The notes under the pieces: generated by a model | Database searches by the model: none | Told to the model about the DNA's origin: nothing | The model's input: the letters and a program-made list of their open reading frames with translations, nothing else | Position numbers and translations under genes: made by a program | Virus record (IMG/VR): IMGVR_UViG_3300027858_000542 | Location: 1-25,699 of that record | DNA from: a virus | DNA length: 25,699 bases | Strand: one strand, 5' to 3' | Shown: positions 1 to 25,699 of the stretch, one piece after another | Numbering within the stretch: the first letter of the stretch is position 1 | Layout of the letters: each line of letters begins with the position of its first letter

Positions 1-279
1 CTATTTCACCCCTTTTGGATTGTCATAGCGCAAAGCCTGTTGTGAATCCGAATGACTTCGAGTAGTTGGATCAGTAATAGCATTATATCCTGCATAAATC
101 ATGGTTCCTAATAAAACAGGATTTGTATATGCCTGTACAAACAGATCGCCTAATGTACCCCAGGTAGTAATGTCTGCAAAACTTAAACCTGTGTATATTA
201 AAACAGGTGACAAAATTGCTGATATTAGTTGAAAGATAAATATCGGGTTTTTAAAACGTATCGTCCAGTTGATTTTCAT
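1..279 (-). CDS. Phage holin, phi-LC3 type
   Basis: Small membrane protein of 92 residues that should form lesions in the cytoplasmic membrane so the endolysin can reach the wall. The sequence begins MKINWTIRFKNP, followed by a hydrophobic segment (about residues 13-35), a short polar link, a second hydrophobic stretch ending LLGTMIYAGYNAITDPTT, and a polar C-terminus with SDSQQALRYDNP; this pattern is that of the phi-LC3 holin family (Phage_holin_1). I chose the ATG at 279 because GGAGGA lies 7 bases upstream; a TTG five codons earlier falls before that site. The stop codon TAG occupies bases 1-3, so the gene is complete. It follows the XhlA gene directly, forming the usual two-gene lysis head of PBSX-like phages. 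Confidence 0.9.
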   Translation of the reverse strand: MKINWTIRFKNPIFIFQLISAILSPVLIYTGLSFADITTWGTLGDLFVQAYTNPVLLGTMIYAGYNAITDPTTRSHSDSQQALRYDNPKGVK

Positions 280-294
280 TGTGAGTTCCTCCAA

Positions 295-657
295 TTATTG
301 AAATTTTTCCATGATTGTTATTACGCCAGCAATTACTCCACCAGATCCACCAAGGATGGCAAAAAAACCAAGTATAATTTTTTCTGTCCTACTTAGTCGT
401 TTCATAGTAACTTTCTCATTCATTACAAGCTTTTTATCATCTGTACCAAAGTAATGATCTACGAATCTGCCGAGTAAGTCCCTGGTTTGTTGACCATCTT
501 TCATTACTGTTAATTCTAAGCTGGTTTGTGATGCGGTAATCTTCCCTATTTCTACCCTAAATTCCTCTTGCACTTCTTCTAACTTTTTTAGTCTTGGTAA
601 AACTTCTTCGTGGAATAATTCATCATGTTGTATTACCTTTTCAAAGGTATCTTGCAT
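295..657 (-). CDS. xhlA: Hemolysin XhlA-like lysis accessory protein
   Basis: A 120-residue protein with a long charged, helical N-terminal part (HEEVLPRLKKLEEVQEEFRV, likely coiled coil) and one C-terminal membrane segment (about residues 94-116, IILGFFAILGGSGGVIAGVI). This is the architecture of XhlA, which in PBSX associates with the membrane and works with the holin in host lysis. The ATG at 657 is preferred over a GTG at 678 because AGAGGAG is 8 bases upstream of the ATG, while the GTG has the GA-rich stretch immediately against it. It sits 15 bases ahead of the holin and downstream of a terminator that closes the cargo island, so the lysis genes may need their own promoter or read-through; I did not find a convincing promoter in 658-705. 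Confidence 0.85.
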   Translation of the reverse strand: MQDTFEKVIQHDELFHEEVLPRLKKLEEVQEEFRVEIGKITASQTSLELTVMKDGQQTRDLLGRFVDHYFGTDDKKLVMNEKVTMKRLSRTEKIILGFFAILGGSGGVIAGVITIMEKFQ

Positions 658-700
658 AGAACCTACTCCTCTTGTCACCCTCTCACCCCTTTTTAACTAA

Positions 701-729
701 ATAAAAAGAGCACCCAATTGGATGCTCTT
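701..729 (-). terminator. Intrinsic terminator after the SIR2 gene
   Basis: On the minus strand a stem AAGAGCA / TGCTCTT (arms 723-729 and 706-712), with an inner CCAATTGG core, is followed at once by TTTTTATTT. It lies 14 bases past the SIR2 stop codon. On the plus strand the hairpin is followed by CAAAAAA, so termination is one-way. It separates the cargo island from the lysis cassette. Confidence 0.8.
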
Positions 730-742
730 CAAAAAATTATAT

Positions 743-1990
743 TTATAATACCTCTTTTTTTACTTTTAAATTCTCTTTTACTAAAGAAATTAATTCCTTA
801 TGAACTTCCTTATCACCAAAAAAACCTTCTACATGGATAACATTTAAGTGATTGATGAAACTCATAAATTCTAACTCCCATTGATTTGGTGGTGGACCTA
901 CAACAAGAATTCTTAAGTCTGGATTTTCTCTTAACCCCCTAGACATAACGTTAACTATTCCAGGGTCTCGAAAAGCAAAGCCAATTACAATAAGTACTTT
1001 TGTTTTCCGTATATACCGATCAAGTTCTAAATGACTATATGAATAAGGATCTTCATCTGGAGTAGTCTTATCAGAAGGATATATCATACTAAATTCTCTA
1101 GGCATATAACTCAAATCAGAAACAGGATCGGTTGTTAACATAACTTCACCATCCCTCTTCTCCCAAATAGCTGAGCCATGTAGCTTGTGATATGGTACCA
1201 CAACCCCTCCATTACAGTTCATTGAAAATGCATGCTGCCTCCAAACAAAGTAGGATCCATACTCGTGCTTAGTAAAGCCGTTAGCAAACTTGTAGTCAGG
1301 TACCGACTTCCGCCAGTTTGTATGCAAATCAATACATTCCTTCTTAGCAGAAGATTCTAGGACATAATCAATTGAAGGATCATAATTAACTGTGAAAACA
1401 GGTAATGTTATCTGGTTCTCCTCATTAGTATTAGAATTCAATGAGTGAGTAAACAAATCTTTAAACAAATTACCATAGACCTCATATATTCCATTTAAAT
1501 TAACATCGGAGTATGATTTTCTAATTAACATCTGAAGGTCGTGTAATAAATCCTTAGCGCTCTGGTTAATTTCTGTATATCTCTGAAACATAGTATCAGC
1601 TATAGCTTTAGATAACAATTCATTAGGCAGTGAAGCTTTTCTGTGATCTTGAAATAAAGTATTCACGCTATTACTAATTCTCTCGACCAGTGTATTTTCA
1701 TTCATTATTGAAAAAGCAGAATCATCACTAAAAGTACCTGCCAGCTTATATAATGTCCCTAGAACTTTTTCTAAATCATATACCTCGTCTTCGTTCTTAT
1801 CTGGATACATGCAATCCATTACGTATTTAAAATAAATCCTGTTCCTTATAAAACTATCAGTCGGATTATGATCTTCATCCATTATCTGATTAAAAAATTG
1901 AGTCATATTAGGTAACTCAATGCCTTTTGCACATGAAGCTCCTGCGCCTGTAAACAGCACTATTGGTACATATTCATTTGTCGGATTCAC
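743..1990 (-). CDS. SIR2-domain protein, probable anti-phage NADase
   Basis: A 415-residue protein of the SIR2_2 type. Visible motifs are the NAD-binding loop LFTGAGAS at residues 12-19, DLEKVLG at 72-78, FTVNYD at 199-204 (the TxNYD motif), KLHGS at 269-273 with the predicted catalytic histidine H271, and VIGFAFRDP at 335-343. Prokaryotic proteins of this family act in abortive-infection defence by destroying NAD+ when a phage is sensed. There is no membrane segment and no clear second effector domain; the region between about 80 and 195 is helical and could be a sensor or assembly part. The start is GTG at 1990 with AGGGAG 7 bases upstream. It lies 29 bases after a zinc-ribbon gene and is followed by a terminator, making a two-gene unit between tail and lysis modules. 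The motifs are seen; the defence role is inferred from family and position. Confidence 0.85.
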   Translation of the reverse strand: MNPTNEYVPIVLFTGAGASCAKGIELPNMTQFFNQIMDEDHNPTDSFIRNRIYFKYVMDCMYPDKNEDEVYDLEKVLGTLYKLAGTFSDDSAFSIMNENTLVERISNSVNTLFQDHRKASLPNELLSKAIADTMFQRYTEINQSAKDLLHDLQMLIRKSYSDVNLNGIYEVYGNLFKDLFTHSLNSNTNEENQITLPVFTVNYDPSIDYVLESSAKKECIDLHTNWRKSVPDYKFANGFTKHEYGSYFVWRQHAFSMNCNGGVVVPYHKLHGSAIWEKRDGEVMLTTDPVSDLSYMPREFSMIYPSDKTTPDEDPYSYSHLELDRYIRKTKVLIVIGFAFRDPGIVNVMSRGLRENPDLRILVVGPPPNQWELEFMSFINHLNVIHVEGFFGDKEVHKELISLVKENLKVKKEVL

Positions 1991-2019
1991 AACTAAACTC
2001 CCTCTCTTAAAATATTTAT

Positions 2020-2271
2020 CTATGAGTTTAGTTTAACCTTAATTTCATCAACTTCAACCACAAAATCACAATTGTTTCCTGAGCACTTGATTTTTTCCTC
2101 AGATATTTCTGAAAATTGATAAGTTAAGTTTGAATTACAATTAGGGCATTTTAAAAAAAATCCTGTAATTGGATCTGTTTCAAATCTAATAGGTGCTATA
2201 TATATCCCTTTTTCTTCTTTATGTCTTCGGAAATCAGAAAGATTTGGAAGGATTTTAAAGTCCTTTTTCAT
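2020..2271 (-). CDS. Small zinc-ribbon protein paired with SIR2 gene
   Basis: An 83-residue protein with four cysteines arranged CPNC (42-45) and CSGNNC (63-68), a typical zinc-ribbon or treble-clef-like spacing, preceded by a basic, phenylalanine-rich N-terminus and followed by an acidic beta-like tail. I do not recognise a named family. The start ATG at 2271 has AAAGGAG 8 bases upstream. It is the first gene of the probable SIR2 transcript (29-base gap, same strand, shared terminator). It may be a regulator, inhibitor or sensing partner of the SIR2 protein, but the sequence alone does not decide. Confidence 0.75.
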   Translation of the reverse strand: MKKDFKILPNLSDFRRHKEEKGIYIAPIRFETDPITGFFLKCPNCNSNLTYQFSEISEEKIKCSGNNCDFVVEVDEIKVKLNS

Positions 2272-2296
2272 TAAGACGACTCCTTTAAAATAAATT

Positions 2297-2322
2297 AAAG
2301 GACATCATAAAAGATGTCCTTT
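2297..2322 (-). terminator. Bidirectional hairpin terminator before cargo pair
   Basis: Ten-base perfect arms AAAGGACATC (2297-2306) and GATGTCCTTT (2313-2322) with a 6-base loop. The plus strand continues with a run of T; the minus strand continues AATTTATTTT, a weaker tract. It should end transcripts of the 114-residue gene at 2387-2731. Since it sits only 26 bases before the zinc-ribbon start, it could also be the folded leader of that mRNA. Confidence 0.55.
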
Positions 2323-2354
2323 TTTAATATATTATTCATTTATAATGCTTCATA

Positions 2355-2383
2355 GAACATATTTAATACGACGCAATATGTTC
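2355..2383. promoter_or_regulatory. Inverted repeat, candidate operator for SIR2 unit
   Basis: Perfect 9-base inverted repeat GAACATATT (2355-2363) / AATATGTTC (2375-2383) with an 11-base spacer; the arm centres are 20 bp apart, two helical turns, as expected for a dimeric DNA-binding protein. On the minus strand a TATAAA (2339-2344) lies just downstream, so the repeat would cover the -35 zone of a weak promoter reading toward the zinc-ribbon and SIR2 genes. No T-run follows it, so it is not a terminator. Confidence 0.45.
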
Positions 2384-2386
2384 CAA

Positions 2387-2731
2387 CTATCCTCTTGTTT
2401 GATTAAATCTTTGAAAAAAGTAATCTCTAAATAAATCCTTCAAAGTGATTTTTCCACTATTCTTATCATAGATAAAGAACCCTTTTTCGGCTAATCCATG
2501 TAAATGTCTTTTAACATTAAGCTTACCGTTTTGATTTTGATTAATCGAAATACAAATGTTATATTCGTTATTAGCTAAAAGATATTCAGCTAGTTCATCT
2601 ATATCCAACTCAATAAGCTTTCTGTAATGTAAACTGTCCTCGATTTTTTTTATAGCAAAATCATAAGTTACATTTAAACATGCTTTTTCTCCAAGAGTAC
2701 TTACTTTTAATTCAGCGTTTTCTAGTTTCAT
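2387..2731 (-). CDS. Hypothetical protein, possible winged-helix
   Basis: A 114-residue protein I do not recognise. Residues from about 70 on (KLNVKRHLHGLAEKGFFIYD followed by KNSGKITLKDLF) read like the recognition helix and wing of a winged-helix domain; the N-terminal half is a mixed strand/helix region with IELDIDELAEYLL. The start ATG at 2731 is chosen because AAGGAG is 8 bases upstream; the GTG three codons earlier overlaps that site. It follows the terminator of the tail operon and precedes the SIR2 pair, with inverted repeats on both sides, so a local regulator of the cargo island is possible. That function is only inferred. Confidence 0.6.
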   Translation of the reverse strand: MKLENAELKVSTLGEKACLNVTYDFAIKKIEDSLHYRKLIELDIDELAEYLLANNEYNICISINQNQNGKLNVKRHLHGLAEKGFFIYDKNSGKITLKDLFRDYFFQRFNQTRG

Positions 2732-2743
2732 CCATATCACTCC

Positions 2744-2774
2744 TTGTAATAAGTATATCTCTTACCTATTACAA
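2744..2774. repeat. Inverted repeat upstream of the 114-residue gene
   Basis: TTGTAATA (2744-2751) and TATTACAA (2767-2774) form a perfect 8-base inverted repeat with a 15-base spacer, ending just before the ribosome binding site of the gene that starts at 2731. A TATACT sequence on the minus strand lies in the spacer and could be a -10 element, though no good -35 is present. It may be an operator or an mRNA leader hairpin. Confidence 0.4.
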
Positions 2775-2800
2775 TTTCTGCTAATATTTTACTCCTAATA

Positions 2801-2827
2801 AAAAATAACGCTAGCTTATGTTGCGTT
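2801..2827 (-). terminator. Probable terminator of the tail operon
   Basis: On the minus strand AACGC (2823-2827) and GCGTT (2807-2811) form a short 5-bp stem with an 11-base loop, followed by ATTTTTTATT. It lies 8 bases past the XkdX stop codon. The stem is short, so strength is uncertain. Confidence 0.5.
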
Positions 2828-2834
2828 TTAGAAT

Positions 2835-2966
2835 TTAACTATTAACGATAGACTTCTCAACTTCTTCATATAAGTTAAACAGTCTTGGAACTTCTTCAAG
2901 CGTCACTCCCCCTTCTCGTACTTTTCTCGACCACAATTTCACTAAAGAACTATTCGCATTAAACAT
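2835..2966 (-). CDS. xkdX: XkdX family small phage protein
   Basis: A 43-residue gene, read directly from the sequence. It begins MFNANSSLVKLWSRKVREGG and continues with VTLEEVPRLF and an acidic helix. XkdX proteins are 40-50 residues with a W-x-R/K-x(4-6)-G-x-V/I-T-x-E-x-V-P core, which this shows; they follow the tail-fibre genes in PBSX-like phages and their function is unknown. The ATG overlaps the TAA of the preceding gene by one base (TAATG), implying translational coupling. It is the last gene before the tail-operon terminator. Confidence 0.85.
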   Translation of the reverse strand: MFNANSSLVKLWSRKVREGGVTLEEVPRLFNLYEEVEKSIVNS

Positions 2967-3262
2967 TAATTAGTACCTCCCATCAGAGTAGCAAGAGCCA
3001 TCGTTAATTCCATAACACTACCTTCTAGTTCCGTTAGTCTATCTTGCTGTTTTTCTTCATCTGTAGGGATTATGTCCTCGTAGTCGAACCATACCCTTCC
3101 AGTTTTGTTATCAGCCTTCAATATAGCATTTTGTGAATCAGTCGATTCGTCGATAGGTAAAGACTCCAGTTGGATAGCTTTCACTTTCGTTTCTTCTGAT
3201 AAATATTTTCCGTCAAAAACTATACTTGCTAAATTATTTTCTCCTTCGAATACGTAAATCAT
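2966..3262 (-). CDS. XkdW-like tail-fibre-associated protein
   Basis: A 98-residue acidic protein lying between the tail fibre and XkdX, where PBSX-like phages carry XkdW or similar small tail proteins. The N-terminus (MIYVFEGENNLASIVFDGKY) looks beta-rich; the C-terminus is a helix (LTELEGSVMELTMALATLMG) of the type found at the end of many small phage tail proteins. The start ATG at 3262 has a GGAGAGGGT site upstream. Assignment rests mainly on position and general pattern; a chaperone or fibre-attachment role is possible. Confidence 0.6.
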   Translation of the reverse strand: MIYVFEGENNLASIVFDGKYLSEETKVKAIQLESLPIDESTDSQNAILKADNKTGRVWFDYEDIIPTDEEKQQDRLTELEGSVMELTMALATLMGGTN

Positions 3263-3276
3263 TGTACCCTCTCCTT

Positions 3277-4542
3277 TTAATATAAAGTTCTAAATACCGT
3301 ATTGCCCTGCATAAAGTAAAGTCTTCCATCCGGACCTTTTGTTAAGTCTCTCATTCCCGTAAAATCGTTTTCGAATAGTGTAACACCAGTATCTTTATTA
3401 ATTTTTTGGAGTCTACTGCTCTTAGTTAAGTACAGGTGCTTTTCATCAGCCATACTTAAATTGGGGTTAATGCTTCCGGTTTTAGGATTAAACCGATGTA
3501 TACTTTCTTGTGAAAAAGCGCCGTCACTTATGTTTAACCTTCCGAGATAATTTGTATTGGGTGACAGGTTTTCTTGTTGACCGAAATATACATATTTGTC
3601 ATCTTTTGATGATACCCATTGAAGAATATGAGTTGTTGCACTTGTCGCCAGAGAAACGAATGTTTCAATATCTACTTCTCTAATTTTTTTATTGTCGTAC
3701 AGTTGCATAAAACCAAACACTCTACCGTTGGGCGTAATGTCAAAATAGGTGTTACTGGACCCGCTTGTAGTGTCAAATGGTTTTCCAGATTTAACAGTTG
3801 ATAAGTCTATAGGTGAAACTGCTTTTAAATTGCCACCATAATAAGACACATAAATTAAATCATTATAGTAAACCACACTTCCGTAATCGTTACCGATACT
3901 CACAATCTTATCAACTACCATTGTCTCTTTATTTATTTTCGCTAATTGATTTCTATTGGTCGTACCTCCAGTTCCAACCGGTACAAATAGATGTGTTGCA
4001 TTTTGTACTACCCCATGACTTTGTGCAATATAAGAGACACTGCTTCGCGCGACTTGCACTCTTGTATTCACATCATATTTGTAAATGTAGTACTTACTTG
4101 CAAGATAGTATAAGAATATATACACGAAGTTACCGCTAGAATCTAGGACCATAGAAGTAGCGATGTCTCCTGGGTACTGTACATAAAAATTCTCGTCTAG
4201 TATTTCCAACTGTAACTTATCTTTTAAAGTTGCAGAAACACCGCCAGAATAGGTGTCGGGCAGTTTTCCATTTTGGTCTAATTCCGCGATTCCGTTTGGT
4301 TTCCCTTTACTATTCTTAAACGTCGTATAATCAGCCAAATGCGTCGTAAGACCACTCTTAACTTCGTTAATTCCTCCGGCTAATGTTTTGTCCGTTGTTT
4401 CTAATTCGGGCAATATAGCTGTCCCTTCTTTTAATTCTCCGACTGCTGCATCTAAGATATCCATATTTTCATTTAGATCAGCAATACTTACGTAATCTGT
4501 TAAATCCGGCTTATTCAAATTTAATTTTGCCGTGTACTTCAT
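3277..4542 (-). CDS. Tail fibre / receptor-binding protein with beta-propeller
   Basis: A 421-residue protein. Residues 1-115 are a tail-fibre attachment region (LNKPDLTDYVSIADLNENMD, then helical stretches and the linker GKPNGIAELDQNGKLPDTYS). From about 125 to 421 the sequence repeats a pattern of four short strands per blade with D/N-x-T or K-D-T-G turns: YIYKYDVNTRVQV, LAKINKETMVVDKIVSIG, REVDIETFVSLAT, LGRLNISDGAFSQ, LQKINKDTGVTLFENDF. This suggests a six- or seven-bladed beta-propeller, probably the part that meets the cell surface. It starts by a TAATG overlap with the upstream XkdU-like gene. I see no peptidase or hydrolase motif. The fibre role is clear from context; the propeller is inferred from repeats. 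Confidence 0.8.
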   Translation of the reverse strand: MKYTAKLNLNKPDLTDYVSIADLNENMDILDAAVGELKEGTAILPELETTDKTLAGGINEVKSGLTTHLADYTTFKNSKGKPNGIAELDQNGKLPDTYSGGVSATLKDKLQLEILDENFYVQYPGDIATSMVLDSSGNFVYIFLYYLASKYYIYKYDVNTRVQVARSSVSYIAQSHGVVQNATHLFVPVGTGGTTNRNQLAKINKETMVVDKIVSIGNDYGSVVYYNDLIYVSYYGGNLKAVSPIDLSTVKSGKPFDTTSGSSNTYFDITPNGRVFGFMQLYDNKKIREVDIETFVSLATSATTHILQWVSSKDDKYVYFGQQENLSPNTNYLGRLNISDGAFSQESIHRFNPKTGSINPNLSMADEKHLYLTKSSRLQKINKDTGVTLFENDFTGMRDLTKGPDGRLYFMQGNTVFRTLY

Positions 4543-5357
4543 TAGCTCACCTCATTCCATATTCTTAAATCATTCCACGTCATGTTAGATATGCCACCCC
4601 ATGTTTTATCACTTATGAAATCCCATGGATTAAAGGTGTAGGTGTAGGCAAATTCAAAATGTGCAGGAACAATAATATCTATTGCTTGTTGTAATCCCTC
4701 AATGTTATCTGGAATCCCTTTAGCCCCTACAAACTTGATTTCAAATACTCCATCTATTTCAGTAACATTGACCTCAACCTCGCCATTTGAATAGGCTTTA
4801 GCTACTGACTTAATAGTGTCCTCCGTGGTTTGGTCAAAGCTTGCAATATACCTAGATGAAATTTGCTCTCTACGTTGGTCATAACGCAATGTTTTCATTG
4901 TTTTAATACCTAAGTCGCGTTCAAAAATAGGAAGTGATTCAATGGCTGTATCTAGGAATATATTTCTCTTCGTTATTTCCAACCGTTGTTCAACATTCCT
5001 AAATTCACGATCATAAGCATCTAATACTTCGTTGAATATTAAGGACTTACGTTCATATAACGGTAAATACTTGAGCATATCCGTTTTATAATCACGTTCT
5101 GAAACAACAATACTTGTAATCATTTCCGTTTTTGTCTGCATGATGATAGGTGATTGAACAATTTTTACGCCTGTAGCTACTTGCTCTGTAATCACTTCAT
5201 TTACTACATTAGAATATTTGAGCAATACACCTTGTACTTCTTGTTCCGTTTCAGCTTCCATTAACGCAAGTCTAAAATCTTCCCATAGATGTGGAGTTAA
5301 ATCGCTCCAGGTATGGACAACAACTTGTCCCCATTCTGACTCTTGTATTGCATACAT
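4542..5357 (-). CDS. xkdU: XkdU/YmfQ-like baseplate protein (DUF2313)
   Basis: A 271-residue baseplate wedge protein. The central part (from about residue 92, DMLKYLPLYERKSLIFNEVL) to the end matches the layout of YmfQ/XkdU: a helical start, a TAIESLPIFERDLGI element, then beta strands ending near PAHFEFAYTYTFNPWD, the usual end of this family. Residues 1-90 are an N-terminal extension with YAIQESEWGQVVVHTWSDL; a related W-DL motif recurs near the C-terminus (TWGGISNMTWNDLRIW), suggesting a small repeated strap. It follows baseplate J and a small tail protein, the standard order, and precedes the fibre it probably helps attach. Confidence 0.8.
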   Translation of the reverse strand: MYAIQESEWGQVVVHTWSDLTPHLWEDFRLALMEAETEQEVQGVLLKYSNVVNEVITEQVATGVKIVQSPIIMQTKTEMITSIVVSERDYKTDMLKYLPLYERKSLIFNEVLDAYDREFRNVEQRLEITKRNIFLDTAIESLPIFERDLGIKTMKTLRYDQRREQISSRYIASFDQTTEDTIKSVAKAYSNGEVEVNVTEIDGVFEIKFVGAKGIPDNIEGLQQAIDIIVPAHFEFAYTYTFNPWDFISDKTWGGISNMTWNDLRIWNEVS

Positions 5358-5365
5358 TTAATCAC

Positions 5366-5713
5366 CTACTTCAATCTGACAATCAGATAATTTTTAGGGA
5401 CTTTATATTGACTGGATATGTCGATATTTTTAATGAATTCAGCAGGAGATTTAAATAATAAATTTCCATTTGTTGCAGCATCATAAATACCAATGTGGGT
5501 AATATCTCCCCAAATTTCATTTGCAATGGGAAACAGTACGTCTACATTATTAGATGTTTGTCCGTCCACAGGCTCAACAAATGTAACTGCTTGTCGTAGA
5601 TAACTAGCCTTCGCAACTTCTACTTCTGCATTAAATAACGCTACGTAAACAGGAGTTGTACGAAGGTTGTTAGTTAATACCTTGTTCTTTAAATAAACGC
5701 TCATATGGTTCAT
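5366..5713 (-). CDS. Small phage tail fibre family protein
   Basis: A 115-residue, mostly beta protein. It starts with [20 protein letters not shown] and carries the signature [17 protein letters not shown], typical of a widespread small phage tail-fibre or baseplate protein family (elements Y-x-R-Q-x-V-T-F and W-G-x-I-T-H-x-G-I-Y-D are both present). It lies between baseplate J and the XkdU-like gene, so it is probably a baseplate-fibre junction component. The ATG at 5713 overlaps the baseplate J stop (ATGA) and has GGAGG 9 bases upstream. Confidence 0.7.
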
Positions 5714-6753
5714 TCATTCACACCTCCCATGATTGCCACTTCTTCATCGCCTATTGAAACATTTGCAATACCACCATTGACTACTAAGTTCGTATAATCC
5801 AATACACCTTCACTATCAATGATTTCACTACCAATCTTTGCATAGCTTACAAAGGTAGTATTGAAGGCGATTTCTTTAAGGTAGTTAGATATATTTGTTT
5901 TAATTTTTTCAACCACCAATGGTTCGATATAGCCACTTGCTAAAATCAAATCTACAGTGATATTAATTGGAACAGGAGTGGCACTTAGTACAACTAGTTC
6001 TGTTACACCGAATGGCATTTCATTAGTAATATGTTCTGTTACATCCGCAACTAATTCAGCGCTTGCAGGTTGTTTATTAGCATCAATAATTACCACTTTC
6101 ATTGTTAATGGTCCATTGAATCTAGGAAACACTCTTACATCCCCTACACCAACAACTTCTTTCGCCCATTCTTCATAATGATATTTATTCCCTGCTTTGC
6201 CTGGTCGCTGAAGCTTGTCGTAGTAACGTTCTCTAAGTTCATCATCTGTTTCAGCTTCGTATCCATTTGTTACGGATTCAGGATTATATACATTGACCAA
6301 TCCACTTATTGATACAGGAAAGCGATTAATGGAGTTAGCAGGAACATTACCGATATCTCCAAATTCTAGACTTTCGACTAGAACATTAACCAATCCACTT
6401 TCACCAATGACTGCGGTTTCTAGTGCAACGAAATTTAATGTATCTGTACCTACTAAATCACCGATGTTAATAGTTGATCCAGATGAACCAGATATAACTA
6501 CAGTAGTCGTTGATTTAGTGGCTAACTTTCTGATCCTACCTGTACGCTGATACACGAACCTAGTAAGTTCATCATCGAATAAGTTCTCGATATCTATCAA
6601 ACTCTCAACATATTCTATTTCTTCTTGTAATGTGGAAAGTTCAATAGCCGCCGCCATATCTGCATCCCATATAAAACCTCCTTCGGACTTGTCATATTCA
6701 TCATCCGTGTTGTACATCATTCTTTCGTGTATCTGTTTTTCGGTTTCAACCAT
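5710..6753 (-). CDS. xkdT: Baseplate J-like protein (XkdT)
   Basis: A 347-residue baseplate wedge protein of the Baseplate_J family. The N-terminal part ([20 protein letters not shown]) is the characteristic opening, followed by beta domains ([20 protein letters not shown]), then [20 protein letters not shown], a hallmark of the family, and an alpha/beta C-terminal part. The product joins the tail tube-proximal baseplate to the fibres in contractile tails. Length is near the PBSX homologue. It is translationally coupled to its neighbours. Confidence 0.92.
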
Positions 6754-7194
6754 TTAAATACTCACCTCCATATCGAACGTGTTGTACATAGGTGATATGA
6801 CTTTGAATTTTGTTCGCATTCGCTTTCCATCACGTTGAAATGTCCAACCTTCTAGCCTGTTAATGTAGGGACTTAATAATAAGGATTCAGTAACTTCTCT
6901 TTCGATTTCCGCCTCAATGTAGGCGCGTGGTAAAGATGAACCAATCAATGATTCAATGCCTGTGCCGTAAACGGAATCGTTATAGATTCGAAAGCGGAAA
7001 CTTTCACTCTTCATGACTTTCATTATCCACATCTTCAAAGAATCTACTTCGAACAATTCAATCATCTTACCGCCTTTCATAACAAAATCACCTTTATCGA
7101 AATCATAAAGAAACGTCTTACCTATTGGTTCTAACTCTTCTTCAAGTTCTACTTCTCCAATTTCTAATTCTGTTATCTCCGGTAAATTACTCAT
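6754..7194 (-). CDS. xkdS: XkdS-like baseplate protein (DUF2634)
   Basis: A 146-residue protein with an acidic N-terminus (LEIGEVELEEELEPIGKTFL) and the family core KTFLYDFDKGDFVMKGGK, then LKMWIMKVMKSESFRFRIY and a beta C-terminus. This is the DUF2634/XkdS family, the gp25-like wedge component placed next to baseplate J in PBSX-type tails. Its start overlaps the stop of the XkdR gene (ATGA). Regulation is with the tail operon. Confidence 0.88.
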   Translation of the reverse strand: MSNLPEITELEIGEVELEEELEPIGKTFLYDFDKGDFVMKGGKMIELFEVDSLKMWIMKVMKSESFRFRIYNDSVYGTGIESLIGSSLPRAYIEAEIEREVTESLLLSPYINRLEGWTFQRDGKRMRTKFKVISPMYNTFDMEVSI

Positions 7195-7583
7195 TCAAAC
7201 TTCACCGCCTTTTCAAGCACATAATACATTTGACTATCCATAACAGGGACAACAATAACTTCATCACCAATTTTTAAAGTGTCCGTCCATTGCATTAAGG
7301 TGTCCACATTCAATACCGCTATATCATGCGTATGAGAAGGATCACCAGCACTTGTAGTTGTTCCACAATTAGTATCTGTAAATTTAATCTTCCGCTCATA
7401 TCCTGCAATCAAATTAGATGCAAATATCAATTGCGTTTTATCGAGTGTAATCACCTTATCAAGTCGAATCACGGGATCAGGAGGTAACGCTTCAACTATT
7501 CCAGTTGTAATAGAAGGTACTTTCTTTGGTTCATTTTTTTTTAACATCAACGCCAATTCCGTCAATCCGTCTTTCTCAGCCAT
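7191..7583 (-). CDS. xkdR: XkdR-like baseplate protein (DUF2577)
   Basis: A 130-residue protein of the DUF2577 family, with an N-terminal helix (GLTELALMLKKNEPKKVPSI) and a small beta barrel containing SHTHD, TLKIGDEVIVVP and a closing YYVLEKAV. In PBSX this sits between XkdQ and XkdS and is thought to be a baseplate hub/spike-proximal component with an OB-like fold. Start ATG has GGAGGTG upstream and overlaps the XkdQ stop. Confidence 0.87.
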   Translation of the reverse strand: MAEKDGLTELALMLKKNEPKKVPSITTGIVEALPPDPVIRLDKVITLDKTQLIFASNLIAGYERKIKFTDTNCGTTTSAGDPSHTHDIAVLNVDTLMQWTDTLKIGDEVIVVPVMDSQMYYVLEKAVKFE

Positions 7584-8553
7584 TACGCACCTCCAACCCT
7601 AGCGACATCTTGTGTATACCGTTCTCAATACTGTGGGAGACATCATTGATTAAGTATCTCCCTTTGATACCTGTAATTGGTTCAACCACATCAAAAAGAC
7701 GACCTGCGCGAACACGGTCATCTCCGATTAACTCTATGCTGATTTCTTCCACAACTTTTGAGAACTGTTTCAATTCATTCATAGCCACTTCTTTAGCGGA
7801 CTTCTTTTCTTTTTGATCGAGAGTCATTACTTTCGAAATTTTACCGTATTTCTTAATCATGGAATCATCATCTTGAATCAGTACCAGCTTATCGTTATTT
7901 CCGACAACTTGAATAGAGTTGACCATATCCGATATGCTCCGTTTTCTACTAGGATTCATGATTGCATCCGTAGCATTGTAACTTTTACCGCCAAGAACAA
8001 AATTGGCTTTAACGGTTAAATCATTCTGCTTTTCGATACATAGTTTACCTTGTCGCATTTCCATCAAATATTTGATACCTAATTTTTGTTCTGTAATAGT
8101 TATAATTTCTTTGATGATGTCACTTACTTTATCATCAGGAAATATTTTCGTTATTGGAACTGGCATTGAAACGATAGTGCCAATCGGTATTCCAAATTCA
8201 CCAAGTATCTTTTTAATACATTGGTCAGCAGCCATTTTATTAAATTGATAAACTGCATTCGATTTATTAAGATAAAAAGCAAAGTCGAAAGCGGTATATG
8301 ATACTGGATCTCTTCCATTCTTTTGCTCGTCCACAATGATTGCTCTAGTAATCTCATACCCCTCATTTTTCAACATGACCATATCACCTATGTCACATGG
8401 GTTAGTTGGGAAAAAGTTCGCATCATTGAACGCTATATTGAATGATAATTCGTCACCCAGTTCATCAACGTTACTGCGCCATGAAATGCTCCCAACCAAA
8501 GGTGTAATGTTCGTCATTGTTGAGCCTTTTATAAGCCACAATTCATGAGCCAT
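7576..8553 (-). CDS. xkdQ: XkdQ/YqbQ baseplate hub protein (gpD-like)
   Basis: A 325-residue protein homologous by pattern to XkdQ/YqbQ, the late-control gpD-like hub of the baseplate. The N-terminus (ITPLVGSISWRSNVDELGDE) and the segment VSDIIKEIITITEQKLGIKY, RKRSISDMVNSIQVVGNNDK and the ending GIKGRYLINDVSHSIENG all fit that family. It should form the hub trimer through which the tail tube docks. The start overlaps the XkdP-like stop as TAATG. No peptidase domain is visible. Confidence 0.87.
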   Translation of the reverse strand: MAHELWLIKGSTMTNITPLVGSISWRSNVDELGDELSFNIAFNDANFFPTNPCDIGDMVMLKNEGYEITRAIIVDEQKNGRDPVSYTAFDFAFYLNKSNAVYQFNKMAADQCIKKILGEFGIPIGTIVSMPVPITKIFPDDKVSDIIKEIITITEQKLGIKYLMEMRQGKLCIEKQNDLTVKANFVLGGKSYNATDAIMNPSRKRSISDMVNSIQVVGNNDKLVLIQDDDSMIKKYGKISKVMTLDQKEKKSAKEVAMNELKQFSKVVEEISIELIGDDRVRAGRLFDVVEPITGIKGRYLINDVSHSIENGIHKMSLGLEVRNG

Positions 8554-9110
8554 TAATTCACCTTCTTTGTAACTGGAATCTTACGTACTACTTTTTTCTT
8601 AACAGCCTTTTTGACCGCTTTTTTCTTTACTGGTTTAACAGGAGTACCTGAATTCAAACTAGATTTTTTAATAGAAGGCTTACTTTCGGCTACTACAACT
8701 TTCTTTTGTAATTTAATATCTTTAAATTCCGATAGAGACAAGGAATAATAAATATCCCCCGAACCATCTTGTACGCCATACTCAAAATTATCAATAGCCG
8801 TTAACATATTCACTGGTGAACCTGTTGCCACTAACCTAACTCGTAATTTACGTTCTATCCAACTTTCAATCATCTCGACATATTGCCAACTTGTATATTG
8901 ATTAGATCGCGCGAATGAGTATTCCTTGTTAGGGAAAAATGTATCAATTGTGAGGTCTTTCAATCCACTCTCACCCATTAATTTAATGTCACCTTGATTA
9001 ATAGTAGTAAACGTTTCATTGTTTACAGGACTGTTAATTTTAAATTCACTAGGCACAATAGGAAGTTGAATAATTTCTTCACGATTATTTACACTTAAAA
9101 ATATGTCCAT
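8553..9110 (-). CDS. xkdP: XkdP-like tail protein lacking LysM, with Lys-rich tail
   Basis: A 185-residue protein between the tape measure and XkdQ, the place of XkdP. Residues 1-136 match the N-terminal domain of that family (IIQLPIVPSEFKINSPVNNE, WQYVEMIESWIERKLRVRL, YSLSLSEFKDI). In PBSX the domain is followed by a LysM motif that closes the protein. Here LysM is absent; residues 137-185 are instead a lysine/valine-rich tail with repeats of KKAVKK and KKKVVRK, similar to histone-like tails. It may interact with DNA, teichoic acid or the negatively charged tape measure/hub. The start is ATG at 9110 preceded by AGGAGG. Confidence 0.78.
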   Translation of the reverse strand: MDIFLSVNNREEIIQLPIVPSEFKINSPVNNETFTTINQGDIKLMGESGLKDLTIDTFFPNKEYSFARSNQYTSWQYVEMIESWIERKLRVRLVATGSPVNMLTAIDNFEYGVQDGSGDIYYSLSLSEFKDIKLQKKVVVAESKPSIKKSSLNSGTPVKPVKKKAVKKAVKKKVVRKIPVTKKVN

Positions 9111-9121
9111 TATCCAACCTC

Positions 9122-11143
9122 CTATATGTTTGCCATTCTAAGTTTTAATTGTGGTACTAGTTCGTTCATAATTTCACTCGTGGTTTTGTTTGTGCCATTA
9201 ATATTGATAACAAAACTATTACCACCTGTACCACTTGATGCTACTGTAGTAGGTCTTTTATCGATATTATCAATTGTCACACCTTGACTACGTAGTTTTT
9301 GCGACTGTTTAGCAGGTATAATCATTTCTCCTTGGTGAATGTTAGCCACCATATCTCTTCGAACGCTATTTGTACCGACTGCATAAGAATCTAACTGTTT
9401 AAATGCCGCTTGACCTGCGGGTGGGGTAGCTTGTCCCCAATCCACTTTTGCAACAATTGGAATATTAACACCAGGGATTAAATTGATCGCTCCGATTAAA
9501 TCGTTAATCTTGCCAATCACGAAGTTCATGCTATCTGATGCGGCTGATTTAACAAATTCCCATGCTGCCGAAAACCCTGTTTGAATACCTGTCCACACTT
9601 CTTTCAACCTTTCCCATAAACTCAGACCAGCTGCACTAATAGTGTCCCAATTTTTATAAAGAAGGACTCCTACAGCTACTACTGCACCAATAGCTATCGC
9701 AACCCAACCTAATGGTGAAATAGTTAATACTGCGTTAAAAGCTGTTGTCGCTACAGACATAGCAATCATTCCAAGTGTCAAACCTTTACTTGCCAATGTC
9801 GCTAAACCTACAACTGTTTTGAAAAACACAACAGATGCAGCCACTCCGTAAATAATAGGCGATATCAAATTCCAATTGTCGTTGATATTGTTGTATAATT
9901 CGGTAGCTTTCTCGACAACTGCAAAAATACCGTCCACAACCATAGGCAACCCTTCGTCTTTCAACCACGACAAAGCAGGTTTAGAACTTTCAAACGCATC
10001 AAGTAACCAACCTTTTAACTCTAATGCTTTCGCTCCTAAATCTCCCATGACAGCTTGAACACCTTCTATTGCCGGTTTGTTTTCGTCTATGCGTTGTTTG
10101 ATATTTTGAAAAGCGTCAATTGCTAAACCTTTCAAAATCACTACACCGATACCTAATATTTCTATTGCTTTTTTAACACCAGGTAACGCAGTATCTTTGA
10201 TCCAACTTATCACCGGTTTAACCATTTCCATTGCGCTTTTTGCCACGCTTCCAAACTTTTTGAAACCTGCGATAACTGAATCTGTATTAAGTTTCAATAT
10301 TCGATCAGTTAGCTGTTTCATTGATTTTATAACAGGAGCAAGAAGCGGATCGCCAAATTTCACTTTCACCAATCTCCATGATTCTTTCAAGTTACCTAAT
10401 ACGTTTTCTAAACCATCCGTTTCACGTGCTGCTTGTCCTAAAGCACCAGACAATTTATTACCGTCCTCAACCATTTGTAACAAGGTTAATTGTTTCTGGT
10501 CCTCACTTAATTTTTTGAACGATGAACCGTATAATTTATTAGCTGCTGCATTCCTAGTCGTTTCCGTTGCGGCAATACCTAAAGCTGCATCATTCGCAAA
10601 GTTACCTTTTAAAAATGACTGCAAACTCTCAGATACGCTTTCGATGGACTTATCATAAAACGCTGCACCATCGGCTGCTGCTAATGTTGCTCGTTCGGTT
10701 AATGACAAGGCACCTGCTGTATCCATACCAGTAGTTTTAGCGAAGGCTGCCATTCCCAAGAAAGTTCCTTTTAACCTACCAGATAGGATTCCAGTTTGAT
10801 TTGCCACTCTAGCTAAACTAGTTTCTGCTGAACTTTCCAAAGTTGCGAACACTTGCTCAAATTGAGAGGACATAGCTTTTGCAGAAGCTGAAGCTTCAAT
10901 CATACTCACACCTAAGTCTTTAATTGCATTAACACCTACATAAGCGGCTGCTAATCCAACAACGCTCGTTGCAACACCTTTAAAGCTTGATACTGCTGAT
11001 TTTCCGAACCGGTTTATTGTATTTCCAGTATGTTTTATTCTTCGTGATAAGCCGTTTGCATTATTTGCTGCATTAGACATACCACTACTAAAATTTGCAT
11101 CTCGTAACGTTAAAATTGCGGATATAACGCTATTACCTGCCAT
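9122..11143 (-). CDS. Tail tape measure protein
   Basis: A 673-residue tape measure protein that sets tail length and passes into the host with DNA. The N-terminus (AILTLRDANFSSGMSNAANN, then RRIKHTGNTINRFGKSAVSS) is typical; the segment near 75-260 resembles the tape-measure core with LSLTERATLAAADGAAFYDK. About residues 425-500 is strongly hydrophobic (IMVA/FFKTVVGLATLA, GWVAIAIGAVVAVGVLLY), perhaps a membrane-insertion part. The C-terminus has YAVGTNSVRRDMVANIHQGE then MIIPA (587-605), a signature of Gram-positive phage tape measures. There is no lytic transglycosylase or peptidase domain. It is about half the length of PBSX XkdO, suggesting a tail near 100 nm. It follows an intrinsic terminator (see 11161-11204). 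Confidence 0.9.
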   Translation of the reverse strand: MAGNSVISAILTLRDANFSSGMSNAANNANGLSRRIKHTGNTINRFGKSAVSSFKGVATSVVGLAAAYVGVNAIKDLGVSMIEASASAKAMSSQFEQVFATLESSAETSLARVANQTGILSGRLKGTFLGMAAFAKTTGMDTAGALSLTERATLAAADGAAFYDKSIESVSESLQSFLKGNFANDAALGIAATETTRNAAANKLYGSSFKKLSEDQKQLTLLQMVEDGNKLSGALGQAARETDGLENVLGNLKESWRLVKVKFGDPLLAPVIKSMKQLTDRILKLNTDSVIAGFKKFGSVAKSAMEMVKPVISWIKDTALPGVKKAIEILGIGVVILKGLAIDAFQNIKQRIDENKPAIEGVQAVMGDLGAKALELKGWLLDAFESSKPALSWLKDEGLPMVVDGIFAVVEKATELYNNINDNWNLISPIIYGVAASVVFFKTVVGLATLASKGLTLGMIAMSVATTAFNAVLTISPLGWVAIAIGAVVAVGVLLYKNWDTISAAGLSLWERLKEVWTGIQTGFSAAWEFVKSAASDSMNFVIGKINDLIGAINLIPGVNIPIVAKVDWGQATPPAGQAAFKQLDSYAVGTNSVRRDMVANIHQGEMIIPAKQSQKLRSQGVTIDNIDKRPTTVASSGTGGNSFVININGTNKTTSEIMNELVPQLKLRMANI

Positions 11144-11160
11144 TTATTTCACCGCCTTTA

Positions 11161-11204
11161 AATAAAAAAGAGAGCCTAAACAGTTCCCTGTCTTTCGCTC
11201 TCCT
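11161..11204 (-). terminator. Intrinsic terminator inside the tail operon
   Basis: On the minus strand GAGAGC (11197-11202) pairs with GCTCTC (11170-11175), enclosing a second stem AGACAG / CTGTTT with a GGAA loop, and TTTTTTATTT follows directly. It lies 18 bases before the tape-measure start. The stop codon of the frameshifted chaperone (11176-11178) is inside the hairpin, so its ribosomes would disrupt it. Confidence 0.75.
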
Positions 11205-11708
11205 CTTCATGATGTAACATCATACTTGCTTGGTAGAATGTTTTTTGTGTGGACGAAAGATTAAGAATATAATCATCCGTAAAACCTTTTTGTAAATAGT
11301 GATGGATTAAATAGAAATCTCCGTCACTTTTTATTAGTTTTTTAAGTCTTCCACAGCTTTTACATTACTTTCATATCCTGCAAGCTTTAATCCTGCCTTT
11401 GCAATTCCAGTAATTGCGCCTGGATAGAATACTTTAGATACAATATCTATAGGTTCAATACACCCATATGCCTTATGCAATTCAGGATCTTTCAAATTTG
11501 GTTCTGTAACGATGTTGTACACCATATAATCATCACTTTCAGATTCAATAGCATCCATCACCACTGAACGATCTGGTTGAACAATAGTAATAGTCGCATC
11601 CATTTCTTCTACATACAGTTCCTGTTTAAGACCTGATTTCACCTGGTATTTTTCTTTTTCCTTGATTAAATCAGTTAAGCTAAGTTTTTTCTTTTCTATT
11701 TTTGTCAT
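11176..11708 (-). CDS. Frameshifted tail assembly chaperone (G-T type)
   Basis: Predicted -1 frameshift product of 177 residues. Ribosomes reading the upstream 124-codon chaperone gene meet the heptamer A AAA AAC (11337-11343, minus strand) in the correct frame, just before TAA. After a -1 slip the frame stays open for 53 codons, encoding LIKSDGDFYLIHHYLQKGFT and then DDYILNLSSTQKTFYQASMM, and stops at 11176. This matches the well-known arrangement in which tail chaperones G and G-T are made from one start before the tape measure gene. The extension has no ribosome site or good start of its own. A stem (11298-11306 with 11320-11328; 9 bp with one mismatch) begins 8 bases past the heptamer, the right distance for a stimulatory hairpin. 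Confidence 0.85.
11298..11343 (-). promoter_or_regulatory. Programmed -1 frameshift site: heptamer plus hairpin
   Basis: Slippery heptamer A AAA AAC at 11343-11337 in frame with codons TTA AAA AAC TAA. Eight bases later the stem AGTGACGGA (11328-11320) pairs with TCCATCACT (11306-11298), one C-A mismatch, 13-base loop. Both elements are seen directly; the function follows from established tail-chaperone frameshifting. Confidence 0.85.
11334..11708 (-). CDS. xkdN: Tail assembly chaperone, zero-frame product (XkdN-like)
   Basis: A 124-residue chaperone of the XkdN / phage tail assembly chaperone type. The N-terminus KKKLSLTDLIKEKEKYQVKS, the segment LYVEEMDATITIVQPDRS and the C-terminal helix fit the family. 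It should bind the tape measure during tail assembly. It lies between the tube gene and the tape measure as expected. The stop TAA at 11334-11336 follows directly on the slippery heptamer and is itself followed by a second TAA. The start ATG has AAGGAG-like sequence upstream (AAAAAAGGAGAATACTAG). Confidence 0.85.
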   Translation of the reverse strand: MTKIEKKKLSLTDLIKEKEKYQVKSGLKQELYVEEMDATITIVQPDRSVVMDAIESESDDYMVYNIVTEPNLKDPELHKAYGCIEPIDIVSKVFYPGAITGIAKAGLKLAGYESNVKAVEDLKN

Positions 11709-11725
11709 TCTAGTATTCTCCTTTT

Positions 11726-12160
11726 TTATGCAGTGATAGAATCAATTAAATCGTAATCAGCAAAGTTGAACGGAAGTTCTTCAGTGCCCAGTGTTTTTTG
11801 TTCAAACTTCAGTAACATAAATTCATTAAATGTTACTTCACTAATCGATACACGTTCTGCGCCATAAGCATCTGGATCCGCAAGTTTTCCAACCATACTA
11901 ATTTCAGGCATAATACCCGTTTTAACTGCATTAGCCATTAGATTAGCTCCACGACTGTATACTTTCTTCACTGTCGTCGAACCTTCCCCTGCCCAACCAG
12001 TCATTTTTTTATGAGTAGCTAAATCTTCTGCCATGTTTACGTCTTCAAAATTAATTGTAACTTTCGCTTCAAAGGTTTCTACATCTAACCATTTTTCATT
12101 ATTCACCCACATGGAACCGAACGTGCCGTTAATTTGTTTATTACCTTTTAATTTAGCCAT
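11726..12160 (-). CDS. xkdM: Phage tail tube protein (XkdM)
   Basis: A 144-residue major tail tube protein. The opening (LKGNKQINGTFGSMWVNNEK) and the middle EAKVTINFEDVNMAEDLATH, then KKMTGWAGEGSTTVKKVYSR, match XkdM (DUF2001), which forms the inner tube inside the contractile sheath. It directly follows the sheath gene with a 12-base gap and an AGGAGGGT site. Full family length, no anomaly seen. Confidence 0.93.
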   Translation of the reverse strand: MAKLKGNKQINGTFGSMWVNNEKWLDVETFEAKVTINFEDVNMAEDLATHKKMTGWAGEGSTTVKKVYSRGANLMANAVKTGIMPEISMVGKLADPDAYGAERVSISEVTFNEFMLLKFEQKTLGTEELPFNFADYDLIDSITA

Positions 12161-12172
12161 TAGTTACCCTCC

Positions 12173-13231
12173 TTATATCGAAATATCAAAGTCTAAGTCT
12201 TCCATTGCATCAACGATTTTCACGTTACCTGCCAAGAACACATTACGTTTGAAAGATGTTTCTTTAACTTTTTGGTCATCCCATGCTGATGTATCTGTTC
12301 CAATTGATTCCCACGCTAATCGTTGTTTACCAACGTCAATAGTCGCTTTATTAACTGCGCTTGGATCTAGGATTTCATCTGCAGCTAATCCTGAGAAGTA
12401 AGCATTAACAGAAGTGATAAATAATACTTGATTATCGTAAATGTTGTTTACTTTACCAACATATTGAGTATCGAAAGTAGTGCGAATATCATCCTTAATC
12501 ATATCCATTACTTCCACAACTCTGATTGACTTGAAGTCTTCTGTTTTTTGTATAGTAGTAGTCGTTAAACTATTAACCCCACGACCAATTTTAATATTTT
12601 CACCATCATTGATTAGTATTAGTTCGCCATCATCAACCGCTTTGTCTGGATCTTCGATTTCTGTAATAGAATCAATTTCAGGGAACTCGAAGTATGTGGA
12701 GGAACGAGTGAATGGAAGACCTGCCAATACTCCTGCAATACGTCCTGTATATTCAGCAGTCGTATATGCTTTCCCACCCACTGTAATACCACTAGTCGTA
12801 AAGTTGATAATACCCTCATGGTCGCCTTCTGTATTAGGAAGAACAGCCTTAAACGTCTTCTTATCGTTCTCACGCTTTGATTTAATCCATGTAGCAATTA
12901 AAGTAGTATCCGCATCTTCAATACCTGGAATTGCTAAGTAATTGAAGCGTTTATTGTTTAATCTGGTTAGTGCTGCATTATAATCAACAACTTCCGCACC
13001 TAACCGTTCGATAATTACCTTGCTAGGTGTTCCCATGAAGGTTTTTTGAATAAGGTCTAAGTTCTCAGGAGACCATTCTCCTGTTTTTACTTCCTCCACA
13101 CTCTTATAAGTTACCGTGTCTGCAGTTTGTATATTGTCCTTTAGGATCAATGCTACGATACCTAATTGACTACGTTTAATTGCAGTTACCGCGCGACCAA
13201 CGAACTCAATATTTATTTCTGGCAATCCCAA
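12173..13231 (-). CDS. xkdK: Phage tail sheath protein (XkdK-like)
   Basis: A 352-residue contractile sheath protein. It starts GLPEINIEFVGRAVTAIKRS and shows KRFNYLAIPGIEDADTTLIA, TWIKSKRENDKKTFKAVLPN and a C-terminal domain ending VKIVDAMEDLDFDISI, typical of the shorter XkdK-like sheaths (PBSX XkdK is over 100 residues longer). It makes the tail contractile, so the virion is a myovirus. I chose TTG at 13231, since AGAGGAG is 8 bases upstream, over the GTG at 13240 which touches that site. Confidence 0.92.
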   Translation of the reverse strand: MGLPEINIEFVGRAVTAIKRSQLGIVALILKDNIQTADTVTYKSVEEVKTGEWSPENLDLIQKTFMGTPSKVIIERLGAEVVDYNAALTRLNNKRFNYLAIPGIEDADTTLIATWIKSKRENDKKTFKAVLPNTEGDHEGIINFTTSGITVGGKAYTTAEYTGRIAGVLAGLPFTRSSTYFEFPEIDSITEIEDPDKAVDDGELILINDGENIKIGRGVNSLTTTTIQKTEDFKSIRVVEVMDMIKDDIRTTFDTQYVGKVNNIYDNQVLFITSVNAYFSGLAADEILDPSAVNKATIDVGKQRLAWESIGTDTSAWDDQKVKETSFKRNVFLAGNVKIVDAMEDLDFDISI

Positions 13232-13236
13232 TCTAA

Positions 13237-13716
13237 TCACTCCTCTTTTTCATATTCCAAAACTTCCATTTTTTCAATTGGATGTTTCGTATAAAAATCT
13301 TTACCATTCTCTAATTCGTCAACAATTGTATGACCGTCCCACGAAAGTTCTCGTCCCTCGTAAAATTCGATATCAAACGAGAAGTTTAATACACCATCCA
13401 CCATATTGACATTCGCTTCATTAATCGTTAATAATCGGTCAACTACAGGTAGTTTTAAATCAAATAGATTCTCTAACTTCTCCTGCACATCCAACACTTC
13501 GATTGAATATTCGTAACGATCAGTTGGGAAATAATAAATTTGCACATTCAATGATTTGTGAACTTGGTTTTCATCAGCAGAACGAATACTATCCAAAAAC
13601 TCCACAAAAAAAGAAGGTCTAATAAAACCTTCTGTAACGTCCCGACTATTAATTTCAATACCTAGCTTTTTTAATTGGCGATTAATTGCTATTTTTATAT
13701 CTTTGTAAGTAATCAT
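13237..13716 (-). CDS. Tail terminator-like protein (YqbJ/DUF6838 type)
   Basis: A 159-residue protein beginning MITYKDIKIAINRQLKKLGI with GFIRPSFFVEFLD, SLNVQIYYFPTDR and a closing beta part (NFSFDIEFYEG). This is the layout of the YqbJ-type tail terminator / completion protein placed between the gp10-like gene and the sheath. It should cap the tail tube at the head side. The ATG at 13716 overlaps the preceding stop as TGATG. Confidence 0.8.
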   Translation of the reverse strand: MITYKDIKIAINRQLKKLGIEINSRDVTEGFIRPSFFVEFLDSIRSADENQVHKSLNVQIYYFPTDRYEYSIEVLDVQEKLENLFDLKLPVVDRLLTINEANVNMVDGVLNFSFDIEFYEGRELSWDGHTIVDELENGKDFYTKHPIEKMEVLEYEKEE

Positions 13717-14141
13717 CACAACCGCCCACTTCTTAGTAAGTCATCTAGCCAATCGGATAACATACTGTCTACTTGTCCACTACTATTGAAGTTGTCAATA
13801 CCGTTTTTCATTACTTTTTTACCTGTAACGAATCCCACTTCTTGACCATTTTTAGTAACCTGTCTGTGTCCATACTCAATTAAATGAGCGTGTGGAGCGC
13901 TATTGATGACACGCACCACAAACTTTCCTTCTGGATCTTTAAACACTTTCCCTCGTTTAAATCGTTTATGATACACATTATCCCTTTTTTTGACCTTACT
14001 ACGTGCTTCTTTAGCAATAGCGGTACGTGCCTTACTGCCAATTTTACGCATGATTTTAGGTGTTTCTTTTGGCAGTCTTCGTTGAGCCACTTCTAATAAT
14101 CTGCGTTGAAAATCATCCAATCCCTCTAATTCAATACTCAT
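13716..14141 (-). CDS. HK97 gp10-like head-tail protein (XkdI-like)
   Basis: A 141-residue basic protein. An N-terminal helix (LEGLDDFQRRLLEVAQRRLP) leads into KIGSKARTAIAKEARSKVKK, then a beta part with APHAHLIEYGHRQVTKNGQE, the hallmark (HLIEYGHR) of the HK97 gp10-like family, a neck/tail component. Start ATG has AGGAG 8 bases upstream. It overlaps the head-closure gene by 4 bases. Confidence 0.9.
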   Translation of the reverse strand: MSIELEGLDDFQRRLLEVAQRRLPKETPKIMRKIGSKARTAIAKEARSKVKKRDNVYHKRFKRGKVFKDPEGKFVVRVINSAPHAHLIEYGHRQVTKNGQEVGFVTGKKVMKNGIDNFNSSGQVDSMLSDWLDDLLRSGRL

Positions 14142-14521
14142 CCTATCAACTCCTGACAGAAGATTTCGAGTGTTTCTTTTCTAAAGTAAGGGTCTAACGG
14201 ATATTTAATTTCGAACCTATGATTTTTAAAGAAAATTTGCATGTCCTTTAATTTATTAATATCGTCACCCACAATGCTAGTAACAGAACTATAACGAACT
14301 TCTATTTTGTGCGTAACATTCGCTAATAAAGTATCAGCTGCTTGGTTCTGTAAACTCCCTGTTTGTGGAATGACGTTGGCCCATATTGTTTTTACCTTCA
14401 TGAATTTATAGCTAGTTTCCTCAAGCTCGTTCGTGTACTTTACGTTCCCATATATATCAATGCGATTCCTTAAATCACCAGTGTTTACTTTCGGTTTGTA
14501 TTTGAATGGTTGCAATTGCAT
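14138..14521 (-). CDS. Head-tail adaptor / head closure protein
   Basis: A protein of about 127 residues with the core GDLRNRIDIYGNVKYTNELE, WANVIPQTGS and VTHKIEVRYSSVTSIVGDD, features of the phage head-tail joining family (Phage_H_T_join, SPP1 gp16-like) that plugs the portal/connector. The start is uncertain: GTG (14524), ATG (14521) and TTG (14515) compete, with GAAGG best spaced for the TTG. It overlaps the upstream connector gene by about 47 bases, so starts inside coding sequence. Confidence 0.87.
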   Translation of the reverse strand: MQLQPFKYKPKVNTGDLRNRIDIYGNVKYTNELEETSYKFMKVKTIWANVIPQTGSLQNQAADTLLANVTHKIEVRYSSVTSIVGDDINKLKDMQIFFKNHRFEIKYPLDPYFRKETLEIFCQELIG

Positions 14522-14804
14522 CACCTTCTAACACGATTTCATCAAGCGCCTTATCGACACCTAAACTATTAATCTGACTTAAAAAGTTTGTATTGAAATA
14601 CTCTAGCGCATCATTATAGACATAGCGAGAACGCTCAAAAACTAACTCTTTGAACGCTTCATCCTTTTCTATGTCATAATCTCCACACGCTTTGATAAGG
14701 GCCTTCACAGATGCGGAGAGGATGCGTTTCAGATTATTATCCTCATCACCCTCTAAGTGCATCCGTTCTTTAAATTCTGTTAAGACTTCAGGTGTGATTG
14801 CCAT
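14475..14804 (-). CDS. Head-tail connector protein (gp6-like)
   Basis: A 109-residue helical protein (AITPEVLTEFKERMHLEGDE, LKRILSASVKALIKACGDYD, ELVFERSRYVYNDALEYFN, then FLSQINSLGVDKA) of the HK97 gp6-like connector family, which forms a ring below the portal. The start ATG at 14804 has AAGGAG 9 bases upstream. Its tail overlaps the head-closure gene. Confidence 0.87.
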   Translation of the reverse strand: MAITPEVLTEFKERMHLEGDEDNNLKRILSASVKALIKACGDYDIEKDEAFKELVFERSRYVYNDALEYFNTNFLSQINSLGVDKALDEIVLEGDAIATIQIQTESKHW

Positions 14805-14810
14805 ACTTCA

Positions 14811-15014
14811 TCACTCCTTTTTAGAAGTTGTTTTCTTAACTTCCTCTTTTACCACTTGAATAAAAGTGGCTTTATAGTGTGGATGTAATTCAGATAACTC
14901 ATCAAAGCGTTTTTTAGTAGGTTTGAAACTTCCTTTCGGATACGCATCGCCCACCTCATATGATGTATTTTTATCTTCTTTATCCCTGAATGGTTTAATT
15001 ACCTTGTATGCCAT
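14811..15014 (-). CDS. Small conserved head-region protein
   Basis: A 67-residue lysine-rich protein (KVIKPFRDKEDKNTSYEVGD, FKPTKKRFDELSEL, ending KKTTSKKE). Small proteins of this type commonly lie between the capsid and connector genes in HK97-like phages; the opening KVIKPFRDKEDK-x-x-Y-x-x-GD is recurrent. Function unknown; a Rho-N-like or head-fibre/decoration role cannot be decided. A clear AAAGGAG site precedes the ATG. Confidence 0.75.
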   Translation of the reverse strand: MAYKVIKPFRDKEDKNTSYEVGDAYPKGSFKPTKKRFDELSELHPHYKATFIQVVKEEVKKTTSKKE

Positions 15015-15032
15015 ATTCCTTCACTCCTTTAA

Positions 15033-16175
15033 TTAGACTGTTGGCGCAAACGAGATATCCAAGTCATACACTAATGCAGCTTTATTATCTTTCGGTTTAC
15101 CATTAGCGAACTGTTTGATTGTGTAAAGAGTTGCATCTTCAATAGCCAATGTTTGATCGAATTTTTTAAGTTTGTATCCACCTGCAATAATTGCGATATA
15201 TTCACCTTTTACGAAGAAGATCGCTTTTCCAGCCGGCACTTGCTCTGATTCCACTACTTGCACGTTATATGGTAATGCTGTTACCCATTGTCCGTTTGCA
15301 GTTTGAATAGTGTTTCGTGCTTGTACACCAATCGCATCAATTGGATTAACGACCATCACTACTTTACCTGCTACTTTACGAGTTTCACCGTCAGCAGTAG
15401 TAGATAATGCTTTAACCACGTTATAAAGTTCTCCTGCAACTACTTCACCGTATTGAGATGGAGCGAAAGTTAATGTGCCAGATGATACTTTGTCTGTTAC
15501 TGCACCAGTTCCTGCGTTCACATCTTTTAATAGACCGATTGGTTGATTAACACCACTACCATTAACGAATCCGAACTCTAAACCAGTAGAATATGATTCG
15601 ATTAACAATTCACGTACATAACGCTCAACCCATACTGGACCAAGTTCTAACATATCGTTCGGAATTACCGCAAATGCTGTTAATTTAAGTTGCGAAATCG
15701 TTTCTTCGCTGAATGCTGCAGATACTTGTCCTGCGATTGGTCCGAATAATGGCCCCCAAGCATAAGCTTTAGTTGGATCTGCATAGATATAACGCGTTAC
15801 TGCCCCTAAATCTTGTAAACCTAATGCATCAAGTAATGGGTGTGCTTGTACTAAGTCCTCAAATACACGCTCTTGTGTAGTTACAGGAAGGATTGAATCA
15901 TCATCAAAGCCACCAGATGTTACAACTGCGTTAAAGAACTTCGTTTCTTCAGAAGTCAGCACATTTTGACCACGTTGTTGAAGAATCGAACGGTCCAACA
16001 TATCGTTGTTCACTTCTTTAGTAATTGATGCAGCTACTTCTGTTTGTAACGCATTGAAATAGTTTTCATACGCTTCAGTAGTTTCATTTTCTGTTACGTT
16101 TTCTTTTGAAAGTACCGCAGTTAATGCTTTCTTTGCGTTTTTAAAATTTTCTGATTTGTTAAATGTAATTGCCAT
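15033..16175 (-). CDS. Major capsid protein, HK97 fold
   Basis: A 380-residue HK97-family major capsid protein. Residues 1 to about 70 form a helical delta domain (FKNAKKALTAVLSKENVTEN) that probably acts as internal scaffold and is removed by the protease gene upstream. The mature part includes TSEETKFFNAVVTSGGFDDD, SILPVTTQERVFEDLVQAHP (N-arm/E-loop region), FAVIPNDMLELGPVWVERYV (spine helix region), EFGFVNGSGVNQPIGLL and a C-terminal P/A-domain ending. The gene order protease-capsid-connector is standard. ATG with TTGGAGG upstream. Confidence 0.93.
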   Translation of the reverse strand: MAITFNKSENFKNAKKALTAVLSKENVTENETTEAYENYFNALQTEVAASITKEVNNDMLDRSILQQRGQNVLTSEETKFFNAVVTSGGFDDDSILPVTTQERVFEDLVQAHPLLDALGLQDLGAVTRYIYADPTKAYAWGPLFGPIAGQVSAAFSEETISQLKLTAFAVIPNDMLELGPVWVERYVRELLIESYSTGLEFGFVNGSGVNQPIGLLKDVNAGTGAVTDKVSSGTLTFAPSQYGEVVAGELYNVVKALSTTADGETRKVAGKVVMVVNPIDAIGVQARNTIQTANGQWVTALPYNVQVVESEQVPAGKAIFFVKGEYIAIIAGGYKLKKFDQTLAIEDATLYTIKQFANGKPKDNKAALVYDLDISFAPTV

Positions 16176-16202
16176 TGTGTAATTCCTCCAATTTTTGTGT
16201 AA

Positions 16203-16931
16203 TTAAAAAAGCCTAACTGCTCTGTTTTGTTTAACAGGAGTTGGCTTTTCTGGTTCCGTGTTTTTTAGTAGTTGTAGTTCGTTTTGCATAACTTGCATTT
16301 GTGCCTTTAATAGGCTTACTTCTTCATCTTCTTCTACAGTTGATTGTTTTGCCGTAGATGTTGCAAACCCTTTTTCAACCGCTTCAGGACCTGTTAACCA
16401 AGTTTCAGCTTTAAGCATTCCACTAATTTCCTCACTAGATAAGCCTGTTTTATTAACATAAATATCAACTAATGATTGGTCTATAGCTTCAAGTGCGTTC
16501 ATTGTTTTTTGGATGTCTGACTTTGTACCATACGCAAAGGTACTAGCTTCATGAATCATTAATGTAGCACCGTCACGCATAATAACTTCATCAGCACCCA
16601 TTGCAAGAATTGATGCAGCAGATGCAGCTAAAGCAGTTACTTCAACAATTACATGCGCATCTAAATCTTTCAAGTAATTCATGATTTCGATGCCTACCAT
16701 TGCATCACCACCACCCGAATTTAATTTAATTCGAATTGTGGATGCCTTAACGCCATCTAACGCATTTCTTACGTCTTGAGCGCTTGTCGCATCGTAAAAC
16801 CAACCACTTTCACCAATAGCACCACTAATGACCATTACGTGTTCATCTTCATTTGCGTTATTAGTAAATTTAAAAGGGATGTTATTTTTTATTTTCTTTT
16901 TTATTGTTCTCACCTCCTTCTGTTGTTCCAA
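16203..16931 (-). CDS. ClpP-like prohead maturation protease
   Basis: A ClpP/S14-type head protease of 242 codons as drawn. Key features: LNSGGGDAMVGIEIMNYLKD (70-89), the nucleophile motif TALAASAAS with S104, LMIHEAS with H127, and an acidic residue near 151-156 completing the triad. The C-terminal part (QMQVMQNELQLLKN) is a probable coiled coil linked to scaffold function. It cuts the capsid delta domain. The start is doubtful: the TTG at 16931 lacks a ribosome site, the GTG at 16913 abuts AAGGAG, and no ATG occurs before residue 33. A perfect AAGGAGGTGA is 8 bases before an in-frame ATA at 16904, giving IKKKIKNNIPFKF, the usual family N-terminus, so an AUA start is possible. It overlaps the portal gene. 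Confidence 0.88.
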   Translation of the reverse strand: MEQQKEVRTIKKKIKNNIPFKFTNNANEDEHVMVISGAIGESGWFYDATSAQDVRNALDGVKASTIRIKLNSGGGDAMVGIEIMNYLKDLDAHVIVEVTALAASAASILAMGADEVIMRDGATLMIHEASTFAYGTKSDIQKTMNALEAIDQSLVDIYVNKTGLSSEEISGMLKAETWLTGPEAVEKGFATSTAKQSTVEEDEEVSLLKAQMQVMQNELQLLKNTEPEKPTPVKQNRAVRLF

Positions 16932-18039
16932 TTCTCTCGTAATTTTTAGTCACATAGTGATGATTAAGATTCTCGTCTGTAGAAGGCTCATACCCAGCTT
17001 CTTGTCTAATCTCGTTACCAGTAAACGCTCCAGAAGAAACCAACTTATCTATGCTTGTCGCCAAGTCAAAAATACTGTTGTACGAAATGCTCTTAATTTC
17101 AATACGATTACCATTTAAGTATTCATCTTCATCAAAGAACTTAGAGTTTGCTTCATCCCTTATTTTCTTTAATAGAGGACTGACTGTGTACATCGTATAG
17201 TTCTTTGTAAGATTCTCTACATCTGCCATATCCCCACGAAGCAAACTGACAGGGATACCAATCGCCATTGCTACTTGATCCAGGAAACCATTTGTTACTT
17301 TGTTTATTTCATCCACACTTTGACCAACAGAACCGCCTTGTGAAGTTTCCTTATACTCAAAGCCTTTTTGTTGTGGAATAATAGCTACGTCTTTCGTTTC
17401 AACTGCCTTATACATATTGTTGATGAATTCCTGCAACTTGGCTTGTTGTTCTTGGCTCTTAGCATTAATCATATCCATATCCACAGTTGCACGTATCTGA
17501 TTTTTTCGTTTCTGCGAACTTAGTATTCTACCGAATAAATCACCATAGTCATTAAACAGACCGTCAATCAGTGGACTTAACTTATCATTCTTGTACCTTA
17601 GATGAATAACTTCACTTTGCTTATATGTTCGTTGAAATGTGAAATCTTTAATAGATATATTCGAAAACACATCTTCAAAAACTGCATATTCATTGTGAAC
17701 AAAATCATCAGCAATTAATAAATCGCCATCATCAGCTTGTATGATTAAACATTCATTGTCATAAAGCAACTTTTCAATAAACGTTTGCCAAAATGTGCTG
17801 GCGGTCATGTTTTTGTTAGGCCGAACATTCAACCTATAATATAACGCATCCTTCTTGTAGGTATCACCATACTTCACTCTAAATTCAGATTGTGAGATAG
17901 TTCTCGCTAAGAATGATATACACGTATCAAGTGCTAATCGTTTCATGTGTAGTCGTGTGGACTTATCTTGAAACATCTCAACATCAAACATGAAGCCTAA
18001 TTCGCTATTTCGTTTAAATACTGCATCTAGGAAACCCAA
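16882..18039 (-). CDS. Portal protein, HK97 family
   Basis: A 385-residue portal protein forming the DNA-entry ring at one capsid vertex. The N-terminus (MGFLDAVFKRNSELGFM), LALDTCISFLARTISQSEFR, ALYYRLNVRPNKNMTASTFW and the C-terminal half with VAMAIGIPVSLLRGDMADVE, TKNYTMYTVSPLLKKI match the HK97-type portal (Phage_portal). The start is TTG at 18039, preceded by AAAGGGGGTGA. It lies between TerL and the protease, and overlaps the protease gene by 23-50 bases depending on the latter's start. Confidence 0.92.
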   Translation of the reverse strand: MGFLDAVFKRNSELGFMFDVEMFQDKSTRLHMKRLALDTCISFLARTISQSEFRVKYGDTYKKDALYYRLNVRPNKNMTASTFWQTFIEKLLYDNECLIIQADDGDLLIADDFVHNEYAVFEDVFSNISIKDFTFQRTYKQSEVIHLRYKNDKLSPLIDGLFNDYGDLFGRILSSQKRKNQIRATVDMDMINAKSQEQQAKLQEFINNMYKAVETKDVAIIPQQKGFEYKETSQGGSVGQSVDEINKVTNGFLDQVAMAIGIPVSLLRGDMADVENLTKNYTMYTVSPLLKKIRDEANSKFFDEDEYLNGNRIEIKSISYNSIFDLATSIDKLVSSGAFTGNEIRQEAGYEPSTDENLNHHYVTKNYERIGTTEGGENNKKENKK

Positions 18040-18057
18040 TTTTTATTTCACCCCCTT

Positions 18058-19692
18058 TTAAAATTGAATAGTATCAAGGAAGAACTCCGTATCTTCTTCT
18101 AACACCACATCAGCATGCCAGAAGGCATATAACATAGCCATGAATCCATCTGTCTTCCTTCTGAATTCGTCTTTCTTTAGGAACTCTTTATTTCCATCCT
18201 TCTTCGTTTTCACGAATACATTATTGCAATACCATCGCATTAGAGGGTTATCGTCAAAAATTAATTTTTGATTAGAGAAAACCGTTTCAATTCTTGGGGC
18301 CAACTTAGAAGCTATTGCATTCGGATTACGAATATATAATACTTCGAAACCTTCCGCTTCTAATGCTGATTTTACTAAATCCAACCGGAATGTATCGGCT
18401 ATAATTGTATTTACTCCGTATATTTCGCGCATCTCTACAAACCAATCAACAATGTTACTTACCTGTATCACAGGTTCATCCACAATTGTTAATAACCCTA
18501 ATCGTTCCCATTCTTTAATCGGAACTTTTAAAGGTGTGGTATCCAGGAAACCTTGACGAACAAAAGAGTGTGTCTTCCACACATATTCATCTCCAACTTT
18601 AAATAACAGACCAACTGCAGCGAAATCTCGTATACTCGCGAAATCGACTGATCCAACACATACACGATGTTCCAAAACAGGAAACGGTCTGTTTGTAGCT
18701 AGAATATCTTCCCACGATGCAACTGATTGATTTAAATCCACTTCAGGTAAATTCATTCTTTTGGTCATAAATTCTGGTCTATTACTAGGATTGTTTATAA
18801 GTTGTTTGAACTGTGTTTTTACTTTCTTGAATAAACCCTTTCCATAACTACTCATCGGCTTAGAAAACATAGGATTAGCCTTTTCCCACATATCAAAATC
18901 TTCTACTTCTAATGCATCATCAATTTTGCAGATGAATGGAAACATTGGATCATCAAGGTCTTTGCCTTCAAGAATATTCATTGCACGTTCTTTCATCTTG
19001 TCTAAGAAGCCTTCCCGAACAAATCCATCTGTACCAATAAAAAATTCTCTAGCGTTTTTGACTTTACCAAGCCCACTAGAGAATACATTTACAACATCTT
19101 GCCCTTCATAACGATGGACCTCATCATATATAACGCAACCATCACGCAAGCCATCTTTCGAACCGGCATTTGATGTATGATACTGAATAATGCTTTTTGT
19201 AGCATTTCCAAGTATCTCTTGCTTCGTTCGATAAAATTGCTTGTCCAATGTCGGCTTACCTTCGATTACATCGTATATTTCTCTGAAGGAAGTCTTTGCC
19301 TGTAATTCACTGTTGGCCACAATTGAAACATTATAACGATCTATCCCATGTAACGGACTTATGAAGAAGTGGGAAAGTGCAGATATCAAACCGTTTTTCC
19401 CAGCGCCCCTTGCCATCAATAATAAAAATTGCTCAAAAAAAACAGTGTCGTCTTCTTCGTAAAAGAGAAAGACAAACGCTGCTATAAATTTCTGAAATGG
19501 ATTCAAAGGGAAATACCATTTTTCCGTAAAGGATACGAAATCATTAATCATCTTATCGTTAAAATAAATATCATCTCTGATTAGTACATATTTTTGTAAA
19601 AATGATATTAACAATATTCGTTCTTTGTTTAATTTAATATTACCTGTTACAAAAAGGTTAATATACTCTGTGACATATTTATTGATTATCAT
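18058..19692 (-). CDS. terL: Terminase large subunit
   Basis: A 544-residue terminase ATPase/nuclease that cuts concatemers and pumps DNA into the head. Walker A-like LLMARGAGKNG is at 91-101 and Walker B CVIYDE at 186-191. The C-terminal RNase H-like nuclease shows VGSVDFASIRDFAAVG with D350, IIADTFR with D433 and KTDGFMAMLYAFWHAD near the end with a further acidic residue. This is the HK97-type group found with P27-family small subunits. ATG overlaps the TerS stop (ATGA), implying coupling; there is no separate ribosome site. Confidence 0.95.
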   Translation of the reverse strand: MIINKYVTEYINLFVTGNIKLNKERILLISFLQKYVLIRDDIYFNDKMINDFVSFTEKWYFPLNPFQKFIAAFVFLFYEEDDTVFFEQFLLLMARGAGKNGLISALSHFFISPLHGIDRYNVSIVANSELQAKTSFREIYDVIEGKPTLDKQFYRTKQEILGNATKSIIQYHTSNAGSKDGLRDGCVIYDEVHRYEGQDVVNVFSSGLGKVKNAREFFIGTDGFVREGFLDKMKERAMNILEGKDLDDPMFPFICKIDDALEVEDFDMWEKANPMFSKPMSSYGKGLFKKVKTQFKQLINNPSNRPEFMTKRMNLPEVDLNQSVASWEDILATNRPFPVLEHRVCVGSVDFASIRDFAAVGLLFKVGDEYVWKTHSFVRQGFLDTTPLKVPIKEWERLGLLTIVDEPVIQVSNIVDWFVEMREIYGVNTIIADTFRLDLVKSALEAEGFEVLYIRNPNAIASKLAPRIETVFSNQKLIFDDNPLMRWYCNNVFVKTKKDGNKEFLKKDEFRRKTDGFMAMLYAFWHADVVLEEDTEFFLDTIQF

Positions 19693-20015
19693 ATTAAATC
19701 ATCTTTCGTATACCCCTCTGCTATAGCCTCTAAAGGTGAAGCTTTTAAGCCGAGCGCATCTAAGGTTTTTAACATGCGGTCATTATTCTTGTGGAAGTCC
19801 GCAATTGATGTATTAGATTTAGGGCCATGCATACCAGCTACTTTAATTCCATGATCTCGAATATCATCCATGAATTCATTTTTCAAATCCCACATGGATA
19901 GATAGTCTTGAACCAAATCTGCATAGTGTCTACCTGCTATTTGTTTTTCTTTAAGTTGATTTTTTAAATCCTTCTCGATATGTTTTCTTAATGTCTCTCT
20001 CTTTATTTCTGCCAT
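19689..20015 (-). CDS. terS: Terminase small subunit, P27 family
   Basis: A 108-residue DNA-recognition subunit. RETLRKHIEKDLKNQLKEKQ, YADLVQDYLSMWDLKNEFMD and KSNTSIADFHKNNDRMLKTL, DALGLKASP are the P27 small-terminase pattern; the ending TL-x-x-L-G-L is characteristic. I chose ATG at 20015, with GGAGGTGA just upstream; an extended frame to 20075 runs into the cos-like gap and begins with a non-conserved Cys-rich stretch. It should bind the cos region directly upstream. Confidence 0.9.
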   Translation of the reverse strand: MAEIKRETLRKHIEKDLKNQLKEKQIAGRHYADLVQDYLSMWDLKNEFMDDIRDHGIKVAGMHGPKSNTSIADFHKNNDRMLKTLDALGLKASPLEAIAEGYTKDDLI

Positions 20016-20182
20016 TTCACCTCCCCCCTTTCTATTTCCAGTATTACCCAATACATTATCTTGCGCGCAACACAATAAATCTCGGAAAAAGAGTCCTCAA
20101 CCGGTCTAGGCCTTTTTCGAAGAAAACCGAATTATTTTGGTGGGGGGTATTTTAAAAAGAAAATAATTCATTTTTATTTTAT
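20016..20182. other. Cos-like region between HNH and TerS genes
   Basis: A 167-base non-coding gap in the position of cos in HK97-like phages with an HNH-TerS order. It holds a G-run GGGGGG at 20142-20147 (a frequent cos-end feature in Gram-positive phages), a perfect 10-base palindrome TTGCGCGCAA (20061-20070), unusual in such AT-rich DNA, an ACCGGT palindrome near 20100-20105, and a 7-base inverted repeat GAAAAAG (20085-20091) / CTTTTTC (20112-20118). The exact cut cannot be read from sequence. Confidence 0.5.
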
Positions 20183-20512
20183 TTACCACTTTTCGTCTTC
20201 CCACTTAGGTTTCTTTCTCTCGAAGCCCTTATCATGTATAAGATTGTGATGCCTTAAACATATAGTCATGAGGTTGTTCAATCTTAATGCAAGCTCTGGA
20301 TGATCTTCAATCTCTTTGATGTGATGAACGTTTAACTCAATAGTCTTGCGTTCACCTTCAACCTTGATTGAATCCACGTGTACATATCCTTCAGCCTTAC
20401 ACTGTTGGCATTCATAGTTGTCACGCTTCATTGCTTGTCCACGTAACAGTCGCCATGGTCTAGAGTTGTAGAAGACTTTCTTCTGTTCTTTTGTTTTGTA
20501 TTCTTTATGCAT
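20183..20512 (-). CDS. HNH endonuclease, packaging-associated
   Basis: A 109-residue HNH nuclease. Zinc-binding C35-x2-C38 (ECQQC) and C85-x2-H88 (CLRHHN) flank the active site H63-H64 (LNVHHIKEI), N79/N80 and H89. HNH proteins beside terminase stimulate specific cos cleavage in phages such as HK97. The gene order HNH, cos, TerS, TerL, portal is exactly that arrangement. The start has AGAGGTGA 7 bases upstream. Confidence 0.92.
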   Translation of the reverse strand: MHKEYKTKEQKKVFYNSRPWRLLRGQAMKRDNYECQQCKAEGYVHVDSIKVEGERKTIELNVHHIKEIEDHPELALRLNNLMTICLRHHNLIHDKGFERKKPKWEDEKW

Positions 20513-20531
20513 TGTTAATCACCTCTACGAG

Positions 20532-20837
20532 TTAACCGCAACAAGGACATCGTTCATCCTTTAATGTTGTGTCTTTGCCTGGTAAATTAAATGTATCCAC
20601 AACTTCCAAATGTCCACCACAAATGTCACAAGCATTACCCTCGCTCAATGGTTTTAATGTATCAGCACTAAGGGTTATGATAAGTTGTTGTTTAGCATTA
20701 GTCAGTTGATCTTTTCTTTCTTCGGCTGATTTTAATTCACTACTCAAATAGGTTATATTATCTTCAACTTTGTCTATATCTCTTGTTACGCTTCTTAATT
20801 CTTTTTGTAATGTTTCTTTGATATAGTCCATACTCAA
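20532..20837 (-). CDS. Coiled-coil plus zinc-ribbon small protein
   Basis: A 101-residue protein. Residues 5-58 form a coiled coil (VEDNITYLSSELKSAEERKD). The C-terminus holds CDIC (70-73) and ends CPCCG (97-101), so a zinc ribbon occupies residues 70-101. I do not recognise a named family. The start may be TTG (20837; AAGGA 6 bases upstream) or ATG (20831). It overlaps the preceding gene by 4 bases. Position before HNH suggests a DNA- or nuclease-associated role, unproven. Confidence 0.7.
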   Translation of the reverse strand: MSMDYIKETLQKELRSVTRDIDKVEDNITYLSSELKSAEERKDQLTNAKQQLIITLSADTLKPLSEGNACDICGGHLEVVDTFNLPGKDTTLKDERCPCCG

Positions 20838-21121
20838 TCATCTTCCTTGTCTATTGCATCTAACTCATTTGCTAGTTCTTCAGTATGTTTAGCGATTGCT
20901 CTTAACTTAGCTGATAGATTGTCTGTATTCATTTCTACTGCTATTTCAATAGACTTCGAATTTGGTTTAATGTATTTATGGATTTTATAAATATCAACAA
21001 ATGCACCTTTACATTTCGGACATACATTTACTTCTTGATAGTCTTCTTTACTTTCGTGGTGAATCATTTCGCTATGTTCACAAACTAAACACCTTGCTTT
21101 GAATTTATAACGCTTAGTCAT
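20834..21121 (-). CDS. Small zinc-ribbon protein
   Basis: A 95-residue protein with an N-terminal zinc ribbon: CLVC (11-14) and CPKC (34-37), followed by a short beta segment and an acidic C-terminal helix (LSAKLRAIAKHTEELANELD). The ATG at 21121 is chosen for GGAGGG 7 bases upstream. Function unknown; it forms a coupled pair with the next zinc-ribbon gene. Confidence 0.7.
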   Translation of the reverse strand: MTKRYKFKARCLVCEHSEMIHHESKEDYQEVNVCPKCKGAFVDIYKIHKYIKPNSKSIEIAVEMNTDNLSAKLRAIAKHTEELANELDAIDKEDD

Positions 21122-21247
21122 TCTTCGTCCCTCCACAATCATATTTACTATTTAATCGATAGCTCGAAGATGTATAGATCACCTAACCTTTCTCGAATTT
21201 GTCATTGAGTAAAGCAAGAATGAACCACCACCTTTAATGAAAATTTA

Positions 21248-21424
21248 TCAATGTCTGTTCAGCATTTTTCTAACGCCATTCTTATATGAGAATTGCTTAG
21301 TAGCAACCGACTGTTCGTTTTGATTAATACTTTGTTCAAGTTTTTGGTTCAAGGACTTAGCGACATAAGGTTTTATTAAACAGCGAATACAATTGCACGT
21401 ATCTATTCCAGTCAATACAACCAT
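21248..21424 (-). CDS. Small hypothetical protein with CxCxxC
   Basis: A 58-residue ORF with CNCIRC near residues 10-15 and a polar Q/N/S-rich remainder (SLNQKLEQSINQNEQSVATK). AGGTGGTGA precedes the ATG at 21424 by a good distance, which is the main evidence that it is a gene. No family recognised; the CxCxxC could bind metal. It follows the terminator at 21449-21479 and would be first on the next transcript. Confidence 0.5.
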   Translation of the reverse strand: MVVLTGIDTCNCIRCLIKPYVAKSLNQKLEQSINQNEQSVATKQFSYKNGVRKMLNRH

Positions 21425-21448
21425 GTATTTCACCACCTTTTATGTATA

Positions 21449-21479
21449 ATAAAAAGCCACACCCGAATGGATGTGACTT
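21449..21479 (-). terminator. Strong intrinsic terminator after zinc-ribbon gene
   Basis: Eleven-base stem on the minus strand, AAGTCACATCC (21479-21469) with GGGTGTGGCTT (21464-21454), two G-T pairs, 4-base loop, then TTTTATTATA. It begins 8 bases beyond the stop of the 76-residue zinc-ribbon gene. Late genes below it need read-through, antitermination or another promoter. Confidence 0.8.
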
Positions 21480-21486
21480 CGTTAAA

Positions 21487-21717
21487 TTATCTCAATATAT
21501 ATTCATTCGACTTGTTCTTACAATTTGGACATTTCACATCGAATCTAATATCTTCTTTAGATCCTTCTGTTGTTAACAATGAACCTACTACTACATTTTC
21601 AGCCAATACATTATCTGGACCTGTTGTCATTGGTTCACCTATTACGTTTCCTACAGCAATGATTTCATTTTTACAAATTGAACATGTGATTTCTTTATGA
21701 AAGTAAATCTGTGTCAT
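21487..21717 (-). CDS. Zinc-ribbon protein in a one-gene transcription unit
   Basis: A 76-residue protein with CSIC (12-15) near the start and CPNC (63-66) near the end, so the two metal-binding halves are separated by a 47-residue insert (EPMTTGPDNVLAENVVVGSL) that looks beta-rich. The ATG at 21717 has GGAGG 7 bases upstream. It has its own good promoter (21740-21768) and terminator, unlike any other gene here. Function unknown; folded-back zinc ribbon or rubredoxin-like knuckle is possible. Confidence 0.7.
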   Translation of the reverse strand: MTQIYFHKEITCSICKNEIIAVGNVIGEPMTTGPDNVLAENVVVGSLLTTEGSKEDIRFDVKCPNCKNKSNEYILR

Positions 21718-21739
21718 ACGAACACCTCCCTCCACAATA

Positions 21740-21768
21740 ATCATAATGTGCTTGGAAATGTTTGTCAT
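21740..21768 (-). promoter_or_regulatory. Sigma-A type promoter
   Basis: On the minus strand ATGACA (21768-21763), 17-base spacer, TATGAT (21745-21740); each hexamer matches consensus at 5 of 6 positions. Transcription would start near 21733 and the leader would be very short, with the ribosome site of the zinc-ribbon gene at once downstream. The inverted repeats at 21781-21868 lie immediately upstream, where an activator such as RinA could bind. Confidence 0.6.
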
Positions 21769-21780
21769 TAACAACTTTAT

Positions 21781-21868
21781 GCTATCAAGACTACATACCC
21801 TACCAAGTCCTACTGATAGCTAACGTATTAGCCCACGATTGTTTTATGACTGTGTGATATGTAGTCTT
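21781..21868. repeat. Interlocking inverted repeats upstream of late promoter
   Basis: Three perfect inverted repeats: GCTATCA (21781-21787) / TGATAGC (21814-21820); AAGACTACATA (21787-21797) / TATGTAGTCTT (21858-21868); GCTAA (21819-21823) / TTAGC (21828-21832). The first two share a base and cross each other, so as RNA they could not both form. No gene lies here. A weak TTGAAG-17-CATAAA promoter on the minus strand (21871-21843) overlaps one arm. Confidence 0.55.
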
Positions 21869-21880
21869 CAAAGCATAATA

Positions 21881-21910
21881 AAAGCACCTAGACCAAAGTC
21901 TAAGTGCTTT
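21881..21910 (-). terminator. Hairpin terminator after the RinA region
   Basis: Stem AAAGCAC-C-TAGAC (21881-21893) / GTCTA-A-GTGCTTT (21898-21910) with one mismatch and a 4-base loop; the minus strand continues TATTATGC and the plus strand TATTAG, so it may work both ways. It separates the early/middle transcript ending at 22082 from the late regulatory stretch. Confidence 0.65.
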
Positions 21911-21927
21911 TATTAGTGGAAGACTAA

Positions 21928-22062
21928 CTATTTTTGAGATGCCGGTTCTTTTCTTTCACAAGAATTACAGTAGCAGAATTTGTATTTCTTGTTATCTTTC
22001 TTACAATATCAATATATCATGGTTTTACATGCCAAAAGTGACATGAAAGTGCCATGTTTCAT
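21928..22062 (-). pseudogene. Possible broken Cys-rich mini-gene
   Basis: One minus-strand frame reads MKHGTFMSLLACKTMIY, an in-frame TGA (22009-22011), then a cysteine-rich stretch with YCKKDNKKYKFCYCNSCERK before a TAG at 21928. The second part looks like half of a zinc-binding protein but has no start codon or ribosome site after the TGA. It may be a decayed relative of the nearby zinc-ribbon genes, or chance. The rest of 21718-22081 holds only the promoter, repeats and terminator listed. Confidence 0.25.
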
Positions 22063-22081
22063 ATTGTGGTCGAAATGTGAA

Positions 22082-22300
22082 CTAAGATATTCTTTTAATT
22101 TCCTTGTTACATTGAACGATATAATACCAAGCCCAAGCATTATCATAATCGCCCTTTGCAGTTTCGAGTAACTTTGTTTTGGTTTCGTAAGGATTGTTCT
22201 TTATGGATTCCTGCATATTCTTTTGAAATTTTTCAACAAAAGAAGTTATCGTTTTAACCGCTTTCGTTAACTCCTTTTTCTTTTGCCTTCTATTAGCCAA
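22082..22300 (-). CDS. Small hypothetical protein downstream of rinA
   Basis: A 72-residue basic helical protein (RRQKKKELTKAVKTITSFVE, KFQKNMQESIKNN, ending NAWAWYYIVQCNKEIKRIS). The TTG at 22300 is chosen because AAGGAG is 8 bases upstream; a GTG three codons earlier abuts that site. No family recognised. It lies 37 bases after the RinA-like gene and is the last gene of that transcript. Confidence 0.6.
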   Translation of the reverse strand: MANRRQKKKELTKAVKTITSFVEKFQKNMQESIKNNPYETKTKLLETAKGDYDNAWAWYYIVQCNKEIKRIS

Positions 22301-22337
22301 AATACTCACTCCTTAATTCATAATTTGTGTCTAAGGT

Positions 22338-22757
22338 CTATCTCCAACCTAATTGCTCTCCGACAGCTTGTACAACTTCATCACGCCAACGGTATGCCTG
22401 ACGTTTACTTATGTGTAAATCTAATGCTATGCCTTCCCATGACTTCAATTGTGGCTTTGTCCAATACTTCAATCGAATTAATTTCTTTCTACCATCATCA
22501 CATAAGTTATATACATGCTCGACTGCAGAAGCAACACGTTCTAACTCTTGTAGTCTTCTATCCATAGTTAAGCGAGTAGCATACCTTTCTACTGTCGATG
22601 ATGGAAGTGTAGGACTTGAAGGCATGCCTTCTTCTTTTGCTGGATCAGTCATTAGTTCTTCACGACGTTCCTTGATTCGCTTTAATGTGTCGTGATAATC
22701 ATATATTTCGGCTTCAATATGTTTTATTGTGCCTGATCTAAGTTTTATTGCTGCCAT
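22338..22757 (-). CDS. rinA: RinA-family late transcriptional activator
   Basis: A 139-residue regulator. The N-terminus (LRSGTIKHIEAEIYDYHDTL) followed by KRIKERREELM, a proline/serine linker, LQELERVASAVEHVYNLCDD and a C-terminal helix-turn-helix (WEGIALDLHISKRQAYRWRD) match the RinA family of staphylococcal phages, where it activates the terS-side late promoter. The related ArpU family has a similar sigma-like C-terminus. It lies just upstream of the late regulatory stretch, as expected. ATG with AGGGGTGA upstream. Confidence 0.85.
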   Translation of the reverse strand: MAAIKLRSGTIKHIEAEIYDYHDTLKRIKERREELMTDPAKEEGMPSSPTLPSSTVERYATRLTMDRRLQELERVASAVEHVYNLCDDGRKKLIRLKYWTKPQLKSWEGIALDLHISKRQAYRWRDEVVQAVGEQLGWR

Positions 22758-22761
22758 GTTA

Positions 22762-22893
22762 TCACCCCTCCATCATTCTGTCGTATTCCTTTTCTAACTC
22801 CTCGTCAGTTAGATTGTTGAAATAGGATTCAGTTTTATTACTGGATAGTTCGGTCAAAGTTACGATTAGATACTCTCTATCTTCTCTAGTCAT
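22762..22893 (-). CDS. BH0509-like 43-residue phage protein
   Basis: A 43-residue gene read directly: MTREDREYLIVTLTELSSNK, then TESYFNNLTDEELEKEYDRM and MEG. Tiny proteins with this TREERE-x-LI ... LTDEEL-x-x-x-YD pattern (BH0509-like) are common in Bacillales phages; function unknown. The ATG is one base after the TAA of the dUTPase gene, and its own TGA is close to the rinA start, so it is translated by coupling. Confidence 0.75.
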   Translation of the reverse strand: MTREDREYLIVTLTELSSNKTESYFNNLTDEELEKEYDRMMEG

Positions 22894-22894
22894 A

Positions 22895-23443
22895 TTAATA
22901 ACCTGTATCTTGTCTAGTGTGATTGATTGCGTTTTTGTTGTAATAGGCTTGTTCGATTTGTTCCCAGTTGAAGCCTAGCATTTCTCCAAGTCCGATGAAT
23001 TTTTCTAGTGCCTGGCAATAATTATGTTTAGTTAAGCACCTCGACATATCACCTATACTTGCAAACGCCCCTAAGAACTGGTCACCTATTAAATCAGCTT
23101 TTGGATAAATATCCACTCTCATAGGAGTGGTGTTTGATTCCAGACCTATACTAAGAAAGAAATGTAAACAGTCTACGTATTCTTCAAGCAATGGATTCTT
23201 TTGCTCCAACCCTATTGATTCCATGTGAATTAAATCACATTCTTCATCAAACACTTTCGTTCTTGGTTCCTGGTCATTACTCCAAAACTTAAACCCTCGC
23301 CACTCATTCGCACATTCACCAAGTTCAACCTGTAAAGCTAATATCTTTTTAGCTAAACGATCTTCACCCTCAACTCTCGGATGTTCCTTTTCAATTCGTG
23401 CATCTAGTATTCTTTGCGTTTCAAATAATTTAGTTAGTTTCAT
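22895..23443 (-). CDS. Dimeric dUTPase
   Basis: A 182-residue all-helical dUTP diphosphatase of the MazG-like dUTPase_2 family, hydrolysing dUTP to dUMP to keep uracil out of phage DNA. Visible metal-binding motifs are E40-x2-E43 in LALQVELGECANEW followed by RGFKFWS, and E88-x2-D91 in LLEEYVDCLHFFLSIG. The ATG at 23443 has AGGGGG 7 bases upstream and overlaps the previous stop as TGATG. In staphylococcal phages such dUTPases can also derepress pathogenicity islands; not shown here. Confidence 0.9.
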   Translation of the reverse strand: MKLTKLFETQRILDARIEKEHPRVEGEDRLAKKILALQVELGECANEWRGFKFWSNDQEPRTKVFDEECDLIHMESIGLEQKNPLLEEYVDCLHFFLSIGLESNTTPMRVDIYPKADLIGDQFLGAFASIGDMSRCLTKHNYCQALEKFIGLGEMLGFNWEQIEQAYYNKNAINHTRQDTGY

Positions 23444-23697
23444 CAATAATCCCCCTCGAAATATTTATATCTTCTAAACAATCCTGATTTTCGCAAGTCC
23501 TTAACCTTTCGAGAACAGGCATATTCGGGTCGTCCCAATCCGTATGAAATCTTTTGTATGCCATCAAACTCATAAAACTTACATAGATAAACTAACTCTC
23601 CTTGTGTCCAAGGTTTGCCTGCTTCATGATGATAAATGGGATGAGTTTTCATTCTTCCTACATTGTCGTATTCAACGGTTTCGTCGATTAGGTTCAT
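23443..23697 (-). CDS. Small Myb/HTH-like phage protein
   Basis: An 84-residue protein: HPIYHHEAGKPWTQGELVYL, CKFYEFDGIQKISYGLGRPE, then CSRKVKDLRKSGLFRRYKYF. The spacing of W, the helix around ELVYLCKF and the basic helix SRKVKDLRKSG resembles a Myb/SANT-like DNA-binding unit. Such short ORFs recur in Bacillales phages. Function unknown; no nuclease residues seen. It is coupled to the dUTPase gene. Confidence 0.7.
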   Translation of the reverse strand: MNLIDETVEYDNVGRMKTHPIYHHEAGKPWTQGELVYLCKFYEFDGIQKISYGLGRPEYACSRKVKDLRKSGLFRRYKYFEGDY

Positions 23698-23702
23698 GAC
23701 CT

Positions 23703-23882
23703 TTACTCACCAATGACTTGCTTAAATTCATCTGCATACAAGATAGTTAGTTGTTGTGGATGATTTGACAGTAATTTATCTTTACGCTTCTTAGCCCCTT
23801 CTTCTGTACGATAAGTTCTATCGTCTAACCAAACCATTGCACCGTTCTGAATAACAGCTACAAAATATATGATTGGGATCAT
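23703..23882 (-). CDS. Conserved 59-residue phage protein
   Basis: A 59-residue gene read directly: IPIIYFVAVIQNGAMVWLDD, RTYRTEEGAKKRKDKLLSNH, then PQQLTILYADEFKQVIGE. AGGAGG is 8 bases before the ATG, which overlaps the HNH stop as ATGA. The IYFV-x-VIQNG-x-MVW...Y-T-EEGAKKR-K pattern fits small phage proteins of a beta-beta-alpha type; function unknown. Confidence 0.7.
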   Translation of the reverse strand: MIPIIYFVAVIQNGAMVWLDDRTYRTEEGAKKRKDKLLSNHPQQLTILYADEFKQVIGE

Positions 23883-24493
23883 TTGGTTGTCCTCCTCTTT
23901 CTAACTGGTGTATTCACCTTTTTTTGTTCACTAATTTTTGTGTAGATATCTGCCACAATAAGACCTGTTCGCGTTAGATCAGCATGATTAGATATTAAGT
24001 TATTTTGATTAAGGCGAGCTAGTTGTGATCGAGTAACGAGTATTAAATTATCCAAATCAGTATTCAGTTTGTTGCCATCTCCGAATACCAAGCAGTTACC
24101 TTTTGGTACAGGCCCATTAGCTTCTTCCCAAATAATTCTGTGCTTAGCCTTCCACTTGTTTGGATCTGCTATCTTTATATCCACATAACCTTCAGTATTC
24201 ACTCGCTCCGTTCCAACAGGCCTATAGTTAGCTGGGCGATTACCTTTTTTAAATTGGGTAGGTTCCCAACCGCCCATACCTTTTACTCCTTTATTGGCAG
24301 GTATATGGCCAGGATTAAAGCGACTATCTAGACCACTACTAAATTTATTATTTTTAATAAAAGCTGTTATTTGGTTTAACCCTAAATTTAATCCAAAATG
24401 TTCATTAAATAAGACAGTCATTTCTTTTCTATTACGCCCTTTAATATTCACTTTGACAAAGGCTTTTTGTTCTGGTGTGTATTTATGCAGCAT
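23879..24493 (-). CDS. HNH endonuclease (homing-type) with HTH
   Basis: A 204-residue protein. The N-terminus (YTPEQKAFVKVNIKGRNRKE, TVLFNEHFGLNLGLNQITAF) is a helical DNA-binding part, followed by a linker with NPGHIPANKGVKGMGG (NUMOD-like) and the HNH_3 part: DIKIADPNKWKAKHRIIWEE, ANGPVPKGNCLVFGDGNKLN, TDLDNLILVTRSQLARLN. H at KHRI, GDGNKLN and DNL are the active-site elements. Phage proteins of this kind are free-standing nucleases. ATG at 24493 has GGAGG 9 bases upstream; the longer frame overlaps the previous gene. Confidence 0.85.
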   Translation of the reverse strand: MLHKYTPEQKAFVKVNIKGRNRKEMTVLFNEHFGLNLGLNQITAFIKNNKFSSGLDSRFNPGHIPANKGVKGMGGWEPTQFKKGNRPANYRPVGTERVNTEGYVDIKIADPNKWKAKHRIIWEEANGPVPKGNCLVFGDGNKLNTDLDNLILVTRSQLARLNQNNLISNHADLTRTGLIVADIYTKISEQKKVNTPVRKRRTTK

Positions 24494-24497
24494 ACGA

Positions 24498-24728
24498 TTA
24501 TCCCTCCAACATCTTCGGTACTTTCGTATCTGCATTCATGCGATCATCAGAAAGTTTAATTGATTCCAAGACTAATGAGCCAGTTGAAATAATTTGAGAA
24601 GCTACACCAGTCACTGCTTTTGCACGATTAATTTCTTCTGCCAACTCATCGCCTGTTAAATCTTCATCACCTAAACGCTCAAGTTGGGCAAATAGATGGT
24701 TGTTTAAATCCCCTAATGTATTTTTCAT
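24498..24728 (-). CDS. Conserved small phage protein
   Basis: A 76-residue protein (NTLGDLNNHLFAQLERLGDE, DLTGDELAEEINRAKAVTGV, ASQIISTGSLVLESIKL). This DLNNHLFAQ-x-ERL-x-DE ... AKAV-x-VA-x-QII pattern is a common, unnamed phage family often next to HNH or replication genes. GGAGGG is close to the ATG. Predicted all-helical; function unknown. Confidence 0.75.
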   Translation of the reverse strand: MKNTLGDLNNHLFAQLERLGDEDLTGDELAEEINRAKAVTGVASQIISTGSLVLESIKLSDDRMNADTKVPKMLEG

Positions 24729-24743
24729 AATATCCCTCCGTTA

Positions 24744-24764
24744 TTATAAAACCCTTATAAAACC
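24744..24764. repeat. Tandem TTATAAAACC repeat in leader
   Basis: Two copies of TTATAAAACC (24744-24753 and 24755-24764) separated by one base, just upstream of the ribosome site of the gene at 24498-24728. The surrounding 24729-24928 is AT-rich, holds a 12-base palindrome GTTATCTATAAC (24793-24804), and no gene; I see no reliable promoter or terminator. Confidence 0.4.
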
Positions 24765-24928
24765 TTTTAATTTTCAGTTTTTAAGGCTTTGAGTTATCTA
24801 TAACCTATATTGTGTGGAACACGACTACCTATCTCAAACGGGCATGTAGTGAGGTTTTAAGAACAATTCAATTTATCAATTACACAAACTCTTTTTTTAG
24901 TGAACTAATATAAATAGTATTAAAGTTT

Positions 24929-25471
24929 TTACCAACTGATTTTACTTTGTTGTTTGTTTAAATCATCTTGTCTTATGCCTATATATCTCTTGGTGACTCC
25001 AGGTTCGATATGATTTAATGCTTCCTGCAACGTTGCAATATCTTTAAATTGTTGATAATGATGATAACCATACGTTTTTCTAAGCGAATGTGTACCTATT
25101 CGTTCTAACCCAAATTCTTCAGCAGCTTGATTTAAAATCTTGTATGCCATACTCCTAGAAATAGGTTTATTTTTTCCTTCCCTTGATTTAATTAAGTACT
25201 CATCACTAGGTTTTTCTTTGATATAAGATTTAAGAGCTCTTTTCAATTCAGTGGTCATTTGTACTTCTCTGGTTTTTTTGGTCTTTTTCTCTCTAATGAA
25301 AATACTATCTCCTTGTACCTCTTTTACTGTAAGAACAAGAATGTCTGATATACGTAAGCCTGTATGGATGCCTAATAGAAACATTACGTAATTACGTTCA
25401 TTTTGATCTTTGAAATACTTTCTCATTTCCTTTAGAATTTCTTTGTCCCTAATTGGCTGCACTAAATTCAT
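24929..25471 (-). CDS. Short tyrosine recombinase (catalytic domain only)
   Basis: A 180-residue tyrosine recombinase. The catalytic set is visible: R40 in HTGLRISD, basic K around 62-66 (EKKTKKTR), H128-x2-R131 in THSLRKTYGYHHY, H144 in LNHIEPGVTKRY and the nucleophile Y153. It lacks the N-terminal core-binding domain of usual integrases. Such short recombinases are common before the late region in Bacillales phages, away from the att/repressor module, so a role in dimer resolution or DNA processing is more likely than being the main integrase. The start has GAGGTGA upstream. Confidence 0.87.
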   Translation of the reverse strand: MNLVQPIRDKEILKEMRKYFKDQNERNYVMFLLGIHTGLRISDILVLTVKEVQGDSIFIREKKTKKTREVQMTTELKRALKSYIKEKPSDEYLIKSREGKNKPISRSMAYKILNQAAEEFGLERIGTHSLRKTYGYHHYQQFKDIATLQEALNHIEPGVTKRYIGIRQDDLNKQQSKISW

Positions 25472-25486
25472 CTTTTCACCTCGCCT

Positions 25487-25699
25487 TTAAAATATCCCGT
25501 TAGGCCTTTGCTCTATTTCTCCAACTTCTGCACGATCCACCACTAGCAGCGCAATGTCCAAAGGATTGCGTTTTAATAATTCTGCAATCCTTTGAACACT
25601 GTGACCGTTTTTCCAATAAGAGATAAAATCATATATCTCTGATTCTTTGAACTTCATATCTACTTTGATAGATTCATCTTCAAACAGGTAATAGTCCAT
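25487..25699 (-). CDS. Small HTH phage protein at window edge
   Basis: A 70-residue protein whose start ATG occupies the last three bases of the window, so a longer N-terminus cannot be excluded. Sequence: EDESIKVDMKFKESEIYDFI, SYWKNGHSVQRIAELLKRNP, LDIALLVVDRAEVGEIEQRP. The segment HSVQRIAELLKRNPLDIALL is a helix-turn-helix. It lies directly before the recombinase and recurs beside it in related phages, so may regulate or assist it. Confidence 0.7.
   Translation of the reverse strand: MDYYLFEDESIKVDMKFKESEIYDFISYWKNGHSVQRIAELLKRNPLDIALLVVDRAEVGEIEQRPNGIF

Follow-up and report, generated by a model that had tools for sequence, protein, structure and literature searches.

SIR2 proteins and prophage-borne defence genes

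SIR2 proteins act as NADase effectors in several systems directed against phages. In DSR2, ThsA and SIR2-HerA, matching N-Y-D and H residues form the catalytic pocket, NAD+ hydrolysis by DSR2 drops when Y134, D135 or H171 is mutated, and DSR2 is inhibited by the phage protein DSAD1 (PMC11263360). The single-domain SIR2 proteins of SIR2-HerA and SPARSA act together with a partner. Furthermore, it is well known that defence genes travel in prophages, including those of Bacillus, as small inserts of variable content flanked by conserved phage genes (PMC9122126). A prophage effector may also be accompanied by its own inhibitor, as described for Tha, which is paired with the small protein Ith, Ith-1 and Ith-2 each matching the cognate Tha (PMC11087260).

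The DNA analyzed in this study (the window) is a whole IMG/VR virus record of 25,699 bases, which is probably a fragment of a virus genome. The following features were considered:

1-294, minus strand: holin gene (Phage_holin_1, 1.1e-21), lysis-side border of the insert
295-678, minus strand: 127-aa ORF at the XhlA position, lysis-side border of the insert
705-730, minus strand: Rho-independent terminator-like hairpin past the SIR2 gene, 11 pairs, T-rich tail
743-1990, minus strand: SIR2_2-type protein of 415 aa, predicted NADase, GTG start with Shine-Dalgarno sequence GAGAGGGAG
2020-2271, minus strand: C4 zinc-ribbon-like ORF of 83 aa, 29 bp upstream of the SIR2 gene, assigned to no family
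2297-2322, both strands: bidirectional terminator-like hairpin flanked by a T-rich tail on each strand; it separates the zinc-ribbon ORF from the 117-aa ORF and delimits the unit on its upstream side
2387-2740, minus strand: 117-aa accessory ORF with a GC content of 28%, between the gene pair and the ORF at the XkdX position, outside the terminator-bounded unit
2835-2966, minus strand: 43-aa ORF at the XkdX position, last gene of the tail region, tail-side border of the insert site

The window SIR2 resembles the SIR2 subunit of SIR2-HerA in its SIR2_2-type profile, its N-Y-D and H residues, a G-F/Y-x-F-x-D motif and its similar length (381-415 aa); however, no HerA gene adjoins any of the three copies of the window family, and the similarity is remote (2.8e-6 with a profile). 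A likeness to SPARSA (SIR2-APAZ with a short pAgo) is given by Aga_SIR2 as the top PADLOC models, but only about 45 residues follow the SIR2 region, too few for an APAZ domain, and no pAgo gene is present. With DSR1/DSR2 and ThsA the window shares a SIR2 NADase effector (predicted in the window), Bacillus-type hosts and the correspondence of the N, Y, D and H residues. DSR2, in contrast, possesses a long C-terminal sensor region binding the phage tail tube protein, and the DSR models gave no match to the window SIR2; ThsA of Thoeris differs in that the window has neither a SLOG domain nor a ThsB/TIR gene. Since the 415-residue protein ends soon past its SIR2 region, a DSR2-like sensor, an APAZ domain or a SLOG domain would not fit into it, and no sensor domain was visible in the window SIR2 or at the locus of either full-length homologue.

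Regarding gene arrangement, Tha and Ith of staphylococcal prophages offer a parallel, a small gene lying beside that of a defence effector in the phage genome. Tha, however, belongs to the HEPN RNases, and the ith gene lies antisense in the lysogeny region, whereas the small gene of the window is co-directional. The defence hotspots of P2/P4-type prophages (PMC9122126) also harbour small variable inserts between conserved phage genes, and their contents include SIR2 proteins; they belong to other phages and another site, and the published Bacillus example adjoins the integrase gene, not the tail-to-lysis region.

Sequence and family assignment of the SIR2 protein

The coordinates, the strand and the motifs claimed for the SIR2 protein in the initial annotation (GAGAS at 15-19, FTVNYD at 199-204, KLHGS with H271, IGFAFRDP) were all found as stated in the sequence and its ORFs, IGFAFRDP spanning residues 336-343. 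The annotation had also regarded the NAD-binding and catalytic elements as intact, and in alignments N202, Y203, D204 and H271 are indeed invariant among the window SIR2, its two full-length homologues and two SIR2 proteins encoded beside HerA-like genes. These residues were compared with N133/Y134/D135/H171 of DSR2 (PMC11263360).

Screening with PADLOC, as had been suggested, yielded Aga_SIR2 (2.8e-18) and SIR2 (9.7e-18) as best models, and 17 of the 19 matches were SIR2 models. The Pfam model SIR2_2 (PF13289) scored 24.4 bits against a gathering cutoff of 24.5 for the window protein, and 28.9 bits (above the cutoff) and 23.0 bits for the two homologues. Judged by the PADLOC profiles, the predicted SIR2 assignment of the 415-aa protein is well above chance. 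A profile built from the three sequences matched only SIR2-like domain proteins in the PDB, with 8w9l at 2.8e-6 and 8j4u at 7e-4, both of which we take to be SIR2 subunits of SIR2-HerA. The entry 8uaf, listed together with 8j4u, is named SIR2-HerA (PMC11263360). Single-sequence AlphaFold predictions gave unusable models for the SIR2 protein (mean pLDDT 33.9) and for the zinc ribbon (mean pLDDT 41.4).

Phage record, host and insertion site

The main genes of the record are all located on the minus strand and encode, from high to low coordinates, a tyrosine recombinase, the terminase large subunit, the portal, an HK97-type capsid, a contractile tail including Baseplate J and Mu gp48-like proteins, accessory proteins and a holin; the record stops short of any endolysin gene. 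It represents a temperate, contractile-tailed phage of a Bacillus-type bacterium. The host is probably a member of the Bacillales, because, among cellular sequences, the closest relative of the tail that was found belongs to a prophage region of Sporosarcina cyprini (Baseplate J, 70% identity). The recombinase gene (24929-25471, minus strand, 180 aa, Phage_integrase 2.1e-27) lies 5' of the packaging genes, and its product is below the typical size of an integrase. Three other small proteins with CxxC pairs are also encoded 5' of the packaging genes (20532-20837, 20834-21142 and 21487-21774, all minus strand).

The SIR2/zinc-ribbon insert is cargo at a tail-to-lysis accessory site, since the same site is present without it in two relatives. 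In line with the prophage cargo proposed in the initial annotation, the insert is absent from both L003, which shares 70-97% identity with the window in neighbouring tail proteins, and L013, a Sporosarcina prophage; in each, a small last tail ORF is followed by the holin gene, and the SIR2 gene, the zinc ribbon and the 117-aa ORF are missing. The 117-aa ORF thus belongs to the same insert relative to these two phages. It is not clearly part of the SIR2 system, as it is separated by a terminator and no relatives were found, including by an IMG/VR pattern scan, which reaches close relatives only; PADLOC gave it a weak match to SspB (0.0011). The proposed location between XkdX and the lysis cassette was accurate for the tail-to-lysis site and the holin, but the 117-aa ORF intervenes, and the XkdX identity of the 43-aa ORF is based on position and size: no Pfam model matched this ORF, and its sole match was the uncharacterised PHROG phrog_5056.

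The terminator predicted behind the SIR2 gene was confirmed as the hairpin at 705-730, and the second hairpin at 2297-2322 closes the other side of the unit. In total, three terminator-like sites were found compared with 0.7 expected. No promoter for the unit exceeded chance, and Rfam gave no matches over positions 1-3300. With empty sites and terminators observed and the promoter count not above chance, independent expression of the SIR2/zinc-ribbon unit is plausible.

Rarity and prophage context of the SIR2 homologues

A search of roughly 1,000-1,500 Bacillota genomes yielded no more than two full-length homologues of the SIR2 protein, at 35% identity. Both originated from 400 genomes of the class, as did several remote SIR2 proteins, and further, overlapping searches (11, 250, 399, 151, 41 and 340 genomes) returned the same two only. 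No full-length relative was identified by tblastn among 50,697 phage records and 72,556 plasmid records, the one plasmid match covering 24% of the protein. Pattern scans, which reach close relatives only, revealed no relatives in either IMG/VR or genome contigs.

Both homologues reside in a prophage context. In one genome (G194), the SIR2 gene is preceded by holin and amidase genes and by those of a contractile tail that includes Baseplate J; in the other (G168), it is located past a holin gene in an apparent prophage remnant. The unit follows the lysis genes in both homologues and precedes them in the window, so that the three loci share the same prophage region, not an identical junction. 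The GC contents of the homologous SIR2 genes are 34.1 and 32.1% versus 44.2 and 43.5% for neighbouring phage genes, a difference of about 10 points, as expected of later acquisition. No HerA or pAgo gene was found in the whole window record or in the 18-kb region around each homologue, and none of the three SIR2 copies has a STAND partner beside it. Based on sequence comparison, these proteins make up a distinct and rare family of standalone SIR2 proteins that prophages carry as cargo, the prophage association comprising three loci. Beside the SIR2-bearing prophage end in G194, a 76-aa ORF (L024, 7604-7834) encodes a LexA-like N-terminal domain, apparently without the C-terminal half.

The zinc-ribbon ORF as a candidate partner

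The initial annotation had placed an 83-aa C4 zinc-ribbon gene 29 bases from the SIR2 gene, which the ORF coordinates bear out; the label itself refers to the cysteine pattern (C42-x2-C45-x17-C63-x4-C68). The ORF is probably a real gene, because it is preceded by a strong Shine-Dalgarno sequence (AAAGGAG, 8 nt from the ATG) and its codon usage is coding-like, resembling that of the phage's genes (z = 3.6 versus shuffles). Family models gave weak matches at most (best PHROG E = 0.005), so that the name 'zinc ribbon' rests on the cysteine pattern. No relatives were found in IMG/VR, phages, plasmids and the 400 class genomes. The pattern scans of IMG/VR, which were likewise negative for the 117-aa ORF and the two other small proteins, reach close relatives only. 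The genomes of the two SIR2 homologues likewise contained no convincing relative; a marginal match in G168 (E = 0.02) lies away from the SIR2 locus, contains stop codons and was rejected.

The layout of one small co-directional ORF directly upstream of the SIR2 gene occurs in all three loci, with gaps to the likely SIR2 start of 29 bp in the window, 61 bp in L016 and 55 bp in L017. In L017, the 55 bp are counted to the start that has a ribosome site; the first possible start is 25 bp away. At the homologous loci, the upstream ORFs encode 113 and 124 aa (about 110 aa each by best start), have no cysteine pattern and show no known domain. Neither BLAST nor shuffling revealed homology among the small upstream proteins: in global alignments, the zinc ribbon scored z = 0.9 and -0.6 against the other two, and these scored z = 2.1 against each other.

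The SIR2/zinc-ribbon pairing proposed earlier was therefore not borne out by linkage in relatives. Coupling of the two genes is not supported by the sequences available (n = 2 homologues), because neither full-length homologue has a zinc-ribbon gene next to its SIR2 gene, both carry unrelated small genes upstream, and no relatives of the zinc ribbon were found in the collections searched. A literature search on SIR2 combined with a zinc ribbon in an anti-phage context returned a jumbo-phage review and no matching system. Probably, the zinc ribbon is an accessory gene specific to its lineage rather than a conserved partner, and a function as brake or adaptor of SIR2 is possible. Small ORFs are abundant in phages. 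Predicted small zinc-ribbon-like proteins are common in the phage record, with at least three others at 20532-21774; since small ORFs are thus frequent, chance is also an adequate explanation for the layout of a small ORF before the SIR2 gene.

Proposed function and alternative explanations

Based on these results, the unit is probably a moron of a temperate phage, with SIR2 as an NADase effector against superinfecting phages. The NADase defence role suggested by the initial annotation is the best inference from the intact catalytic residues and the match to defence SIR2 profiles. Under this proposal, the effector would be held off in the lysogen; infection by another phage would switch it on, most likely via a phage-made protein; and active SIR2 would hydrolyse NAD+ and stop the superinfecting phage. 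The infected cell would probably be lost in the process, and the lysogen population would be protected. We infer the NADase activity, the trigger, the abortive infection with cell death and the expression in the lysogen. The activation step is a guess, because the protein has no visible sensor domain and the AlphaFold model is unusable, and lysogen expression is assumed, because no promoter above chance was found. The SIR2 and zinc-ribbon genes are co-directional with the late tail and lysis genes, and the unit might be expressed only late. Features that appear to favour defence are the defence SIR2 profiles, the N-Y-D and H residues, the position of the homologues past holin or amidase genes, the low GC content, the empty sites and the terminators.

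The shared orientation and position of SIR2 with late genes, and the absence of a detected promoter of its own, would also suit an enzyme acting in the lytic cycle, e.g., on host NAD levels or on a host target that it would modify at a late stage of the infection. This role is quite improbable, given that relatives with intact tail and lysis genes are devoid of SIR2, that terminators insulate the unit on both sides, and that the closest profiles are defence SIR2 proteins. It is highly improbable that the protein is a half of SIR2-HerA or SPARSA that has become an orphan and depends on a partner encoded by the host, such as HerA or a short Argonaute. The best models do point to Aga_SIR2 and the SIR2 proteins of SIR2-HerA, systems in which single-domain SIR2 proteins act together with a partner; however, that search also returned at least three remote SIR2 genes with a HerA-like ATPase ORF behind them (L018, L020 and L021), whereas neither HerA nor pAgo occurs in the window record or in the 18-kb regions around the two homologues. 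The gene is intact in three different prophages lacking such a partner, which argues against an orphan.

A further explanation is that each SIR2 is controlled by the small protein encoded upstream of it, which would act as its dedicated inhibitor or adaptor and would evolve fast or be swapped between prophages; in the window, the zinc ribbon would be this brake. The recurrent layout with its short gaps fits such a toxin-brake pair, and prophage defence effectors need self-immunity, for which Tha and its small inhibitor Ith provide a precedent; the inhibition of DSR2 by the phage protein DSAD1 is another example of such control. It is nevertheless unlikely: homology among the small proteins is not detectable, the layout is known from three loci, small ORFs being abundant in phages and the window phage having at least three other small CxxC proteins, and translational coupling is not forced, given the separate ribosome site of SIR2. 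Rather unlikely, too, is the extended form of this idea, in which a family of SIR2 NADases, confined to prophages and lacking HerA, Argonaute and an integral sensor, would always stand behind one small gene that differs between prophages. The product of this gene would be an exchangeable module that reads the trigger or confers self-immunity, and the zinc ribbon would be one of these modules.

Considered as a defence moron, the window SIR2 is a credible addition to the known SIR2 NADase defences of prophages, which would gain a rare, standalone family. How a one-domain SIR2 without a known partner is kept off and triggered is a real and testable question. Moreover, naming a two-gene system from one locus is risky, as the eye-catching neighbour is not conserved here.

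In related phages (L005, positions 2893-5658, and also L007 and L009), the same tail-to-lysis region harbours a diversity-generating retroelement, which comprises a reverse transcriptase (RVT_1, 9.6e-18) together with a bAvd-like protein and, as its likely variable target, a DUF6273 protein.

Follow-up and report, generated by a model that had tools for sequence, protein, structure and literature searches.

From one operon, phages have to produce tube and sheath subunits by the hundred, yet no more than a few tape measure molecules. The tail assembly chaperones G and G-T are reportedly made by a programmed -1 frameshift, as laid out by Xu, Hendrix and Duda in 2004 for gpG and gpGT of lambda. 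The locus described here resembles lambda in having a heptamer near the end of G, a short T extension and an adjoining tape measure gene; it differs in that the T stop of lambda has no terminator, which is an addition in the clade studied here.

Gene 17.1 of phage SPP1 undergoes a documented +1 frameshift that yields 17.1*, whose UAA ends at position 11,279 within a predicted terminator (11,255–11,304); in the SPP1 sequence that UAA is the hairpin loop (PMC6316719). As at our locus, a late tail operon has a predicted terminator whose loop holds a stop codon reached only by frameshifting, whereas the shift in SPP1 is +1, in the tube gene and in another virion type, and ours is -1 and in the chaperone gene. 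The SPP1-like Bacillus phage 049ML001 confirms the stop-in-loop arrangement: in its locus L219 the end of the shifted major tail protein is at 1325, and a terminator match spans 1301–1350. The passages of PMC6316719 covered here do not comment on the coincidence of the 17.1* stop with the terminator. SPP1 17.1* is an independent example of a frameshift stop in a terminator, by which the signal may reach beyond the family studied here, but a single case is no proof, because the ordinary SPP1 gene 33.1 also has its stop inside a terminator. SPP1 has a further predicted terminator inside 17.5* (12,009–12,049).

T7 gene 10, too, is a structural gene with a frameshift and has a transcription terminator downstream, the sequence of which influences frameshifting (PMC5009743); unlike the present case, the terminator lies more than 200 nt from the shift site, the effect is on frameshifting and the enzyme is T7 RNA polymerase. 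In Escherichia coli, one inserted G that moves a stop codon from 28 to 5 bp before the tR2 terminator lowers termination from ~90% to <10% (PMC4824070). There, as in pyrBI-type attenuation, termination is lost when a ribosome stops close to the hairpin, and a change of reading frame alters the result; the differences from our locus are that transcription and translation are coupled and that the frame is changed by an inserted base, not by programmed frameshifting.

The initial annotation of our locus knew of no described case of frameshifting coupled to termination. The principle is known from tR2, but in the literature searched (most subscription journals lay outside the search) we found no described link of programmed frameshifting with termination at this junction. 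Taken singly, terminator and frameshift belong to known kinds; that they overlap in a fixed way across a large clade of phages of Bacillus-like hosts appears to be undescribed in the searchable literature.

Results

A predicted terminator encloses the -1 stop codon

The window, by which we mean the whole 25.7 kb virus record that was analyzed, carries contractile-tail genes on its minus strand (Table 1). Profile matches of its neighbors place the chaperone gene between the tube and tape measure genes, as for G/G-T systems. Identities of up to 80% between its sheath and those of prophages in Lysinibacillus-type genomes make a Lysinibacillus-like bacterium of the Bacillota the probable host.

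Table 1. Features of the tube-to-tape-measure region in the window, and the alternative terminator position in sister clades
Feature	Position	Strand	Basis
Tail sheath gene	12173..13240	-	PF04984/PF17482, phrog_1480
Tail tube gene	11726..12160	-	PF09393, phrog_365
XkdN-like tail assembly chaperone, frame zero (G), stop TAA 11336-11334	11334..11708	-	PF08890 (E 4.5e-8), phrog_4976 (E 1.3e-34)
Slippery heptamer A AAA AAC	11337..11343	-	Sequence; context ...TTA AAA AAC TAA at chaperone end
Hairpin 8 nt past heptamer, possible frameshift stimulator	11298..11328	-	Fold z -3.0 for 11250-11345, window only
-1 frame extension (T part of G-T), 55 aa, stop TAG 11178-11176	11176..11343	-	Translation; phrog_10264 (E 4.7e-5)
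Predicted terminator hairpin around -1 stop, 14 outer and 6 inner pairs	11162..11210	-	Fold -24 kcal/mol, z -6.6
Core stem (GAGAGC...GCTCTC), inner stem-loop between arms	11202-11197 / 11175-11170	-	Fold
U-tract TTTTTTATTT	11160..11169	-	Sequence; matches B. subtilis NusG pause motif TTNTTT (PMC9226507)
Shine-Dalgarno-like AAAGGCGGTG of tape measure gene, starting directly 3' of U-tract	11150..11159	-	Sequence
Tape measure protein gene, 673 aa	9122..11143	-	phrog_58, phrog_991, other tape measure families
Terminator-like hairpin directly 3' of tube stop, before chaperone gene	Loci L003-L005, L015, L021-L023, L183-L197		C. difficile and PBSX-type loci

Judged by its sequence, the heptamer is a canonical -1 site, and its position just before the frame-zero stop, followed by an open -1 extension, predicts a G/G-T -1 frameshift. 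It is present in 127 of the 134 loci of a first scan and in 29/30 further PF08890 loci, with AAAAAAG in a few. The hairpin beyond it, at the spacing usual for a frameshift stimulator, is a possible candidate for that role in the fold model.

The second hairpin, between chaperone and tape measure, is far more stable than its shuffled counterparts (-9.6 ± 2.2 kcal/mol; 0/200 as good) and has a d'Aubenton-type score of +17.7. With a U-rich tract directly after it on the transcribed strand, it is a predicted intrinsic terminator, and it encloses the -1 stop codon, which lies upstream of the U-tract. The frame-zero stop is ~125–132 nt upstream, so a frame-zero ribosome would be clear of the hairpin. 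A translated frame enters the terminator hairpin, as in pyrBI-type attenuators, but it is the -1 frame only. Sequence, translation and fold on the minus strand bear out the initial annotation in its coordinates of hairpin and stops, in the terminator that it placed between chaperone and tape measure, and in its claim that ribosomes ending in frame zero leave the hairpin free. A generic terminator pattern scan missed this hairpin because its loop limit was 8, and Rfam had no match across window positions 10900-12300.

A separate tape measure promoter was considered and rejected: only ~20 nt separate the U-tract from the start codon, and the U-tract abuts the ribosome-binding site, so a promoter cannot fit between them and tape measure RNA must cross the hairpin. 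The best promoter-like match upstream of the gene (11296-11269, 9/12) is weak and lies where such matches are scarcer than in shuffled sequence.

Elsewhere in the window, a terminator-like hairpin, AGAAGGTTTTATTAGACCTTCT followed by TTTTTTTG, occurs on the minus strand at 13633-13612, within the ORF at 13719-13237 and soon after its start.

The hairpin is conserved in structure among related junctions

Related junctions were gathered from phage records, IMG/VR and bacterial genomes. A single-sequence chaperone query found no matches among viral contigs, but alignment and tube-protein queries did find relatives. The set comprised 127 loci with the heptamer at the frame-zero stop of the chaperone and a -1 extension, representing 91 distinct junctions, and a d'Aubenton-type terminator score was computed around every -1 stop, with scores above 0 taken as positive. 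Conservation of hairpin and stop position had been proposed in the initial annotation as a check on the locus; a terminator is predicted at the -1 stop in 45/91 distinct junctions, compared with 0.07 expected from dinucleotide shuffles. These 45 loci are related and hence do not represent 45 independent events; well-supported branches of the chaperone tree force at least six gains or losses of the terminator state.

The 45 terminators have 28 different stem pairs. Because no single MAFFT register suits every hairpin (the window stem is off by one), arm swapping between relatives served as a second measure of covariation; it weakened the mean fold from -18.8 to -13.6 kcal/mol, a cost of ~5 kcal/mol (p = 1e-13). 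Among 22 alignable members the true register paired best, and two-sided changes exceeded those in all 500 shuffles, a control that leaves relatedness in. Because stems differ, arm swapping costs energy and two-sided changes exceed shuffles, the hairpin, half coding and half non-coding, is by sequence comparison conserved through its structure rather than its sequence.

Other properties of the junction vary with the terminator. The -1 stop is UAG in 39 of the 45 terminator loci, often paired with a CUA in the 5' arm, as against 22/70 elsewhere. The tape measure start lies 23–44 nt (median 30) past the -1 stop where there is a terminator; where there is none, the median is 11 nt and the start may overlap the stop. 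Several members (L027, L077, L100, L108, L206) have the hairpin with a poor U-tract; in L027 (~3030-3075) a very long perfect hairpin surrounds a TGA -1 stop (-33 kcal/mol for the whole region) with hardly any U-tract.

Six loci of Paenibacillus-order genomes (L120, L121, L123, L129, L131, L134) carry a terminator-like repeat, GCCCGG..CCGGGC plus a T-run, ~92 nt past the heptamer. It lies wholly within the frameshift-only T frame and, if active, would yield RNAs without the -1 stop; it may be a by-product of a conserved PGE..R-A-F coding motif.

Overlap with the stop codon is rare at other gene ends

The hairpin is folded around the -1 stop codon in all 45 terminator loci, starting 11–33 nt before the end of that codon and finishing 1–14 nt past it. 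Given these limits, the 5' arm would be translated by shifted ribosomes only, and a ribosome terminating at the -1 stop would mask the hairpin largely or completely. The initial annotation had shifted ribosomes ending within the hairpin, and in this the whole set of terminator loci agrees.

Control gene ends, scored in the same way as the -1 stops, seldom show such overlap: it occurs at 5/101 gene-end terminators in 800 kb of two host genomes, at about 5/37 from 540 ORF ends of related and other Bacillota phages and prophages (one more match is wholly inside an ORF), and at 2 of 28 tail-tube stops in the same phage family. We reject, on the host figure, the idea that Bacillales always overlap stop and terminator and, on the phage figure, a general phage habit as the full explanation.

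Two loci of the same prophage family have a weak terminator across an ORF stop, L175 at 2137 and L176 at 17088. The L176 ORF (394 aa) is probably the major capsid gene, and these weak terminators might form another step-down, behind a virion gene whose product is abundant.

In sister clades a predicted terminator often follows the tube gene

The C. difficile phages and most of the PBSX-type XkdN loci have no terminator at the -1 stop. A predicted one lies instead between tube and chaperone, usually with its start 0–24 nt past the tube stop, at a place that involves no frameshift. Both positions are occupied together in only 3/115 loci. The tube-gene terminators of these clades suggest that a step following the tube gene is general.

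Discussion

From the sequence, structure, conservation and position of the element at the -1 stop, we infer that it is rather likely a leaky intrinsic terminator acting as a step-down in the late operon, with the effect that the tape measure and baseplate genes would be transcribed less than sheath and tube. Polymerases arriving from the head, sheath, tube and chaperone genes would partly stop at the hairpin, and those that read through would transcribe the tape measure and baseplate genes; it should be leaky because the essential tape measure gene must be expressed. Terminated RNA would keep complete G and G-T reading frames, since the -1 stop precedes the U-tract. The common denominator would be a terminator between the tube, needed in many copies, and the tape measure, needed in few, placed after the tube or after the chaperone according to clade. 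The separation of many-copy from few-copy genes proposed in the initial annotation fits this position, and SPP1, in which the genes for major capsid and tail tube are each followed by a predicted terminator, counts in the same direction (PMC6316719). A conserved terminator at the tube-to-tape boundary, shifting in position between clades, would be a simple route to the copy ratio. A late phage antiterminator could silence the site.

For a step-down terminator, overlap with the -1 frame may simply be tolerated: few ribosomes would be there, the junction would be compact and space would be saved. A purine-rich T end, with its Glu and Lys codons, would pair easily with a 3' arm that is rich in pyrimidines and serves as U-tract as well; members whose arms are G-rich (L102, L113-L119) do not fit this argument. 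Nor is compactness by itself enough to account for overlap in 45/45 loci, given about 5/37 at compact phage gene ends elsewhere.

The rates of overlap, far above those at host, phage and tube-stop controls, could instead reflect antitermination controlled by frameshifting. A shifted ribosome close behind the polymerase would stop at the TAG and cover the hairpin, whose 5' arm only such ribosomes translate and whose 3' arm ends within reach of a terminating ribosome, so that the polymerase passes and the frameshift rate sets tape measure transcription. We consider this unlikely. It is physically possible: a reading-frame effect on a terminator works in E. coli (PMC4824070), and the UAA of SPP1 17.1* lies exactly in a terminator loop. 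Our analysis disfavors it because Bacillota polymerases outrun ribosomes. The B. subtilis polymerase does so (PMC7858274) and the phylum is classed as having runaway transcription (PMC13323073), so the lead ribosome is expected far behind. Polymerase pausing could rescue coupling: the vmlR leader of B. subtilis shows ribosome-dependent attenuation when the polymerase pauses, and the U-tract of the window matches the NusG pause motif (PMC9226507). Against it also stand related phages that have the frameshift without a terminator there, and others with a terminator after the tube gene. The proposal in the initial annotation that frameshift frequency sets read-through loses ground on both counts, sister clades using a tube-gene terminator without any frameshift and Bacillota transcription being runaway (PMC13323073, PMC7858274). 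That the programmed frameshift is an antitermination switch, in which the rare event behind the G-T initiator at the same time permits transcription of the tape measure and baseplate genes and keeps product and RNA proportional, we likewise hold to be improbable; if true, the SPP1 tube gene with its +1 frameshift would have come to this geometry on its own. A frameshift-only stop within the hairpin makes a link between frameshifting and termination testable in hosts where coupling is thought to be absent.

Termination might also be a minor activity of a hairpin that protects the 3' end of the upstream mRNA or marks a cleavage site. The members with a hairpin but a poor U-tract would suit such a role, to which we give little credence: 45 loci with unrelated stems have a good U-tract directly 3'. 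It is very unlikely that the hairpin is inactive, whether as a relic in a late operon whose transcription is antiterminated or as an inverted repeat due to protein-coding constraint. The repeat inside T in the Paenibacillus subclade, possibly a coding by-product, is in keeping with the latter, but at the -1 stop the non-coding half of the hairpin covaries with the coding half.

In C. difficile phages (L003-L005 and relatives) the -1 stop closely follows the start codon of the tape measure gene (ATGGCTAG), an arrangement that suggests translational coupling of the tape measure to shifted ribosomes.
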